Assembly (NCBI RefSeq): GCF_007997135.1
Contig: NZ_VORU01000011.1
Location: 57,101 to 121,100 of the forward strand
Direction of reading: 5' to 3'
From: Aequorivita lipolytica
Lineage (GTDB): Bacteria > Bacteroidota > Bacteroidia > Flavobacteriales > Flavobacteriaceae
DNA length: 64,000 nt
The translations under genes were made by a program, and so were the position numbers. The notes beneath the pieces were generated by a model, which was given only the letters and a program-made list of their open reading frames with translations, was not told where the DNA came from and made no database searches. The number at the start of each line of letters is the position of its first letter. Position 1 is the stretch's first letter. Below are positions 1-64,000 of the stretch, in pieces.

Positions 1-186
1 CAGATAAATACTAAAGCAAATCATAATTACGGTCCACGAGGCACCAAAGACCCAACCTGGGGGAGTCCAAGGGGCTTTATTAATACCGGCATACCATTCA
101 GACCGTGGACCTTTTCCTGCCATTAAACTTCCAAGGCCAATGGAACCAAAATTAAGTATTAAGAATAGTATAAGTCTGTAGATCAT
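1..186 (-). CDS. tspO: TspO/MBR family protein (tryptophan-rich sensory protein), 3' end cut by window
   Basis: The first 62 codons of a minus-strand gene start at the ATG at 186 and run off the left edge. The translation has a hydrophobic first segment and then the family hallmark WTPPGWVFG followed by a second membrane segment. That proline- and tryptophan-rich motif is the signature of the TspO/MBR (peripheral benzodiazepine receptor-like) five-helix membrane proteins, which bind porphyrins and sterol-like ligands. About 90-100 residues of a typical ~155-residue protein are missing. The start codon lies inside an 18-bp element (176-193) that recurs at 1996-2013. The family call is firm; the physiological role is not. 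Confidence 0.85.
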   Translation of the reverse strand, partial: MIYRLILFLILNFGSIGLGSLMAGKGPRSEWYAGINKAPWTPPGWVFGASWTVIMICFSIYL

Positions 187-235
187 TTAAATGTTCTTTT
201 TTGAATTCTAAGTAATTTGAAAATAGTAATTTAAT

Positions 236-460
236 TCATTCTATAATCTCATAGTCAATAGCTAGTTTTCGCAGTGCTCTCAAAGCAGAACCACTGTCTT
301 TGTCTTCCACTTCAATTTCTACAGCGTCTCCTTCTAAGAGGATATCTGTAAGTTCATTGGCTAAGGATTCGTTTATGTTTAATGAAATCGCTACAATAGA
401 TTGGGCTATCGCTCTTCTATCTGGCCGCTGCGCATCACAAGACAATAATTTTAATTTCAT
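236..460 (-). CDS. Small conserved-looking protein of unknown function (74 aa)
   Basis: A 74-residue acidic, soluble protein with a predicted beta-alpha-rich pattern. It opens with MKLKLLSCDAQ and has a run of acidic residues (EVEDKDSG) near residue 50. The spacing of hydrophobic residues loosely recalls the compact ribosomal L7/L12 C-terminal fold, but this is only an impression. ATG start, TGA stop at 236. It lies 49 bp downstream of tspO's start on the same strand, so the two may be co-transcribed. I do not recognise the family. Confidence 0.55.
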   Translation of the reverse strand: MKLKLLSCDAQRPDRRAIAQSIVAISLNINESLANELTDILLEGDAVEIEVEDKDSGSALRALRKLAIDYEIIE

Positions 461-600
461 AATACCGATTTATTAATGCAAGATACCAAAATTGAAGAAG
501 GTGAATAATTCAAAATTTCGTCGCTCTTATTTCGTACTTTCAACAAATCAACAATCCAGAACTATTATTGGAGAAGACGAATTTTTCATAATTCATAATC

Positions 601-642
601 TCGTCGCTCGTCGTTCATAGCTTGTCGTTCGTAGCTCGTACT
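601..642. repeat. Low-complexity intergenic repeat of TCGTNGYTCGTNGTTC-like units
   Basis: Between the 74-aa gene and thiE, the stretch 601-642 consists of imperfect 8-10 bp repeats built from TCGTCG, TCGTTC and TCGTAGC. A weaker copy lies near 520-542. It directly follows the 3' end of thiE on the minus strand. It looks like an intergenic micro-repeat and contains no convincing gene. Confidence 0.5.
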
Positions 643-648
643 TCCAAT

Positions 649-1290
649 TCACTCAAACGTATACCGTTGCTCCGCAGTAGAAGATGCATTAAGCAATTGG
701 TTAAGTACTTTTATAGTATTAAAATCGCGGGTAATTTCGCCGGAAACAGCAATTCCAGAAATACCCGTTTCTAATATGGCTGTAACATCTGCTGTTGTAA
801 TACCTCCAACGCCAATAATAGGTGTGCCGGTTTTCAATATATCCGTAATGGCAGTATAGCCCGCTAAGCCTAAAGCTGGCGGTAAGTTAGCTTTAGTTGC
901 TGTGTCTCTAAAGGGACCTAAACTAATATAATTCACTTGTTTGTCAAGCAGTGTTTCGCAATCCTGCATCGTATTTGCCGTGCCACCAATAATTTGCCAC
1001 GAGTATAAATGTTTACGAGCTATAGTAGGGCAGGAGTCTATTTTTCCCAAATGAACACCGTCTGCTTTAACTTCTCTTGCTATTTTATAATGATCATTTA
1101 TAATCAATCTTGTTTGAAAATGGGAAGTGATTTCTCTAGCATCATGGGCTGTTTTTAAAAAGTTCTTTTCTGAAACATTTTTTAAACGCAATTGCACCAA
1201 CTCCGCACCAGAGTTACAAGCCTTCTGAATATTCTCCAAATGCGCTACCGGCGAACTCCCTTGGGATATATAATGTAGTTTAGGTATCAT
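649..1290 (-). CDS. thiE: Thiamine-phosphate synthase
   Basis: 213-residue TIM-barrel enzyme that couples HMP-pyrophosphate and the thiazole phosphate to thiamine monophosphate in the cytoplasm. Recognisable family blocks are QLRLKN near residue 33 (pyrophosphate side), LIINDH at 62-67, GVHLG at 78-82, IGGTANT at 101-107, YISLGPF at 121-127, and the C-terminal phosphate-binding loop GVGGIT near 160-165. Length is normal. The gene stands alone; no other thi genes lie nearby. TenI-like proteins share the fold, but IGGTANT and the glycine-rich phosphate loop favour a true synthase. Confidence 0.9.
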   Translation of the reverse strand: MIPKLHYISQGSSPVAHLENIQKACNSGAELVQLRLKNVSEKNFLKTAHDAREITSHFQTRLIINDHYKIAREVKADGVHLGKIDSCPTIARKHLYSWQIIGGTANTMQDCETLLDKQVNYISLGPFRDTATKANLPPALGLAGYTAITDILKTGTPIIGVGGITTADVTAILETGISGIAVSGEITRDFNTIKVLNQLLNASSTAEQRYTFE

Positions 1291-1317
1291 ATTTTTTTAA
1301 TATTCAATTCACAATAC

Positions 1318-1935
1318 TCAATTCTCAATTCTCACTACTTTAGAATATTCCATAAAATAGGATTCAAAGCGTTTTAGTACTGGGTGCATTTTCTCTGAAT
1401 ACAGCACATACTGGCATTTTTGAATACTTTGAGTGATGGACATAATAGCCTCATAGGTTGATTTTTGAGTTAGAAACTCAGCGTCGTCTATGCTAAATAT
1501 TTTAAAGTCAGCGATACTAACCCCATTTGTTAAAAACAACTTGTTCATTGACTTTGGTGTGGAAATAAGAATATCAACCCCCATAGCGATTTCAGATTTT
1601 TGCACATCAATATGAAGCTCTTCATAGCCTACATAAACTCGCAAGGAAGTATATTTAGTGTACAATAAAAAAGCATCATATAACTCCATGGCCTTTTCCT
1701 TATTTTCTACAAGAACTACCGCCCTTGGGGCATTTCCGATCTCTCTACATTTTAATGCGTGCATTGTAGTAAGGATAATCGTGGTGGTTTTCCCGCTAGC
1801 TGCTGGGGATACGCAATACACATTCGCACCACTTTTTATTACAGGAATACTGCTACTCTGAAAAGGAGTAGGGGTTGATATTTCTAGAGTCGCTAGCCGC
1901 TCTTGTATTTCAGGATGTAATTTTTTAAAAGGCAT
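1318..1935 (-). CDS. DEAD-box-like ATPase domain protein lacking the second helicase domain
   Basis: 205 residues from the ATG at 1935 (MPFKKLHPEIQ...); an in-frame ATG at 1965 would add 10 residues. The protein has the first RecA lobe of a DEAD-box helicase: a Q-motif-like TPTPFQ (21-26), Walker A SPAASGKTT (43-51) and a DEAD-box position reading IDDAEF (149-154). The TPGR motif reads TPKS and the SAT motif is not preserved. There is no helicase C domain, so RNA unwinding is doubtful; an ATP-binding or regulatory role is possible. Length is about half that of the family. It is the divergent neighbour of the lectin gene, separated by a 0.6-kb gap. Confidence 0.7.
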   Translation of the reverse strand: MPFKKLHPEIQERLATLEISTPTPFQSSSIPVIKSGANVYCVSPAASGKTTTIILTTMHALKCREIGNAPRAVVLVENKEKAMELYDAFLLYTKYTSLRVYVGYEELHIDVQKSEIAMGVDILISTPKSMNKLFLTNGVSIADFKIFSIDDAEFLTQKSTYEAIMSITQSIQKCQYVLYSEKMHPVLKRFESYFMEYSKVVRIEN

Positions 1936-1983
1936 AGAAAGTATTGAGATTGTAATTGAATGCACTAATTATATTAATTATTG

Positions 1984-1991
1984 CAAAGATA
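1984..1991 (-). promoter_or_regulatory. -7 element TATCTTTG for the DEAD-like gene
   Basis: Read on the minus strand, TATCTTTG matches the Bacteroidota consensus TAnnTTTG. It lies 18 bp before the upstream ATG (1965) and 48 bp before the preferred ATG (1935). No good TTG is seen at the -33 position; instead the palindromic CATTTAAATG element occupies that place. Confidence 0.55.
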
Positions 1992-2543
1992 CTATCTGTA
2001 GACCATTTAAATGGGCGTAGTTGCTTTTTCTATTTTTTTCTTATTTAGTTTTTTCCATTTGGTAATGAAACGCTTTTATATTCAAAATGCTAAATGAGGA
2101 ATGAATAATTTCTATGAAATGTTTGTTATGTTGAATATCAATAAATACTTTATTTTTTTCTTTATAAATGGTCTAATATTTAAATTTTCAATTGGTTAAA
2201 TACTTGTATAAACTTTTAATATCTATTTAAAAAATCAAACAAATAAAAATAATTTATATAGAAATATTAGTGTTAATCACCGTACACAAATGTTTAGGTT
2301 TAAAATTATTGGCTAACTGTAGTATCAAGTTCATGATTTTGAAACTTAAAAAAAGTTATTTAATTTTTATATATTAAATCGTTAGTATATCCAACTCCAT
2401 TTTCATCCCTTAAATTTCGCTTCTATCCCAATTTTTTTTTCGCAGTTAAAGCTATTGCTACTTTTATATCAGGATAAAATTCCTTGTAAAAAGTAGTAAG
2501 CCGAAAATACTTTTCTTAGAGTAGGCACAAAACAATTTTAACC
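1992..2543. other. AT-rich intergenic region with divergent promoters, no gene seen
   Basis: About 550 bp between the minus-strand DEAD-like gene and the plus-strand lectin gene. It is strongly AT-rich and has stop codons in all frames. It holds the CATTTAAATG palindrome at 2004-2013 and a plausible promoter for the lectin gene at its right end. Nothing else could be supported. Confidence 0.6.
2484..2515 (+). promoter_or_regulatory. Possible flavobacterial promoter for the lectin gene
   Basis: TTG at 2484-2486, a 21-bp spacer and TACTTTTC at 2508-2515 resemble the Bacteroidota TTG/TAnnTTTG pair. The last base and the long spacer deviate from consensus. The predicted start lies about 23 bp before the ATG at 2544. 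Confidence 0.4.
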
Positions 2544-4004
2544 ATGAAAAAAAATACATTTATTTCGCTTTTTGTGTTGCTTATCATTTTTTCAGCAACC
2601 TCAATTGCACAAACTACAATGAGTTCTTGGCAAGTTAATGACGGCTCAGAAGGTGTTTTGAAAATTCCAACCTCAAGCGATGCGCAACGCAGCGAAGCAT
2701 TTAACAGCGCTACAGTTCCTTCACAAAATGATCAAGCTTGGAATAATCTTGAAAAGGATAAAAACGGATGGGTAAATTTTAAAAAGACATCTGATGTAAA
2801 ATCTTGCGGGCAACAAGTTGACTTTACCTATTTTCAACTACTCGCAAATGTGCCAGCAAACGTGAATATAAGTTCATTTGCAGTAACATATAATGCTGGA
2901 GATGATGCTAACCGTATAGCAATTTACAACAGCAAATATCCAAATGGGAAGTTTGATCAGTCTAAAGACCAAATAAAAGTTTCACAGCGAGGTCCTTTTG
3001 TTATAGATATTAAAGACTGGATTGTAAAAGGAGAAGAAAACCGCATTGTGGTTATCCATTACGATCAATGCTCACCTGGCAATAATTTATCTGGCTTGCG
3101 GGTTACCATAAAAGAAGAAGTTATGATGGCTGAAGCTACTTCAGTGACGCTTCCCGATACCTTTAGACTGCACGCATATTCTATTAACGGCAAACGTGTT
3201 GAAAGTGGTAGTGATTATTGGATGGGTTTTAATCCAAATGAAGCTGGTGCCTCAAAAGTAGGTAGAATACTAAATGCAAAAACCGGAACTGTATTAGATG
3301 TTGAAAAAGTAGATATCGACAAAGCTAAAGGTATTATTGCCCTTAAAGTTACCAATGCGCCAGGCGCCAGTTCATTTTTGGTTATTGGAGATAACAAAAA
3401 CGTAAGCATTGCAGTTATTACTGGTAATACTAACAGACACCATTTCATAATTCGCAATCCTGAGGAAAAAGAAGGCTCTTCAAAAAAGTATGTTTCATTT
3501 GAATCTGTAGCATTTCCGGGATGGTTTCTTCGTCACCAAGGTTTTCAGTTAAAAGTTACCCAAGCAACAGATAATGCCAGAAAGGATATTGTATATCGCC
3601 AAGATGCAACCTGGCTTTTTGAACCTATTAAAAATGAAAAAATGGTCAGGAATCAATCTGCTAATGAGTTTTTAGGTGTAACGCAATCCTTAACTGTAAA
3701 TCAAGAACTTGTTTCTAAAAACGGACAGTACAATTTAATTTTACAACCCGACGGAAATCTATGTATCTACAAGAACAAGAAAGATTTTGTTTGGTGTACA
3801 ATGACTAACGGCAAGAATACTGCACAGCTTATTTTACAGGATGATGGCAATTTATGCCTTTATAACACAACGGGTGGTCATATTTGGAGCACAGACACGT
3901 ATAGAGGCGACATCAAAGAGGTTGGTTCTTTATTAGTGCTTGAAGACAATGGCATCTTAAATCTATACAATGCCAACGGCGGTGTTGTTTGGAGCAGTAA
4001 ATAA
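2544..4004 (+). CDS. Secreted AbfB-type beta-trefoil plus bulb-type (mannose-binding) lectin protein
   Basis: 486 residues. A signal peptide covers about 1-23 (ending SIAQ). An uncharacterised beta-rich N-terminal region runs from about 25 to 195. A region at about 210-362 resembles an arabinofuranosidase-B-type beta-trefoil, with the FPGWFLRHQG and DATW signatures. A C-terminal bulb-lectin domain (373-486) carries two good QxDxNxxxY sugar-binding motifs (QPDGNLCIY at 401-409, QDDGNLCLY at 432-440) and a third degenerate copy near 467. There is no catalytic domain, TonB or type IX sorting motif, so it looks like an exported carbohydrate-binding protein. It is followed by a strong terminator and is transcribed alone. 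Domain names are by motif; function is inferred. Confidence 0.8.
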   Translation: MKKNTFISLFVLLIIFSATSIAQTTMSSWQVNDGSEGVLKIPTSSDAQRSEAFNSATVPSQNDQAWNNLEKDKNGWVNFKKTSDVKSCGQQVDFTYFQLLANVPANVNISSFAVTYNAGDDANRIAIYNSKYPNGKFDQSKDQIKVSQRGPFVIDIKDWIVKGEENRIVVIHYDQCSPGNNLSGLRVTIKEEVMMAEATSVTLPDTFRLHAYSINGKRVESGSDYWMGFNPNEAGASKVGRILNAKTGTVLDVEKVDIDKAKGIIALKVTNAPGASSFLVIGDNKNVSIAVITGNTNRHHFIIRNPEEKEGSSKKYVSFESVAFPGWFLRHQGFQLKVTQATDNARKDIVYRQDATWLFEPIKNEKMVRNQSANEFLGVTQSLTVNQELVSKNGQYNLILQPDGNLCIYKNKKDFVWCTMTNGKNTAQLILQDDGNLCLYNTTGGHIWSTDTYRGDIKEVGSLLVLEDNGILNLYNANGGVVWSSK

Positions 4005-4015
4005 TAAAAATTTAG

Positions 4016-4051
4016 CGTTTGCGTGTCTCTATGGCACGCAAACGTTTTTTT
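4016..4051 (+). terminator. Rho-independent terminator after the lectin gene
   Basis: A perfect 10-bp stem (CGTTTGCGTG at 4016-4025 with CACGCAAACG at 4035-4044) and a 9-nt loop are followed by seven T at 4045-4051. It begins 12 bp after the lectin stop. Because it overlaps the longest possible reading frame of the next gene, it argues that the kinase really starts further downstream. Confidence 0.9.
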
Positions 4052-4180
4052 AAACCGGCAAAGAATAACATATTTCTGTTTACATTCTGCCTTTTATTTT
4101 TTGTTCTAAATCGCCAACCATTTTTCAATTATATTACACCTGTTTTATATTTCGCATACATCACAATTAAGGCAATGAGA

Positions 4181-5968
4181 ATGTTCAAACAGATTTCTGT
4201 AGTATTACTTATTATTTATTGCCAAGTTTCAATTGGCCAGAATATAGCGGTGGACAAAGAAATTCAAAAAATAGATACCCTTATAGAATACAATCAGTAT
4301 GATAAGGCCCGAAAAAAAGCAGACAGCTTGTACCAGGTTTTGGTGAAAATTAATAGGGGAGAAGTATTAGAACAAAGATTGGAAGTACGTCTTCAGCAAG
4401 GCATTATATTCGACAATCAATTTGAACACAAAAAAGCACTTGAAATTTTTTTAGAGGTTGCACAAAAGGCCGAGACCAATAATTTATATCGCATTCTTTG
4501 CATCAGTTATATCAAAATTGCATTACAACAAGAAAAAACAGACAACTTTTACTTGGCTTACGATTATATAAAAGCTGCCCGAAAGATTGCTGATAAATAT
4601 AAATTTACAGATTTATATAGTAAAATATATATAAGATATTCTTTTCTGCACAGGTATATTGGAGATGTAGAAGACACTAATGTTAACCAAGGATTAAACC
4701 AGCGTTTATTGGATAAAGGTTTTATAGGAAGTATAGATTCTGCCGTTTATTATGCAGACAAGAGTATTGAATACGCAACTATGTTTAATAATGTAAGCGA
4801 CCTTAAGGATGGTTATCTTACATTGGGTAGCCTTTACGGCAAGAATAGAAAAAATAATGTTTCACTTTCAACAGAATATTTTTTGAAAGCATTGCGCTAT
4901 GACAAGAAACTGAATAATACAGAAAATATAGGGGCTCTGTATCGCAATATCGCCGTTAACTATCTAATAAGTGGAGATTTTAATACCGCCTTAAAGTATA
5001 ACGATTCGTCATATATGTCTTATGATAATGTGAATTTGTTTTACAAATATATAATTCCACAAAATAGAGCAGACATATTTGAGGCAATGGGAAAAACAGA
5101 TTCTGCATATCATTATTTAAAAATAGCCTATGTTGATGTAGTAGAAAAATATAATTTGGAAGAGGTTGGCGAAACTAAAAAACTAGAAGAACAATTTCAA
5201 AATGATAAAAAAGAAGCGATTATAAAAAACAAAAACCAGCTATTAATCTTCATTTTAATACTCGTAATTGTAATTGCAGGCGCATCCGTTCTGTTAATTC
5301 TAAAAAACAGAAAGATAAATACACAAAATAAAACCATTAACAAACAGCTGGAAGAATTAGTCACAACCCTAGACCAAAAACAAGTACTATTATCAGAGCT
5401 TCAACATAGGGTTAAGAACAATCTTCAACATGTAATAAGCATTCTTGAAATACAGAAAGAATCTATAGATTTCAACAATATAGATGAGGTAATACGCAGC
5501 AACCAAAACCGCATTCATTCCATGGCGTTGCTCCATAAAAAATTGAACATTTCTGAAAGTGTAAATGACATAGACCTGAAAAGATATGTTACTGAACTCT
5601 CGGAATTGGTAAAAGAATCGTACGATACATACAATAAAAAAATACAGCTAAATATAAGCTGCGAGGTAGAAAATATAACTATTGAAAATGCACTTCCCAC
5701 AGGTTTGATTATTGTTGAATTGCTTAGCAACAGTATAAAGCATGCATTCAAAGATCGTGCTGTCGGAATTATAACTATAGCTATTACAAAGGATGAAAGC
5801 ACACAAAAAACCCAATTGTACTATGCAGATAATGGAAACGGTTTCGACTTTAACACCACTTCTAAAAAAGGATTGGGACTGGAAATAATAGTAGGGTTGA
5901 TTGATCAATTAAATGGTGAAATAGATAGTAAAAACAACGCAGGATTCGAAATAACCATTTCGTTTTAA
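4181..5968 (+). CDS. TPR-repeat sensor histidine kinase (HisKA_2 family)
   Basis: 595 residues from the ATG at 4181 (4175 is possible). The frame is open from 4019 but that start lies in the preceding terminator. Order: signal peptide 1-20, TPR-like helical repeats about 30-340 predicted to be periplasmic, one membrane helix 354-374, a coiled linker, then the HisKA_2 dimerisation helix with ELQHRVKNN (phosphoacceptor His409). The HATPase_c domain has an N box ELLSNSIKHAF (513-523), G1 ADNGNGF near 549-555 and GLGLEI at 564-569. The response regulator gene starts 11 bp after the stop, so they form a cognate pair. The stimulus is unknown. Confidence 0.88.
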   Translation: MFKQISVVLLIIYCQVSIGQNIAVDKEIQKIDTLIEYNQYDKARKKADSLYQVLVKINRGEVLEQRLEVRLQQGIIFDNQFEHKKALEIFLEVAQKAETNNLYRILCISYIKIALQQEKTDNFYLAYDYIKAARKIADKYKFTDLYSKIYIRYSFLHRYIGDVEDTNVNQGLNQRLLDKGFIGSIDSAVYYADKSIEYATMFNNVSDLKDGYLTLGSLYGKNRKNNVSLSTEYFLKALRYDKKLNNTENIGALYRNIAVNYLISGDFNTALKYNDSSYMSYDNVNLFYKYIIPQNRADIFEAMGKTDSAYHYLKIAYVDVVEKYNLEEVGETKKLEEQFQNDKKEAIIKNKNQLLIFILILVIVIAGASVLLILKNRKINTQNKTINKQLEELVTTLDQKQVLLSELQHRVKNNLQHVISILEIQKESIDFNNIDEVIRSNQNRIHSMALLHKKLNISESVNDIDLKRYVTELSELVKESYDTYNKKIQLNISCEVENITIENALPTGLIIVELLSNSIKHAFKDRAVGIITIAITKDESTQKTQLYYADNGNGFDFNTTSKKGLGLEIIVGLIDQLNGEIDSKNNAGFEITISF

Positions 5969-5979
5969 AAACAGATTGA

Positions 5980-6675
5980 ATGGAGAAAAAAACAATATTA
6001 CTGGTAGAAGATGATTTCCTGAACCGGCGCGTAACAAAAAAAGCTTTGACCGAAAACGGCTATAATGTTGCCGAAGCCAAAAACAGCGAAGAAACTTTTA
6101 AAATATTAGAAAGTCAATTGGTACACCTGCTAATATTGGACATCAATCTCGGCAAGCTTGAACAAGATGGTATAAACCTCGGGCAGCAAATACAAAATAC
6201 ATTCAAGATTCCGTTCATCTATCTTACCGCCTATGAAACTGCAGAAATAATTAATAGGGCTGCGACAACTTCGCCTTATTCCTATTTAACCAAGCCATTC
6301 AAAAATGCAGATTTGGTAGCCGCCATTCAAATAGCCTTACAGCAATCATCCAAAAAGAGCAAACCAGAGCCTACCATTCTTTTAAAAGACAACGAATACC
6401 ACGTTGAGGTTTTTATAAATGAAATAGATTATATAGAATCTGAAGGCAATTACCTGCTGGTTTACACAGGAAAGAAGGTTTACAAATGCCGTTCCACCAT
6501 CAAACAAGTATTGGAAACCCTACCCGAAGCCACTTTTATACAAACGCATAGAGCCTTTGTAGTAAATAAAACCAAGATTGATAAATTCAATATTAAAAAT
6601 GTGGTGGTAAAAGGAAATTTAATCCCGGTATCCAAGAGGTATTCAGATTTAAGTGGGTTGTTTAAAAACTTTTAG
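5980..6675 (+). CDS. LytTR-family response regulator
   Basis: 231 residues. The N-terminal receiver domain (1-120) has acidic residues Glu10-Asp11-Asp12, the phosphoacceptor Asp54 in LLILDINL, Thr83 and Lys105 (TKPF). The C-terminal LytTR DNA-binding domain (about 133-231) includes the typical IDYIESEGNY block (149-158), THRAFVVN (189-196) and VSKRY. It is translated immediately after the kinase and is very likely its partner. LytTR regulators bind imperfect direct repeats; no target site could be assigned here. Confidence 0.93.
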   Translation: MEKKTILLVEDDFLNRRVTKKALTENGYNVAEAKNSEETFKILESQLVHLLILDINLGKLEQDGINLGQQIQNTFKIPFIYLTAYETAEIINRAATTSPYSYLTKPFKNADLVAAIQIALQQSSKKSKPEPTILLKDNEYHVEVFINEIDYIESEGNYLLVYTGKKVYKCRSTIKQVLETLPEATFIQTHRAFVVNKTKIDKFNIKNVVVKGNLIPVSKRYSDLSGLFKNF

Positions 6676-7103
6676 CAGAAAATTATGCTGATTGGTGTGC
6701 AGGATTAAATTTTTTCACATTTAAGGAAAGCTATCCTAAATGTTCCTCAAAACTTTTTACAGCAATATTATTCTTATTAAAACCAAATAATTATTTAAGA
6801 AGAATGTTTGCTATTGCGCGGCTGGCTTAAGAGTAACAAGTAATAAAACCATAACAGAATAATCTGAAAGAGCAGAATTAATCAATCAAGCACAATGAGC
6901 GATGCAATTTTACATAACGGCTAATTATAGCATCATAACACACTCTTTAATGGGTAAAACGGAATGCTCTTTTTGTTCTATAATTTATATTATGTAAAAT
7001 GAAATAATTGATAACCCACAACAATACTTTATTCCCTCCATTGCTCTACACAACTCCTACTATAAATATATTTCGCAAAAAGTTACTGCTATACCACCCA
7101 AAC
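6676..7103. other. Intergenic region without a recognisable gene
   Basis: 428 bp between the convergent response regulator and TIR-domain genes. It is AT-rich, with no clear terminator hairpin, RNA gene or conserved frame. Nothing further can be supported. Confidence 0.5.
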
Positions 7104-8165
7104 CTAAATAGCCAAGTGTACCCAAACAACATTGTTGGCATCCGTAGCCACATCCATCACAAGATAGAACCTTCCGGGTTGCACATAATACCCTGTGGGA
7201 GAATTATTCTTCCATATTTCGTTCTCCATTTTGGGTGAAATAAAATCGCCCTGTACGGGTATTGTCAATTCATTGCCATCAAAATACAGCGTTTTGTTAA
7301 AGTATTGTTCCACGTTTACAATGCCGTATTTTACATAGCCATTTTCAGAAAACATATTCTTCATCCGTGTGTAGGCATCATTGTAATACGTATTGTTTTT
7401 TCCGTGTGTTCTCACAAATTGTACATAACCTTCAATGTTATTCGTATTGGTGGCATACGCCCAATCCTGTGCTATTGCCGATTCCGTATTGGTTGGGTTG
7501 TCATTAGTGTTTACTATTTGGTTATTGTATTGTTCGTCGGGTATATGTAATTCTTTATCTGTATCGCCGCTTGTGGATAGTATCAATACCACAGCTAATA
7601 CCGCTAAAACTGCCAGGCCGCTCAGTATGTACATCCAGGCATTGCTCGTCTTTTTAGGCTTATAATAGTTTGGTAGATCTTGTTCTATCGGGTCTAAGAT
7701 TGGATCTGGTGTGGGTGGTATGGGTTTTGGCTTAGGCAGTATGGGCAATTCGGCCACGTCTGCCAACCTGTTTGCTACGGTATCATCAAGTTGAAGCGCA
7801 CTTACCAAGCTGTCTATCCCCTTTTTATGTCCTTCTGCAAAGGTGGCATACTGTAAACGTCTCAATCGGAAAGGTATCTTGCACTCCTCCAAAAGCACTG
7901 GCACCACTTTTTTGTTCTCTTCCAAGGCATAAGACACCTCGTCCAAAACATTATTCGACTTAACGGAAGATTTTGACAGGACAACCAACAGCGTATGCGA
8001 AGTTTTCAGCGCATTCTCTATGCTATTGTCCCACCTATTGCCAGGTTTAATGTCCAACTGGTCCAGCCAAACCTTTGCGCCAGCTTCACGAAGGCTTTTA
8101 GCCAGGCTCAATACAAATTCTGAATCATCCCGTGAATAACTAAAAAATATCGTGCCTTCTGCCAT
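7104..8165 (-). CDS. TIR-domain protein with transmembrane anchor and extracytoplasmic C-terminal region
   Basis: 353 residues. The N-terminal TIR domain (1-about 130) begins TIFFSYSRDD and contains WLDQLDIKPG (33-42) and SKSSVKSNNVLDEVSYALE (64-82). Glu76 sits where TIR NADases carry their catalytic glutamate. A proline-rich linker (142-170) leads to one membrane helix (about 176-198). The C-terminal part holds a WxxA...Y...A helical repeat-like segment (233-265), as often follows TIR or caspase-like domains, then a small beta domain. It is a close paralogue of the next gene (most of the first 110 residues match), so the pair arose by duplication. NADase activity and a defence role are inferences. 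Confidence 0.82.
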   Translation of the reverse strand: MAEGTIFFSYSRDDSEFVLSLAKSLREAGAKVWLDQLDIKPGNRWDNSIENALKTSHTLLVVLSKSSVKSNNVLDEVSYALEENKKVVPVLLEECKIPFRLRRLQYATFAEGHKKGIDSLVSALQLDDTVANRLADVAELPILPKPKPIPPTPDPILDPIEQDLPNYYKPKKTSNAWMYILSGLAVLAVLAVVLILSTSGDTDKELHIPDEQYNNQIVNTNDNPTNTESAIAQDWAYATNTNNIEGYVQFVRTHGKNNTYYNDAYTRMKNMFSENGYVKYGIVNVEQYFNKTLYFDGNELTIPVQGDFISPKMENEIWKNNSPTGYYVQPGRFYLVMDVATDANNVVWVHLAI

Positions 8166-8267
8166 TGCTATGTACTTGTGTTATAGACGCTAATGTACTG
8201 AAAACTTTTTTTATAATTTGAAGATAAGGCTATTAACAGTAACATCAAGACTCTATATTTACCCTAT

Positions 8268-8921
8268 TTAATAATCATAATATCCAGATTCATCTGAATA
8301 GTAGTAAACCATCATCATAAAAATAAAGATCGCGATAAGTACAAAAAGAAAACAGCCGCCTAAAATGTAATAAGTGGTAAAGTTTTGCTTTTTGTACGGC
8401 ACTTGAGGTTGTGGTGGACGTGTCGGATGGATTGGCTGCTGTGGCTGAACAGGCCGTGATTTAGGAGTTAATGGCGCTGGTGTAGGTGAAGACTTGAGAT
8501 GTTCCTCTTCCCTTTCCACCAACTTCTTAGCTACCTCTTTTTCCAGTTGGAGCGCATCTACAAGCGTTTTTAAACCCGTTTCCCTGTTGCCACTAAAATC
8601 TGCATACTGCAATCGGCGCAATCGAAAAGGAATTTCGCAATCTTCCAAGAGCACCGGGACAACATTTTTATGCTCCTCCAGTGCATATGAAACTTCATCC
8701 AACACATTATTTGATTTCACCGAAGAACAGGACAGAATTACCAAAAGAGTGGACGATTCCTGTAATGCCTTCTCTATCGAGCTGTCCCAGCGTGAGCCAG
8801 GCTTTATATCCAACTGGTCCAACCAAATGGTAGCTCCTGCCACACGTAAATCTTTCGCAAGCTTCAAAACAAACTCAGAGTCGTCCCGTGAATAGCTGAA
8901 AAATATAGTGCCTTGAACCAT
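8268..8921 (-). CDS. TIR-domain protein with C-terminal transmembrane helix (paralogue)
   Basis: 217 residues. The TIR domain (1-about 130) is nearly the same as that of the downstream gene: TIFFSYSRDD at 4-13, WLDQLDIKPG at 33-42, NNVLDEVSYALEE at 71-83 with the candidate catalytic Glu76, and the block IPFRLRRLQYA at 97-107. A proline/glutamine-rich linker (146-175) is followed by one membrane helix (about 183-207) and a short tyrosine-rich tail. The extracytoplasmic domain of its paralogue is absent. The gap to the paralogue is 102 bp, enough for separate promoters, though same-strand co-transcription is possible. Confidence 0.82.
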   Translation of the reverse strand: MVQGTIFFSYSRDDSEFVLKLAKDLRVAGATIWLDQLDIKPGSRWDSSIEKALQESSTLLVILSCSSVKSNNVLDEVSYALEEHKNVVPVLLEDCEIPFRLRRLQYADFSGNRETGLKTLVDALQLEKEVAKKLVEREEEHLKSSPTPAPLTPKSRPVQPQQPIHPTRPPQPQVPYKKQNFTTYYILGGCFLFVLIAIFIFMMMVYYYSDESGYYDY

Positions 8922-8970
8922 TTTTATTTATTATTGCTTTTGTATATTTTTAACAATAGCATTTTGAATA

Positions 8971-9204
8971 TTATTTCTCGTCCGTACACAAATCATACGT
9001 TTTCTTAAAAATTGCCGCGTCACAGCAGTACATCTCACCGTTTACACCCACCATTAGCCAGTCTCCAGGTTTTCCCTTCATTCTTCCCTCCATAGTTTCC
9101 ACCTCAAAAGGCTCGTCAATTTGAACACATTTTATAGAGATAGGCTTTTTTTTTGCTTTTTTGAAATCCAACTTTGGGATTTGGTCTTGAACAAATTTCA
9201 ACAT
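8971..9204 (-). CDS. Small PGDW-motif protein of unknown function
   Basis: 77 residues, soluble. The second half has KPGDWLMVGVNGEMYCCDAA followed by IFKKTY. This PGDW/Y-L-x-x-G-x-x-G-E-x-Y-x-C-x-x-x-x-F-x-x-TY pattern is seen in many small phage- and plasmid-borne proteins of unknown function. The N-terminal helix is lysine-rich. It lies 49 bp upstream of the first TIR gene on the same strand, so it could be the first gene of that transcription unit. No function is assigned. Confidence 0.6.
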   Translation of the reverse strand: MLKFVQDQIPKLDFKKAKKKPISIKCVQIDEPFEVETMEGRMKGKPGDWLMVGVNGEMYCCDAAIFKKTYDLCTDEK

Positions 9205-9238
9205 AACATATAAATTTAAAATTAAATTACGATAAAAA

Positions 9239-9858
9239 ATGGGTTTTCAGGAATTTGATAAAGGGATCTTTGGAATCATCAGTTTGCATTCAGCTTAAAT
9301 TTTACAGTAGATAGTTTATACAGCGCTGCCGCTTTCTCTTTCAAGCCAGCCATTACAGCACCCGTCTACAATTTAAATATTTATAGGGCGCAACTTTCCA
9401 TTTATGAAGAGCTTCAAATTGCAAATAAATATACAGGTGTCCTTTCTTTGGAAGCAAATATGTTTACTGACGGTGCCAAAGATTTACTATTATTGGGTCG
9501 TTTTGCCAGAAAATGGAAGTGGGAACAATACGGTAAAATAGCACCTTTAACAGAAGTTTCCGGAATGCTTGGCAATCGCGATAATTCTAATGGTTATCCA
9601 TATTGGACTATAAAAGAACGTGTTTATGGGGGTATTGGAGTTAACTATATGTATAGAAATTTAAAAACGAGTCAACAATTAGACCTTGACGCGTCCTATT
9701 TTCTAGCTAGTTTTAGTGGAGATTTCCAGCGTTATCGCGCCCAGTTTCAACAACCTCTCTGGGATTATTTTTATGTAACCGGAATTGCGGTATTTTATAC
9801 GCTAAAAAACTTTTACAATAATAATTTCTTACTTGGGCTGAAATATTATTTCAAATAA
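9239..9858 (+). pseudogene. Remnant of an outer-membrane beta-barrel protein, N-terminally truncated and frameshifted
   Basis: From about 9262 to 9858 one frame encodes alternating hydrophobic/aromatic strands ending in LGLKYYFK, typical of the last strands of an outer-membrane barrel. The longest formal ORF (from TTG 9448) starts in mid-strand. Upstream, the same protein continues in frame without a start (SLNFTVDSLYSAAAFSFKP...). Just before that, the reading passes into a second frame (GFQEFDKGIFGI from 9239), indicating a frameshift near 9277-9285. No signal peptide or earlier barrel segment exists between here and the PGDW gene. It is most likely a decayed 3' fragment. Confidence 0.65.
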
Positions 9859-9909
9859 GCTAAATGAGCGCTTTTGATTATGAAATGAAAATTATCTTGA
9901 AATGAATTT

Positions 9910-10770
9910 TTAACCTTTCACATCATAAACGAAAGCACGATACTTAAGTAGTGCAACGAAAACGACTCCACCAAGGGCATTTCCGAAAAGTGCTAAACAA
10001 ATAAATATTAGATACCCACCAATAGTTATTGCCGGAGAACTTATAAGGCCAGCAAATACTTCTACATTGCCTACTATACTGTGATGAAGGCCGACAAAAG
10101 ATAAGACCGCCGTTATCATAAATATTAACACAATTCTACTGAGTGTGCTTTTTGAAGCTGCAATCAGCCAAGAAAGCAGACCCATTAGCCAGCCAGCTAA
10201 AATGGCACTTACAAAAATTATTGTCTTGTCGTAATTTGTTACATGCAGCGCTATTTTTTCAACAGTCTTTAGATCAAAGATTTCCAACTGCGGACCTATC
10301 CAAACTAGTAAGAAAGCTATAAGGTAACCACCTATCAAATTGCCTGATATAACCAGCCCCCATAATCTTAAAAGGCTGCCCAGGCTTCTTTTCTTATTTA
10401 ATACAGGAAGCGTCAACAGTGAAGTTTGTTCGGTAAATAAAATGGATTGACCCAAAATAACCATTATGAATCCGACTGGATATACAAAAGAAATCAACTT
10501 TAGTATCGTATCTTCTTCAACTTTACCGTGTAGAAAATAAAAAAGTGTAGATATCAATAAGTAACTAAAACCTATTTCCAAGCCGGCCGTTAATGAGCTG
10601 AGCAAAATACTTACGGAGTTTTTATCATAGGTCTCCTGCCCTTCTATAATCTGTTGTTTTAGAATTTCACCGTGGGATTTTGCGGTAGTCAACTCTGAGG
10701 TTTCAGAATTTTTCAACTCCTTATCAATATTTTTCTGTTCTTCTGATTTGTTGGTTTCTTCCGCTGACAT
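9910..10770 (-). CDS. Formate/nitrite transporter (FNT) family channel, YfdC-like
   Basis: 286 residues. A long charged, hydrophilic N-terminus (1-55) precedes about six to seven membrane segments. Family landmarks include LGQSILFTEQTSLLTLPVL near 112-130, the GNLIGGYL helix break, the pore His pair in GLHHSIVGN, and ALFGNALGGVVFVALLKY near the C-terminus. Compared with FocA/NirC the FTE...LP block resembles the YfdC subgroup, whose substrate is not well defined. A terminator-like hairpin separates it from the upstream gene, so it is probably its own unit. Confidence 0.88.
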   Translation of the reverse strand: MSAEETNKSEEQKNIDKELKNSETSELTTAKSHGEILKQQIIEGQETYDKNSVSILLSSLTAGLEIGFSYLLISTLFYFLHGKVEEDTILKLISFVYPVGFIMVILGQSILFTEQTSLLTLPVLNKKRSLGSLLRLWGLVISGNLIGGYLIAFLLVWIGPQLEIFDLKTVEKIALHVTNYDKTIIFVSAILAGWLMGLLSWLIAASKSTLSRIVLIFMITAVLSFVGLHHSIVGNVEVFAGLISSPAITIGGYLIFICLALFGNALGGVVFVALLKYRAFVYDVKG

Positions 10771-10796
10771 ATTCTGAAATATAATGTTGTGACACC

Positions 10797-10851
10797 AAAA
10801 AGGTTTCGTTCTCCTAAGATATAATTATTTATAATATCTGAAACGAAACCT
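10797..10851 (-). terminator. Long hairpin terminator between two minus-strand genes
   Basis: Outer stem AGGTTTCGTT (10801-10810) pairs with AACGAAACCT (10842-10851). A second inner stem AGATAT (10817-10822) pairs with ATATCT (10834-10839). Read on the minus strand it ends in five T, so it terminates the dehydrogenase-like gene upstream. Confidence 0.8.
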
Positions 10852-10872
10852 CTATTTTATAAAACTGCACTT

Positions 10873-11505
10873 TTATTTATTCATCATTTCTTCCAAATGT
10901 TGCCTATTTGTTGATTTGCCATAAATTTTTTGATCGGGATCCATTATATGCGTGTCTTCAAGTCCACCAATATAAACTGCCTCAAAACCAATATCCTCAA
11001 TGAGCTGCTGGGTAACCATTTTGCTCTCTTCATCCTGCGCCGCAAATGGAATAGCCAGTTTATCCGTATCGCGAAATGCTCTATCTTTTAAATGTTCTGC
11101 TTGTATAGTATTGAAGGCTTTAGCCGTTTTGGCGGTTCCAAATTTCATGGCGGTATATTCCGACGCATTTCGGTTACTGTCGCGAACCTCTTGTGCCATT
11201 TCACCATCTCTCTCTGGATAGGGATTGGTTGCGTCAATAATAATCTTATTTCCATACTCACCAGCGTAAAGTTCGGCCAGTTTATCAATCGCTTTAAATG
11301 GTACGGCGAGTAAATAAACATCAACATTAGCTTCCCAAGCCTCATCAAGGGTTACAGCTTTAGACTTCCCTCCTGCTTCTTGCACCAATTGCTTTAATTG
11401 TTTTGGGTGTCTTGAGGTAAACAAAACCTCATGGCCTGCTTTGGCCCAGTGTTTACCTAAATTCCCTCCTATATTTCCACTTCCTATTACTCCTATTTTC
11501 ATCAT
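10873..11505 (-). CDS. F420-dependent NADP reductase-like NAD(P)-binding protein
   Basis: 210 residues with an N-terminal Rossmann fold: KIGVIGSGNIGGNLGKHW (3-20), SRHP at 31-34 consistent with NADP preference, LLAVPF at 65-70, and IIDATNPYP at 88-96. This is the NADPH:F420 oxidoreductase-like superfamily (COG2085), common in organisms without F420, where it serves as an uncharacterised NADP oxidoreductase. The ATG at 11502 is equally possible as start. It lies close downstream of a small charged protein and a nitroreductase, suggesting a redox or stress operon. Confidence 0.82.
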   Translation of the reverse strand: MMKIGVIGSGNIGGNLGKHWAKAGHEVLFTSRHPKQLKQLVQEAGGKSKAVTLDEAWEANVDVYLLAVPFKAIDKLAELYAGEYGNKIIIDATNPYPERDGEMAQEVRDSNRNASEYTAMKFGTAKTAKAFNTIQAEHLKDRAFRDTDKLAIPFAAQDEESKMVTQQLIEDIGFEAVYIGGLEDTHIMDPDQKIYGKSTNRQHLEEMMNK

Positions 11506-11528
11506 AATTTTTATTTTCTATATTAATT

Positions 11529-11729
11529 CTATTCTTCTTCTGAATTGATTTTTTTGAAGGTTTCAGAAATTTTTTGCTTATCTGCTTTCGATTTCATTTC
11601 GGTGTCTTTTTCCATTTTAAGCTCACCATCACCTTTTATTTTTAACTTATCTTTTTTTTCGCTTTTGCCGAAATTGGACGACTTTCTATATTCGTCCTGA
11701 AAATCCGCGTGTTTCTTTTTGTTTTCCAT
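11529..11729 (-). CDS. Small highly charged hydrophilic protein (66 aa)
   Basis: 66 residues, about a third of them lysine and more than a quarter acidic, with no hydrophobic core, so probably disordered or stress-associated. ATG start, and a gap of 13 bp from the nitroreductase stop and 23 bp to the next gene, both on the same strand, support a real co-transcribed gene. Family unrecognised. Confidence 0.55.
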   Translation of the reverse strand: MENKKKHADFQDEYRKSSNFGKSEKKDKLKIKGDGELKMEKDTEMKSKADKQKISETFKKINSEEE

Positions 11730-11742
11730 TGTCTAGTTTTTT

Positions 11743-12348
11743 TTAGTTTTTAAAATTTCCGTTGAAAGCAAAGTCTTCCTGTATTTTCCGTTGACGCATT
11801 TCCTTGAGTTCCTGCTTTTTTAAATCGTCTGGCAAATCATCTGGATTACCACCATAATATCCAAAGGCCACAGCAGTTGTAACATGGTAATCATCTGGGA
11901 AGTGAAACTCCTTTTGGGCATTTTTAAACTGCACACCAGCCATTTGATGCACGGCAATATCCATACTGTTTGCCTGGTGAACTACATTTCCCATAAATAA
12001 TCCCAAATCGTGCAGGGCGTGAAAATTTTCCTTTTTACTTTTTTCCATCGTTTTCTTGAAAGCATTGATCCATAAAAGCTGCGCATTGCCCGCCCAACTT
12101 TGGTTAAATTCATCCAAGCAGTTAAAGATACGGTCATAAGTGGCGGTACCTTTGATGCCCCAAATAACTCGCCAAGGTTGGATGTTTGAAGCACTGGGTG
12201 CCCAACGGCCAGCTTCCAATAATTTTTTCACATGTTCTTCTGTGATTGGTGTATTAGCAAAAACCCGTGGGCTCCATCTATTTTTTAAACTTTCTAAAAT
12301 GGGATGATCCAAAGGTGTGGTCTTATTGACGGTTTCAGTATTTTTCAT
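11743..12348 (-). CDS. Nitroreductase family protein
   Basis: 201 residues. FMN-binding features are RWSPRVF at 23-29, AGRWAPSASNIQPWR near 46-60 (the usual S/N-x-Q-P-W loop), and AVAFGYYGGNP near the C-terminus. Members reduce nitroaromatics, quinones or flavins with NAD(P)H. The family's usual length is 180-220. It is probably the first gene of a three-gene minus-strand unit with the charged 66-aa protein and the NADP-binding protein. Confidence 0.88.
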   Translation of the reverse strand: MKNTETVNKTTPLDHPILESLKNRWSPRVFANTPITEEHVKKLLEAGRWAPSASNIQPWRVIWGIKGTATYDRIFNCLDEFNQSWAGNAQLLWINAFKKTMEKSKKENFHALHDLGLFMGNVVHQANSMDIAVHQMAGVQFKNAQKEFHFPDDYHVTTAVAFGYYGGNPDDLPDDLKKQELKEMRQRKIQEDFAFNGNFKN

Positions 12349-12462
12349 GTTTTTTCTTTTAAATATACCGAGTTTGGAGCGCTATGAAAAGCTTTTAAAA
12401 AAGTTTTAACGCTCCTTTAGAGTATTAACATTTTAATACCTTATTTAAACAAGGATTGCACT

Positions 12463-12470
12463 TATTTTTG
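12463..12470 (+). promoter_or_regulatory. -7 element TATTTTTG upstream of terC
   Basis: An exact match to TAnnTTTG ends 17 bp before the terC ATG (12488), leaving a leader of about 12 nt. There is no clear TTG at the expected upstream position. Confidence 0.55.
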
Positions 12471-12487
12471 CTCAAAAATTTAAATTA

Positions 12488-13447
12488 ATGTTGGTCTGGA
12501 TTATTTTTATAGCATTTATCATTTTATTTTTAGCTTTGGATTTAGGGGTTTTCAACCGCACTCCGCACGTAATCAAAACAAAAGAAGCTGCAATTTGGAC
12601 TACCGTTTGGGTAACCGTGGCCTTAGGATTCTCAGGTGTAATTTACTGGCTGTTCAGCAATGGACTTGTAGAAAACCCATCCAACCTGGCTCCAGACGTG
12701 GCAGTTCTAAAATACATAACCGGTTATTTAATAGAACTTTCTCTAAGCATTGACAATGTTTTTGTAATTGCCGTAATTTTTTCTTCTTTCGCCATTCCCC
12801 GGAAATATCAACACGAGGTTTTGTTCTACGGAATTTTGGGAGCTATTGTTTTTAGAGCTTTAATGATCTTTTTTGGTGTGGCCCTTATCAATAAGTTTGA
12901 TTGGATAATTTACGTGTTCGGAGCCTTCTTATTGATTACTGCTTACAGAATGTTAGTCCATAAAGAATCTGAATTTGACCCGAAGAAATCTAAAATGTTT
13001 CGTTTTCTTAAGAAACTCTTTCCCGTAAGCTACAAAATGGACGGGGATAAGTTTTTCATTAAGCGCATGGGCATTCGTGCTGCTACCCCACTATTTGTTG
13101 CCCTGATTATAATTGAATTAACTGATATACTTTTTGCTCTGGATAGTATTCCTGCCATACTTGCTATTACAATAGATCCTTTTATTGTTTTTAGCTCTAA
13201 TATTCTGGCTATTTTGGGGCTTCGTTCTATGTATTTCTTAATATCCAGAATGCTTACCAAATTTAGATATATTAACTACAGCCTAGTTGTAATACTTGCT
13301 TTTGTGGGTCTTAAAATGATTTTTACCCACAATGTGGAAATCCCCGAATGGTTATCGCTTGGTGTGATCGGCGTATCACTCGCTTCTGGAATTATTGCTT
13401 CCATCCTAATTCCAGACCCCAATCCATCAGCTATTGAAGAGAATTAA
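12488..13447 (+). CDS. TerC/Alx family membrane protein
   Basis: 319 residues with about nine membrane helices. The paired acidic motifs of the family are both visible: ELSLSIDNVFVIAVI (near 83-97) and ELTDILFALDSIPAILAIT (near 211-229), which line the ion path. Members are implicated in manganese export, tellurite resistance and pH response (Alx, YoaE-like). A short C-terminal hydrophilic tail is present. No Mn-sensing riboswitch is apparent in the ~140 bp upstream. It is transcribed alone. Confidence 0.92.
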   Translation: MLVWIIFIAFIILFLALDLGVFNRTPHVIKTKEAAIWTTVWVTVALGFSGVIYWLFSNGLVENPSNLAPDVAVLKYITGYLIELSLSIDNVFVIAVIFSSFAIPRKYQHEVLFYGILGAIVFRALMIFFGVALINKFDWIIYVFGAFLLITAYRMLVHKESEFDPKKSKMFRFLKKLFPVSYKMDGDKFFIKRMGIRAATPLFVALIIIELTDILFALDSIPAILAITIDPFIVFSSNILAILGLRSMYFLISRMLTKFRYINYSLVVILAFVGLKMIFTHNVEIPEWLSLGVIGVSLASGIIASILIPDPNPSAIEEN

Positions 13448-13470
13448 TTTCATAATATCCTACTAAAAAT

Positions 13471-13501
13471 TTGGAATGGTTTTTTTGCTATCGTATCTTT
13501 A
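13471..13501 (+). promoter_or_regulatory. Promoter for hpf (TTG-N20-TATCTTTA)
   Basis: TTG at 13471-13473 and TATCTTTA at 13494-13501 fit the flavobacterial consensus except for the last base. The gene starts 27 bp downstream. Confidence 0.55.
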
Positions 13502-13527
13502 AAATTGATAACTAAAATCTACAAATT

Positions 13528-13830
13528 ATGAATATAAATTTTGAATATCACGAGGTTGCAGCAAGTCCAAGGTTGGAAGGATTGGTAACCGAAAAATTAA
13601 ACAAACTTGAATCGAAATACGATTCCATTGTTAGCGCCGACGTCTATTTTAAAAAAGAAAATACAACCAATCCAGAAATTGGTAAAATTTGCAGTGTACG
13701 TTTAGGTATGCCAGGACCTACCATTTTTGCTGAAACATCAACTGGATCTTTTGAAGCTTCTATAGCTAAAGTAATTACGGAGCTTCGGTCACAACTTCAA
13801 AAACGCAAGGAAAAATTAAAAGCACACTAA
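13528..13830 (+). CDS. hpf: Ribosome hibernation-promoting factor, short form
   Basis: 100 residues covering only the RaiA/YfiA N-terminal domain: MNINFEYHEVAASPRLEGLVTEKLNKLE at the start, a beta-alpha-beta-beta-beta-alpha pattern, and a basic C-terminal helix (QLQKRKEKLKAH). It blocks the A and P sites of idle ribosomes in stationary phase. The long-form C-terminal dimerisation domain is absent. It is followed after 2 bp by the ArsC-fold gene, so they are likely co-expressed. Confidence 0.9.
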   Translation: MNINFEYHEVAASPRLEGLVTEKLNKLESKYDSIVSADVYFKKENTTNPEIGKICSVRLGMPGPTIFAETSTGSFEASIAKVITELRSQLQKRKEKLKAH

Positions 13831-13832
13831 TC

Positions 13833-14306
13833 ATGAAAGAAATGGGAGTTATAGCACGAGACGAGAAACAATTAACACTTATATATAGTAGTAATACGCG
13901 CGTGGGAACCCACACGCTAAGTTATTTAACAGGCATTGATGAGAGATATTTAGCCATAGATTTGGCAAAAACAAAAGTTTCGGATACCCAATGGGCAGAA
14001 ATTGCCGATTCACTGGGAGTGAAAATCGGAGATTTAGTTGATAAAAGGACTCTCGACATAGATGTTCAAAGTACCGCGGAATTTGATTCAAATGATTGGC
14101 TAAAGATAATTCAGAAAAATGATTCTGTAATATCGAGACCGATTGCAATAAAGGGCAAAAGGACAAAGCAAATTGGCAATCCGACAGAAATTATGGAATT
14201 TTTTGAAGTAGATTCCGCAGGGCTTGAGCAGAGCCCATCAAACGATACCCAACCTGATATTGAAAGAACAACAGAAAAGGAAAACTTTATTGAAAAAGAT
14301 AACTGA
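13833..14306 (+). CDS. ArsC/Spx-fold protein lacking the redox cysteines
   Basis: 157 residues. Residues about 12-125 follow the ArsC/Spx thioredoxin-like pattern: an initial beta strand LTLIYSSNTRVG, LGVKIGDLVDKRT, a helix, and the conserved RPIAIKGKRTKQIGNP block near 111-126. The active-site Cys of arsenate reductases (CxxxxxxR loop) is replaced by Ser19-Ser20, and the chain has no cysteine at all. An arsenate reductase function is therefore unlikely; a regulatory or binding role is possible. The C-terminal 30 residues are acidic and probably disordered. Linked to hpf by 2 bp. Confidence 0.7.
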   Translation: MKEMGVIARDEKQLTLIYSSNTRVGTHTLSYLTGIDERYLAIDLAKTKVSDTQWAEIADSLGVKIGDLVDKRTLDIDVQSTAEFDSNDWLKIIQKNDSVISRPIAIKGKRTKQIGNPTEIMEFFEVDSAGLEQSPSNDTQPDIERTTEKENFIEKDN

Positions 14307-14672
14307 TTATTCTTTTGATACTCTTTCTAAAGGTTGAATATTAGGCTTAACCTGTTTGTACACTTCCAGCTGTGGCCTAGTTAAAATATTATTCATCTCT
14401 TTTGTTTCTTCGTTTTGAAGTTGATAAAGAACGGTGAGTTTTTCTCTTCCCTTTAATTCAGATTCAACTTTATAACGACGTATCAAAAATTCTTCAACTT
14501 TCTGTTGAAATAAAAGCTGTTGTTCACCTGTTAAAGACAATTCTAGATTGTAGTTATCTGTAATTTTTACCGCTTCTTCTTTTGCAGTAGCATTTGATTT
14601 CTGAAGATATGGATCCTGTGAGAATGCTGAAAAGCTTATAAATAATAATACGATTGCAACTAATTTTTTCAT
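14307..14672 (-). CDS. Small secreted protein of unknown function (121 aa)
   Basis: The ATG at 14672 gives MKKLVAIVLLFISFSAFSQ, a clear signal peptide cleaved about residue 19. The longer frame to 14726 would bury it behind an 18-residue hydrophilic extension. The mature part is helical and charged, with LSLTGEQQLLFQQKVEEF (spy/CpxP-like spacing of Leu and Gln), suggesting a periplasmic helical protein, but the family is not certain. Its stop abuts the stop of the convergent ArsC-fold gene with no spacer. Confidence 0.65.
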   Translation of the reverse strand: MKKLVAIVLLFISFSAFSQDPYLQKSNATAKEEAVKITDNYNLELSLTGEQQLLFQQKVEEFLIRRYKVESELKGREKLTVLYQLQNEETKEMNNILTRPQLEVYKQVKPNIQPLERVSKE

Positions 14673-14809
14673 GATTTTTTCAATTTGAGTTTCATTGAAA
14701 ATAATTAATTTCTTGTTTAATGGCAAGTACTTTAACTCACTTTAACGGCTCAAACATTATCAGTTAACAAAATGAAATGAGGTTTTTTAAAATGTATGCC
14801 GATTAAAAT

Positions 14810-15061
14810 CTAAATTGAAATTTTCTGCTGAATCAACAAGATCGCGTCATTCACGTTTCGAAGCTGTTCCATATCCTCATTCTTAAATTCAATATTGAAT
14901 ACATCTTCAATATCCAAAATAATATCAACCAGATGCGCAGAATTTATATTCAGCTCTCTTGTTAAGTCGCTTGAACGGTTAATTTCCTTTGCAGATATAT
15001 CTTCAGGCAAATAAGTTTTTATGATAGGTTCAAGCTTTCTGTATATTTCTTCCGAAGTCAT
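14810..15061 (-). CDS. Acyl carrier protein of the type III PKS operon
   Basis: 83 residues with an ACP four-helix pattern. The phosphopantetheine site reads LNINSAHLVDIIL with Ser41; the usual Asp-Ser-Leu is Asn-Ser-Ala here, a deviation from housekeeping AcpP. It is the last gene of the operon, 3 bp after the ketosynthase stop, which indicates a dedicated carrier for this pathway. It would tether growing acyl chains made by the neighbouring ketosynthase, dehydratase and enoyl reductase. Confidence 0.85.
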   Translation of the reverse strand: MTSEEIYRKLEPIIKTYLPEDISAKEINRSSDLTRELNINSAHLVDIILDIEDVFNIEFKNEDMEQLRNVNDAILLIQQKISI

Positions 15062-15064
15062 TTT

Positions 15065-16336
15065 TTAATTTTTTTTAAAGATAGCACAAGCATTTACATC
15101 ACCAAAACCAAAACTTGCTTTCGCAATGATTTGCAACGATTTTTTCTGAAATTTGGTCGGAATTTTTTCCGAAGCAATCAAATAAGATATTTCGGGATGC
15201 AAGTTTTCACAATTCACGTTGGGAAAGATGAAGCCCTCGTGCAGCTGGAGAATGGCTGACACAATCTCTATACTTCCGCACGCGGCCAAACAATGGCCCA
15301 CCATTCCCTTAAGCGAATTTATATAGGGAAATTCATCTCCATTTCTATTTAACGCAATACTCCAGTTTTCAATTTCATCCGGATCTTTAATGGTAGCTGT
15401 TAAATGGCCGTTTATATAGTCAATTTCTTCTCCTGTAACATCAGAATTTTTGAGCGCATCTGTAATACATTTCTGAATGGCTTTACTATTGGGCGCGCTC
15501 ATACTCCCACCACCTCTTTGACCACCATTGTTAACTGCTCCGCCAAGTATTTCGGCATAAATAGTGGCTCCTCTTTCCTGCGCACTTTCCAAAGATTCAA
15601 GCAAGTAGGCTCCTGCCCCACTTCCGGGAACAAAGCCGCTAGCTTCGGCACTCATTGGGCCGGCAACTTCACCTGGCGAATCGTTGTATTTATAGGTTGT
15701 TACCTTCATTGCATCAAAACCACCCCAAATATATGGGCCAGAATCACTCGTACTACCGCAAAGCATATATTTCGCTTTCCCGTTTACAATGTGTTCGTAA
15801 CCCATTAAAAGCGCTTCTGTGCCAGTTGCACAGGCAGAGGAATTTGCAGTCACCATATTTCCCGCACCAATTAATCCACCCAAATAGGCGCTCACCCCGC
15901 TCGTCATAGTTTGTGCCACAGAAGTACTGCCCAAACGGCGCACATTTTTATCGTCTATTCTGTAAATAGCTTCGCGAAATTTTTCAATGCCACTGGTTCC
16001 GGTTCCGAAGATTATTCCTAAATCCCACAATGGTTCGTCTTCGGGTTTTGCAACTTCAATTTTTGCATCTTTTAACGCATCCATTCCGGCGATTACACCG
16101 TATAAAATACCACTGCTATTGAAATTACGAAGTTGGAGATCAGAAAGATATTCACGTTTTTTTTCTTCGGAAATAATTGGCATTGCGCCCAATTGGCAGG
16201 AAAAATTTAAATCGCGTAATTCTGGAAAAAACTTAATACCTGAAATCCCTTTTTTAATGGCTTCCGAGAAAGCAGGAATTCCAACTCCATTCGGTGCAAC
16301 TACTCCCAGACCAGTTATTACAACGCGTTTCTTCAT
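15065..16336 (-). CDS. Beta-ketoacyl-ACP synthase II-like ketosynthase
   Basis: 423 residues of the thiolase fold. Catalytic Cys169 sits in SSACATG. Both histidines are present (His311 in NGHLTAT, His348 in GMVGHC) and the C-terminal loop reads FGFGDVNA rather than FGFGGTNA. The triad is therefore complete and the enzyme should be a condensing enzyme, not a chain-length-factor-like decoy. It differs from housekeeping FabF in several signature positions, as do ketosynthases of flexirubin and aryl-polyene clusters. Located between the FabZ-like and ACP genes of the operon; it probably elongates the starter acyl chain. Confidence 0.88.
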   Translation of the reverse strand: MKKRVVITGLGVVAPNGVGIPAFSEAIKKGISGIKFFPELRDLNFSCQLGAMPIISEEKKREYLSDLQLRNFNSSGILYGVIAGMDALKDAKIEVAKPEDEPLWDLGIIFGTGTSGIEKFREAIYRIDDKNVRRLGSTSVAQTMTSGVSAYLGGLIGAGNMVTANSSACATGTEALLMGYEHIVNGKAKYMLCGSTSDSGPYIWGGFDAMKVTTYKYNDSPGEVAGPMSAEASGFVPGSGAGAYLLESLESAQERGATIYAEILGGAVNNGGQRGGGSMSAPNSKAIQKCITDALKNSDVTGEEIDYINGHLTATIKDPDEIENWSIALNRNGDEFPYINSLKGMVGHCLAACGSIEIVSAILQLHEGFIFPNVNCENLHPEISYLIASEKIPTKFQKKSLQIIAKASFGFGDVNACAIFKKN

Positions 16337-16418
16337 TTTAAAGTTATAGAGTTTATGGGTTAAAAAGTATAGTGAGTTATATTTATAATCGGTGGTGAAT
16401 TTTTTATTTCTTGGTATT

Positions 16419-16862
16419 TTATTGCTGATTGTTATTAATTATCATTCCGCTGATGGTTCCTTTCGCAACTATTTCATCTTTAGCGTTAAGCATTTTTACT
16501 TTACACTTCAATTTATTAAACCTAAAATATATTTTTTCTGAAATGACCTTTACCTTTTCCTCGGGAAATACAGGAATGTAAAAATCAATTTCAGTATTAC
16601 TCAGTGCGAAATTTACTCTTTCTATTTGTTCTTCGTTTATAAGAAATATTCCAAAGCATACCAAGCCAATCTGTGCCATACATTCTGTTAGAATTACACC
16701 GGGTGTAACAGGATTATTTTTAAAATGACCTGCATAAAAATAGGCATCACCTTTGAAAGTATATTCTCCATTTATGCCTTCTGCCGAAATAGAAATTATC
16801 TCATCCACAAATAAAAAAGGTTCAGAATATGGAAGTTGATTTAGTATTTCTTGGCTATTCAT
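16419..16862 (-). CDS. FabZ-like 3-hydroxyacyl-ACP dehydratase (hotdog fold)
   Basis: 147 residues. The hotdog domain has the FabZ catalytic pair: His46 in AGHFKNNPVTPGV and Glu60 in LTECMAQIG. It would dehydrate 3-hydroxyacyl-ACP to the trans-2-enoyl form. The spacing to the enoyl reductase gene upstream is 10 bp and to the ketosynthase downstream 82 bp, all same strand. No pathway-specific ketoreductase is seen, so that step would borrow the housekeeping FabG. Confidence 0.87.
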   Translation of the reverse strand: MNSQEILNQLPYSEPFLFVDEIISISAEGINGEYTFKGDAYFYAGHFKNNPVTPGVILTECMAQIGLVCFGIFLINEEQIERVNFALSNTEIDFYIPVFPEEKVKVISEKIYFRFNKLKCKVKMLNAKDEIVAKGTISGMIINNNQQ

Positions 16863-16872
16863 ATTTTTAATT

Positions 16873-17646
16873 CTATCTCAAACTTTCACCACCATCAACT
16901 TTCAGAATCGTTCCGTTTATCCAGTTGGCTTCATTTTTACAGAGTAAATAAACTACATCTGCAACATCTTCGGGATTTGTTAATCTATTAAAAGGATTTC
17001 GAAGTTTTGCCATTTCAACTAATTTTTCACTATCCGGAATTGCTGAAAAGGAGGGTGTTTCCGTAGTTCCAGCTTGTATGCAGTTAGTTGTAATTTTCAG
17101 AGGAGCTAGTTCTACGGCCATATTTCGCATCAATGCTTCCAAGACAGACTTTGCCGCAGATACGGCTCCATAACCCGGCCAAACTCTTGAATTTCCTTCA
17201 CTAGTAAAAGCGATGCTGCGCGCTTTATTTGAAAAAATATCGTTTTTTACCAAAGCTTGAACCCACTCGTACCAGCTAATTGCCATCGCGTGAATGGTTA
17301 TTTCTAAATCCTGTTTTGATAATTTTTCGCTCGTTGCAGCATTCATACTTTTTAAACTGCCTTTGGCTATGCTGTGAAGTAAGAGTTTTACACTGTTCTT
17401 TGAAAATTGTTCGATTACGTCATTTCTAACTTCTTCACTTAAAGCGTCCTTATTAAATGTTTTTACTGCTACACCAAAAGATTTCATCTTTATCACTTCC
17501 CCCTCAAAAGCTTCCAATTTACTTTTCCGGTCACGGTGAACGATGCATATATTCATTCCTTCGGAAGCTAATTTTTTTGCACTTGCAAGGCCCAAGCCGC
17601 TACTTCCACCAAGTATAATTGCCCACTGATTTTTGAATTCGCTCAT
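16873..17646 (-). CDS. FabI/FabL-type enoyl-ACP reductase (SDR)
   Basis: 257 residues, short-chain dehydrogenase fold with the nucleotide loop GGSSGLGLAS (13-22). The active-site spacing is Tyr159-x6-Lys166 (YGAVSAAK), the pattern of FabI/FabL enoyl reductases, rather than the Tyr-x3-Lys of ordinary SDRs. HSIA at 91-94 also recalls FabI. The C-terminal NWINGTILKVDGG is standard. It should reduce enoyl-ACP in the chain built for the type III PKS. It starts 2 bp after the PKS stop. An alternative is an unusual 3-ketoacyl reductase; the Y-x6-K spacing argues against that. Confidence 0.8.
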   Translation of the reverse strand: MSEFKNQWAIILGGSSGLGLASAKKLASEGMNICIVHRDRKSKLEAFEGEVIKMKSFGVAVKTFNKDALSEEVRNDVIEQFSKNSVKLLLHSIAKGSLKSMNAATSEKLSKQDLEITIHAMAISWYEWVQALVKNDIFSNKARSIAFTSEGNSRVWPGYGAVSAAKSVLEALMRNMAVELAPLKITTNCIQAGTTETPSFSAIPDSEKLVEMAKLRNPFNRLTNPEDVADVVYLLCKNEANWINGTILKVDGGESLR

Positions 17647-17648
17647 AA

Positions 17649-18701
17649 TTAAAACTTCAATAATACGCGCTGCGCGGAAAAGCCCGGTCCAAAACTGAGC
17701 ATCAATCCCAGATCGCCCTTTGCGGGTTTTTGGTCCATAAATCTTTCCAAAACATACAGCACGGTTGCGCTGCTCATATTACCGTACAATTTAAGCACTT
17801 CTTTGGTATCATCAATGTTTTTTCCCAAACTGCCAAATAAATCCTCAACCGTTTCTACAATTTTGCGTCCGCCGGGATGAAAAATAAGATGATCGATATC
17901 TTCAATTTTTAAGTTGCTTTTCTGTAGAAATGGATGGATTATTGCCGGGAAATGCTCTGTAATTTTTTCGGGTACTGATTTGTCAAGTATCATTTGAAGT
18001 CCCGTATTTACTAATTTAAACCCCATCATATTAGTAGCATCATAAAAATGATACATCTCTTCAGCAAGAATTTCTGGCCCCATATCTTCTTCGTTTGAGG
18101 ACATTAAAACACAAGCGGCACCGTCACCAAAAATAGCAGCGCTTACAATATTTACCATTGAAAAATCCTCTAGTTGAAAAGTAGCCGTGGGAGCTTCCAG
18201 CGCAATTACTGCCGCCCGTTTTCCCGGATTTGCCTTTAAAAAATTGTTTGCGTAAATAATGCCCGAGATTCCTGCAGCACAGCCCATTTCAGTAACTGGC
18301 AAACGAACTATGTCCTGCTTCATTTGCAATTCGTTAATTAAATAGGCATCTACAGATGGAATCATAATGCCCGTGCAGCTAACCGTGATAATAAAATCTA
18401 TTTCGGTAGGTTTCCAGTCCACTTTATTCAGTGCTTTTTCAAGACATTGCTTTCCGAGTTTTTTGATTTCACGAATGTAAATATCATTGCGTTCCTGAAA
18501 ATTGGTATTTGTAAAAACCTCAATGGGATCCATAATAGAATAGCGTTTATCCACACCCGCGCCTTCAAAAATTTTGATCACTTTTCTCTGAAATCGGCTT
18601 TCTTGGCCGTGCATCCATTGTTTTACAAACGGAATTACTTCTTCTGTATTCCGGCTGTGTTTTGGTAATTGTTTTGCTACTGTGGTTATTTTAACGCTCA
18701 T
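17649..18701 (-). CDS. Type III polyketide synthase (chalcone/stilbene synthase superfamily)
   Basis: 350 residues from the ATG at 18701, which overlaps the methyltransferase stop (ATGA); the upstream in-frame codon at 18722 is less likely. The full type III PKS triad is present: Cys141 in MGCAAG, His275 in FHPGGRKI, and Asn308 in YGNMSSATV, plus the C-terminal GPGFSAQ. These enzymes extend acyl-CoA or acyl-ACP starters with malonyl-CoA and cyclise to resorcinols, pyrones or phloroglucinols. The gene order FAD enzyme-methyltransferase-PKS resembles the set of activities in the Streptomyces srs phenolic-lipid operon. The product cannot be predicted exactly. Confidence 0.92.
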   Translation of the reverse strand: MSVKITTVAKQLPKHSRNTEEVIPFVKQWMHGQESRFQRKVIKIFEGAGVDKRYSIMDPIEVFTNTNFQERNDIYIREIKKLGKQCLEKALNKVDWKPTEIDFIITVSCTGIMIPSVDAYLINELQMKQDIVRLPVTEMGCAAGISGIIYANNFLKANPGKRAAVIALEAPTATFQLEDFSMVNIVSAAIFGDGAACVLMSSNEEDMGPEILAEEMYHFYDATNMMGFKLVNTGLQMILDKSVPEKITEHFPAIIHPFLQKSNLKIEDIDHLIFHPGGRKIVETVEDLFGSLGKNIDDTKEVLKLYGNMSSATVLYVLERFMDQKPAKGDLGLMLSFGPGFSAQRVLLKF

Positions 18702-19417
18702 ATGTCTTTTTTGAGTATCCATTGGTAACGGTAAGCCCAGCGCCAGCGGATTACGCTCATTTGATTTGGTATTTTTTTTGAAATATGCTCCAGTTCACTT
18801 TTTTTAAAACCTCTGGCGATGGAAACAAGTCCGTCGTGCCTTGCGGTTTTAGTTTTCAAAAGTAGTTGGCTGGCCATCTTAAATAAATTAAATGCCTGTT
18901 TGCTTCTTTGTAAATCGTTTACAATTAAGCCAATACGTGTTTTTTGAATTAAAATTTTTAAAAGAGTTTCAATCTTTTCATTGTTGAAATGATGTAAAAC
19001 TAGCGTACACAGTGCAATATCGCAATTAGGAATTAGATTTTCGTCTAAAAAAATATCAACTTTTTGGAATTTAATATTTGGATAATTACTACTCTTTTCT
19101 TCTGCAAACTTTAGAATATTCCCATTGAAATCCAATCCAATCAATTCAAAATTATAATTCTTTCGTTTTCCAAAATCTGCACATTTCCGCAGTAACTCGC
19201 CATCGCCGCAGCCAATATCCAGAATGATAATTTTTTCAGTTTTGGAATGATCTTGCATCAATTTTTCAATTCCGTCAATAGTTATGGCATTTCCTCCCAA
19301 CCATTTGTTCACAATTTTTAAATCACGCAAAAGATCTTTCATTTCAGCCCCTTGGAAATTCAGATCATCCATTATTTCTGGCTGTTTCGATCTATGTTTG
19401 TTGCTGAAGGTAATCAT
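18698..19417 (-). CDS. Class I SAM-dependent methyltransferase of the PKS operon
   Basis: 239 residues. Motif I ILDIGCGDGE (65-74) and LIGLDFNGNIL, followed by LCTLVLHHF, identify a UbiE/SmtA-type class I methyltransferase. It overlaps the FAD gene upstream and the PKS gene downstream by 4 bp each (ATGA), implying tight translational coupling. It probably methylates the polyketide ring or a hydroxyl formed by the FAD enzyme. It differs from the ICMT-type membrane methyltransferases of some type III PKS operons. Confidence 0.87.
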   Translation of the reverse strand: MITFSNKHRSKQPEIMDDLNFQGAEMKDLLRDLKIVNKWLGGNAITIDGIEKLMQDHSKTEKIIILDIGCGDGELLRKCADFGKRKNYNFELIGLDFNGNILKFAEEKSSNYPNIKFQKVDIFLDENLIPNCDIALCTLVLHHFNNEKIETLLKILIQKTRIGLIVNDLQRSKQAFNLFKMASQLLLKTKTARHDGLVSIARGFKKSELEHISKKIPNQMSVIRWRWAYRYQWILKKDI

Positions 19418-20541
19418 AAGGTTGAGCTTCCATGGGTTCTTTTAATAATATGCGGCACAAGCGATGGGATCATTCTCATTGTCGCAAATCCTACTTTTGA
19501 TGCGCCGGGGTGCATTAAAATCTTTTGAATGAATCTTCCTGTTTTCAATCTGCCTTCAAATTCATTTAGCCAATGTTTGGTATAATTTTTTTCTAAGGTA
19601 GCGCGAATAAAATTATCTCTCTGGAAAGATTCAAGAAACAATTCAGAAAAGATTTGGGCACTTTTTATGGCCATAGCCATGCCGTTGCCGCACAATGGGT
19701 GGATGAGCCCGGCACTATCGCCAACCATAAAAATATGATTTTCTACAGGTTGTTTCTTATGAAATGATATCTGACTGATAGTCAAAGGTTTTTTAGAAAC
19801 AGCTTCTGCTTTACTGAAAAAATTATTTAAAAATGGATTTTGCGAAAGCACTTTTTCTTGAAAGGAATCGATATCCCCATACTTTTTGAAAGACTTGAAA
19901 GTCGCCAAATAGCAAGCATTTACTGTATTTTTTTCGGTTTTACTTAAGCCACAATAACCACCTTCAAAATTGTGCAATGCAACCGTATCTTCAGGAAAAT
20001 CATAATTATAATGGGCTTTCACAGCTAACCATGACGATTTTTCCTTCATAAACTTACGGTTCAGAAATGAATCGATATTTGATCGTTTTCCGAAAGCTCC
20101 CACAACAAATTCTGATAAGAAGGAATCTTTGGCTTGTGTTGTAACTGAGAACTGATTTTCTTGAAAAATTATTTTTTCAACGGTATCAAAAACTATGTGT
20201 ACTTTATTTTTGACTGCATTATAGATAAGTTGATCAAACGCATAACGACTAATCCCAAAACCGCCTAAGGGTAAATTGGCGTTTATTGGATTGCCTTTAA
20301 TGTCTGTGATTTTGAATTTCGAGATATTTTTTGCGCCTACTGAAAAGGGATCAATGTTTAAAGATTGTAAATACGGTAACACTTCGTTGCTCACATATTC
20401 TCCACAAACCTTGTGGTTGGGGTATTCGTTTTTTTCAATTAAACAGACTGAAACATCTTTTTTGGCAAGGTGAAGGGCAGTGGTAAGACCAGCGAGTCCG
20501 CCACCAACTATTATTATATCCCACTTGCGTTTATTGGTCAT
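19414..20541 (-). CDS. FAD-dependent oxidoreductase (geranylgeranyl-reductase / hydroxylase-like)
   Basis: 375 residues. N-terminal dinucleotide fold IIIVGGGLAGLTTALHLA (9-26) and a second FAD-binding GDSAGLIHPLCGNGMAMAI motif near 283. The HKVCGEYVS segment resembles the geranylgeranyl reductase/halogenase/p-hydroxybenzoate hydroxylase group. It is the first gene of the seven-gene operon and may hydroxylate the aromatic ring or reduce a chain. Starts at ATG 20541. The terminator of the OmpA-like gene lies immediately upstream, and the operon promoter should be in the short gap; no clear TAnnTTTG box was found there. Confidence 0.85.
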   Translation of the reverse strand: MTNKRKWDIIIVGGGLAGLTTALHLAKKDVSVCLIEKNEYPNHKVCGEYVSNEVLPYLQSLNIDPFSVGAKNISKFKITDIKGNPINANLPLGGFGISRYAFDQLIYNAVKNKVHIVFDTVEKIIFQENQFSVTTQAKDSFLSEFVVGAFGKRSNIDSFLNRKFMKEKSSWLAVKAHYNYDFPEDTVALHNFEGGYCGLSKTEKNTVNACYLATFKSFKKYGDIDSFQEKVLSQNPFLNNFFSKAEAVSKKPLTISQISFHKKQPVENHIFMVGDSAGLIHPLCGNGMAMAIKSAQIFSELFLESFQRDNFIRATLEKNYTKHWLNEFEGRLKTGRFIQKILMHPGASKVGFATMRMIPSLVPHIIKRTHGSSTL

Positions 20542-20556
20542 TTTTCACTTAAAGGT

Positions 20557-20590
20557 AAAAAAAATCCCGTCCAAAGATGGCACGGGATTT
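20557..20590 (-). terminator. Rho-independent terminator of the OmpA-like gene
   Basis: On the minus strand AAATCCCGT (20582-20590) pairs with ACGGGATTT (20562-20570), with an 11-nt loop, then runs into a T-tract (A tract at 20557-20564 on plus). It separates the ompA-like gene from the PKS operon. Confidence 0.85.
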
Positions 20591-20608
20591 ATAAAATTAG
20601 TTCAGCAA

Positions 20609-21316
20609 TTATTCGCCAGCTTCTCTTTGGGCGTCTTTTTTCATCTTCTCATTTGGAATGATGGCAAGATTTACGCGACGATTCTTAGCGCGACCTGCAG
20701 CAGTTGTATTGTCTGCTACTGGTGCGGTTTCACCATACCAATTAGTTGTAAACCTTCCAGAGCTTAGGCCTTTACTTTGCACAAAATAATCAGTAACTGA
20801 TTGCGCCCTATTTTTTGAAAGGGTCATGTTCATCTCATCCGCACCCACACTATCGGTGTGACCTACCACAAGAACGTTAGTATCTGGATACTCTTTTAAA
20901 ACATTTGCTAATTTATCAAGCATAGTTTGAGATGAAGGGTTAACATTGTATTTGGCAGTGTCAAAATAAACACCACTATTCTCATCAAACGTTACAACAA
21001 TACCATCATCTACACGCTCTACTTGAGCTCCAGGAATTTCCTGTTCAATCTTTTGGGCTTGTTTGTCCATTTTATTTCCGATAAGAACGCCGGCTCCACC
21101 ACCTACTACGCCTCCTATTACTGCACCTAGCTCACCATTTCCACCTTTGCCAATATTGTTTCCAAGTATAGCGCCCAGTACGGCTCCTCCAGTGGCACCA
21201 ATTACGGCGCCTTTTTGTTTATTGTTTGCATTTCTAGTGGCCTCACAGCTACCTAAACTTATAACCAGCGTGAATGCTAATGCAATTAGTGTGATTTGTT
21301 TAAAAAATTTATTCAT
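20609..21316 (-). CDS. OmpA-family outer-membrane lipoprotein (YiaD-like)
   Basis: 235 residues. Lipobox SLGSC with the lipidated Cys at about residue 24, a glycine-zipper region (36-82) that could insert in membrane, and a C-terminal OmpA peptidoglycan-binding domain (about 105-225). That domain has VVGHTDSVGADEMNMTLSKNRA and the Asp/Arg residues expected to bind diaminopimelate (NRRVNLAI). It anchors the outer membrane to peptidoglycan. The lipocalin-like gene stops 5 bp upstream, so they form an operon. Confidence 0.92.
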   Translation of the reverse strand: MNKFFKQITLIALAFTLVISLGSCEATRNANNKQKGAVIGATGGAVLGAILGNNIGKGGNGELGAVIGGVVGGGAGVLIGNKMDKQAQKIEQEIPGAQVERVDDGIVVTFDENSGVYFDTAKYNVNPSSQTMLDKLANVLKEYPDTNVLVVGHTDSVGADEMNMTLSKNRAQSVTDYFVQSKGLSSGRFTTNWYGETAPVADNTTAAGRAKNRRVNLAIIPNEKMKKDAQREAGE

Positions 21317-21321
21317 AATAT

Positions 21322-21801
21322 TTAGTCTTGAATTTTAGAAAAGTTCATGTTTATTTTGAAAGGTTTACCGTCCAAATTTACGGTTTGTTCCCAACGCATT
21401 GAGGATTCGTTAAGCTGCGCTAAACGCAACCTATAACCAGCGTTGGTGTCTGATTTACCTTTAGCATTCGTTGGTTTTAAAAGGAAATCATAAAGTCCTG
21501 AGGTAGGATCCAATTCTTGAATTGTAAAGATGAAATCCCGCTGACCTGTTGGACAGTTGGAATTATCTATCGTGTAGTTTCCGCTATTATTGTTAGGGAT
21601 GAATCTCCAATCGCTACCTTCCATGCACTCCACCGAAGTATCGTTGAATAATGTAACGTTGAACGTTCCGGAAGAGTCATAGGAAATATTGTCCAATGAC
21701 CAATATCCTTTAATAACTTTTCGGGATTCTTGAACGGTCTTTGGAGTTCCGCAAGCAAATGTGGTAGCTGCAATAACAGCCAAAATGAGGAATTTTTTCA
21801 T
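21322..21801 (-). CDS. Lipocalin-like lipoprotein
   Basis: 159 residues with a lipoprotein signal ending TTFAC (Cys17). After that comes a beta-barrel-like domain: GYWSLDNISYD near the N-terminus (the G-x-W lipocalin start), SDWRFIPNN and a C-terminal MRWEQTVNLDGKPFKINMNF. It is a typical flavobacterial 'lipocalin family' lipoprotein; ligand unknown. First gene of a two-gene operon with the OmpA-like protein. Confidence 0.82.
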   Translation of the reverse strand: MKKFLILAVIAATTFACGTPKTVQESRKVIKGYWSLDNISYDSSGTFNVTLFNDTSVECMEGSDWRFIPNNNSGNYTIDNSNCPTGQRDFIFTIQELDPTSGLYDFLLKPTNAKGKSDTNAGYRLRLAQLNESSMRWEQTVNLDGKPFKINMNFSKIQD

Positions 21802-21842
21802 AAAATTAATGTGTGTTAAAAAAATTAAGTGTTAGATAAATT

Positions 21843-22004
21843 TTATCTTTTGAATAATCTAGAAAGTAATGATAGTACAAGAAGCACTAAGAAAATCCAG
21901 AAAATAATCATTGCGATATCAGTTGCACCTTCAGCGATGCCCCCGAATCCAAAAATTGCTGCAATGATTGCAATTACTAAGAAAATAATAATCCAGCGTA
22001 TCAT
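21843..22004 (-). CDS. DUF1328 family micro-membrane protein (53 aa)
   Basis: 53 residues from ATG at 22004 to TAA at 21843. Two membrane helices: [21 protein letters not shown], then the conserved [11 protein letters not shown] turn and a second helix [15 protein letters not shown] ending in a basic tail. The FGFGGIA...A linker is the DUF1328 (YtjA-like) signature. The opposite strand carries an open frame here that is a shadow. A -7-like TACTTTGG lies 29 bp upstream of the start. Function unknown, associated with stress responses in other bacteria. Confidence 0.9.
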
Positions 22005-22032
22005 AATTTAAGTGTTAATGATTAGTATGAGA

Positions 22033-22040
22033 CCAAAGTA
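22033..22040 (-). promoter_or_regulatory. -7 element TACTTTGG upstream of the DUF1328 gene
   Basis: On the minus strand TACTTTGG fits TAnnTTTG in seven of eight positions and lies about 29 bp before the ATG at 22004. No clear TTG at the -33 position. Confidence 0.4.
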
Positions 22041-22100
22041 AACAACAATTTTAACATTTGGATTTTCTTTATCTAAAGTTTAACAACGAATGTTAAATTA

Positions 22101-24110
22101 TCAGTAAGACAGTAATTCTAATAGGATTTCTTTGAATTTATGCTTAGGAAGATAGGCAGATTCTAAATTTGCAGCAAAAGGAACGGGTGTTACCAAACTA
22201 GCAACCCGCTTTACAGGAGCGTCCAGATATTCAAAACAGTTTTCCATTATCAATGCTGAAATATCTGAGGCTATCCCGCCAAACATAGAGTCTTCTTGAA
22301 GGATAATCACTTTTCCTGTTTTCTCAACAGATTTGTATATAGCTTCTGTATCCAATGGTACCAAAGTTCGCAGATCAATTAAGTCTGCACTTATTTCAGA
22401 GTTCTGTTCTAAAGTTTCCAACGCCCAATGTACGCCTGCGCCGTAAGTTATTATGGTAACATCCTTCCCTTCTTTTGAAAGAGAAGCTTTTCCCAAAGGA
22501 AGGGTGTAATAATCAGTCGGCACATCTTGACGAATACTTCTATATAAAGCCTTATGTTCAAAAAACATTATTGGGTTTGGATCTTCAATACTTGTAGCAA
22601 GTAATCCTTTGGCATCATACGGAAATGCTGGGTAAACCACTTTTAATCCCGGCGTATGCGTAAACCAAGCTTCATTGGTCTGGCTATGAAAAGGTCCTGC
22701 TCCCACTCCTGCACCACAGGGCATCCGTACAACCACGTCTGCTTTTTCACTCCAGCGGTAATGGCTTTTTGCAAGATGATTAATGATTGGATTGAAGCCC
22801 GAAGTAACAAAATCTGCAAACTGCATTTCCACTACAGCCTTGAATCCATTAATAGAAAGTCCCATCGCTGCAGAGACTATTGCAGACTCACAAATAGGCG
22901 TATTTCGAACACGATCTTTACCAAATTGCTCCACAAATCCTTCGGTTATTTTAAATACCCCGCCGTATTCCGCAACATCCTGCCCCATTATCACAAGGTT
23001 GTCGTGACGCTCCATTGATTGTTTCAGGCCTTGAGAAATTGCATCGATTAATCGAATATTCTCTGTTTCTAAATTTTCTTTAACTTCTTGATATACAAAC
23101 TCTTTGTAAACATCATTTAATTCAATAGCTTCAGTAGATTCTATTTTTGGTTCGGAAAAAGCGATATCCAGATTCTCATCTATTTCATGCTTAAACTCAT
23201 CTTTAAACTCCTGTATTTTCTCTTCCGAAAGAATTCCTTCATTTAGCAAATAGCTTTCGTAATTTAATAATGGATCGCGCAGACCCCATTCGTCAATCAA
23301 ATCTGTTGGAACATATTTTGTACCGCTCGCCTCTTCGTGGCCGCGAATTCTGAAGGTTTTAAATTCCAAAAGTATTGGTCTCGGATTTTCCCGCACACTT
23401 TCTACCAGACTTTTCAGTTTTGTATAAACTTTCAAAATATCATTTCCTTCAATAATATGCGACTCCATGCCGTAGCCTTTGCCGCGGTCAGCAAGATTTT
23501 CACAGTTGTATTGCTCGTTTGTGGGCGTTGAAAGTCCGTATCCATTATTTTCAATACAAAAAAGAACTGGAAGTTGCCAAACAGAAGCAACGTTCAATGC
23601 TTCATGAATATCACCTTCGCTGGTCCCGCCTTCGCCTGTAAAAACCGCGCAGACTTTATTATTATTTTTTAATTTGTTTGCCAATGCAATTCCATCGGCA
23701 ACGCCAAATTGTGGCCCCAAATGAGAAATCATCCCAATAATATGGAATTCCTGCGTTCCAAAGTGAAAACTTCTATCACGACCTTTTGTAAAACCGTTTG
23801 CTTTTCCCTGCCATTGCGAAAACAATCTGTGAAGCGGAATATCTCGCATGGTGAAAACAGCTAGGTTTCTGTGCATCGGCAAAATGTACTCATCTTTGTC
23901 CAAAACCGCCGTAATACCTACGGAAATTGCTTCCTGCCCTATTCCGCTGAACCATTTTGAAACCTTTCCCTGACGCAGAAGAATGAGCATTTTTTCTTCT
24001 ATCATCCGTGGCTTCAGCATTCCAAGGTAAAGTTTCAGCAAGGTTTCATTGTCAAGATCCTTTCGGTTATAATCGAAGAAAATATATGGGGTTGTTTCTG
24101 GTTTCATCAT
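22101..24110 (-). CDS. 2-oxoacid dehydrogenase E1 component, fused alpha and beta subunits
   Basis: 669 residues (a second ATG is at 24107). The N-terminal half (about 1-320) is the E1 alpha domain with the thiamine-diphosphate motif GEGGTSEGDIHEALN...IENNG (159-190). The C-terminal half (about 340-669) is the transketolase-like E1 beta domain starting VRLIDAISQGLKQSMERH-like. In most bacteria these are two genes; the fusion is characteristic of Bacteroidota. It decarboxylates branched-chain 2-oxoacids (2-oxoisovalerate) or pyruvate as part of an E1-E2-E3 complex. Branched-chain starters made this way feed iso-fatty acids. E2 is not adjacent. A good promoter precedes it. Confidence 0.9.
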   Translation of the reverse strand: MMKPETTPYIFFDYNRKDLDNETLLKLYLGMLKPRMIEEKMLILLRQGKVSKWFSGIGQEAISVGITAVLDKDEYILPMHRNLAVFTMRDIPLHRLFSQWQGKANGFTKGRDRSFHFGTQEFHIIGMISHLGPQFGVADGIALANKLKNNNKVCAVFTGEGGTSEGDIHEALNVASVWQLPVLFCIENNGYGLSTPTNEQYNCENLADRGKGYGMESHIIEGNDILKVYTKLKSLVESVRENPRPILLEFKTFRIRGHEEASGTKYVPTDLIDEWGLRDPLLNYESYLLNEGILSEEKIQEFKDEFKHEIDENLDIAFSEPKIESTEAIELNDVYKEFVYQEVKENLETENIRLIDAISQGLKQSMERHDNLVIMGQDVAEYGGVFKITEGFVEQFGKDRVRNTPICESAIVSAAMGLSINGFKAVVEMQFADFVTSGFNPIINHLAKSHYRWSEKADVVVRMPCGAGVGAGPFHSQTNEAWFTHTPGLKVVYPAFPYDAKGLLATSIEDPNPIMFFEHKALYRSIRQDVPTDYYTLPLGKASLSKEGKDVTIITYGAGVHWALETLEQNSEISADLIDLRTLVPLDTEAIYKSVEKTGKVIILQEDSMFGGIASDISALIMENCFEYLDAPVKRVASLVTPVPFAANLESAYLPKHKFKEILLELLSY

Positions 24111-24125
24111 TAGTAATTAGAAGAT

Positions 24126-24154
24126 TCAAAAGTAGAAAAAAACCTATTGCCACA
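24126..24154 (-). promoter_or_regulatory. Promoter of the E1 gene (TTG-N18-TACTTTTG)
   Basis: On the minus strand TTG (24154-24152), 18-bp spacer and TACTTTTG (24133-24126) match the flavobacterial consensus well. The ATG at 24110 follows after 15 bp. One of the best promoter matches in the window. Confidence 0.7.
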
Positions 24155-24202
24155 AGGATTATTAAAGCAAATTTTAACGTGGAAAAAACTTTTACTATTT
24201 GG

Positions 24203-24210
24203 TATCTTTG
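24203..24210 (+). promoter_or_regulatory. -7 element TATCTTTG for the oxygenase gene
   Basis: Exact TAnnTTTG match 21 bp before the ATG at 24232. No good TTG was found 18-21 bp upstream. Divergent to the E1 promoter. Confidence 0.55.
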
Positions 24211-24231
24211 TAAGCTCAAAATTATTTTGCT

Positions 24232-25182
24232 ATGAAAAATATACCCAGTGTAGATTTGGCCGATTTCCTTTCCGAAGACCCAAAAAGGAAGCAAAAATTT
24301 GTAAATGAAATTGGTTCAGCTTATGAGGATATAGGCTTTGTTTCACTTAAAAACCACTTCCTCAGTGATGATTTGGTGGATGAGCTTTATAAAGAAGTGA
24401 AAAGCTTTTTTGCGCTTCCGGTTGAGGTAAAGGAAAAATATGAAATTGAAGGTCTTGGCGGACAACGCGGTTATATTTCCTTCGGAAAAGAGCACGCCAA
24501 AGGCAAGAAGGAAGGCGATTTGAAAGAGTTTTGGCACTTTGGACAAGAAGCTGTTGCAGATGCTAATCTTTCGGAAGAATATCCGAAAAACGTTCAAGTT
24601 AAAGAATTGCTCGATTTTAACCACACCGGGATGGAAGCATACCGAATGCTTGAAAAAACTGGAATTTACGTGCTTCGGGCTTTATCATTATATATAGGTC
24701 TGGATGAATTTTATTTTGACCATTGGGCAACGAATGGCAACAGCATTCTTCGCCCAATCCACTATCCACCTATTACTGAAGAGCCCAAAGGCGCGGTGCG
24801 TGCGGGAGCTCACGGTGATATAAATTTAATCACTTTGTTAATGGGTGCCTCTGCTGGCGGTCTTCAAGTTTTGCGAAAAGATGGCGAATGGATTGACGCA
24901 ATTCCAAACGAGGACGAATTGGTTATAAATGTGGGTGATATGCTTGAACGCCACACAAATGATAAATTGCGATCAACTATTCACCGTGTCGTAAATCCGC
25001 CCCGCGAAGAATGGAGCAGTCCAAGATATTCAATCCCTTTCTTTATGCACCCGCGGAGCGATATGAAATTGAATTGTTTGGAGGAATGTATTGACGAGCA
25101 AAATCCAAAAGCTTACGAAGATATTACCGCCGGAGACTTTCTACACCAACGCTTGGTGGAGATTGGATTGATAAAAAAATAA
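24232..25182 (+). CDS. Isopenicillin-N-synthase family 2OG-Fe(II) oxygenase
   Basis: 316 residues. N-terminal DIOX_N domain (about 5-110) then the jelly-roll catalytic domain. The iron facial triad is His194-x-Asp196 (AHGDINLITLL) and His251 (STIHRVV); the 2-oxoacid-binding Arg265 is in RYSIPFF. All key residues are present, so it should be an active non-haem iron dioxygenase. No biosynthetic cluster surrounds it and the substrate is unknown; related bacterial members are widespread and annotated only as 'isopenicillin N synthase family'. Confidence 0.9.
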   Translation: MKNIPSVDLADFLSEDPKRKQKFVNEIGSAYEDIGFVSLKNHFLSDDLVDELYKEVKSFFALPVEVKEKYEIEGLGGQRGYISFGKEHAKGKKEGDLKEFWHFGQEAVADANLSEEYPKNVQVKELLDFNHTGMEAYRMLEKTGIYVLRALSLYIGLDEFYFDHWATNGNSILRPIHYPPITEEPKGAVRAGAHGDINLITLLMGASAGGLQVLRKDGEWIDAIPNEDELVINVGDMLERHTNDKLRSTIHRVVNPPREEWSSPRYSIPFFMHPRSDMKLNCLEECIDEQNPKAYEDITAGDFLHQRLVEIGLIKK

Positions 25183-25228
25183 GCACTTGTCACAGGCAGT
25201 TCGTAGATGAACCTGAAAACTAAAAACA

Positions 25229-25558
25229 TTGAAATCTTTAGAAGACCAATTAAAAAACCTTTTCCCCGATCACGAACCAAAAGATGTTCCCGAAACAAAG
25301 GAAGATACTGCGCTTTGGATGCAGGATGACCCATTGATTTGCAAATATGAAAAACGGAAGGGCAAACCAATTACAATTATTGAAGGCTACAATGGGGCAG
25401 ATAGTGATTTCAAGATTCTTGCAAAGGAATTGAAACAATTATTGAGCGTTGGCGGAAGTTTTAAAAACGAACAAATAATCATTCAGGGAGATTACCGCGA
25501 TAAGATTATGCAGTTTTTAAAGAACAAAGGATTTAAGGTGAAACGTGTTGGGGGGTGA
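25229..25558 (+). CDS. eIF1/SUI1-type translation factor homologue (YciH-like)
   Basis: 109 residues from TTG 25229; no ATG in frame. The SUI1 core is evident: KRKGKPITIIEGYNG (42-56), LAKELKQLLSVGGSFKNEQIIIQGDYRDKI (64-93) and a terminal KGFKVKRVGG. These proteins influence start-codon selection in archaea and eukaryotes; in bacteria the role is less clear. It is 46 bp after the oxygenase stop and may be read through. Confidence 0.9.
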   Translation: MKSLEDQLKNLFPDHEPKDVPETKEDTALWMQDDPLICKYEKRKGKPITIIEGYNGADSDFKILAKELKQLLSVGGSFKNEQIIIQGDYRDKIMQFLKNKGFKVKRVGG

Positions 25559-25562
25559 AAAT

Positions 25563-25620
25563 AGTTGCAGTGTTCAGTGTTCAATGTTGAAAAAAACTTT
25601 GCGACTTGGCGACTTTGCGA
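25563..25620. repeat. Intergenic micro-repeats (CAGTGTTCAGTGTTCAATGTT, CTTTGCGA-type)
   Basis: Two low-complexity blocks follow the SUI1 gene. 25568-25588 reads CAGTGTTCAGTGTTCAATGTT. About 25595-25620 holds three 8-bp units (CTTTGCGA, CTTGGCGA, CTTTGCGA). Not coding. Confidence 0.55.
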
Positions 25621-25695
25621 GAGAAAATATTTCAATTCATAAAATTCTTAAAAAAGATTTTTTTGACTTTTAATCTCATTAACTAAAAAACAAAC

Positions 25696-26577
25696 TTGAA
25701 ACAAGAAACTATAAAACCCAGCGAATTAATACTAACCCCAGAAGGTAAAATCTATCATTTAGACCTTGCTCCTTCTCAGTTGGCAACAACTATCATTACC
25801 GTTGGAGATCCAGATCGCGTTGCAGAAGTTTCAAAATATTTTGACACTATTGAAACTACTGCTCAACATCGAGAGTTCAAAACCCACACAGGAACTTATA
25901 AGGGAAAACGCATAAGTGTTATTTCAACAGGAATTGGCCCAGATAATATTGATATTGTTTTCAACGAGCTTGATGCTTTGGTTAATATAGATTTTGAAAA
26001 ACGCCAGGTGAAAAAAAAGTTGACATCTCTTGATATTATTAGGATTGGAACTTCAGGCGGATTAACTCCCGAAGTTGAAATTGATAGCTTTTTAATAAGC
26101 GCTATAGGAATAGGCTTAGATAACGTGATGCATTATTATGACCAAACAGATAAAATTTTCAACCGTGATTTTGCACAATCCTTTATAGACCACACTCAAT
26201 GGAATCCCAACAATTCTGTGCCCTACGCCGTGGAAGCTGATAAAGCTTTATTTAAGAAATTCTCTTCGGAAAAAACATATTCTGGTATAACGATTACCAA
26301 CGTTGGCTTTTATGGACCACAAGGTCGAGTGCTTCGCGCAAAATTGAAGGATGCAAATCTCAATGAAAAGCTTACTTCCTTTCGATATAAAAAGAAAAAA
26401 ATAACCAACCTAGAAATGGAAACTGCCACAATGTATGGAATGGCTAAATTGCTTGGGCATCGCGCAGTTTCAATGAATGCAATTATTGCAAACCGTGCCT
26501 CTGGAAGTTTCAGCAAAGACGCATCAAAAACCATCGAGGCGCTTATTCAATATACTTTAGGAAAAATTACAGAATGA
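25696..26577 (+). CDS. Nucleoside phosphorylase (uridine phosphorylase family)
   Basis: 293 residues, TTG start at 25696. PNP/UDP-I fold: ITVGDPDRV (34-42), the phosphate-binding region STGIGPDNIDIV (75-86), RIGTSGGLTP (112-121) and the nucleoside-binding LEMETATMYGMA near 236. It cleaves uridine or another nucleoside with phosphate. The next gene overlaps its stop by 4 bp (ATGA), implying a functional partnership. The substrate cannot be fixed from sequence. Confidence 0.85.
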   Translation: MKQETIKPSELILTPEGKIYHLDLAPSQLATTIITVGDPDRVAEVSKYFDTIETTAQHREFKTHTGTYKGKRISVISTGIGPDNIDIVFNELDALVNIDFEKRQVKKKLTSLDIIRIGTSGGLTPEVEIDSFLISAIGIGLDNVMHYYDQTDKIFNRDFAQSFIDHTQWNPNNSVPYAVEADKALFKKFSSEKTYSGITITNVGFYGPQGRVLRAKLKDANLNEKLTSFRYKKKKITNLEMETATMYGMAKLLGHRAVSMNAIIANRASGSFSKDASKTIEALIQYTLGKITE

Positions 26578-27428
26578 AAAACTTTTTAATTGGCGGAGTG
26601 CCGGAACATTTTAATCTTCCGTGGTATATCGCGCTTCGCGATAAGAAATTTAATGAAAAAGGAATCAACCTGCGTTGGAAGGATTACGCTGGTGGAACAG
26701 GCCAAATGTGCAGCGCTCTCCGCGAAAAGGAAATTGATATGGCGGTAATCCTCACCGAAGGAATGGTGCGCGATATTATTAATGGCAACGAAAGCAAAAT
26801 TATTCAGGTTTTTGTAAAATCCCCTCTTCTTTGGGGAATTCACGTGGCTGCGAATTCTGATTATGAAACTGTTTCTGACTTAAAAGGAACAGAAGCTGCG
26901 ATTAGTCGTTACGGTTCCGGTTCGCATTTAATGGCTTTCGTGAATGCTGAAAATCTTGCTTGGGATTTAAAAAACGATTTGAATTTTAAAGTAATAAAAG
27001 ATTTAGATGGTGCTTTAGAAGGTCTTCCCAAAGGAAACGGCGATTATTTTATGTGGGAAAAATTTATGACCAAACCTCACGTTGACAATGGCACGTTCCG
27101 TTTGATAGGCGAATCTCCTTCGCCGTGGCCTAGCTTTGTTATCGCTGTTCGAAATGATGTTTTGGAAAATGAGGCCGAAAGTGTAAAATCTATTTTGGAA
27201 GTCATAAACTCAGTGACTGAAAATTTTAATACACATCCAAGTATTGATGAGTTGATTGCCAAACGATACGGTCAAAAAATTGAAGATGTACGTGAATGGC
27301 TATCGTTAACAGAATGGAGTGACCGCCAATTGACTTCAAAAGAGCTGGAAAATATTCAGCAAAAACTGTTAGAACTGGATTTGATTAAAGATAAAATTCA
27401 GGAAAACAACATCTTACAAAATTTCTAA
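26574..27428 (+). CDS. Cytosolic periplasmic-binding-protein-fold protein (NMT1/THI5-like)
   Basis: 284 residues starting MKNFLIGGVPEHFNLPWYIALRDKKF without any signal peptide, so a cytoplasmic protein. The bilobed SBP_bac/NMT1 pattern is clear: KFNEKGINLRWKDYAGGTGQM (24-44), LREKEIDMAVILTEGM (48-63) and DLKGTEAAISRYGSGSHLMAFV (102-123). It overlaps the phosphorylase by 4 bp. No ABC permease or ATPase is nearby, so it is probably not a transport protein; a ligand-binding or THI5/HMP-synthase-like enzymatic role is possible but unproven. Confidence 0.75.
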   Translation: MKNFLIGGVPEHFNLPWYIALRDKKFNEKGINLRWKDYAGGTGQMCSALREKEIDMAVILTEGMVRDIINGNESKIIQVFVKSPLLWGIHVAANSDYETVSDLKGTEAAISRYGSGSHLMAFVNAENLAWDLKNDLNFKVIKDLDGALEGLPKGNGDYFMWEKFMTKPHVDNGTFRLIGESPSPWPSFVIAVRNDVLENEAESVKSILEVINSVTENFNTHPSIDELIAKRYGQKIEDVREWLSLTEWSDRQLTSKELENIQQKLLELDLIKDKIQENNILQNF

Positions 27429-27495
27429 AAAAAATCTTAATATTTACGCAACCCGAAAGTAGAACTTGCATCTTATTGATATAAAATCATTAATT

Positions 27496-27603
27496 ATGAC
27501 TACTTTTTTAATCGTTTTGGGGGCGTTGTTAGTCACAAATTTTTTGTTATTGCAATTTAGCTGCAATGACGCCACCGAATCAGAAGTACCCGAAGAAGAA
27601 TAA
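27496..27603 (+). CDS. Tiny membrane protein (35 aa)
   Basis: 35 residues from ATG 27496 to TAA 27601-27603. One hydrophobic segment (MTTFLIVLGALLVTNFLLLQ) followed by a polar, acidic tail (CNDATESEVPEEE). The composition is what a single-pass small membrane protein or lipoprotein-like leader would show. It stands alone between the SBP-fold gene and ung. Moderately likely to be real. Confidence 0.45.
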   Translation: MTTFLIVLGALLVTNFLLLQFSCNDATESEVPEEE

Positions 27604-27635
27604 GAAATATCCCCATTTCTTTTCTTTCACTCAAA

Positions 27636-28301
27636 TTACCATTCAATTGGTTTTTCTCCCTTTTCCTTTAAATATTCATTTGTTTTACTGAAGTGTTTGT
27701 TTCCAAACCAATAGCCTCTATTTGCTGCCAATGGCGAAGGATGGCCGCTTGTTAATACCAAATGTTTTGAAGTATCCACTTTTGCTCCCTTCTTTTTCGC
27801 GGGTCCTCCCCACAGCATAAAAACCAATCCGTCTCTTTTTTCTGAAAGCTTTTCAATCACGGCATCCGTGAATTTTCCCCAACCTTTATTTTGATGGCTT
27901 CCGGCCTGGTGGGCACGAACAGTTAGCGTTGCATTCAAAAGTAAGATACCTTGGTCCGCCCAACGTTCTAAGTTTCCATTTTGTGGAATTGGCGAGCCAA
28001 TGTCGGTTCTTATTTCTTCAAAAATATTTTTCAGGGAAGGTGGAACAGCAACATTTTCGCCAACAGAAAAACAAAGACCGTGCGCCTGTCCTGGGCCGTG
28101 ATATGGGTCCTGCCCTATTATTACAACTTTCACTTCGTCAAATGGCGTATGGTTGAAAGCTGAAAAAATCTCCTTTCCCGGGGGAAAACATTTTGTGGAA
28201 GTATATTCTGATTTCACAAATTCAGCCAAATCAATAAAATATGGTTTTTCGAATTCTTCCTTTAAAATCGCCTTCCATCCGGGCTCGATTGTTACCTGCA
28301 T
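27636..28301 (-). CDS. ung: Uracil-DNA glycosylase
   Basis: 221 residues, family 1 UDG. The water-activating motif GQDPYHGPGQAHGL contains Asp65, and the leucine-loop motif SGHPSPLAA carries His187. VLLLNATLTVRA-like and LWGGPAKKKG blocks are conserved. It removes uracil from DNA in base-excision repair. Length and motifs are normal. It diverges from mutS2 with only about 15 bp between their starts. Confidence 0.96.
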   Translation of the reverse strand: MQVTIEPGWKAILKEEFEKPYFIDLAEFVKSEYTSTKCFPPGKEIFSAFNHTPFDEVKVVIIGQDPYHGPGQAHGLCFSVGENVAVPPSLKNIFEEIRTDIGSPIPQNGNLERWADQGILLLNATLTVRAHQAGSHQNKGWGKFTDAVIEKLSEKRDGLVFMLWGGPAKKKGAKVDTSKHLVLTSGHPSPLAANRGYWFGNKHFSKTNEYLKEKGEKPIEW

Positions 28302-28315
28302 TATTCTTACTTTTG
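28289..28315 (+). promoter_or_regulatory. Promoter for the MutS2-like gene (TTG-N16-TACTTTTG)
   Basis: TTG at 28289-28291 and TACTTTTG at 28308-28315. The -7 box ends 1 bp before the upstream ATG (28317), so transcription should start around 28320 and translation at the ATG at 28341. Confidence 0.55.
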
Positions 28316-28340
28316 TATGATTGCTGAAAAAGTAAAATTA

Positions 28341-30515
28341 ATGGAAATAAAACGGAAAGCCCGTATAGACAGTAAAACTTTAGAAGACCTTGAATTTCCC
28401 GCGGTACTGCGGCAGGTCTCGGAATTTTGCGTAACCGGACCCGGACGAGAGCAAGTTTTGGCTATTGCACCTTTTCAAGATTTCACTGAAATTGAACCCG
28501 AATTGCAACGCGTTAAGGAATTTACGGCGTCGTTTGACGGTGATAACCGTATTCCAAACCACGGTTTTGACCCTATCTTTAGAGAGTTACGATTGCTTGA
28601 TATTGAAAACAGTTCGATTGAAATTTCAGGCTTTCGAAAAATCCTTTCCATTTCTGAAACAACTCGAATTCTGTTGAAATTCTTCGAGAAATTTGAAGAG
28701 TTTTATGTTCGCTTAAATTCTTTTTCGGAAGCTGTGAATTACACATCAAACATTTCCGAAGAAATAAATAAGCGCCTTGACAAATACGGTGAAATAAAGG
28801 ACGAGGCTTCAAACGAACTTGGTGCAATTCGCAGAAGGTTGAATGTGGTGAAAGGAAAAATAAATTCATCTTTTGCAAAGGCACTTTCACAATATTCACA
28901 AAATGATTATTTAGATGAAATACGTGAGTCTGTTGTTGAGAACAGAAGAGTGCTTGCCGTTAAGGCCATGCACCGCAGAAAAGTAAAAGGAGCCGTGTTG
29001 GGCAGTTCAAAAACTGGAAGCATTGTTTATATAGAACCTCAAGAAACCCTTGAATATGCTAATGAACTTAGTAATTTAATTTATGAGGAAGTTGAAGAAA
29101 TAAAACGAATTTTAAAAGCATTGACGGAATATGTCCGTCCGTACGCAGCACTTTTAGCGAGCTATCAGGAATATTTAACTGTTATGGACGTGCTTTATGC
29201 CAAAGCAAAATATGCTATTAAAATTAACGGCGTTTTGCCTATTCTCAGTTCAGAAAAAAAGATATCGCTTCAAAAAGCATTTCATCCTTTATTACTCGTT
29301 TCAAACAACAAGCGAAAAGAAAAAACATTTCCGCAGAGCATTGAACTTTTACCCGATAAAAGGATTATCGTAATTTCAGGACCAAATGCTGGCGGTAAAA
29401 GTATTACGTTAAAAACCGTTGGTCTTTTACAAGTAATGTTGCAAAGCGGAATGTTAATTTCTGCAGAACCGCAAAGTGAAATGTGTTTTTTCAAAAGAAT
29501 TCTGACAGATATTGGCGATAACCAATCCATTGAAAACCATTTAAGCACCTATAGTTACCGTTTAAAAAAGATGAATCATTTCCTAAAAAAATGTAATAAA
29601 AACACACTTTTTTTGATTGATGAATTTGGAACAGGAAGCGATCCCGAATTAGGTGGTGCATTAGCAGAAGCCTTTTTGGAAGTTTTTTATGAGCGGGATG
29701 CTTTCGGCATAATCACTACGCATTACACAAACTTGAAATTGTTGGCTAATGAATTGCCACACGCCATAAATGCGAATATGCAGTTTGACAATAAGTCTTT
29801 GGAACCCTTGTATTTATTGCATTTAGGCGAAGCCGGAAGCAGTTATACTTTTGAAGTTGCCCAGAAAAACGGTATTCCGTACAGTCTCATTAACAAAGCA
29901 AAAAAGAAAATTGAACGTGGCAAAGTACGTTTTGATAAAACTATAGCCAATCTTCAAAAGGAACGTTCCAACCTTCGGAAAACGTCAGAATCTTTAAAAA
30001 ATGAAGAGCAAAAAGCTAGGGTTGAAGGCAAGCAATTGGAAGAAGTAAATGCACGGGTTCAAGAAAAATTGGAGAGGTATCAGGAATTGTTTGACGCTAA
30101 CCAGAAGCTTATAAGTTTGGGTAAAAAGGTGGATGTACTTTCAGAAAAATATTTCAATAACAAGCAAAAAAAACAACTTATGGATGAGTTGATGCGGCTT
30201 GTTATGATTGAAAACAGCAAGCGCAAAAAGATTGCCCCAAAAGTGAAAAAGGAAGTAAAAGCCAAAGAGCAAAAGGTAATAAAAGAAGTAGCGCAAAAGG
30301 TAGAAGTAATTCGTGAACGCAAAAAGGAAGAGAAAGAAAAAGCAAAAAAACTGCCACCGCCAAAACCGAAAGTTACACTAAAAATTGGCGACAGAGTGCG
30401 AATGATAGACGGAAAAGCCATTGGAACCATTGATACTATTGAAAAGAATAAAGCTTTTGTAAATTATGGAATGTTCAAGACGAATGTTAGTTTGACGGAG
30501 CTGGAGAAAGTTTAA
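28341..30515 (+). CDS. MutS2-like ATPase without Smr endonuclease domain
   Basis: 724 residues from the ATG at 28341; the ATG at 28317 lies too close to the promoter box. N-terminal LEDLEFPAVLRQV is characteristic of MutS2. The ABC-type ATPase domain has Walker A SGPNAGGKSITLKTV and Walker B LFLIDEFGTGSDPELGG. A long coiled-coil and lysine/glutamate-rich segment follows, then a small beta domain (KIGDRVRMIDGKAIGTI...VNYGMFK). The usual C-terminal Smr nuclease domain of MutS2 (about 80 residues) is missing. Its role is probably in recombination or ribosome rescue as for MutS2, with no nuclease of its own. Confidence 0.88.
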   Translation: MEIKRKARIDSKTLEDLEFPAVLRQVSEFCVTGPGREQVLAIAPFQDFTEIEPELQRVKEFTASFDGDNRIPNHGFDPIFRELRLLDIENSSIEISGFRKILSISETTRILLKFFEKFEEFYVRLNSFSEAVNYTSNISEEINKRLDKYGEIKDEASNELGAIRRRLNVVKGKINSSFAKALSQYSQNDYLDEIRESVVENRRVLAVKAMHRRKVKGAVLGSSKTGSIVYIEPQETLEYANELSNLIYEEVEEIKRILKALTEYVRPYAALLASYQEYLTVMDVLYAKAKYAIKINGVLPILSSEKKISLQKAFHPLLLVSNNKRKEKTFPQSIELLPDKRIIVISGPNAGGKSITLKTVGLLQVMLQSGMLISAEPQSEMCFFKRILTDIGDNQSIENHLSTYSYRLKKMNHFLKKCNKNTLFLIDEFGTGSDPELGGALAEAFLEVFYERDAFGIITTHYTNLKLLANELPHAINANMQFDNKSLEPLYLLHLGEAGSSYTFEVAQKNGIPYSLINKAKKKIERGKVRFDKTIANLQKERSNLRKTSESLKNEEQKARVEGKQLEEVNARVQEKLERYQELFDANQKLISLGKKVDVLSEKYFNNKQKKQLMDELMRLVMIENSKRKKIAPKVKKEVKAKEQKVIKEVAQKVEVIRERKKEEKEKAKKLPPPKPKVTLKIGDRVRMIDGKAIGTIDTIEKNKAFVNYGMFKTNVSLTELEKV

Positions 30516-30586
30516 AAGGAGTTGCAGTTTTCAGTGGCAGTTATAAGTATGACTTAATATTGCTACTGCCTCCACAAATTATAATT

Positions 30587-30994
30587 ATGAATAAAATTGA
30601 AAATCACAAAATAATTCTCTTTGACGGTGTTTGCAATCTTTGCAACAGCTCGATCAATTTTGTTATTAAGCACGATAAAAAAAACGTCTTCAAGTTTGCT
30701 GCGCTTCAAAGTGAGGTTGGCTTAGAGCTTATTTCAAAATTTAAAATTGATACTTCAAAATTAGATTCTATAATTTTGATTGATGGAGATAAGTATTACG
30801 AAAAATCTTCTGCAGCACTTTATATTGCCAAAAAGCTTTCCGGCGGGTATCCCCTACTTTTTGGGTTTATCATTCTCCCAAAATTTATTCGAAATTCTGT
30901 TTACGATTATGTTGCCCGCAACCGTTACAAATGGTTTGGAAAAAAGGAAAGTTGTATGATTCCAACTGCGGAATTGAAGGGGAAGTTTTTGTGA
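30587..30994 (+). CDS. DCC family thiol-disulfide oxidoreductase-like protein (DUF393)
   Basis: 135 residues from the ATG at 30587. The hallmark DGVCNLCN (residues 13-20, DxxCxxC) sits at the start of a thioredoxin-like fold. VARNRYKWFGKKESC near the C-terminus is also typical. The family's redox role is inferred from the CxxC motif; substrates unknown. Short low-complexity spacer before it. Confidence 0.87.
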   Translation: MNKIENHKIILFDGVCNLCNSSINFVIKHDKKNVFKFAALQSEVGLELISKFKIDTSKLDSIILIDGDKYYEKSSAALYIAKKLSGGYPLLFGFIILPKFIRNSVYDYVARNRYKWFGKKESCMIPTAELKGKFL

Positions 30995-31111
30995 AATATT
31001 TATTTATAAACTTTTCTTAATTTTCAAATGATTTAACCTTTGATATATTGAATGTAATTATTCATAGTTAGATTTAATTGATATTCAATGTCAGCGTAAA
31101 TTAGATTTGCA

Positions 31112-31894
31112 TTATTGTCCATAAACCATAAAGCTATCAAATCCAGCATAATCTAAATCACCATTTTGATTTATTCCTAATGTTAAACGCACATCCGCAA
31201 CTCCTATTGGAACGTTGATGATAATCGTTCCTGCTTCACTGTAATCTCCATTACCATTAATTAAATTCACAATTCCCTGACCAACATTGTCAAAAAATAC
31301 TTCATATTGAACATCGTCTCCATTGTCAAACCTATAGATATCATAATCAAAAGCCACTCTGGCATTAGTGAGTGCTAAAACATTCACATTATTAAATTGT
31401 ATTTCATGGAAAAAATTACCACCACCATTAGGGTTGTCTAAATCCCGACATCCCAAAAAATTCCCTGATACATTACTAATGTTCGGAAGGCTAGAAACAA
31501 TATCCCAAATATCCGCACCAACATTATAAAATGCTGGATCTACATTATATGACCAAGAAGTATTTGCATCAAAATCCTGAACAGCTGCAAATGTTATATT
31601 TGCTGTAAAACAATAAACATTCTCCCAAGCTACTCCATTCCATATTTGCAAACAGTTGGTGCTTTGAACAAATACTAGCAAACCGGTATCAGAAACATTT
31701 GGGTTTATTGCGTCCCGAGCGTTAACATTTGGCACTCGCGGTGGCATAAACCCCTTATAAGTTGCACCACCATCAGAAGTGCTACTAACCTCAAGCATAG
31801 AAGAAGGTGACGGATTAGTTGTGCCAATTCCAACTTGGCAATAAAAATTTGTTGCAATAAATGCAAGCGCGAAGAATAAAAGTAATTTTTTCAT
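31112..31894 (-). CDS. Secreted surface protein, unknown function (adhesin-tail-like N-terminus)
   Basis: 260 residues. Signal peptide about 1-19 ending FYCQ, then VGIGTTNPSPSSMLEVSS, the short collar motif found at the N-terminus of many flavobacterial cell-surface and tail-fibre-like proteins. The rest is a beta-rich region with many Asn, Asp and Gly residues and no catalytic motif. No type IX C-terminal signal is obvious. Function not known. Confidence 0.7.
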   Translation of the reverse strand: MKKLLLFFALAFIATNFYCQVGIGTTNPSPSSMLEVSSTSDGGATYKGFMPPRVPNVNARDAINPNVSDTGLLVFVQSTNCLQIWNGVAWENVYCFTANITFAAVQDFDANTSWSYNVDPAFYNVGADIWDIVSSLPNISNVSGNFLGCRDLDNPNGGGNFFHEIQFNNVNVLALTNARVAFDYDIYRFDNGDDVQYEVFFDNVGQGIVNLINGNGDYSEAGTIIINVPIGVADVRLTLGINQNGDLDYAGFDSFMVYGQ

Positions 31895-32036
31895 AACTAT
31901 GAGATTTACATAGCTAAGAAGTTAAAATTCAGAAATATAGATTGGGTCTATTTTTCTGGGGAGAAATCTAATTTAGATAAATTAAAATTATTTTCCAAAA
32001 AAAATTCTGAAATAATTAATTTTAAAATTCTAAATA

Positions 32037-33482
32037 TCAAGAATCTAAATCAAAAGTTTCTGAGGGGTTTTCGTGAGGCACATAATTTAACATGTCTTCG
32101 CCTTTTGCAATAATAGTACAAACTGTTGCGTCTCCAGTTACGTTTACCACTGTTCGGAACATATCTAAAATACGATCCACAGGGAATATAATTGCTATCC
32201 AAGCAGGATTTAACCCAACCGATTCCAAAACAATAATTAACATTACCAATCCCGCACTTGGCACGGCGGCTGAACCAATAGAAGCCAATGTAGCCGTTAA
32301 TACTATGGTTAATTGTTGGCCTAGCGTTAAATCAATCATATGCAATTGGGCAAGAAAAACTACAGCTACGGCTTGGTAAAGACAGGTTCCGTCCATGTTT
32401 ACTGTCGCTCCTATAGGGAGAACGAAGCTTGTAATCTTTTTGTCAACCCCTAAGTTTTCTTCCACACACTCCATAGTTACGGGCAAAGTCGCCGCACTAC
32501 TCGATGTTGAAAATGCCAATGTTTGTGCTGGCGCCATTGCTTTAAAGAAACCTTTATAGGGTATTATTTTTACGAAAAGCTTCATCAATAATGGGTAAAT
32601 AATAAAAATCATAAGCATCAAGCCAGCAAAAACAGTAAGTGAATACCAACTTAATCCTTTAAATATTTCATATACTTTCCCAATATCATCGCCTGCCATT
32701 TTACTTACCACGCCTGCTAATAGTGCAAATACAAAGAAAGGAGCGGCCTGCATAACCAAATCAACCATTTTTAAAAAGACTTCCATCGCACTGTCCATAA
32801 AGGTTGTAACGGGCTGCGATTTTTCATTTGGAATGAGCAACAGGCACACCCCAAAAAATATTCCGAAGAAAATAATTTGCAACATCAATCCATTACTAGT
32901 CAACGAAAAGAAGAAATTTTCAGGAACCAAATCTACTAAAGGTTGAAGTGGTGTGGTTTCTTTTGTCTTTTTTGCCGTTTCCATTTTTTCGGTAACTGCT
33001 GCATCTTTCAACTCGCTTCTTGAAAGATCTGTGATTTTTTGAGCGCGTTCAAAAAACGCTGGCTCTTGCAGATAATTTATACCGTCCTTAATTTCGTGGC
33101 CCTCGGAAGCCGCCCAGATTTCATAACTTATTCTGTTATCTATTCTGCTTTGCTCGTCAATGAGTTTTCCTGGCTGGATAACATTTACTAGTAAAAGCCC
33201 CATACTAACCGCAAAGAGGGTTGTGATTAAATAAGCGAGGAGCGTCTTCCCTCCCATTCGCCCCAGACTGGAAGCATCGCCGATATTCGCTACACCGCTG
33301 ATGATGGAAACTAAAACTAATGGGACGGCTATCAATTTTAAAAGATTGATAAAAATAGTCCCGAAAGGCGCTATCCAATCTATAGTGAAATCGCTCCACC
33401 CCAATTGGCTGGAAAGCAATGCCCAAATGATACCCAAAACCAAGCCGATGATTATTTTCCAGTGTAGCGCTAGTTTTTTCAT
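32037..33482 (-). CDS. Dicarboxylate/amino-acid:cation symporter (DAACS, GltP-type)
   Basis: 481 residues with eight membrane segments and re-entrant hairpins. Diagnostic are the serine-rich hairpin STSSSAATLPVTMECVEENLG and GATVNMDGTCLYQAVAVVFLAQ. A long hydrophilic insertion (about 110-190) lies between early helices, longer than in GltP/GltT. It imports glutamate or C4-dicarboxylates with protons or sodium. It is 16 bp upstream of aroC's stop on the same strand, but a functional link is not evident. Confidence 0.92.
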   Translation of the reverse strand: MKKLALHWKIIIGLVLGIIWALLSSQLGWSDFTIDWIAPFGTIFINLLKLIAVPLVLVSIISGVANIGDASSLGRMGGKTLLAYLITTLFAVSMGLLLVNVIQPGKLIDEQSRIDNRISYEIWAASEGHEIKDGINYLQEPAFFERAQKITDLSRSELKDAAVTEKMETAKKTKETTPLQPLVDLVPENFFFSLTSNGLMLQIIFFGIFFGVCLLLIPNEKSQPVTTFMDSAMEVFLKMVDLVMQAAPFFVFALLAGVVSKMAGDDIGKVYEIFKGLSWYSLTVFAGLMLMIFIIYPLLMKLFVKIIPYKGFFKAMAPAQTLAFSTSSSAATLPVTMECVEENLGVDKKITSFVLPIGATVNMDGTCLYQAVAVVFLAQLHMIDLTLGQQLTIVLTATLASIGSAAVPSAGLVMLIIVLESVGLNPAWIAIIFPVDRILDMFRTVVNVTGDATVCTIIAKGEDMLNYVPHENPSETFDLDS

Positions 33483-33498
33483 ATAAATTGTAATTATT

Positions 33499-34563
33499 TT
33501 AAACTTGTGAAATTTTATTCAATAGATAAAAATCTGCAATAACCAATGCGGCCATTGCCTCAACAATGGGAACAGCTCGCGGCACAACACAGGGATCGTG
33601 GCGGCCTTTTCCTTCTGCAATGGCTTTGTCTCCTTTAGTGTCTATGGTTTCCTGCTTTTGCATAATGGTAGCAACAGGTTTGAAAGCTACTTTAAAATAA
33701 ATGTCTTCGCCGTTGCTTATTCCACCTTGGATTCCGCCACTGTGGTTAGTTTTGGTACTTCCGTTTTCGTTGAATGAATCATTATGAGCACTGCCTCTCA
33801 TTGCTGTACCTGCAAAACCGCTTCCGTATTCAAAACCTTTTACGGCGTTTATTGAAAGCATTGCTTTGCCCAACTCTGCGTGCAATTTGTCAAAAACAGG
33901 TTCGCCAAGACCAGTCGGTACATTTTGAATAACGCAACTAATGGTTCCACCCACAGTATCACCTTCTTTACGGATTGATTTTATAAAATCTTCCATTTCA
34001 GAAGCCATTTTGGCATCGGGACATCGAACTGGATTTTTTTCAATTTCTGAAAAATCCACTTCAGAATAGTGTTTCTTTAATTGCATTTCACCAACGGAAG
34101 AAACGTAGGCGGTAATTTTAATATTTTGCAGCAACTGTTTTGCAATTGCTCCAGCCACAACCCTACAAGCTGTTTCACGTGCTGAAGAACGTCCACCACC
34201 GCGATAATCGCGAATTCCGTATTTCTTATCATATGTATAATCGGCGTGCGAAGGGCGATAAATATCCTTTATATGACTGTAATCCTTACTTTTTTGATCG
34301 GTATTTTCAATAACAAAACTAATGGGTGTGCCGGTGGTTTTTCCTTCGAATATTCCTGAAAGAAACTTTACCTCGTCTTCCTCTTTACGTTGAGTAACAA
34401 TGGCTGATTGGCCGGGTTTACGTCGCTGCATTTCAGAAATTATGGTTTCAAAATCTATGGAAAGTCCTGCAGGACAGCCATCTATTATTCCGCCTATAGC
34501 CAGTCCATGTGACTCGCCGAAGGTTGTTAGTTTAAAAATATTTCCGAAGGAATTGCCTGCCAT
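33499..34563 (-). CDS. aroC: Chorismate synthase
   Basis: 354 residues. The three PROSITE-type regions are present: [18 protein letters not shown] (16-33), [20 protein letters not shown] (118-137) and RGSAHNDSF / [10 protein letters not shown]. It converts EPSP to chorismate using reduced FMN, the last common step to aromatic amino acids. Length and order are typical. It is an isolated aro gene. Confidence 0.96.
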
Positions 34564-34655
34564 AGGTTGGTTTTCAACAAATGTAAACTTTCGGGTTCAA
34601 TTATTCAAGGTTGAAAATTCAAAATTTAAGATTTTGAAACAAAACTGCGTTAAGA

Positions 34656-37586
34656 TTATAAAAGTGCATTCTTAAGAATTGTAACTGGATGTAACGCTTT
34701 TCGATTCGTGCCATCTAAAATTTGATGCCTGCAACTTGTGCCGTTTGAAGAAATCATTGTGTCTGCGGAAGATTTTCGAACTGCTGGAAATAACTTAAGT
34801 TCCCCTATTTTCATACTTACTTCGTAATGCTCTTTTTCATACCCAAAACTTCCCGCCATCCCGCAACAGCCCGAAGTAATAATAGTTGGTTTATAATTTA
34901 TGGGAAGGTTTAAAATATCAAAAGTCACTTTTTGATTGCTCAGCGATTTTTGATGGCAATGGGAATGAATTTTAATATGTTTTTCTTCGGAAGTGAACTG
35001 CGCTGCGGAGATGTTTCCGTTTTCAATTTCAGCGGCTAAAAATTCTTCGATTAAAAAGGTGTTTTTTGAAATGTTTTCTGCGGAAGCTTTGTCCTCTGCC
35101 AAACGAAGATATTCATCGCGAAACGATAATATTGCCGAGGGTTCGATGCCTATTAAAGGCACATTTTCAGAAACTTTATCTTTTAAGAAAGTAATGTTTC
35201 TATCGGCTTCTTTTTTTGCCTCTTCCAAAAAGCCTTTTGAAATAAGTGCCCTGCCACTATCTAAAGTGTCAATTACGGTTATTTTATAACCCAAACCTGT
35301 TAAAAGTAAAAACGAATCCATTGCAATTTCAGCATCTAAATAGTTGCTGAATTCATCAACAAAAAGTAGTACATTTTTAGTTTGATTATTTTTAGTTAAA
35401 TTACCCTCAATTAACTGATTGTTATTTGTTTGAATACTTTTACTAAAACTTTTAATAGAAACTTTTGGCAATGAACGATTTTGATGAATCCCGCTAACTT
35501 TTTTTATGATTTTTGAAGTAACACTATTCACGAAAAACCAGTTTGAAAGCTTCGGTAATTTTGAAGCCATTTTGTTCAATATTGTACTTTTTCCGAATAG
35601 TTTATTTGAAAAGGAAACACCATTTGCTTTATTATATTGATATAAAAATTCAGCTTTTGCAGTGCTAATGTCAACATTACTTGGACATTCGCTGGCACAG
35701 GCCTTACAACTAATACAGAGATCGAAAACTTCTTTTAGTTCTTTGGAATTGAATTTGTTTACAGCTTCATTGTTTGTTAAAACCTCACGCAATGCATTGG
35801 CTCTTGCCCGCGTTGTGTCTTTTTCGTTTTTTGTGGCATGATAGCTGGGGCACATTGCTCCGGCTGCCTCCGCAGTTTTTCTGCAATCGCCACTGCCGTT
35901 GCATTTTTCAGCCAAACGGAGTATGCCTTCGGAATCGCTGAAATCCATTAATGTTTTAATTTTTGGCTCTTCTCTATCTATATCATAACGAAGCGATTCG
36001 TCCATTTTATAAGCATCTATAACCTTTCCCGGATTGAATATGTTTTGAGGATCGAATGCAGTTTTAATTCGCTTTAAAAGTTCATAATTTTTTTCGCCAA
36101 TCATTAAAGGAATAAACTCGGCGCGGACAATACCATCACCGTGTTCGCCACTAAAGGAACCGTTGTATTTTTTACAGAGTTTAGCAACATCGGTCGTGAT
36201 TTTTCGGAAATAGTCCACACCTTCTTTTTCCTTCAAATTAAGGATTGGACGTAAGTGCAACTCCCCCGCACCGGCGTGGGCATAGTAAACCGCCTGCTGA
36301 TCGTACTTTTTCATCAAAGCTGAAAACTCCGTAATATAACTGGGCAGATCTTCTAGAGTCACTGCCGTGTCTTCAATACACGCAACAGCTTTTCGGTCGC
36401 CGACCATATTGCCGAGCAATCCTAAACCGGCTTTACGCAGTTCCAGCGCCATTTCAATCTCTTCGCCTCTTAAAACTGGGCTGTGATAACTATGTGCAGC
36501 AAGTTTAAGTGAATCGAGTAAAGAAGCTATTTGCTTCACTAGATCTTTTTCAGAATTACTTTTCAACTCCAATAAAAGTATGGCCTTCGGATTGCCTTTC
36601 ACAAAAAAGCGATACGGTTCGTAGGTTTTGCTTTTTTTGGTACAATCTAAAATTACATTGTCCATCATTTCGCAAGTGTGCAAATTGTGCTGCATCGCTA
36701 CAACCACATCTTTTAAACATGCTTCCAGAGTTTCGTAATGCGTTGCCACCATTGCGGTAAACTGTGGTGGCAAAACATCTAGCTGAAGTGTTATTTCAGT
36801 AGTAAAAGCTAGGGTTCCCTCGCTTCCGCAGAGCAGTTTACAGAGGTTTATTTCTTCTTCAAATTCTCCAAAAACAGTAGTATTCAATAAGCTATCAACT
36901 GCGTAGCCTGTATTTCTTCGGTGAATTTCAGGCTTTGGAAACTCTTTCCAGATTTCATGCTGTGTTTCTTCGGAAATTAATTCTGTGTAAAGCGTTTTAT
37001 AGATTTTTCCTTCCAAAGAATTAAGTTCAGTTTTTTTCAAAAAAGTTTCTTTTGAATGGGTTTCAAAAATAGCTTCCTCGCCGTTGGAAAGAATTGTTTT
37101 CAGTTTTAAAACCTTATCACGGGTAACACCATACTGAATAGAAGTAGTACCGCTACTGTTGTTGCCAACCATGCCGCCAATCATACAACGATTGCTGCTG
37201 GAAGTGTTGGGTCCGAAAAAGAGTTCGAATGGTTTTAAATATTGATTCAATTCATCGCGAATAACGCCGGGCTGCAAAGTAACAGTCCTCTTTTCAGTAT
37301 CTACTGAAATTATTTTTGTGAAATGTTTTGAAACATCAACCACAATCCCCTCGCCCACGCATTGCCCGGCCAGCGACGTGCCGGCAGTTCGTGGAATTAG
37401 CGACGTATTGTTTTTACCAGCAAAAGAAATAAGCTGTTTAATTGCTTCGTTGTCTTTTGGAAAAGCAACCCCTATCGGAACTTTTCGGTAAACGGATGCA
37501 TCTGTGGCATAGATAGCTGTATGCAAAGTGTCGGTAAAAAATTCACCTTTAAATGTTTTCTGAAATTCCTGTATTTTTTTTTTCAT
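34656..37586 (-). CDS. FAD-binding oxidoreductase fused to Fe-S domains (GlcD-GlcF / D-lactate-dehydrogenase-like)
   Basis: 976 residues. The N-terminal FAD-binding domain (PCMH) is at about 20-190 with PRTAGTSLAGQCVGEGIVV, followed by the FAD-linked oxidase C-terminal domain (about 250-540) with YAHAGAGELHLRPIL. A [4Fe-4S] ferredoxin-type region with CNGSGDCRK and CISCKACASECP (near 570-670) comes next. The C-terminal CCG domain has SHCHQKSL and SGCCGMAGSFGYE. Such fusions oxidise D-2-hydroxyacids such as D-lactate or glycolate and pass electrons to the quinone pool. Transcribed alone; no lactate permease nearby. Confidence 0.88.
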   Translation of the reverse strand: MKKKIQEFQKTFKGEFFTDTLHTAIYATDASVYRKVPIGVAFPKDNEAIKQLISFAGKNNTSLIPRTAGTSLAGQCVGEGIVVDVSKHFTKIISVDTEKRTVTLQPGVIRDELNQYLKPFELFFGPNTSSSNRCMIGGMVGNNSSGTTSIQYGVTRDKVLKLKTILSNGEEAIFETHSKETFLKKTELNSLEGKIYKTLYTELISEETQHEIWKEFPKPEIHRRNTGYAVDSLLNTTVFGEFEEEINLCKLLCGSEGTLAFTTEITLQLDVLPPQFTAMVATHYETLEACLKDVVVAMQHNLHTCEMMDNVILDCTKKSKTYEPYRFFVKGNPKAILLLELKSNSEKDLVKQIASLLDSLKLAAHSYHSPVLRGEEIEMALELRKAGLGLLGNMVGDRKAVACIEDTAVTLEDLPSYITEFSALMKKYDQQAVYYAHAGAGELHLRPILNLKEKEGVDYFRKITTDVAKLCKKYNGSFSGEHGDGIVRAEFIPLMIGEKNYELLKRIKTAFDPQNIFNPGKVIDAYKMDESLRYDIDREEPKIKTLMDFSDSEGILRLAEKCNGSGDCRKTAEAAGAMCPSYHATKNEKDTTRARANALREVLTNNEAVNKFNSKELKEVFDLCISCKACASECPSNVDISTAKAEFLYQYNKANGVSFSNKLFGKSTILNKMASKLPKLSNWFFVNSVTSKIIKKVSGIHQNRSLPKVSIKSFSKSIQTNNNQLIEGNLTKNNQTKNVLLFVDEFSNYLDAEIAMDSFLLLTGLGYKITVIDTLDSGRALISKGFLEEAKKEADRNITFLKDKVSENVPLIGIEPSAILSFRDEYLRLAEDKASAENISKNTFLIEEFLAAEIENGNISAAQFTSEEKHIKIHSHCHQKSLSNQKVTFDILNLPINYKPTIITSGCCGMAGSFGYEKEHYEVSMKIGELKLFPAVRKSSADTMISSNGTSCRHQILDGTNRKALHPVTILKNALL

Positions 37587-37716
37587 ATCACTTCTGTAAA
37601 TGTAAAAAACTTCCTTAACAAAATTTTCTAAAAAACAAGATATAGATTGGCAACGCTTTAACTAATCGTGATAATCATTTCGATACTTTTACATATTAAT
37701 AACTAAAAGAAAAATT

Positions 37717-38217
37717 ATGAAAAAAGCATTTTTTTTAATTGCAATTGTTACTGCATTTGGCTGGCAGGCTGAGGCTCAAGAAATCTCTAAAAACGCTATC
37801 GGGATTCGTCTTAGCGAAAGTGATGGTTTTGGTCCCGAGGTTAACTACCAAAGAGCGGTTGGCGATGATAATAGACTAGAGTTAGGTTTGGCTTTTCACA
37901 GCAAACGCTATTGGGATGCAGTTAAACTTACAGGAATCTATCAATGGGTATGGAATATTGATGGCGGTTTTAATTGGTATGCGGGTCCAGGTGCAGGTGC
38001 AGGTGTTGTGAGTTATGACCGGAAGGATAAGGATTATCCAGGCGACAATAGATATGAGGATTCAGAAGCTTTTGCTTTTTTAACGGGAGATGTGGGGATT
38101 GAGTATAACTTTGATTTCCCTTTGCTCGTTTCCTTTGATTTTAGACCACAAATAAACTTAGGTTACAGGGATGACGTTAGTTTTGATGTGGGCCTAAGCG
38201 CCCGTTATCAGTTTTAG
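37717..38217 (+). CDS. Outer-membrane beta-barrel protein
   Basis: 166 residues. Signal peptide 1-20 (MKKAFFLIAIVTAFGWQAEA), then alternating strands with aromatic girdle residues and a terminal phenylalanine in ARYQF, the classic last-strand C-terminal motif of OMPs. An eight-stranded OmpA/OmpX-like small barrel is likely. Two hairpin terminators follow. Confidence 0.8.
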   Translation: MKKAFFLIAIVTAFGWQAEAQEISKNAIGIRLSESDGFGPEVNYQRAVGDDNRLELGLAFHSKRYWDAVKLTGIYQWVWNIDGGFNWYAGPGAGAGVVSYDRKDKDYPGDNRYEDSEAFAFLTGDVGIEYNFDFPLLVSFDFRPQINLGYRDDVSFDVGLSARYQF

Positions 38218-38245
38218 AAATTATAAAAAATAATTATATTGAAAG

Positions 38246-38304
38246 AAATGCCCCACAGACGAAGGGGCATTTCCCTTTTAAAAAAACAGGGAAAATCCTG
38301 TTTT
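38246..38304 (+). terminator. Two tandem terminator hairpins after the OMP gene
   Basis: Hairpin 1: AAATGCCCC (38246-38254) with GGGGCATTT (38264-38272), 9 bp stem, followed by CCCTTTT. Hairpin 2: AAAACAGG (38283-38290) with CCTGTTTT (38297-38304), 8 bp, loop 6. Both lie between the OMP and M19 genes. Confidence 0.75.
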
Positions 38305-38352
38305 ATAATTTCTCATTTTATTGCAATTTTATAAAATTCAATAATATGAATT

Positions 38353-39807
38353 ATGGAAAAGCATTACGTAGATATACATTGCCACCCGTCTTTAAAACCG
38401 TATAGCAAAAGTTTTAAATACAATCCTACAAAACGAAACGCACAGGATACGAACAGGAAAAATTCTATTTGGCATTACAGTCCTCCTAATTTTTTAGAAA
38501 AGTTTGTAAATAGAATTGTTACGCTTACCAAATTTACGCAGACTGATTTAACGGCACTTGCAAAATCAAAGACAAAAGTATTCGTGGTTGCCCTATATCC
38601 TTTCGAAAAACATTTTTTTGGAAAGGAAATTGTTGGGGTCAAAGGTGTAACAGATGTATTGGTTAATCTTGCAGCAAGCATCAGTCAATCGCGAATGGAT
38701 TATATACGCAGCAACAATGATTATTTTGCTGATTTGATTGATGAGTACAATTATTATCTACAGCTTCACAATCAAGTTGTAAATATTGACGGAAAAATCT
38801 ATACCTATCGTTTGGTTCGAAATTTTCAGGATATTGAAAATAATTTCACAGCAGAAACCGATTCCAAAAAAATTATAAACATTATACTCACCATTGAAGG
38901 CGGCCATAGTTTCAATACGGGCCTCGATATGCAAAAAGATATGGCCAGCCGAACCGAGGTTATTGGCAACATTGCCACCATCAAAAACTGGGAACACCGC
39001 CCAATGTTTATAACACTTGCGCATCATTTTTACAATGAGCTTTGTGGGCACGCCCGTAGCATAACTATTGGAATGTTGAAGAAAAATCAGGATCGCGGTT
39101 TAAACACAGGCATTACGGAACTAGGTTTGGAAGTGATTGATTTGTTGCTTGACGATACAGCCGGAAAAAGAATACCGATAGATGTAAAGCACTTGAGCAC
39201 ATCTTCGCGAAAAGCTTATTATAAATTACTTGACACAAAATATGCTGCTGAAAAAATTCCCGTTATTGCCAGTCACGGAGCTTGCAATGGCAAACACTCC
39301 ATCGAACAATGGAATATACCAACTTTCAGCGAACACGAAGATTGGTTCTGTGATATTGATATTAACTTTTATGATGAAGAATTAATAAGAATTGCCAGAA
39401 GCAACGGAATTTTTGGAATTCAGTTGGATGAACGCCGTATTGGCAGCAGCAAGGCTATTTCAGAAAGCAGAATGATTTTTCCTAACAAACGAAAACAATT
39501 GCAGAAAAAAGCGTTATTGGTTTGGAGACAAGTGCAACATATTGCTGAAGTGCTAGACAAAGAAGGACTTTTCTGTTGGGGAATCCAAAGCATCGGCAGT
39601 GATTTTGATGGAATCGTAAACCCAATAAACGGTTTGTGGACTGCTGAAAACATGAAAGATTTGGCCGAGGAAATGCTAAACCATGCCGAAGATTATCTTT
39701 CAAAAAATTTAATAACTCTCAATGATTTCAACAGAATTAATGCGGAAACGATCGTGGATCGGGTAATGCATGAAAATGCAATGGAATTTATAAAAAAAAA
39801 CTACTAA
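38353..39807 (+). CDS. Membrane dipeptidase-like amidohydrolase (peptidase M19 type)
   Basis: 484 residues. Metal-binding features of the M19 amidohydrolase barrel: DIHCHP (8-13), EGGHS (bridging Glu region), TLAHHFYN, ASHGACNG and the diagnostic GSDFDG near 416. N-terminus and internal insertions are longer than in renal dipeptidase. No signal peptide, so cytoplasmic. It likely hydrolyses dipeptides or related amides, perhaps in glutathione- or D-amino-acid recycling. Its stop overlaps the convergent bshA stop by 4 bp. Confidence 0.82.
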   Translation: MEKHYVDIHCHPSLKPYSKSFKYNPTKRNAQDTNRKNSIWHYSPPNFLEKFVNRIVTLTKFTQTDLTALAKSKTKVFVVALYPFEKHFFGKEIVGVKGVTDVLVNLAASISQSRMDYIRSNNDYFADLIDEYNYYLQLHNQVVNIDGKIYTYRLVRNFQDIENNFTAETDSKKIINIILTIEGGHSFNTGLDMQKDMASRTEVIGNIATIKNWEHRPMFITLAHHFYNELCGHARSITIGMLKKNQDRGLNTGITELGLEVIDLLLDDTAGKRIPIDVKHLSTSSRKAYYKLLDTKYAAEKIPVIASHGACNGKHSIEQWNIPTFSEHEDWFCDIDINFYDEELIRIARSNGIFGIQLDERRIGSSKAISESRMIFPNKRKQLQKKALLVWRQVQHIAEVLDKEGLFCWGIQSIGSDFDGIVNPINGLWTAENMKDLAEEMLNHAEDYLSKNLITLNDFNRINAETIVDRVMHENAMEFIKKNY

Positions 39808-40946
39808 TGTTTAGCGATGGTCATTTTATCAATTGCCACTCTGTATAATTCTTCATAAACGGGCACAATTTTTTTAGTATCATAAATCATCGCAGATTCG
39901 ATTGCTTGTTTTTTGAACTTCGCCAAAGTTTCATCTGTGGCCAAAATTTTCAAAGCGTTTTCTGCCATTTCACCAACATCACCAACATCACTTAAAAAAC
40001 CGCTTACCCCTTGAATGTTTACTTCCGGCAAACCACCGGTATTGCTTGAAATAACGGGTACACCGCAAGCCATTGCTTCTAAAGCAGCCAGACCGAAACT
40101 CTCTTTTTCCGAAGGAAGTATGAATAGATCGGTGAAACACAAAATCTTATCTACTTCATTACTATTGCCAACAAACAATACTTTTTCCTCTATGCCTTTT
40201 TTCTCGCACAACTGCTCGCACGCCTCTCTATCAGGACCTTCGCCAACTATAATTAATTTTGAGGGTATTCTCTTCTGAATAAGATCAAAAACTTCAATAA
40301 CATCTTTTACGCGCTTTACTTCCCGAAGGTTACTAACGTGCGTAATAATCCGTTCATCTTTATCTGCCATCAAATCCCGCTGGCAATCGGTAAAAGCGTT
40401 GATTTTTTTTGGAATATCTATAAAATTCGGAACAACATGAATTTCCTTTTTAATGTCGAAAAGATGTAGCGTATCTTCCTTTAAACTTTTTGAAACTGAA
40501 GTTACCACGTCGCTATTATTGATGCTGAAAGTAACTGCTGGTTTATAAAAAGGATGGTTTCCTACTAAAGTGATATCTGTTCCGTGAAGCGTGGTTACCA
40601 TCGGAATAAAGATATTATCTTCTTCCAGCATTTTCTTCGCCATATATCCCGCATAAGCATGCGGAATAGCATAATGTACGTGAAGCACTTCAATTTTGTG
40701 CAGTTTTACCATATCTACCAGTTTGCTGGAAAGTGCAAGCTCATAAGGTTGGTAATGAAATAGCGGATAAACGGGAACCGAAACTTCGTGAAAGTGAATA
40801 TTCTTTGAAAGCAATTCCAACCGAACGGGTTGTTTGTAAGTTATGAAATGTATTTCATGGCCTTTCTCAGCCAGTGCCAGGCCTAGTTCTGTGGCTACTA
40901 CTCCACTACCTCCGAAGGTTGGATAACATACTATTGCTATTTTCAT
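39804..40946 (-). CDS. bshA: N-acetyl-alpha-D-glucosaminyl L-malate synthase (bacillithiol biosynthesis)
   Basis: 380 residues, GT4 (GT-B) glycosyltransferase. N-terminal CYPTFGGSGVVATELG and the donor-domain EGPDREACEQL, FILPSEKESFGLAALEAMACGVPVISSN are diagnostic for BshA. It transfers GlcNAc to L-malate in the first step of bacillithiol synthesis. bshB and bshC are not in the window. A 14-bp direct repeat (40954-40981) lies immediately upstream of its ATG. Confidence 0.93.
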   Translation of the reverse strand: MKIAIVCYPTFGGSGVVATELGLALAEKGHEIHFITYKQPVRLELLSKNIHFHEVSVPVYPLFHYQPYELALSSKLVDMVKLHKIEVLHVHYAIPHAYAGYMAKKMLEEDNIFIPMVTTLHGTDITLVGNHPFYKPAVTFSINNSDVVTSVSKSLKEDTLHLFDIKKEIHVVPNFIDIPKKINAFTDCQRDLMADKDERIITHVSNLREVKRVKDVIEVFDLIQKRIPSKLIIVGEGPDREACEQLCEKKGIEEKVLFVGNSNEVDKILCFTDLFILPSEKESFGLAALEAMACGVPVISSNTGGLPEVNIQGVSGFLSDVGDVGEMAENALKILATDETLAKFKKQAIESAMIYDTKKIVPVYEELYRVAIDKMTIAKH

Positions 40947-40953
40947 TTTGCTT

Positions 40954-40981
40954 GTTTCAAGTTCAAGGTTTCAAGTTCAAA
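40954..40981. repeat. Two 14-bp direct repeats (GTTTCAAGTTCAAG)
   Basis: GTTTCAAGTTCAAG at 40954-40967 is repeated at 40968-40981 with one change. Between the bshA start and the GH3-fusion stop, both minus strand. Possibly slippage-derived. Confidence 0.5.
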
Positions 40982-41010
40982 TTTTTCAGTTTCACGAAAA
41001 CATTCAGAGG

Positions 41011-43929
41011 TTAATAGTCAATAGCCTCATAAATTGCTTCTTGAATTTTACTGCGCAAATCGCTTCTTATCAACTTTCGGTTTTCCGCGTCGGGAAAGGT
41101 TCTGTTTGATAAAAACACATAAACAATTTCCTGTTCCGGATCTGCCCACGCAAACGTTCCAGTAAAGCCACTGTGCCCAAAACTGGTCATAGAAACACAA
41201 CCGCAGGTAGGGCCCGAAGTGCCCAACTGTGGCTTATCAAAGCCCACGCCTCTTCGCACGTTTTTGTCACAGTAATAACAGGTGTTAAACTGGTCTAAAA
41301 CTTCTGGGTTAAAATACCGCTTGCCTCCATAAAAACCCTTCCATAGGTACATTTGCATTATTTTAGCAACATCGTTTGAGTTGCTGAACAATCCTGCATG
41401 ACCGCTAACGCCTCCCAGCATTGCCGCACCTTGGTCGTGAACGTAACCTTGAACTTTCTGGTTTCTGAAAATATTGTCCTGCTCCGTTGGTGGAATGTTG
41501 TCTTTTGAAAATTTTTCCAATGGATGATACATAGTGTAATTTGCACCCAGCGATTCATAAATATTTTCCTGAACTATAATTTCCATCGGTTTTCCGAATT
41601 TTTCTTCAAAATACTTTTTCAAAATATAATATGGCAGATCGCTGTATTTGTACTCCAATCGAGAGTTTAAATCACTTTCACGTATGGTTTTAAAAATAGT
41701 ATCCATGTAATCCCTGCGCATATAAAGATTTTCAGCAACCTCTACATTAAAATCCTTGTCGGGAATATCTGAATAGTACTTTGAAGAAATTCCTGACTTT
41801 TCATCATTAAAGGTGTGGCGATAAAAAGGAATCCAAGCTTTTAAACGCGCATAGTGTGAAAGCATTTCCTTTAAAATAATATTTGCTTTATTTGAGTTTT
41901 TGTACTCGGGAAGCATTTCAGAAAGTTTCGAATTCATACTCAATTCGTTTTTATCTACAAGCTGCATAACTAAAGGTAAGGAAGCTAAAATCTTTGTTAG
42001 TGAGGCCAAATCGTAAACAGTGCTGTCTTTCACTTCAATTTTATTTTCGTACTCATTATATCCGAAACTTTTTTGATAAATAACCTTTCCTTTTCTAGCC
42101 ACCAAAACCTGTGCTCCAGGATACATTCCCTCACTGATTCCTAAGTTTACAAGTGAGTCAATTTTTCTCAACTTATAACTGTTAACTCCCACACTTTCAG
42201 GTGTGCCATATTGAAGCCTTCGTAATGATTTTGTTTTGTAAATAGTATTCAAGGGAAAATCTTCACCCAAGGAAACAGGAAGTTTTCCTTTGGCTTCACG
42301 AGCGCCGAAAATAAGTTGGGCAGAAAGTTTTTGTGAAATCTCACTGTTCTGATAAGACATTACTACGCCTTCAAAGTTGGCTGTAGTTTTTAGATCTAGC
42401 AATGCGTACGGTCTTGCAAAAACATCCAAGATCACGGTATTTGTGCGCGCAATTTCATAAAGCCAAACAAGTTCATTTTCTGAAAACTCGAATCGCTTCC
42501 ACGGGGTTGCATTGCTTTTATGGAAACCGATAATTACATAGTTATAGGCTTTTAATTTCTGAATGTAATCATCAAGACTATTCGCTTTTACCCAATCTAC
42601 TTCGCCATATTTTTTCAACTCATTGAGGAAAATTTCACCTGAATCGTCACCAAAATTTACATAGGCGATCCTTTTTTGCTGCAAATCTTTTATCGGAAGG
42701 ATCGCTCGGTCGTTTTTAATAACTGTAAGCGCGTTGTCCATCGCTTCTTCATAAAGCGCGTCATCATTTACAGAATTCAAATCTTCAACCAAATAGGTTG
42801 GGTTTACAGGTTTATAATTGTTCAGCCCAACTTTATATTTTGCGTAAAGAATTTTCTTTACGGAATATGCCAATCGCTTTTCTGTAATAACTTCTTCGTT
42901 GTAAGAATTGATAAGAAATTCCATTGCCTTGGGCACATCTTCGGAAATTAACAATACATCATTTCCAGCAAGAAATGCGGCAAGTTCTATTTCGCCGGAT
43001 TTTTTGAAATCTGAGGCACCTTTCATATTTAAGGCATCGGTAAAAATGAGCCCGTTGAAGCCCATTTCATTTTTTAAAAGATCAGTCACAACTTTTGAAG
43101 AAAGTGAAGAAGGATAATTCATTTGAATTTCTAGAGCAGGAACGTTCAAATGGGCAACCATCACGCTGTTGAGTCCTTCATTTATCAATCTTTTATATGG
43201 AACTAATTCAATAGTGTCCAATCTTTCTCTTGTAAAATCTACCGTTGGCAAGGTTTTATGGCTATCCATATCGGTATCGCCGTGACCGGGAAAATGTTTC
43301 GCACTTCCCATAACTCCTGCGCTTTGCATCCCTTTCATAAAGGCCAAGGCCTTTTCGGTAACGTTATCTCTGTCTTCCCCAAAGGAACGGTTACCAATTA
43401 TTGGGTTTTTTGGGTTGGTATTTATATCTACAACCGGTGCAAAGTTAATGTGAACACCCAAACGCTTGGACTGTTCCCCAATTCTACGACCAATTTTTTC
43501 AACAATCTTATTGTCAGTTATGGCACCCAAAGTCATATTCCACGGGAAGGCATACGTAGAGTCAAGGCGCATTGCCAAGCCCCATTCCGCATCCATGCCG
43601 ATCATTAAGGGAACTTTGGCAAGAGATTGAAACTCGTTGTTCAGCTTGGCTTGACGCACTGGGCCACCTTTGGAAAAGATAATTCCGCCCAGGTTATAAT
43701 TGGTTATTAAGTCTTTTATTTTATCAGTCTTTTCTTTGGGATCGCTTGAAAATATATCAGCCATAAAAAGTTGGCCCATTTTTTCTTCCAAAGTCATGTT
43801 GTCGTAAATACTATCGACCCATTTTTTTTGGTTTTGAAAGTCATTTTTAACGATTAATGGATTTCTGTCTTGGGAAAAGGAAGAAAGGCAGACAAATGCA
43901 AAAACGAAGGTGAACAATAAGTTCTTCAT
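41011..43929 (-). CDS. Glycoside hydrolase family 3 fused to a serine hydrolase (beta-lactamase class C)
   Basis: 972 residues. Signal peptide 1-19. The GH3 domain (about 25-555) has KHFPGHGDTD (211-220) and nucleophile Asp298 in FTDALNMKGA, the NagZ/beta-glucosidase pattern. The C-terminal domain (about 575-970) is a class C beta-lactamase/esterase fold with the catalytic SLTK (Ser643-Lys646) and a YSDL motif. Such fusions are typical of Bacteroidota and may act in the periplasm on peptidoglycan or glycan fragments. An ATG starts the frame; next upstream gene is 14 bp away on the same strand. Confidence 0.9.
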   Translation of the reverse strand: MKNLLFTFVFAFVCLSSFSQDRNPLIVKNDFQNQKKWVDSIYDNMTLEEKMGQLFMADIFSSDPKEKTDKIKDLITNYNLGGIIFSKGGPVRQAKLNNEFQSLAKVPLMIGMDAEWGLAMRLDSTYAFPWNMTLGAITDNKIVEKIGRRIGEQSKRLGVHINFAPVVDINTNPKNPIIGNRSFGEDRDNVTEKALAFMKGMQSAGVMGSAKHFPGHGDTDMDSHKTLPTVDFTRERLDTIELVPYKRLINEGLNSVMVAHLNVPALEIQMNYPSSLSSKVVTDLLKNEMGFNGLIFTDALNMKGASDFKKSGEIELAAFLAGNDVLLISEDVPKAMEFLINSYNEEVITEKRLAYSVKKILYAKYKVGLNNYKPVNPTYLVEDLNSVNDDALYEEAMDNALTVIKNDRAILPIKDLQQKRIAYVNFGDDSGEIFLNELKKYGEVDWVKANSLDDYIQKLKAYNYVIIGFHKSNATPWKRFEFSENELVWLYEIARTNTVILDVFARPYALLDLKTTANFEGVVMSYQNSEISQKLSAQLIFGAREAKGKLPVSLGEDFPLNTIYKTKSLRRLQYGTPESVGVNSYKLRKIDSLVNLGISEGMYPGAQVLVARKGKVIYQKSFGYNEYENKIEVKDSTVYDLASLTKILASLPLVMQLVDKNELSMNSKLSEMLPEYKNSNKANIILKEMLSHYARLKAWIPFYRHTFNDEKSGISSKYYSDIPDKDFNVEVAENLYMRRDYMDTIFKTIRESDLNSRLEYKYSDLPYYILKKYFEEKFGKPMEIIVQENIYESLGANYTMYHPLEKFSKDNIPPTEQDNIFRNQKVQGYVHDQGAAMLGGVSGHAGLFSNSNDVAKIMQMYLWKGFYGGKRYFNPEVLDQFNTCYYCDKNVRRGVGFDKPQLGTSGPTCGCVSMTSFGHSGFTGTFAWADPEQEIVYVFLSNRTFPDAENRKLIRSDLRSKIQEAIYEAIDY

Positions 43930-43943
43930 AAGTAAATAACTTT

Positions 43944-44429
43944 TTACGATAAAAATCTATTGTGCCAACTTTCGTGAGCAGGAACTTCCCAGTTTTCAAG
44001 GTATTCGGCTTTGGTATTTACAAGATTATTGAAGACGACCGTATTTTTTGAAACCGATTTATCCTTCGCCATTTTTCTGAAATCTGCCAAGGGTTTATAA
44101 GCTATATAGTCTCCAGAATAAAAGGTAACGTTCATTTTGTCTAAAAGATCTACGTCAAATTTTTCTTGAATTGACTGAATGAAATGTACCGAAGCATCAA
44201 TGCTGCAGCCCGATGCCGAAGCATTTTCCTGATTGAGCCCAATAATAATGAAACGATTATATTTAACCTCTACCGCAGCCTCAAGATCGGCTCCGTGGGC
44301 AGTCCACTTGGTTAAAAAATCTGTAGTAAGTTCTGTAATTTCAGCAACTTCATCGTCGCTTAATTTTCTATTGGCCTGATAGATCCATACTCTGGAATCA
44401 TCGGGCAGGTTTTTAAAATCTGTCAGCAT
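43944..44429 (-). CDS. Conserved cytosolic protein of unknown function (often mislabelled ABC transporter ATPase)
   Basis: 161 residues from the ATG at 44429 (a TTG two codons upstream is the formal frame start). LPDDSRVWIYQANRKLSDDEV near the start, a conserved ENASASGCSIDAS patch and WEVPAHESWHNRFL at the end. There are no Walker A, Walker B or ABC signature motifs, so the common 'ABC transporter ATPase' label for the family is unsupported. It is in a minus-strand series with the CCG protein and GH3 fusion. Function unknown. Confidence 0.7.
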   Translation of the reverse strand: MLTDFKNLPDDSRVWIYQANRKLSDDEVAEITELTTDFLTKWTAHGADLEAAVEVKYNRFIIIGLNQENASASGCSIDASVHFIQSIQEKFDVDLLDKMNVTFYSGDYIAYKPLADFRKMAKDKSVSKNTVVFNNLVNTKAEYLENWEVPAHESWHNRFLS

Positions 44430-44463
44430 TTTCAATTAATCTTATTGTTTCAATCCAAATTGT

Positions 44464-44485
44464 TCATTTCGACTTCGCTCAATGA
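44464..44485. repeat. Hairpin with conserved 12-nt loop, copy 1
   Basis: TCATT / TCGACTTCGCTC / AATGA: 5-bp stem (44464-44468 with 44481-44485) and a 12-nt loop. The same loop with a different stem occurs at 45325-45346. Located in the gap between the CCG gene's stop and the 161-aa gene's start. Confidence 0.6.
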
Positions 44486-44511
44486 CTATGGAGAAAACAA
44501 TTTATGGGTTT

Positions 44512-45303
44512 TTATAAATCTTCTGCATTTGCAATCATCTCTGCTATGTCCAAAACTTGAACATCATCTTCAGCGTGTTTAGCCTTAACGCCATCGGTCA
44601 TCATTGTATTGCAGAACGGGCAGGCCGCGGCAATAATTTTTGGGGCTGTTTCTAAAGCCTCTTCGGTTCGCTCAACATTAATATCTTTATTTCCTGGTTC
44701 AGGTTCTTTGAACATTTGTGCGCCACCGGCACCACAGCAAAGGCCACGAGACTTGCACCGTTTCATTTCAACCAATTCCACTTCCAGTTTTTTAAGGAGT
44801 TCTCGCGGCGCTTCATATTCACCATTGGCTCTTCCTAAATAACACGGATCGTGGAAAGTGATTCTCTTTCCCTTGAATTTCCCACCTTCAACCTTCAGCC
44901 TTCCTTCTTCCATTAAAGATTTTAGGAATTGAGTGTGGTGCATAATTTCATAATTTCCGCCGAGACCGGGATATTCGTTTTTTATGGTGTTGAAACAATG
45001 CGGACACGCAGTAACTATTTTTTTAATTTCATAACCGTTTAGCACTTCAATATTAGTCATTGCCTGCATTTGGAAAAGAAACTCGTTCCCGGCCCTTTTT
45101 GCAGGATCTCCGGTGCAGCTTTCCTCAGTTCCCAGAACGGCAAAATCTATATTTGCTTTGTTGAGCAATTTAACAAAGGCCTTTGTTATTTTCTTTGCGC
45201 GGTCGTCAAAGCTCCCTGCGCAACCTACCCAAAACAGTACTTCAGGCTTTTTACCCTGGGCCATATATTCGGCCATTGTTGGGACTTTTATTGGTTCACT
45301 CAT
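44512..45303 (-). CDS. CCG-domain (Fe-S)-binding protein, HdrB/LutA/GlpC-like
   Basis: 263 residues. Two cysteine-rich CCG-type motif sets: CPHCFNTIKNEYPGLGG (near 100-116) with HDPCYLGR, and CKSRGLCCGAGGAQM with CPFC. This domain binds a noncubane [4Fe-4S] or serves as a soluble disulfide-reductase-like partner. The membrane Fe-S protein with two ferredoxin clusters lies one gene upstream on the same strand, so the pair looks like a split HdrD/GlpC-type quinone-linked complex. It is bracketed by two hairpins with a shared loop. Substrate unknown. Confidence 0.85.
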   Translation of the reverse strand: MSEPIKVPTMAEYMAQGKKPEVLFWVGCAGSFDDRAKKITKAFVKLLNKANIDFAVLGTEESCTGDPAKRAGNEFLFQMQAMTNIEVLNGYEIKKIVTACPHCFNTIKNEYPGLGGNYEIMHHTQFLKSLMEEGRLKVEGGKFKGKRITFHDPCYLGRANGEYEAPRELLKKLEVELVEMKRCKSRGLCCGAGGAQMFKEPEPGNKDINVERTEEALETAPKIIAAACPFCNTMMTDGVKAKHAEDDVQVLDIAEMIANAEDL

Positions 45304-45324
45304 TATTTAAAATTTCAGATTCCA

Positions 45325-45346
45325 ACCCTTCGACTGCGCTCAGGGT
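45325..45346. repeat. Hairpin with conserved 12-nt loop, copy 2
   Basis: ACCCT / TCGACTGCGCTC / AGGGT: 5-bp stem (45325-45329 with 45342-45346). The loop differs by one base from copy 1 while every stem pair differs or is rearranged, i.e. the pairing is kept. Lies between the HAD gene's stop and the CCG gene's start. Confidence 0.6.
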
Positions 45347-45368
45347 GACAGTTTATATTGTTCTCTAA

Positions 45369-45803
45369 TTAATCTTCAAATACCTCGATGGTTACTTCTT
45401 TTTCTACTAAATCGGTAAATTTTCCTTTGTAACGCGTTGCTTTCACCAAATGGTTATCAACCCAATGATAATTGCCGCCACGCGGTTTTCCCATTAACAT
45501 GCTGTGATAATTGAAGCCATGTTTCTTTAGCCATTTTTCAGTAACTTCACGATGGGCTTCGGTACGCGATGTAAAAAAGCAAATGATATGGCCTTCATCA
45601 TACCATTTGTTAAGGGTTTTTAACGCATCGGGAAAAGGTTCGCAAGTTGCCATTCTTTCAGGTTCTTCATTCGGAATGTCGTCTGTAATGGTACCGTCTA
45701 TATCTATCAAGTAGTTTTTAACTCCTTCTGGAAGAATTGGGCTTACGTGTTCGCCTTCTTCTACTTTATCGTGCAGCATTTTCTCTACTTCTTCTTTCTT
45801 CAT
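45369..45803 (-). CDS. HAD-superfamily hydrolase-like protein
   Basis: 144 residues. The HAD motif I is IDIDGTITDD near 33-42, motif II ICFFTSRTEAH near 76 and the C-terminal basic MGKPRGGNYHWVDNH. It is of the short, capless LNS2/polynucleotide-kinase-like kind; homologues are sometimes named 'phosphoheptose isomerase' without evidence. Likely phosphatase or nucleotidase. Spacing to both neighbours is short and on the same strand, so it is probably in the operon. Confidence 0.78.
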   Translation of the reverse strand: MKKEEVEKMLHDKVEEGEHVSPILPEGVKNYLIDIDGTITDDIPNEEPERMATCEPFPDALKTLNKWYDEGHIICFFTSRTEAHREVTEKWLKKHGFNYHSMLMGKPRGGNYHWVDNHLVKATRYKGKFTDLVEKEVTIEVFED

Positions 45804-45840
45804 CTTGTTTAATTTTTAATCCAATAAATTGAATTAATTA

Positions 45841-47172
45841 CTAATTTTCATCTTTCCAGTTTAAACGATCCATTTGGTTGTATGGCCAAGGGGCGCCATT
45901 GTTTTCAATGTTTGTCATTGCAACGTTCAATTCTGTTGGTGCGGCAGATTGTTCCATCACTAAATATTGGCGCATATCCATTATGATGCTAAGCGGGTCA
46001 ATGCTGACGGGGCAAGCCTCAACGCAAGCATTGCACGTGGTACAAGCCCAAAGTTCTTCCCGCGTTATATAATCGTCCAGTAATTGTTTTCCGTCTGGTT
46101 TAAACTCGCCATTTTTATTGATGTTCTTCCCTATTTCTTCCAAACGGTCACGGGTATCCATCATTATTTTTCGAGGCGAAAGTTTTTTTCCGGTTATGTT
46201 TGCAGGACATTCATCTGTGCAACGTCCGCATTCGGTACAGGTATATGCGTTCAGCAATTGAATCCTGCTTAAATCCATAGCATCGCTGGCACCAAACTTT
46301 GCGGGAGCTTCGGTTGCTCCTTCTGCGGGAGCGGCAAAGGGATCTACATTTGGATCCATCATCATTTTCACTTCATTCGTAACTGAATCCAAGTTTTTGA
46401 ATTTTCCTTTTGGAACAACCTTTCCGAAGTAAACATTTGGAAATGCCAATATAATATGAAGATGTTTTGAAAAGTACAGATAATTCAAGAATACAAGAAT
46501 TCCCAAAATATGCAGCCACCAGGCACCGCGCTCTATGGCAATCAGTGTTCCTTCGGAAAGTCCATTAAAAAGTGGTGCAATAAATTGGCTTATAGGAAAT
46601 GATCCCGCTTGAACGTAATGTGCCGCACCTAGTGATTGTAAGGATTGATCAGCCGCATTCATTGTTAAAAAAAGGACCATCAAAACCATTTCAAAATACA
46701 GAATGAAATTTCCGTCGTTTTTCGGCCAGCCTTTCATTTCGTTTGCCCAAAATCGTTTCAGTTTTTGAATATTTCTTCGGGTCCAAAAAAGAATAACTCC
46801 TACCAAAACAAGAAAAGCCAATATTTCAAAAGAAGCAATTAAAAAGTTGTATAAACCTGCAGGAAGTATGGAGAAAAGAACTCTGTGTGTACCGAAAATA
46901 CCGTCGATGATAATTTCCAGCACTTCAATATTTATAATGATAAAACCTACATACACAATTACGTGAAGCAAACCGGGAATGGGGCGAACAACCATCTTTG
47001 ATTGTCCGAGCGCAATGCGAACAACATTGCTCCATCTTTGGGCTGTATTATCGGAAGCGTCTACTTCTTGGCCCAACTTAATATTACGTATAATTTTGCG
47101 GATGTTCATGGCAAAATAACCAATACCCGCCACGAGGGCAATTATAAAAAGTATATTCGGAATGTACTGCAT
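45841..47172 (-). CDS. Membrane-bound (Fe-S)-binding protein with NarI-like helices and two [4Fe-4S] clusters
   Basis: 443 residues. About five membrane helices in the first 240 residues resemble NarI-type cytochrome b domains. The C-terminal part has two cysteine clusters, CTECGRCTDECP and CTTCNACVEACP (near 310-400), for two [4Fe-4S] centres. It should move electrons between membrane quinones and cytosolic partners, and the CCG-domain gene two genes downstream supplies the missing third domain of a GlpC/HdrD-like protein. The physiological donor is not known. Confidence 0.85.
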   Translation of the reverse strand: MQYIPNILFIIALVAGIGYFAMNIRKIIRNIKLGQEVDASDNTAQRWSNVVRIALGQSKMVVRPIPGLLHVIVYVGFIIINIEVLEIIIDGIFGTHRVLFSILPAGLYNFLIASFEILAFLVLVGVILFWTRRNIQKLKRFWANEMKGWPKNDGNFILYFEMVLMVLFLTMNAADQSLQSLGAAHYVQAGSFPISQFIAPLFNGLSEGTLIAIERGAWWLHILGILVFLNYLYFSKHLHIILAFPNVYFGKVVPKGKFKNLDSVTNEVKMMMDPNVDPFAAPAEGATEAPAKFGASDAMDLSRIQLLNAYTCTECGRCTDECPANITGKKLSPRKIMMDTRDRLEEIGKNINKNGEFKPDGKQLLDDYITREELWACTTCNACVEACPVSIDPLSIIMDMRQYLVMEQSAAPTELNVAMTNIENNGAPWPYNQMDRLNWKDEN

Positions 47173-47178
47173 GGTTTT

Positions 47179-48126
47179 TTATTCGTCTGGGTTGGCTGGC
47201 GATTCATATTCTTTGTTCTTTTTCCCGAAAACTGAAATATGTACGTAGCGCTTCGGGTTTAACTTCAAATCTTGCAGAAGCTCTTCAAGCTGTTTTGAAG
47301 CACCTTCTAAATTTTCGTATAATTGATCGTCTTTCAAAAGTTTACCAATGGAACCCTCACCATTATCAACCCCTGAAACAATTTTATCCATTTTATCAAC
47401 TACACTCTGAAGATCGGTGACCAATTTGCCTGCTTCAAGCTGCGCAAGGGAATCAGTTAGTTTGGAAAGGTTTCCGGCTGTTTTGTCTAAATTGGTAAAG
47501 GTATTGTCCAATTTGCCAGTGTTGTTTGAAAGAATAATATTCAAATTTTCAGAAACACCAGCAAAGGAATTTAGCGTGGTATTTAGATTTACTATTGCTT
47601 CCTTTAAATTTCGACGTGTTTCTTCATCTATAATGGCATTCACGCTCAAGAGTAATGTATCTACAGTAGCCAAAGTATTATTTACTTTTCTCTCTAAAGG
47701 CCCAAGTGCTTTTGTAACGGCAGTAAGCATTCCATCTTCAACATCACCCCGAAGAGTGTCGCCGCTTTGGGCAATTTTGCCATCATATTGTGGAAAAATA
47801 CCCATAGACTTACCGCCTATTAGCCCAGTGCTGTATATTCTAACAATGCTGTTTGTGGAAAAATCGAAATCTCTTTCTACTGTAAACTTAACTACTAAAC
47901 CACCTTTTGAGTTTGCGAAGGTTATGTTTTGGACTTTTCCAACGGTAAGTCCATTAATGGTCACGGGTGCGGCTTGAGCCAAACCTTCCACATTGTCATA
48001 TTTCACATAAAACTCACGGTTTTTGTCCAGCAAATTAGTGCCTTTTAAAAAGCTGTAACCAAAGATTAACAGCAAGATAGCTCCTATTGCTAGGATTCCG
48101 GTTTTAACTTCTCTCGTTAGTTTCAA
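47179..48126 (-). CDS. MCE/MlaD-family lipid-transport protein
   Basis: 315 residues, TTG start at 48126. An N-terminal signal anchor (about 8-28) and an MCE domain (about 38-115) with YDNVEGLAQAAPVTINGLTVGKV are followed by a long helical region with LxxxLxxL repeats. It belongs to the Mla-type phospholipid trafficking systems of the periplasm. The permease (mlaE) and ATPase are not in the window. It is 6 bp upstream of the Fe-S membrane protein on the same strand. Confidence 0.87.
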   Translation of the reverse strand: MKLTREVKTGILAIGAILLLIFGYSFLKGTNLLDKNREFYVKYDNVEGLAQAAPVTINGLTVGKVQNITFANSKGGLVVKFTVERDFDFSTNSIVRIYSTGLIGGKSMGIFPQYDGKIAQSGDTLRGDVEDGMLTAVTKALGPLERKVNNTLATVDTLLLSVNAIIDEETRRNLKEAIVNLNTTLNSFAGVSENLNIILSNNTGKLDNTFTNLDKTAGNLSKLTDSLAQLEAGKLVTDLQSVVDKMDKIVSGVDNGEGSIGKLLKDDQLYENLEGASKQLEELLQDLKLNPKRYVHISVFGKKNKEYESPANPDE

Positions 48127-48180
48127 ATGTATAATTTTAGATTGTGAACAAATTTAAGTGATAAATATAAAGAAAGCAGG

Positions 48181-49302
48181 CTAATTGGCTTTGGATTTTA
48201 ACACTTCTGGTAGATTAACTTTTTTCCCTCTTTTAAAAGCAACAATGTATGCCGAAGGATAGCCTTTTTGCTGAACAAATGTTTTCATTACCTGAATTTT
48301 ATTATAGTCTGAAGTATCACCATAATAATACTTAAAAAGACCATCCTCTTTTTCACGAGCCACATCCTTGAGCCCTTTGAAGTTATTTGGTTTGGGATCC
48401 AATTTTTTACTGCTGGCAGCAAGTTGCACTTTAAATGTTACGCCCTCATAAATCACTTCCTTTGTAGTTTCAATGGCATTCTCAACTTGAATCTGCTCTA
48501 TTTCCGGATCTTTAAGTTTTTCATTTGAAACTGATAAACTGGTGATGTAAGATTTGATGGCGGCTCCTATTTCTCGAGCCATATCAGCCTGTCCTTGAGC
48601 AGAATTTAAATAAGCGCCTTCCTTTTTATTTGTAAGAAAACCTGTTTCAATCAAAACACTCGGCATATACGTGTTGTGAAGTACCCAAAAACCGGCCTGT
48701 TTCACGCTGCGGTCATTCTGTTTAAGATTGTTCACAATATTATTTTGCACCAAACTTGCCAAAAGGATGCTTTGATCTAGATATTCTTCCTGCATCAATA
48801 CCATTCCAATTAATGATTCTGGGGCATTGGGGTCAAAACCACCATATTTTTCTTGATAGTTTTCTTCCAGATAAATTACCTCGTTTTCCTTTTTTGCAAC
48901 CTCAAAGTTGGCTTGGCTTTTGTGTAAACCAAGCACAAAAGTTTCAGTGCCAAAAGCGTTGCTGCTATGAGCGTTGCAATGCACTGAAACAAAAAGATCT
49001 GCATCTGCCCTATTTGCAATTGCCGCACGTTCGCGCAGTTCAATAAAAACATCAGTTTTTCGCGTATAGATTACTTTTATGTTGGGAAGTTTTTCCAGCT
49101 CCGCTCCTACTTTCAGAACGATATTTAGTGATATTTCAGACTCTTTGTATCCATTGCCCTTATTTCCGTGGTCATGACCGCCGTGGCCAGCGTCCAATAC
49201 TACTACGAATGGCTTAATAGGATTTTCTGCCGCGGAAACAGCAAAAGAAAAAAGTGTAATTATGGTAATAAATACGAAAAAAGAAAAAAGTTTCGTTTTC
49301 AT
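48181..49302 (-). CDS. N-acetylmuramoyl-L-alanine amidase (Amidase_3)
   Basis: 373 residues. Signal peptide 1-24 (ending VSAA). The Amidase_3 zinc-binding residues are visible: VVLDAGHGGHDHG (His40), GYKESEISLN (Glu54), SVHCNAHSS (His108) and VLIETGFLTNK with the catalytic Glu. A C-terminal SPOR-like beta domain (about 280-360, FKVQLAASSKK...) probably binds septal peptidoglycan. It splits daughter cells during division. It heads the minus-strand envelope gene series. Confidence 0.92.
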   Translation of the reverse strand: MKTKLFSFFVFITIITLFSFAVSAAENPIKPFVVVLDAGHGGHDHGNKGNGYKESEISLNIVLKVGAELEKLPNIKVIYTRKTDVFIELRERAAIANRADADLFVSVHCNAHSSNAFGTETFVLGLHKSQANFEVAKKENEVIYLEENYQEKYGGFDPNAPESLIGMVLMQEEYLDQSILLASLVQNNIVNNLKQNDRSVKQAGFWVLHNTYMPSVLIETGFLTNKKEGAYLNSAQGQADMAREIGAAIKSYITSLSVSNEKLKDPEIEQIQVENAIETTKEVIYEGVTFKVQLAASSKKLDPKPNNFKGLKDVAREKEDGLFKYYYGDTSDYNKIQVMKTFVQQKGYPSAYIVAFKRGKKVNLPEVLKSKAN

Positions 49303-49572
49303 ATAGTTGTTAACGATTGTTATTATTGATTATTTGCTATTATCATTATTTATTTTCGGATGAGATCCACAAACGATTTGGATTTGAGAAAATAAGGTTT
49401 TAAACCATTTCTGCTGCATTACAGGATTTACGACACGATTCGACTTTAAAATAAAAAAATACAAAATTAATATTGTCTTATTTCCCTTTAGTCGTGTTTC
49501 GTGGTTCCTTTTCGTCTACATTTTCTTTTTCCAAAAATTTCAATTAAAAAAACGTTACCGAAAAAATATGTT

Positions 49573-49580
49573 TATTTTTG
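49573..49580 (+). promoter_or_regulatory. -7 element TATTTTTG for the LptD-like gene
   Basis: Exact TAnnTTTG match. It overlaps the TTG at 49578, which is therefore unlikely to be the start codon, and supports translation from 49629 instead. Confidence 0.55.
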
Positions 49581-49628
49581 ACCGTTTCAAATACTGAGCC
49601 AAATCTACAAAATAATAGCATCAGCGCA

Positions 49629-52346
49629 TTGCAGACCAACAAGCATTACTTAACAATCTTCTTAACATTCCTGCTCCTTTGCAGCGCTGTTTTGCATGCA
49701 CAAGACATTCCGGCAAAGAATGAAGCCAATATTCCCAAGACTACAAAAGACGATACACTTTCAGTTAATCTGAAACCTGTTATTGATGAAATTAATGAAA
49801 AGGCGCAAGACACCGTAAAGACAGATTCTATAAAGCCCGTAAAAGAAACCTTGACAGATATAGTAGATTATTACGGCGAAGATTACGTATTGCTGAACCG
49901 AAAGGAAAACAAGGTTTACATGTATAACAAGGCCTACATTATCTACGGCGATATGCGTATTGATGCAGGTTTGATAATTCTTGACTACGACAAAAACGAA
50001 GTCTATGCCAAAGGAATAGACAGTGCCGGCGTTTACAGCCAGCGCCCAGTTTTTGTGCAGGCAAACAATAAAGTGGAACCAGATTCTATAAGGTACAATT
50101 TTGATTCAAAAAAAGCGCTCGTTTACAACAGCAGAACGGAACAAAATGGATTTAGGGTAATTGCAGATGTTACCAAGAAAGTAAACGACTCTGTGGTATA
50201 TCTGCGGAATGTAAAATTTACAACTTCAAAAAACATTGACGATCCGGAATATTATTTCTACACGCGAAAAGCCAAGTTCGTTCCCAAAAAGAAAATAGTT
50301 ACTGGTTTAACGAATATGTACATTGCAGATGTGCCCACACCCGTTGGTTTGCCCTTCGCATATTTCCCGTTGACGGAAGATCGCACTTCCGGTTTTATAA
50401 TTCCATCGTTCGGTGATAATAACAGTCGCGGTTTCTTTTTTCAGAATGGCGGATACTACTTCGCCATAAATGAGTATTTGGACTTGAGTATTTTAGGAGA
50501 TTATTATACCAATGGTAGTTATGCCTTGCGTGGAGAAACATCGTACGCGCTCCGTTATAAATTTAGGGGAAATGTGAGCGCACGTTTTGAAAAGCTAATA
50601 CGTGAAGAGCGCGGGTTTCCTAATTTTGAAGAGAGCAGTATTTACAACATAAGATGGTCGCATTCTCAGGATACCAAAAGCAGCCCCAACTCTCGTTTTT
50701 CTGCTTCGGTAAATATTGGTAGTAGTCAATATTTCACACAATCCATTAACCAGACTAACAATGCAAGCGCGCTTGTAAACACATTAAGTTCCTCTATATC
50801 GTATTCCAAAAGTTTTGAAGGCGAACCACAGGTTAACCTTGCTGTTGCGGCAACACATTCACAAAATACAAATACGAAACAGATATCTATGTCTTTGCCA
50901 AATTTGAACGCAAGTGTTTCAAGAATATATCCATTCGCTCCAAAGGACGGCACCAAAAAAGGTATCATTCAAAACATTAATTTTCAGTATGACCTTTCTG
51001 CAGAAAATAGAATCCAAACCACCGATTCGCTATTCTTTAAACCAGAAATGTTCAACAATGCGCAGATTGGGGCACAACACAACATACCTATCACCACGAA
51101 TTTCAAAATTTTGAAATATTTAAGCGCTTCAGCCGGAACAAACTATCGAGAAACCTGGGTGCTTAAAAGTACGCGACAACGCTACGATGCAAACATCAAC
51201 AATGGTTTGGGTGGAATTGTAAAAGATACGGTCGCAGGTTTTGAAAGTTATCGAACTTATAATTTTTCAACAAGTTTGGGGACCACGCTCTATGGGCTCT
51301 TTAACTTCGGAAAAGAGAAAAAGATACAAGCCATCCGCCATGTAGTGCGCCCTTCCCTTGGTTATAACATCAATCCGGCATTTGATAGGTACTACGATGA
51401 ATTTATTATACCACAAACGGCAGATGAAGCAGCGCAAGTTGTAGAATATTCGCGTTTTGAAAATACACTTTACGGTGCTCCGGGAAAAGTATATTCCAGT
51501 AATATTGGTATGTCGCTAAGCAACACTTTTGAAGCAAAGGTGCGCGATCGCGACACGATGGCCCTTGAACCAAAGAAAGTGATATTATTAAACAATTTAA
51601 ACTTTTCTACCGCTTACAATCTTGCAGGAGATTCGCTGCAATGGAGCCCGTTACAATTTACTGGAAGCATACCGATTGTTCCAAAGCTGGATTTCAACTT
51701 TAGTGGAACTTTAGACCCCTACGCGCTGAACAACAATAACAAAAAGATTGATGTTTTTAACATTGACAATGGCGGTAGTCTTTTCCGGTTAACAAATGCA
51801 AACGTAAGTATTAACTATTCCTTCTCAAGTAAAGATTTTGACGGTAGCACCCGTAAAGATTTGAATAGGATAGATAATGAAACCTTCCGAAATGGAGGGC
51901 GCCCCGATGATCTTTTTGGGGATGCAGCCGATGTTTATGATGGACAGATTTATAAAGATGATACAGAAGAGGAAGACAATGATAAAACAAATGTGGAGTG
52001 GTACAATTACAGCATTCCGTGGGATATGCGCTTTGCGTACACAATAACCTATGCCAATGGCCAGCGACAGAACGAAATTTCAAGCCAGTCCTTAATGGTG
52101 AGCACAAATATGGAATTGGCTCCGCGATGGACCGTGGGTGTTTCTTCGGGTTACGATTTTAAGAATAATGGCGTTACGCTTACGCAATTTCGTTTCCAAC
52201 GCGATTTAGAAAGTTGGCAGATGAGTTTCAATTGGACGCCCATTGGTAGTATTAATACGGCTTGGTATTTCTTTATAGGGATAAAATCTTCAGTGCTTAG
52301 TGATATTAAATACGACAAACGAAGGGAAAGCGATAAACGTTTGTAG
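49629..52346 (+). CDS. LptD-like outer-membrane LPS-assembly protein
   Basis: 905 residues if started at TTG 49629, where the following LQTNKHYLTIFLTFLLLCSAVLHAQ gives a clean signal peptide. The frame is open from TTG 49578, but that overlaps the promoter -7 box. OstA-like jelly-roll (LptD N-domain) at about 80-200 with YGDMRIDAGLIILDYDKNEVYAKG, then a long C-terminal beta-barrel (about 230-900) rich in aromatic alternations. It imports LPS into the outer leaflet. A 7-bp tandem repeat begins right after the TAG. Confidence 0.85.
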   Translation: MQTNKHYLTIFLTFLLLCSAVLHAQDIPAKNEANIPKTTKDDTLSVNLKPVIDEINEKAQDTVKTDSIKPVKETLTDIVDYYGEDYVLLNRKENKVYMYNKAYIIYGDMRIDAGLIILDYDKNEVYAKGIDSAGVYSQRPVFVQANNKVEPDSIRYNFDSKKALVYNSRTEQNGFRVIADVTKKVNDSVVYLRNVKFTTSKNIDDPEYYFYTRKAKFVPKKKIVTGLTNMYIADVPTPVGLPFAYFPLTEDRTSGFIIPSFGDNNSRGFFFQNGGYYFAINEYLDLSILGDYYTNGSYALRGETSYALRYKFRGNVSARFEKLIREERGFPNFEESSIYNIRWSHSQDTKSSPNSRFSASVNIGSSQYFTQSINQTNNASALVNTLSSSISYSKSFEGEPQVNLAVAATHSQNTNTKQISMSLPNLNASVSRIYPFAPKDGTKKGIIQNINFQYDLSAENRIQTTDSLFFKPEMFNNAQIGAQHNIPITTNFKILKYLSASAGTNYRETWVLKSTRQRYDANINNGLGGIVKDTVAGFESYRTYNFSTSLGTTLYGLFNFGKEKKIQAIRHVVRPSLGYNINPAFDRYYDEFIIPQTADEAAQVVEYSRFENTLYGAPGKVYSSNIGMSLSNTFEAKVRDRDTMALEPKKVILLNNLNFSTAYNLAGDSLQWSPLQFTGSIPIVPKLDFNFSGTLDPYALNNNNKKIDVFNIDNGGSLFRLTNANVSINYSFSSKDFDGSTRKDLNRIDNETFRNGGRPDDLFGDAADVYDGQIYKDDTEEEDNDKTNVEWYNYSIPWDMRFAYTITYANGQRQNEISSQSLMVSTNMELAPRWTVGVSSGYDFKNNGVTLTQFRFQRDLESWQMSFNWTPIGSINTAWYFFIGIKSSVLSDIKYDKRRESDKRL

Positions 52347-52414
52347 TTGATGGTTGATGGTTGATGGTTGATGGTTGATGGTTGATGGTTGATGGTTGAT
52401 GGTTGATGGTTGAT
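52347..52414. repeat. Heptanucleotide tandem repeat (TTGATGG)~9.7
   Basis: Nine full copies of TTGATGG (52347-52409) and a partial TTGAT (52410-52414), starting at the base after the LptD stop codon. No mismatches within the array. Such repeats can change length by slipped-strand mispairing. Situated between lptD and ridA. Confidence 0.95.
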
Positions 52415-52453
52415 AAAAAAATACGAATTCACAAACTCACAAATTGAAATTAT

Positions 52454-52834
52454 ATGAAAAAAATAATCACCACCACTAACGCCCCTGCTCCTATTGGCCC
52501 ATACAATCAAGCAGTTTTAAAAGGAAACATGCTTTACACTTCGGGGCAAATAGCGATAGATCCCAAGACCGGAAACTTGGTAATAGACGATATTAAGACG
52601 GAGACCAAACTAGTTATGGAAAATTTAAAAGCAATTCTAACCGAAGCGGGTATGACGTTTGAAAATGTATTGAAATCCACAATCTTCATAAGCGATATGC
52701 ACAACTTCGTTTCAATAAACGAAGTATATGCCACTTATTTCAATGAGGCTACCGCTCCAGCTCGAGAAACCGTAGAAGTAGCAAACCTGCCTAAGTTTGT
52801 AAATGTGGAGATTTCGGTGGTTGCTTCGCTTTAG
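52454..52834 (+). CDS. ridA: RidA family enamine/imine deaminase
   Basis: 126 residues. N-terminal NAPAPIGPYNQAV (9-21), GQIAIDPKTG and C-terminal APARETVEVANLPKFVNVEI with the conserved Arg/Glu. The family hydrolyses reactive 2-aminoacrylate and related enamines released by PLP enzymes. ATG start; only 40 bp follow the heptamer array. Confidence 0.93.
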   Translation: MKKIITTTNAPAPIGPYNQAVLKGNMLYTSGQIAIDPKTGNLVIDDIKTETKLVMENLKAILTEAGMTFENVLKSTIFISDMHNFVSINEVYATYFNEATAPARETVEVANLPKFVNVEISVVASL

Positions 52835-52912
52835 AAAGTTTTAGAATTGATACCGTCACTTCGCACGAATCTCTTCAAAAAACCTAAAACCGACAACCGA
52901 GAACTGAATAAC

Positions 52913-55900
52913 CTACTCCCCGTCTTCCTCAGTTTTTGTTGCTTGTGGTTTAAAGTCCACGGGGTAACTATTATCATCTGGAATAATTGGCAACTCAGAC
53001 TCTAAAACCATTTTCTTATTGAACAATTTTTGATACAACTCCCGGAATGTATTGAAATCTACCGAATAGGAGATTCCCGTACCCTGTTCAAAAATTTGGT
53101 CTTCACCAATAAATTGCAAATCTGCCTGACGGTTGAAGAATTTCATACGTAAGCTTCCGTCTTCGTTTATAAGCCATTGCACTTCAATATCGCCCGCTAC
53201 AGAAGTTTCATTTGCACCACCCACGGGCACACCCACCTTTCCGTTTATTAAGATTCTCTCATTAATCTGCGTAGAAAGCGTAATACCAAAACGATCTGCG
53301 GTGTCCTGGTCTGGCGTTTTATTCCCCACAGAATAATCCAAACCTACACGAAATTTTCCATCTTGATCTGCAAAGAGATTATTCACCAAACCAGAAACCC
53401 TATCGGCCACGGTTCCCGCAAATGCGTTTGAACCAGCATAGGTATCGCTCACAAAAGAATTTGAAGCTAACAAGAAAAGTGCTTGATTTTGCATCTGTTC
53501 TTGGTTTTGTAATTTATATTGCAACTCACTTTTAAGCGTAGAGCTAACTCTGGGAAAGTCAATACTAAAACTGAGTTCTGGTTGCGCCAATTCACCATTT
53601 AAAGCTACATAAACTTCTACGGGTATTTTGGTATTTGCAGATGGGTTATCCAGTAAAACCGAAGGGTTAGCTTCTGTTTTATAGACTGCGCTCAAATTTA
53701 AATTAGCTTTTTCAGGCGCCCCATCCCAAGTAATGTTTCCTCCGGGAACCACACCAATATTTCGTTGAATAATGCCCCCATATCTAAAATCATACTGTCC
53801 TTCATAAACCTGAAAATCCCCATACATCTGGAATTTACCATTTGTATTTATTTCAATAAGAAGAATTCCGGCGCCGCGACCTGTTAAGGTTGAATTGTTT
53901 TGCTGATCTACAACTACTTCTACTTCAGCGTTTCTATTGATGTCCAATTCAAAATTCAAGGATAATCCTTTTACATCATTTGTAATTAATGTTTCGCCAT
54001 TAATGCGGGCTTCCTTTTCTTTGGGTGAAAGAAAATGTACGAAGGAATCATCTCCAATGGATTCGGTATCGCTAATTGGAATTTTAAAAGTGGTGCCTTT
54101 TTCAGTGGTTGCGTCCACGTTAATAACCAATTCGTCTATCGGCCCTACTATGTCTGCCCTTCCACTTATAAAAGCAGTTCCGTAATAAAGTGCATCCTCT
54201 TCCGGGGGTTTGTCTAAAACCAGCAGTCTCTCGGGAGCTTCAATGTGGAGGTCCAATTCCCAATCAGAAAAATTTGAATGTGTAGCGTTTCCGAAGAGAA
54301 TACCAGCAGTTTCATATTTTATGTCTTTGATATTGGTACGGCCTATTTCAAGTTTATTTTTTGTAACGATTATTTGCGCATTATTTTCAATATCGAAATC
54401 TGTATTAAGATATGGAACTTTTAGCCCGCTGTTTTCCAAGGTAAAACGTCCCAAGATATGCGGAGATTTATAATTTCCCGAAACTCTTGCATTTCCAGTT
54501 ATTAATCCACGTATGTCTGAAATAACGTCTGCTCCAAACGGACTGAAAGCCTGCATGTTAAATTGGTTTAAATCTATATTAAGCTGTATTTGTGGGTTTT
54601 TGGGAGCTACGTCAATTTCTCCCACAGCGTTTATAGATTTTACATTGTCATTAACAAGCGAAGTGTTTATTCGATACTTCGTAAGGTCTTCGTTTCCATC
54701 AATATTTAGGCTTAAATCGCCAAATGGAATTTCATTAATCTCAACACCATCAATAGTTATTGAGCTATTGGGATAATATGCGCCATTTTTTTGAATAAAA
54801 TTAAACGTACCATTCGTATTTCCTTTTAGCCGCAGACTGTCAATATCTGGGGCTATATTACCAATATTTACATCCTTAAAACGAACTTTTAGATCCTTAT
54901 AGGTAGAATCGCGCAGCACACCGGCCATTTGTATAAGCTCTTCATTATGGCTAAGCACCAAAGAATCTATACGTACTTCCCTGAAATTGTCGTCAAAAAC
55001 TACTTTGTTCAATTGATTATTATTTTCGTTTAGGTACCAAACATTGCCTTTATACGTAATATCAGATTTCTTCACACCGATAACCGACTTACCGGCTGGA
55101 TTGATGGTATGGTAAAGCGAGAGATTAAAAAGATCTTCTTTCTTGGGTCCTCCAGCAAATTCTGAACGCACGTACATAGTATCGTTGAGCGTTTTGTTTA
55201 TTATGTTTAAATCTTTAATATTATAAAAACCAGTATAAACAGAATCAGCTGCTATATATGTGTTATACAAGGGATTGTCATTGTCTACTTGAATGTTTAA
55301 TTTTCCTATATAATTATCAAAAAGAATAATTTCCGGAGAACGAAAATCAAGCTCAAATTTTGACTCATCGGAAGAAACGGAACCTTTCACCCGAGTATTG
55401 TCACCAAGCTTTAATTGCGGAACAAAGAGGTCTACAATTTTGTTATAAACTACAAACTCGTAATCTATATATTGATTGGTGGTAACTTCCTGTGGAATGT
55501 AATTGGTATAAATACTCGCAATTCCGTTTTGGAATAAATTGGGGATATCTTCAATTAAAAATTCTCCTGTAATGTTTCCGGTTATAATATCCGGTGAATT
55601 TATTTCAATGGTTCTCACCGAGTCTTGGAAAGTAGATGTAACGTTGAAATCATCAAAATAATAATCATCACGCTCGTTTTGGTAAAAAGTTTGGCTGAAG
55701 TTAATTGTGCCCACTACATCGTCAATGGTTGTTCCGTCCATATTCACAAGTACTTTTCCAGTAAATACAGAGATGCTATCACGGGTTATTAAGTTGAGCT
55801 TGTTCAAATCTGCGTATTCCACATCTGCCTCAAAATCAAGATGGTTTGCTTTTTTCGAAGCATCAATCAATCCTTTAAACTCTAGCTTTAAATTAGGGTC

Positions 55901-57316
55901 GTTAATAGAAAGTTCACCATTAAAAAGAGGATTTTTAAGGTTACCAGTAACTACAATGCTCTTATAATTATATCCTTCAAAATTAAAGGAAGAAACTGTT
56001 CCGGAAATTTCTGTATTTACGGTATTCTTATCAAAACCACGACCATCAAAATCTAGGTTGGCGGTCATTTTTCCGAGTGTAGTAGTATTGGCTATTTTCC
56101 CCAAATTGAAGTCTCTGAGAATCACATTTCCCTTGTAATAGGCATTATCAATATTATTGATATTGCCTATTTTTAAATCTAGAATTGCCCGCCCTATCGC
56201 CGTTTGTAAATCACTTTTTGTATTTAATTCATTTCCAATTATTGAAGTGTTACCGCTAAAACTGAAACCTTTCAATTCTTTTAATTCCGCAGGAACAACA
56301 TCGCCTAAAACGCGTGGCATAAATCTTCTTAAATCGTAATAATTTGTAGATATATAATGGTTGGTAGCCCTAACGGCATAATCTTCATCAGCGTCTAAGA
56401 TGTTCTGAAAAGAATAATCCCCTTGAATATTTGTATCTCCTGTTTGAAATTTTAAATTAGTCGCGGTAAAATCGTTTAGAGTTCCTTTTAGCTCGGTGTT
56501 TAATAATACAACTTGGTCCGGGCCAAATTCATTGTAAAACCCGTTTAGATCGTTCGTTGCTATTTTTGAATCTTTCAGGTTGGCTGTAATCACTACGTCA
56601 TTTACAAAATCTGCCATTCCATTTTTAGAGTAATCCAAATCTATATCACCTACAATTTCAGATTGGATGGTCTTCAACTTCAGATTTTTTAAGGTGATAT
56701 TTGTTGTAGTATATGAAAAATCTGTTTCCAAATCTTCAATTACAAAGCCACGTGCTGCAATTAAGGAAAGACTTTTGATATTTACTTTTACTTCTGGGCC
56801 GTTAACTTTTAAATTGTTTGCAACAATATTCACCTCGTTTAAAACAAAAACCTCCGGATTTTCTAAATTTTCATTCGTTATCTTAACGCGACTGTTCGAT
56901 AAACTAACGTCATTACTGAAAAGTGAAAAAGGAGATGTGCTGGGTTTTCCAGTGTCAAATTTTTGTGCAAAAATAGAAAGGTTGTCCGTTTCTTCGCCTT
57001 TGTAAGTTTTAACGTATAGTTTTGCGTGATCCAACGCGATATCGCCAAAGCCTAAATTTCCTTGTATCAAGTTTTGAAAGCTGATAACGTTGGTCTGAAC
57101 TTCTTTGCTGTAAATCAAGGTGTCATTATGGTGATCGGCAATAAAAACTTCACGAATATCTACCTCTCCTTTCCAGTTCAGCCCAAGACGCTTTATTTGA
57201 ATATTGGTACCGTAAGTTTCGTTAAGATTGGTTGTTACTTTCTGGGCAACCCAAGTTTGAACGGAGGGTATAGAAAAAATAATTACTATAAGCACGAGCA
57301 GCAATACAATGATCAC
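52913..57316 (-). CDS. tamB: TamB-like translocation and assembly module protein
   Basis: 1467 residues from the GTG at 57316. An N-terminal signal anchor (VLLLVLIVIIFSIP) is followed by a very long beta-helical AsmA/TamB region with repeated short strands (e.g. NTKGSF-like, FEGYNYKSIVVTGNLKNP) and the DUF490/TamB C-terminal domain with GGNITWDGAPEKANLNLSAVYKTEA. It bridges inner and outer membranes for autotransporter or lipid export. In frame, 14 basic codons upstream (KRIKKLRK...) end at a TAA, so the true N-terminus may be different. Confidence 0.9.
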   Translation of the reverse strand: MIIVLLLVLIVIIFSIPSVQTWVAQKVTTNLNETYGTNIQIKRLGLNWKGEVDIREVFIADHHNDTLIYSKEVQTNVISFQNLIQGNLGFGDIALDHAKLYVKTYKGEETDNLSIFAQKFDTGKPSTSPFSLFSNDVSLSNSRVKITNENLENPEVFVLNEVNIVANNLKVNGPEVKVNIKSLSLIAARGFVIEDLETDFSYTTTNITLKNLKLKTIQSEIVGDIDLDYSKNGMADFVNDVVITANLKDSKIATNDLNGFYNEFGPDQVVLLNTELKGTLNDFTATNLKFQTGDTNIQGDYSFQNILDADEDYAVRATNHYISTNYYDLRRFMPRVLGDVVPAELKELKGFSFSGNTSIIGNELNTKSDLQTAIGRAILDLKIGNINNIDNAYYKGNVILRDFNLGKIANTTTLGKMTANLDFDGRGFDKNTVNTEISGTVSSFNFEGYNYKSIVVTGNLKNPLFNGELSINDPNLKLEFKGLIDASKKANHLDFEADVEYADLNKLNLITRDSISVFTGKVLVNMDGTTIDDVVGTINFSQTFYQNERDDYYFDDFNVTSTFQDSVRTIEINSPDIITGNITGEFLIEDIPNLFQNGIASIYTNYIPQEVTTNQYIDYEFVVYNKIVDLFVPQLKLGDNTRVKGSVSSDESKFELDFRSPEIILFDNYIGKLNIQVDNDNPLYNTYIAADSVYTGFYNIKDLNIINKTLNDTMYVRSEFAGGPKKEDLFNLSLYHTINPAGKSVIGVKKSDITYKGNVWYLNENNNQLNKVVFDDNFREVRIDSLVLSHNEELIQMAGVLRDSTYKDLKVRFKDVNIGNIAPDIDSLRLKGNTNGTFNFIQKNGAYYPNSSITIDGVEINEIPFGDLSLNIDGNEDLTKYRINTSLVNDNVKSINAVGEIDVAPKNPQIQLNIDLNQFNMQAFSPFGADVISDIRGLITGNARVSGNYKSPHILGRFTLENSGLKVPYLNTDFDIENNAQIIVTKNKLEIGRTNIKDIKYETAGILFGNATHSNFSDWELDLHIEAPERLLVLDKPPEEDALYYGTAFISGRADIVGPIDELVINVDATTEKGTTFKIPISDTESIGDDSFVHFLSPKEKEARINGETLITNDVKGLSLNFELDINRNAEVEVVVDQQNNSTLTGRGAGILLIEINTNGKFQMYGDFQVYEGQYDFRYGGIIQRNIGVVPGGNITWDGAPEKANLNLSAVYKTEANPSVLLDNPSANTKIPVEVYVALNGELAQPELSFSIDFPRVSSTLKSELQYKLQNQEQMQNQALFLLASNSFVSDTYAGSNAFAGTVADRVSGLVNNLFADQDGKFRVGLDYSVGNKTPDQDTADRFGITLSTQINERILINGKVGVPVGGANETSVAGDIEVQWLINEDGSLRMKFFNRQADLQFIGEDQIFEQGTGISYSVDFNTFRELYQKLFNKKMVLESELPIIPDDNSYPVDFKPQATKTEEDGE

Positions 57317-57401
57317 GAAGGTGCGAACTATTATTTTCCGAAGTTTTTTGATACGCTTTTAATGTTTTAATTTTACAACCAATAAATATACCTCTTTCGC
57401 T

Positions 57402-58424
57402 TTGACACAGAAAAACTGCTACATCCTTGGTATTGAATCTTCGTGCGACGATACCGCCGCCGCCGTGATAAACAACGGCGAAATACTAAGCAATGTTGTT
57501 GCCACTCAGGCAATTCATGAACAATACGGCGGCGTTGTGCCAGAGCTGGCCTCACGTGCCCACCAGCAAAATATTGTTCCCGTGGTACACCAAGCGTTGC
57601 AAAAAGCAAATATCGATAAAAATCAGTTATCAGCCATCGCTTTTACACGCGGACCGGGATTGATGGGTTCGTTACTTGTAGGCACCTCATTTTCAAAATC
57701 TTTGGCGCTTGGTTTGGGCATTCCTTTAATAGATGTAAACCATATGCAGGCGCATATTTTGGCACATTTTATTAAAGCCGAAGGACAGACCGAACCCAAC
57801 TTTCCGTTTTTGGCAATGACCATTAGCGGTGGCCACACACAAATTGTGAAAGTGACCGATTATTTTGAAATGGAAATAATAGGCCAAACCATTGACGATG
57901 CCGTGGGTGAAGCTTTTGATAAAAGTGCTAAAATTCTAGGTCTACCCTATCCCGGTGGCCCATTAGTTGATAAATATGCCCAAAATGGAAACCCGAAAGC
58001 GTTTAAATTTCCGAAACCCAAAGTTTCACCTATGGATTTCAGTTTTAGTGGCTTGAAAACCTCGGTGCTTTATTTTGTGAAAAAGGAAGTTGATCAAAAC
58101 CCATATTTTATTTCTGAAAATATTGAAGATATTTGCGCGAGCATTCAATTTACAATTGTGGATTATTTAATGGATAAGCTAAAAAACGCCGTAAAAAAGA
58201 CGGGTATTAACGAAGTTGCAATTGGCGGCGGAGTCTCAGCAAATAGTGGAATAAGGACTGCTTTAAAAGAGGCTGAAAAAAAGTACGGATGGAAAACCCA
58301 TCTTCCAAAATTTGAATTTTGTACAGACAATGCGGCAATGATTGCAATTGTAGGCGAATTGAAATATAAAACACAAAATTTTGCCGAAAATAACGTTGTG
58401 GCCTCGGCGCGGATGAAATTTTGA
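57402..58424 (+). CDS. tsaD: tRNA N6-adenosine threonylcarbamoyltransferase
   Basis: 340 residues from TTG 57402. ASKHA fold with the metal-binding HMQAHILAHF (His114, His118), the ATP-binding GIESSCDDTAAAV near the start and GGGVSANSGIR and DNAAMIA near the end. It transfers threonylcarbamoyl to A37 of tRNAs reading ANN codons. tfoX-like follows after 22 bp, and rsmE directly after that, so they form one operon. The other tsa genes are not present. Confidence 0.95.
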   Translation: MTQKNCYILGIESSCDDTAAAVINNGEILSNVVATQAIHEQYGGVVPELASRAHQQNIVPVVHQALQKANIDKNQLSAIAFTRGPGLMGSLLVGTSFSKSLALGLGIPLIDVNHMQAHILAHFIKAEGQTEPNFPFLAMTISGGHTQIVKVTDYFEMEIIGQTIDDAVGEAFDKSAKILGLPYPGGPLVDKYAQNGNPKAFKFPKPKVSPMDFSFSGLKTSVLYFVKKEVDQNPYFISENIEDICASIQFTIVDYLMDKLKNAVKKTGINEVAIGGGVSANSGIRTALKEAEKKYGWKTHLPKFEFCTDNAAMIAIVGELKYKTQNFAENNVVASARMKF

Positions 58425-58446
58425 TGAATTTTAAATTAAGATATAT

Positions 58447-58782
58447 TTGAAAGACATTTCAGGAGAAATATTGACTAGGATAAGAGTAGCGCTCAAATAT
58501 TGGCAAAGCGAAATTGAAGAAAAGCGGATGTTCGGCGGTTCCTGTTTTCTTTTTAAAGGAAAAATGTGCTTGGGGGAATTTCGCGGACAATTGATGGTCC
58601 GCATTCCCGCTGAAAAGATGGAAGAAATAATTCAAAGCCCATTTGTGAAACCAATGGATTTTACAGGTAAACCGATGAAGGAATTTATAGTGGTTTCCGA
58701 AGAAGGTTATAATACTGAAGAAAAATTGCAGCAATGGGCTAAAATGGGCGTTGCGCACACAAAAACTAAATTAAAAAAATAA
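58447..58782 (+). CDS. TfoX/Sxy N-terminal domain protein
   Basis: 111 residues, TTG start. Covers only the TfoX N-terminal domain: an RIRVALKYW helix, then EIEEKRMFGGSCFLFKGKMCLGEF, a beta region GQLMVRIP and the C-terminal helix. In other bacteria TfoX regulates competence; a lone N-domain protein may have a different role. It is tightly placed between tsaD and rsmE. Confidence 0.85.
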   Translation: MKDISGEILTRIRVALKYWQSEIEEKRMFGGSCFLFKGKMCLGEFRGQLMVRIPAEKMEEIIQSPFVKPMDFTGKPMKEFIVVSEEGYNTEEKLQQWAKMGVAHTKTKLKK

Positions 58783-59493
58783 ATGCAGCTTTTTTACAAT
58801 CCAAATATTTCTGAAAACTCTAAAGAAATAACTTTCGATAAAGAGGAAAGTCGCCACATTGTAAAAGTATTGCGAATGACGGAAGGCGATACCTTCAAAA
58901 TAACAAATGGAAAAGGTTCTTTTTTTAACGCTGAAATTTCAAAAGCCAACCCAAAAGGATGTTTGGTAAAAATAGTTTCCAAAGAAAAACAAGCGCCACT
59001 ACCCTATCAGCTTCATTTGGCGGTTGCACCCACAAAATTAAATGATCGCTACGAATGGTTTTTAGAAAAGGCTACAGAAATAGGTATAAGCGAAATCACT
59101 CCTATAATCTGCGACCACAGCGAACGAAAAGTAATTAAACGCGAACGCTATGAGAAAATCATTCAAAGCGCTGCAAAACAATCGCTGAAAGCGTATCTTC
59201 CCAAATTGAATGAGGCTATTTCTTTTAATAATTTTATAAATTCAGAAGTCGCTTCAGAAAGTTTAAAATGTATCGCACATTGTGAGGAAACCGATAAAAA
59301 ATCATTGAAATCTGTCCTTATTCCGAATAAAAAAACAACAATATTAATTGGTCCCGAAGGAGATTTTTCTTCAGAAGAAATTGCGCTTGCAAAAAAAAAT
59401 GGATACGTTCCCGTTACTTTGGGCGAAAGCCGATTACGTACTGAAACTGCTGCAATTGTAGCTTGCCACAGTGTTGCTTATTCTAACCAATAA
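58783..59493 (+). CDS. rsmE: 16S rRNA (uracil-1498-N3)-methyltransferase
   Basis: 236 residues. N-terminal PUA-like domain (1-70), SPOUT domain after it, with GPEGDFSSEEIALAKKNG and LGESRLRTETAAIVACH knot motifs. Starts with ATG directly after the preceding TAA. The family methylates U1498 of 16S rRNA. Length is normal. Confidence 0.95.
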   Translation: MQLFYNPNISENSKEITFDKEESRHIVKVLRMTEGDTFKITNGKGSFFNAEISKANPKGCLVKIVSKEKQAPLPYQLHLAVAPTKLNDRYEWFLEKATEIGISEITPIICDHSERKVIKRERYEKIIQSAAKQSLKAYLPKLNEAISFNNFINSEVASESLKCIAHCEETDKKSLKSVLIPNKKTTILIGPEGDFSSEEIALAKKNGYVPVTLGESRLRTETAAIVACHSVAYSNQ

Positions 59494-59555
59494 AAAATCC
59501 TAACAGATTTCAACTTTTATGATTGTTATAAAGTTGGGGGAAAAACCTGTTAGGA
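59494..59555 (-). terminator. Hairpin terminator between rsmE and the DUF1223 gene
   Basis: Outer stem TCCTAACAG (59498-59506) with CTGTTAGGA (59547-59555); inner stem CAACTTT (59511-59517) with AAAGTTG (59530-59536). On the minus strand, it is followed by a T-tract (59492-59497), so it suits the DUF1223 gene; for rsmE the following bases are A. Confidence 0.7.
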
Positions 59556-59576
59556 AAAAAAACAAAAAATGTTTTT

Positions 59577-60353
59577 TTAAATATCTTCTAGAATTGCACC
59601 GCTTATATCGAAGCTGGAGTTTTGGATATATCCAACAAACGAAAGTGAATCGGCCACATCAACCAGATCTGGAATTAGTATGCTTTCTTTTCCGGATTTA
59701 TTAATTAAAGAAATAGCGACCTCTTCAACCACTATATTTACACTGGAAAGCATTTTGCCACTGTTCTCGCCACGTTTTACATTAGTATTTTTCTTATTTA
59801 TTACAAGAGCGACCTTAAGTTTCTTACCGCTTAGGCTACCATCAATTTTATAATCAAAGGTTATTTGCTTTCCATCATTTTCAATTTCTGAAAGAGTGAC
59901 TATATTCTCTGGAGTTGTCTTCAAATATTTTGAGATGTTTTCATTCATCTTTACTTCATTTGAGCCTACAAAATGTATTTTGCCATTCACGATTGCCTGT
60001 GGTGTATAGACGCTGGAACCGCCAAATTTACTGCCATAGCGATATTGCATATCTGAAAACTCCTTTTTACTGAAAACATCTTTCCATCCCAATCTATTCC
60101 AATAATCCACGTGATAGGAAAGCACATAGACGTTAGAGTCCTGATATTCTCTTTCTATTTTTTCCAAAAGTACATCAGCACTCGGGCAACTGCTACAACC
60201 TTGCGAGGTGAAGAGTTGTACAATCGCAAACGGTTTATTTTTTGAAAGATTCGGTGTACTGTCTGCCAACACCAAAACATTATCCCTTTCATTATTAAAA
60301 GAATACGCGCAAATAGCTAAGGAAAAAACAAATGCGAAAAATGAAATTCTCAT
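59577..60353 (-). CDS. Secreted DUF1223 thioredoxin-like protein
   Basis: 258 residues from the ATG at 60353, which starts a signal peptide (MRISFFAFVFSLAICAYSF). The frame extends to 60635 but that extension overlaps the divergent DUF4159 gene and has no feature. The CxxC motif is in TSQGCSSCPSADVLLEKI, and the DYWNRLGWKDVF and YTPQAIVNG blocks are typical of DUF1223. It is probably a periplasmic thiol protein; its substrate is unknown. Confidence 0.88.
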   Translation of the reverse strand: MRISFFAFVFSLAICAYSFNNERDNVLVLADSTPNLSKNKPFAIVQLFTSQGCSSCPSADVLLEKIEREYQDSNVYVLSYHVDYWNRLGWKDVFSKKEFSDMQYRYGSKFGGSSVYTPQAIVNGKIHFVGSNEVKMNENISKYLKTTPENIVTLSEIENDGKQITFDYKIDGSLSGKKLKVALVINKKNTNVKRGENSGKMLSSVNIVVEEVAISLINKSGKESILIPDLVDVADSLSFVGYIQNSSFDISGAILEDI

Positions 60354-60424
60354 AACGACAATTTTTTGAATTTGTCTTTCACTTCTACAAATACTTACAA
60401 TATCTTTTTTTGAAGATTGGTTTG

Positions 60425-60456
60425 TTGCAATTATTCTTTCTGAATTTGTACTTTTG
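60425..60456 (+). promoter_or_regulatory. Promoter for the DUF4159 gene, close to the start codon
   Basis: TTG (60425-60427), 21-bp spacer and TACTTTTG (60449-60456). The ATG at 60463 is 6 bp after the -7 box, so transcription may start at or within a few bases of it. Confidence 0.5.
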
Positions 60457-60462
60457 AAAGCT

Positions 60463-61107
60463 ATGCGAATAACATTTTTTTCAATTTTCTTATTTATTTT
60501 CATCGGAAACATTTCGGCCCAGGAAGTTGCCCTTTTGCAATACGGTGGCGGGGGCGACTGGTACGCAAACCCATCGGCATTGCCGAATTTAGTAAAATTT
60601 TGCAATGCGAATATTGCAACTGCAATAAAAGACAAACCACAAACCGTAACTCCCGGAAGTGTTGATGTTTTTGATTTTCCTTTTGTGCATATGACGGGCC
60701 ATGGGAACGTTTTCTTCTCTGCCGAAGAAGCACAAAACCTCAGAGAGTATTTAATGAGCGGCGGTTTTCTATATATTGATGATAACTACGGGATGGATAA
60801 ATATATTAGGAAGGAAATCGTGAAAATTTTTCCAAACAAGGAATTGAAAGAACTTCCTGCCAATTATCCGTTATTTAGTTATGTTTATAAATTTCCGCAG
60901 GGAATGCCAAAAATTCACGAGCACGATGGCGGACGGCCACAGGCCTTTGGGATTTTTATGGAAGATAGACTGGTTTTACTCTACACTTATGAAACCGACC
61001 TTGGCGACGGCTGGGAAAATCCCGAAGTCCATAATGATCCACAGGAAGTTAGGTTGAAAGCACTGCAGATGGGAGCTAACATTGTTAAATACGTATTTGA
61101 AAATTAG
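60463..61107 (+). CDS. DUF4159 protein with signal peptide
   Basis: 214 residues from the ATG at 60463 (a TTG at 60454 is in frame but lies in the promoter). Signal peptide 1-19 ending ISAQ. The domain has LLQYGGGGDWYANPS and the Asp-rich YIDDNYGMDKYIRKE plus FMTGHGNV-like motifs, and may be a carbohydrate-binding or glutamine-amidotransferase-like fold. Function unknown. It is divergent from the DUF1223 gene. Confidence 0.85.
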   Translation: MRITFFSIFLFIFIGNISAQEVALLQYGGGGDWYANPSALPNLVKFCNANIATAIKDKPQTVTPGSVDVFDFPFVHMTGHGNVFFSAEEAQNLREYLMSGGFLYIDDNYGMDKYIRKEIVKIFPNKELKELPANYPLFSYVYKFPQGMPKIHEHDGGRPQAFGIFMEDRLVLLYTYETDLGDGWENPEVHNDPQEVRLKALQMGANIVKYVFEN

Positions 61108-61200
61108 CGATGAAATTCCATCTTTCGTCAGGCATCCAGCACATTCCATCCTTAACAAATATTTGATTTTTTCTATATCTTAATATAGTATATTTACGAA

Positions 61201-62295
61201 GTGAATAGCACTGCAAAAGCAATAACCCTCGGTATTTTAAAAGCACTGGCAGTACTGGTGGGAATCGTGATTTTAATTTGGTTTCTCTATGAAACCCAAG
61301 CTCTTATTCTCTACATTGGGCTGGCTCTGGTTCTTTCCTTGATTGGAAGACCGGTAGTACTGTTTTTAAAAAGAAGATTGCGGCTTGGCAATACGGTTGC
61401 TTCAGTGGTTACTCTTCTTTTGATTATAGGAACCTTCAGTTTACTTCTCAGCATTTTTGTTCCTATCATCATTGAACAAGGCAAGCATATTTCCCAAATA
61501 GATTTTGAACAGGTAAAGCGCGATTTAAACGAACTAAACATTCAGGCCAGCGATTATCTTGGTGTAGATCATTTTCAGCTGGTTGAAGCCATTAAGCGTA
61601 CCACCTACGTTCAAAACATGGATATAGAAATCATTCCAAGTTTTATCGATATTTTCTTCGGAAATATTGCCAGTACAATTGTTGGCATATTCTCGGTATT
61701 GTTCATTTCATTTTTTCTGTTGAAAGACGAAAACTTAATAGCACGCTCTGTGCTCGCCTTTTCGAAAAAGGGAGATGAACAAAAGTTTAAACGAATTTTG
61801 ATAAAAATTAAGGAATTGCTTTCCCGATATTTCATCGGTCTACTAATGCAGATATCTATATTGGCTCTTTTTTATTCCGTTTTATTGCTCTATTTAGATG
61901 TTCGCGATGCCATAGCAGTTGCCATAATCTGTGCTTTTTTAAACATTGTTCCCTATTTGGGACCTATAATAGGTTGGGTTTTAATATTGCTTGTAATAGT
62001 TTCCAATAATCTGGGTGCAGATTTTTCAACGGGTCTTTTACCGCTATTGTTTATCGCTTCCAGCGGTTACGCAATTGCTCAGATTTTTGATAATTTTATA
62101 TCGCAACCTGTTATTTTCGGGCATAGCGTGCGCTCCCATCCGTTGGAAATTTTCATCGTAATTCTTACTGCAGGTTATGTTTTTGGCATTCCAGGAATGA
62201 TACTTGCTGTACCCACTTACACCGCACTCAAAGTGATTGCAAAGGAATTTCTTTCAGAATATAAAATTGTAAAGCGTCTTACTAAAAACATGTAG
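61201..62295 (+). CDS. AI-2E family transporter (PerM/YdiK-type)
   Basis: 364 residues from GTG 61201. About eight membrane helices with the characteristic DAIAVAIICAFLNIVPYLGPIIGW (around 238-261) and the C-terminal SHPLEIFIVILTAGYVFGIPGMILAVP. Members transport autoinducer-2 or act in proton/sodium antiport; the exact substrate is unknown. THUMP-like gene starts 3 bp after its stop. Confidence 0.9.
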   Translation: MNSTAKAITLGILKALAVLVGIVILIWFLYETQALILYIGLALVLSLIGRPVVLFLKRRLRLGNTVASVVTLLLIIGTFSLLLSIFVPIIIEQGKHISQIDFEQVKRDLNELNIQASDYLGVDHFQLVEAIKRTTYVQNMDIEIIPSFIDIFFGNIASTIVGIFSVLFISFFLLKDENLIARSVLAFSKKGDEQKFKRILIKIKELLSRYFIGLLMQISILALFYSVLLLYLDVRDAIAVAIICAFLNIVPYLGPIIGWVLILLVIVSNNLGADFSTGLLPLLFIASSGYAIAQIFDNFISQPVIFGHSVRSHPLEIFIVILTAGYVFGIPGMILAVPTYTALKVIAKEFLSEYKIVKRLTKNM

Positions 62296-62298
62296 TTC

Positions 62299-63468
62299 TT
62301 GTTCAACAAAGCCCTATTAAATAAAGACGTTCAAAATTTTATAAGAGCTTTTGAAGGCGATATTTCAAATCTGGCATTTGCGGGTAGTCCTTTTCAAAAT
62401 GTTTCAGTTCAAGAGTTAATTCAGCAAATTGCAAGTAGGCAGAAAATTGAGAAAAAGTTACCAACTTGGTTTGAAACTCAAAATATACTCTTTCCTCCAA
62501 AGTTAAACCTCGAGCAAACTTCTTCAGAAATCACGGCACAATACAAAGCCTCATTGGTTAGCGGAAAAACACTCTCCGATATTACTGGCGGTTTTGGTGT
62601 TGATAGTTATTATTTTTCTGAATATTTTAAAAGCATCCATCACTTTGAGCACAATGAAACGCTTTCAGAAATAGCGAAACACAACTTTGAAGTTTTAGGA
62701 GCAACATCTGTTAATTGCGCTACTGAAGATGGCCTACAGGCAGTTATAAACAACCATTACGATGTTATTTTTGCAGATCCCTCCCGAAGGCACGATAGCA
62801 AGGGCAAGGTTTTTTTTCTAAAGGATTGTGAACCAAATATTCCTAAAAATATTTCAGAAATACTTAATGCCTGTGAAACATTTCTTTTAAAAACTTCCCC
62901 AATGCTTGACATTTCGGTTGGTTTGAATGAATTGAACAATGTCTCAGAAATTCATATTGTTGCAGTAGACAACGAAGTGAAGGAATTGCTGTGGCTATTT
63001 CAAAAGAATATTTCTGAAAAGCTAATTATCAAAACCATCAATTTTTCAAAATCAAAAGTTGAAAGATTTCTTTTTGATTGGGACGCAGCTGGGACTGCAA
63101 ATTATAGCGTACCACAAAAATATCTCTATGAACCAAACGCCGCCATATTAAAAAGTGGAGCTTTTGAATTGATTTCAGAAAAATTCAAAATTGATAAGCT
63201 TCATAAAAACACCCACCTTTACACTAGTGAAAATCTCATTGACTTCCCAGGCAGGCGTTTTTTAATTGAAAATGTGACTCCCTATTCAAAAAAAGAAATA
63301 CGTGCTGTATTGGACTTTAAAAAAGCAAATATTACTATCCGCAATTTTCCGGAATCTGTGGCCATGCTTCGCAAAAAATGGAAAATAGAAGATGGTGGCG
63401 ATCGCTATCTATTTTTTGTAACAAATATTGAAGACAAAAAGGAAATGATTATTTGTTCTAAAGTTTAA
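62299..63468 (+). CDS. THUMP-like class I methyltransferase
   Basis: 389 residues from TTG 62299. SAM-binding motif ITGGFGVDSYYFS (near 97) and the FADPSRRHDSKGK block near 156 characterise the THUMP-like RNA methyltransferase-related family. The C-terminal region may bind RNA. Directly linked to the AI-2E-type gene. Target RNA unknown. Confidence 0.87.
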   Translation: MFNKALLNKDVQNFIRAFEGDISNLAFAGSPFQNVSVQELIQQIASRQKIEKKLPTWFETQNILFPPKLNLEQTSSEITAQYKASLVSGKTLSDITGGFGVDSYYFSEYFKSIHHFEHNETLSEIAKHNFEVLGATSVNCATEDGLQAVINNHYDVIFADPSRRHDSKGKVFFLKDCEPNIPKNISEILNACETFLLKTSPMLDISVGLNELNNVSEIHIVAVDNEVKELLWLFQKNISEKLIIKTINFSKSKVERFLFDWDAAGTANYSVPQKYLYEPNAAILKSGAFELISEKFKIDKLHKNTHLYTSENLIDFPGRRFLIENVTPYSKKEIRAVLDFKKANITIRNFPESVAMLRKKWKIEDGGDRYLFFVTNIEDKKEMIICSKV

Positions 63469-63552
63469 TATGCTTTTTACAAAGAAATTTTGGTACCATT
63501 TAGTTGATTTCAACCGCTTTAAAATTTATCTTTAAAAAAGGCTATTTTTTGC

Positions 63553-63583
63553 TTGCGTTATTACATTTGAAAACTTACATTTG
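63553..63583 (+). promoter_or_regulatory. Promoter of tRNA-Ser (TTG-N20-TACATTTG)
   Basis: TTG at 63553-63555 and TACATTTG at 63576-63583 match the flavobacterial consensus. The mature tRNA begins 37 bp downstream. Confidence 0.6.
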
Positions 63584-63619
63584 CAACCGCATTTTAGGAT
63601 GACACGTTCATAAAAAACT

Positions 63620-63703
63620 GGAGAGGTGCCGGAGTGGTAACGGAGCAGATTGCTAATCTGTCGACGGGCAACCGTCGCCAGGGTTCGAATCCCTGTCTCT
63701 CCG
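63620..63703 (+). tRNA. tRNA-Ser (anticodon GCT)
   Basis: 84 nt. The acceptor stem GGAGAGG pairs with TCTCTCC (one G-T). The D arm is present, the anticodon loop TTGCTAA gives GCT (63652-63654), a long variable arm (TCGACGGGCAACCGTCGC region) marks a serine tRNA, and the T arm CAGGGTTCGAATCCCTG is intact. The CCA is not encoded. It reads AGC/AGU codons. Confidence 0.97.
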
Positions 63704-63762
63704 CATTATAGAGTTTAAAAACTCCAAAATTACAGTGAACAATGGAGTAATTTCTGTTCACG
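63704..63762 (+). other. Spacer with a 7-bp hairpin between tRNA-Ser and the tRNA-like array
   Basis: Contains GTGAACA (63735-63741) pairing with TGTTCAC (63755-63761), loop 13 nt, plus GAGTTTAAAAACTC (63709-63722). The hairpin ends exactly where the first tRNA-like unit begins. Confidence 0.55.
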
Positions 63763-64000
63763 GGGTGTAGCGTAGCCCGGTTATCGTGTCCCGATTTAGC
63801 ATCGGGAAGTTCACAGGTAACGAATCGCAAGAAGTTGAAATTACTTCAGGGTGTAGCGTAGCCCGGTTATCGCGTCCCGATTTAGCATCGGGAAGTTCAC
63901 AGGTAACGAATCGCAAGAAGTTGAAATTACTTCGGGGTGTAGCGTAGCCCGGTTATCGTGTCCCGATTTAGCATCGGGAAGTTCACAGGTAACGAATCGC
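63763..64000 (+). repeat. 86-bp tandem repeat of tRNA-Pro-like units (2.8 copies visible)
   Basis: Units start at 63763, 63849 and 63935, exactly 86 bp apart and nearly identical (one variable base in CGTGTC/CGCGTC, plus slight change at the junction). Each unit carries GGGTGTAGCG-TAGCCCGGTTATCG, the acceptor 5' strand and D arm of a tRNA-Pro, then an anticodon-like hairpin (CCCGA / TTTAGCA / TCGGG; triplet TAG). The T arm is disrupted (GGTAACGAATCGC instead of GGTTCGAATC) and there is no acceptor 3' strand. A GAAGT...ACTTC hairpin ends each unit. The third copy is cut by the window edge. Confidence 0.8.

Follow-up and report, generated by a model that had tools for sequence, protein, structure and literature searches.

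Tandem palindrome-capped tRNA-Pro stumps at a contig end in Aequorivita lipolytica, a possible product of homing-type insertion into tRNA genes

The window analyzed here, a stretch of 64,000 nucleotides from Aequorivita lipolytica, ends in an array of tandem tRNA-Pro 5′ stumps, each capped by a palindrome. We lean, by a modest degree, toward an origin of this array in the repeated insertion of a compact homing-type element that carries no open reading frame (ORF), with a working tRNA-Pro predicted just past the contig end. Similar insertion has probably taken place at other Aequorivita tRNA genes (Val, Met, Arg, Leu, Asn and Phe).

Anatomy of the array

Tandem Repeats Finder (TRF) places the array at 63763–64000 with a period of 86, 2.8 copies, 98% matches and a score of 462; the second-best tandem array in the window scores 138. 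The exact period and the near identity of the units agree with an earlier note on this DNA, and its count of three copies resolves into two complete 86-bp units and 68 of the 86 bases of a third, which is cut where contig C2 (121,100 bases) stops at window base 64000. The array had been described as beginning immediately after tRNA-Ser, which needs correction, as the tRNA-like start of unit 1 (the C of CGGGGTG) lies at 63761, 57 bases past the tRNA-Ser end at 63704. The features are the following.

63620..63704, plus strand: intact tRNA-Ser(GCT), first gene of a Ser-Pro-Arg tRNA cluster (ARAGORN; Rfam, 56.2 bits; Ser-Pro-Arg order in sister loci)
63705..63760, plus strand: native tRNA-Pro leader, still before the first stump (local score 44.5 to a sister intact tRNA-Pro leader, shuffled maximum 20.5)
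63761..63846, plus strand: unit 1, with 28 tRNA-Pro bases, palindromic arm, remnant and foreign leader (TRF; homologous to the 11 units of H23M31 locus L045)
63789..63807, plus strand: palindromic arm TCCCGATTTAGCATCGGGA of unit 1 in the anticodon-arm place (arm pattern in named loci; hairpin covariation)
63831..63847, plus strand: foreign-leader hairpin GAAGT/ACTTC between units 1 and 2 (sequence; folding)
63847..63932, plus strand: unit 2, with A for G at the second tRNA base and C for T at hairpin-core column 9 (sequence)
63875..63893, plus strand: palindromic arm of unit 2 (arm pattern in named loci)
63917..63933, plus strand: foreign-leader hairpin between units 2 and 3 (sequence)
63933..64000, plus strand: unit 3, first 68 of 86 bases, then the contig end (sequence)
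63961..63979, plus strand: palindromic arm of unit 3 (arm pattern in named loci)

Read 5′ to 3′, each unit consists of the first 28 bases of tRNA-Pro, which we take to be positions 1–26 in standard numbering and which are intact except for single bases, then a palindromic arm, what is left of the variable region, and a leader containing the GAAGT/ACTTC hairpin that had already been seen between units. The arm TCCCGATTTAGCATCGGGA occupies the anticodon-arm place in every unit. A tRNA-Pro anticodon-like hairpin had been proposed at this place; a hairpin is present and is not the tRNA-Pro arm, since CCTGC/GCAGG with anticodon TGG has given way to TCCCGAT/ATCGGGA. As had also been observed, the units lack both T arm and acceptor 3′ strand, and neither ARAGORN nor Rfam (E up to 10) calls a tRNA on the units, which leaves tRNA-Ser as the sole tRNA there; Rfam at the same threshold assigns them to no family of any kind. 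The array is, as suggested, a tRNA-derived repeat. Folding of unit 1 beats 200 of 200 shuffles (z −3.36), folding of unit 2 is weaker (z −2.05, with 9 of 200 shuffles equally good), and unit 1 together with its flanks gives z −1.83, with 7 of 200 shuffles equally good. The 86-bp unit contains no ORF and is too short for an endonuclease ORF, and no GIY-YIG gene adjoins the array before the contig end. A CRISPR array was rejected, as all 86 bp of the period are conserved and the combination of identical repeats with unique spacers is absent. Elsewhere in the window, TRF reports a 7-bp tandem repeat, GTTGATG, in 9.9 exact copies at 52346–52414.

Sister loci and a foreign leader

The same place in Aequorivita sp. 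H23M31, assigned by gene order (AI-2E transporter, THUMP-like protein), carries 11 units with few differences among them, in the order tRNA-Ser, 11 units, intact tRNA-Pro(TGG), tRNA-Arg(TCT) and two GIY-YIG ORFs. Because this sister genome is a single contig, the array is not an assembly artefact in kind, which was the doubt that the earlier note had raised about its own observation. Continuation of the units into a normal tRNA-Pro gene had likewise been named as a finding that would count against it, and the H23M31 array does end in such a gene; for this reason we regard the units as displaced stumps beside a working gene and not as free-standing odd tRNAs. Within 6 kb around the H23M31 array, six of the eight ORFs of at least 75 aa were scanned, and GIY-YIG was the only nuclease or mobility domain among them. 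A tyrosine-integrase island at a tRNA was rejected on the absence of an integrase domain from these six ORFs.

Among 28 Aequorivita genomes searched, 26 gave a match (the other two are both incomplete), and units are present in three of the 26. The third bearer, A. echinoideorum (G006; L083), has one decayed unit, and the remaining 23 genomes have a single tRNA-Pro without any unit. Comparison of leaders separates native from foreign DNA at this locus. The segment 63705–63760 scores up to 44.5 against the leaders of the 23 unit-less sisters, with shuffles reaching at most 20.5; 18 of the 23 score 34 or more and the other five 9.5 or less. The unit's own leader matches none of these 23 (9.0, against a shuffled mean of 8.9) and does match in the two remaining Aequorivita loci with units (scores of 24 and 18). 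This unit leader is common to H23M31, A. echinoideorum and Mariniflexile, while the leaders preceding the first unit differ among them. The arrangement is that of a replaced gene end, with the native leader before unit 1 in the window and the unit-type leader before the intact tRNA-Pro of H23M31. A duplicated tRNA would carry its own leader, yet the leader between units is foreign and the one in front of unit 1 is native; the sequence comparison therefore suggests that foreign leader DNA entered the tRNA-Pro gene by insertion rather than by simple duplication, the insert supplying both a new leader and a new 5′ half. The idea of an integration hot spot is borne out to the extent that foreign leader DNA lies inside the tRNA-Pro gene and several Aequorivita tRNA genes have such units. 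The further idea of a decoy or small-RNA source gained no support from this analysis and is speculative.

The missing tRNA-Pro

Both tRNA-Pro(TGG) and tRNA-Arg(TCT) are absent from the 33 intact tRNAs found in the A. lipolytica assembly by a search that scored the best 150 of 253–298 initial candidates in each genome. The array is also the only place in this assembly with the conserved first 24 bases of tRNA-Pro. Contig C43 begins with a GIY-YIG fragment and a tRNA-Arg stump, followed by a gene that is LysR-like by eye; such a gene also follows tRNA-Arg in another Aequorivita genome (G022). Since tRNA-Pro(TGG) was not found in the assembly and C43 starts in this way, the rest of the array and the intact tRNA-Pro(TGG) probably sit in the gap between C2 and C43.

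Spread of the unit and pairing of its arm

A search for two tRNA-Pro 5′ halves 55–85 bases apart matched 27 loci among named genomes, all Bacteroidota, and 4 of 397 family genomes, A. lipolytica included. Units are present in 26 of the 27 named loci, which extend to Parapedobacter, Pleomorphovibrio and a Cyclobacteriaceae MAG, and each of these 26 units leads directly into another tRNA-Pro start, which is intact at 25 loci and truncated by the contig end at L077. An arm of the form TCC[CT]G...C[AG]GGA occurs in 25 of the 27, in each case directly behind the same tRNA base; the exceptions are L062, which consists of two full tRNA-Pro genes, and L083, the decayed A. echinoideorum unit. Mariniflexile maritimum has a near-identical unit at two tRNA-Pro genes with different flanks. 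Neither the phage and plasmid collections, searched in distant mode with 63705–64000, nor a genome contig collection, searched for the exact 23-base unit core, returned a match.

The hairpin arm varies among loci yet pairs in 98.5% of cells, and changes on both sides were counted in 22 hairpin cells against 8.2 in shuffles (0 of 500 as high). Two of five covariation measures are not clearly above shuffles, namely both-sided pairs (4 against 2.6; 44 of 500) and further pair types (8 against 7.8; 342 of 500). The alignment, from which L062 and L083 were dropped, was built with a search pattern in which TCC[CT]G and C[AG]GGA are preset, so that pairing is free to vary in columns 8–10/34–36 and 16–17/23–24 only. 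Pair 8:36 is broken in 2 of 20 and pair 9:35 in 1 of 20, the latter case being unit 2 of the window.

GIY-YIG genes and broken tRNA copies at other loci

At 4 of the 27 named loci a GIY-YIG ORF lies just behind the intact tRNA-Pro and is followed by the start of another Pro stump; in L071 this second stump is complete with the TCCCG arm, and the GIY-YIG ORF has an in-frame stop as assembled. GIY-YIG matches also stand at other tRNA genes of H23M31. Downstream of its tRNA-Val lie repeats of 357 bp (4.1 copies by TRF) that hold five GIY-YIG matches together with five broken copies of tRNA-Val. In each of these copies an inverted repeat takes the place of the anticodon arm; its sequence is TCCCGAACTTGCTTCGGGA in three copies and TCCCGAAGCAAGTTCGGGA in the other two. 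Comparable GIY-YIG repeats measure 414 bp at tRNA-Met, 373 bp at Arg-TCT and 351 bp at Arg-TCG. At Asn (149 bp), Thr, another Met, His and Gln the repeats include a tRNA 3′ end and give no GIY-YIG match, and in those of Thr and His the repeated piece includes native flank. In A. lipolytica, the units at tRNA-Gly are 55 bp long and have TCCCGATAGCTATCGGGA in the D loop, and those at tRNA-Arg(CCT) are 57 bp long and have a different, imperfect repeat. A separate 31-bp tandem repeat of five copies (L138; G000 C45:69400-70300) is built on TCCCGATAGCTATCGGGA at a locus with no tRNA, and in L128 (2507–2703) a broken tRNA-Val has at its anticodon position the inverted repeat itself in tandem, eight times over with a 24-bp period.

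Are small GIY-YIG genes generally found near tRNA genes? Among the matches listed for H23M31, 9 of 15 small ones lie less than 1 kb from a tRNA, as does 1.7% of the genome, against 0 of 6 large ones, in a count that left out five RF00005 rows for partial or broken copies. Thirteen of the 15 are clustered in tandem at four tRNA genes and should therefore be counted as four independent places, not 13. The corresponding figures for the small GIY-YIG genes listed within 1 kb of a tRNA are 0 of 3 in A. lipolytica and 2 of 7 in G022. We also inspected 17 GIY-YIG loci from eight Aequorivita genomes, a sample that is not random, as some were chosen for a nearby tRNA and one (L222) overlaps a place already examined. 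Eight have broken tRNA copies by a 15-base match, and two more (L215 and L216), missed at 15 bases, are tRNA-nested by eye. The broken copies in these ten loci derive from Val, Met, Asn, Phe, Leu and Arg; an inverted repeat was recognized by eye in the broken copy of nine, the contig ending first in the tenth (L214), and an intact tRNA is present in eight. In some broken tRNAs the palindromes lie in the D and T loops and differ in sequence. The other 7 of the 17 loci show no tRNA.

Small GIY-YIG genes away from tRNAs occur among other repeats (L133, L135, L225, L226 and L229), as if nuclease and repeat traveled together. A further small GIY-YIG gene of A. lipolytica lies with a tandem repeat of ~128 bp beside the tmRNA gene (L136; G000 C44:76800-78400), the 3′ end of which resembles a tRNA end. 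Two contigs of another draft genome (G004; L214 and L215) also end just behind a tRNA-nested GIY-YIG gene, and such arrays may break assemblies.

Controls for local partial tRNA copies were in part unfavourable. ARAGORN tRNA calls with such a copy number 2 of 33 in A. lipolytica, 13 of 42 in H23M31 (two of these 42 calls being broken Val copies read as Gln) and 3 of 23 in G022, where part of the tRNA loci was covered. Control segments gave 0 of 66, 19 of 84 and 1 of 46, respectively, and strand-turned tRNAs 0, 3 and 0. The 19 control segments of H23M31 probably fall inside arrays.

Origin of the array

How could stumps accumulate beside an intact gene? Beyond the observed anatomy, foreign leader, recurrence of units and co-location with GIY-YIG genes, we infer a cycle of nuclease cutting, repair and re-insertion. 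A GIY-YIG nuclease would cut inside the intact tRNA gene, and recombination repair with a copy of the element would swap in a replacement half-gene, so that a working tRNA gene is kept and the displaced old half stays next to it as a stump. With its arm replaced, the stump would be neither a target nor a tRNA, and the intact target would be rebuilt in each round, which would make insertion and unequal recombination repeatable and lead to a tandem array. The palindrome could conceivably shield the stump from recutting or prevent a false tRNA; a blocked cut site is a guess, because palindromes are also found in D and T loops and their sequences differ.

Several observations temper this proposal. 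Because the unit carries no ORF, the window array is linked to the nuclease through shared anatomy; no GIY-YIG gene lies in the Pro units, and the only trace near the array in A. lipolytica is the fragment at the C43 edge, beside the tRNA-Arg stump. Plain duplication explains the Thr and His repeats that hold native flank, and unequal recombination alone can lengthen an array once two copies exist. The ORF-less unit, the GIY-YIG genes without tRNAs and the possibility of expansion by recombination alone keep our preference for repeated homing-type insertion a slight one.

An account without any endonuclease is that tRNA-Pro was duplicated in tandem, one of the two copies decayed, and this dead copy was then multiplied by slippage or by unequal crossing-over. 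The near identity of units within an array, both in the window and in H23M31, is what unequal exchange gives, and the native downstream flank in the Thr and His units fits as well. However, the unit's leader differs from the native leader, and a like palindromic arm recurs at the same tRNA position in unrelated genera and in several tRNA types, with compensatory changes, which makes passive decay a rather unlikely course of events, albeit the most credible of the alternatives.

A second possibility is that the tRNA parts are passengers of a REP-like palindromic repeat that a Y1 (RAYT-type) transposase carried into tRNA copies. Sites of the form TCCCGATn0-9ATCGGGA number 44 against 0 reversed in A. 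lipolytica and 26 against 0 in H23M31, of which Pro units supply 3 and 11, respectively, many others being dispersed, and Y1 transposase matches occur in four of five genomes examined. Yet the TCCCGA palindrome was near none of three Y1 genes inspected (11 Y1 matches in all), the single Y1 match of G022 is weak, G007 is without one, and the fixed position of the arm in 25 of 27 Pro loci speaks against it; we consider this origin improbable. Still less probable is a retained function of the units as RNA, in which they would act upstream of tRNA-Pro as leader, processing signal or decoy and would have been amplified for dosage. The paired hairpin with compensatory changes, the low folding energy of unit 1 and the tRNA-Pro start directly after the unit in 26 loci would suit such a role, but units are absent from 23 of 25 sister loci with an intact tRNA-Pro and, by the pattern used, from 393 of 397 family genomes, and similar stumps lie both downstream and upstream of other tRNAs.

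Extending repeated homing-type insertion to the phylum, we tentatively hypothesize, at somewhat less than even confidence, that Bacteroidota harbor tRNA-gene parasites, minute GIY-YIG elements that cut a tRNA, supply the replacement half, leave a palindrome-capped half behind and stack in tandem, the Pro array being a stripped-down, nuclease-free form. If so, essential tRNA genes would permanently house a mobile element that leaves its host unharmed because it brings along a spare half-gene, tandem arrays would be records of repeated homing, and nuclease-driven tRNA amplification, shown in phage, would extend to bacterial chromosomes. It would also be a warning that a draft genome from such bacteria may be interrupted at a tRNA gene and so lack the intact copy, as has apparently happened here.

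Comparison with known systems

Our literature search, made mostly among openly accessible articles, found no description of such arrays in Bacteroidota. Group I introns with homing nucleases occur in bacterial tRNA genes and share with the present proposal a homing nuclease and the tRNA anticodon region as target. The difference is that no intron is proposed here, and a substitute half would rebuild the tRNA instead of splicing.

REP elements and their RAYT (TnpA-REP) systems comprise short dispersed palindromes in many copies (PMC3733652), a likeness to the TCCCGA repeat; the palindrome here is, in contrast, tied to tRNA fragments and small GIY-YIG genes, with none near the three Y1 genes inspected. 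Mitochondrial mobile ORFs, such as those of Allomyces atp6 and the Glomus hybrids, illustrate that a nuclease element can bring a substitute gene end, and an endonuclease ORF with that substitute end displaces the native end (PMC3630166). Those cases involve protein genes and C-terminal ends, whereas the loci described here involve tRNA genes, either end, palindromes and tandem copies, and the 86-bp unit of the window is without an endonuclease ORF.

A close parallel is phage T6, in which the GIY-YIG nuclease SegB makes breaks in tRNA-containing DNA and drives tandem tRNA-Tyr amplification by homologous recombination (PMC13096335). Shared features include the position of a GIY-YIG gene next to tRNA genes, the tandem repetition of tRNA together with nuclease, and recombination of the tRNA 5′ region with the nuclease gene's 3′ end (PMC13096335). 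T6 differs in being a phage with working tRNAs under selection by defence systems (PMC13096335), whereas here the setting is bacterial chromosomes, the tRNA copies are broken and palindrome-capped, and the window unit has no nuclease gene. A GIY-YIG gene in or beside the amplified unit, as with SegB, is not seen at the window array up to the contig end; relatives do have one at other tRNA genes, and 4 of the 27 named loci have one behind tRNA-Pro. With the T6 precedent, a homing mechanism is plausible here (PMC13096335).
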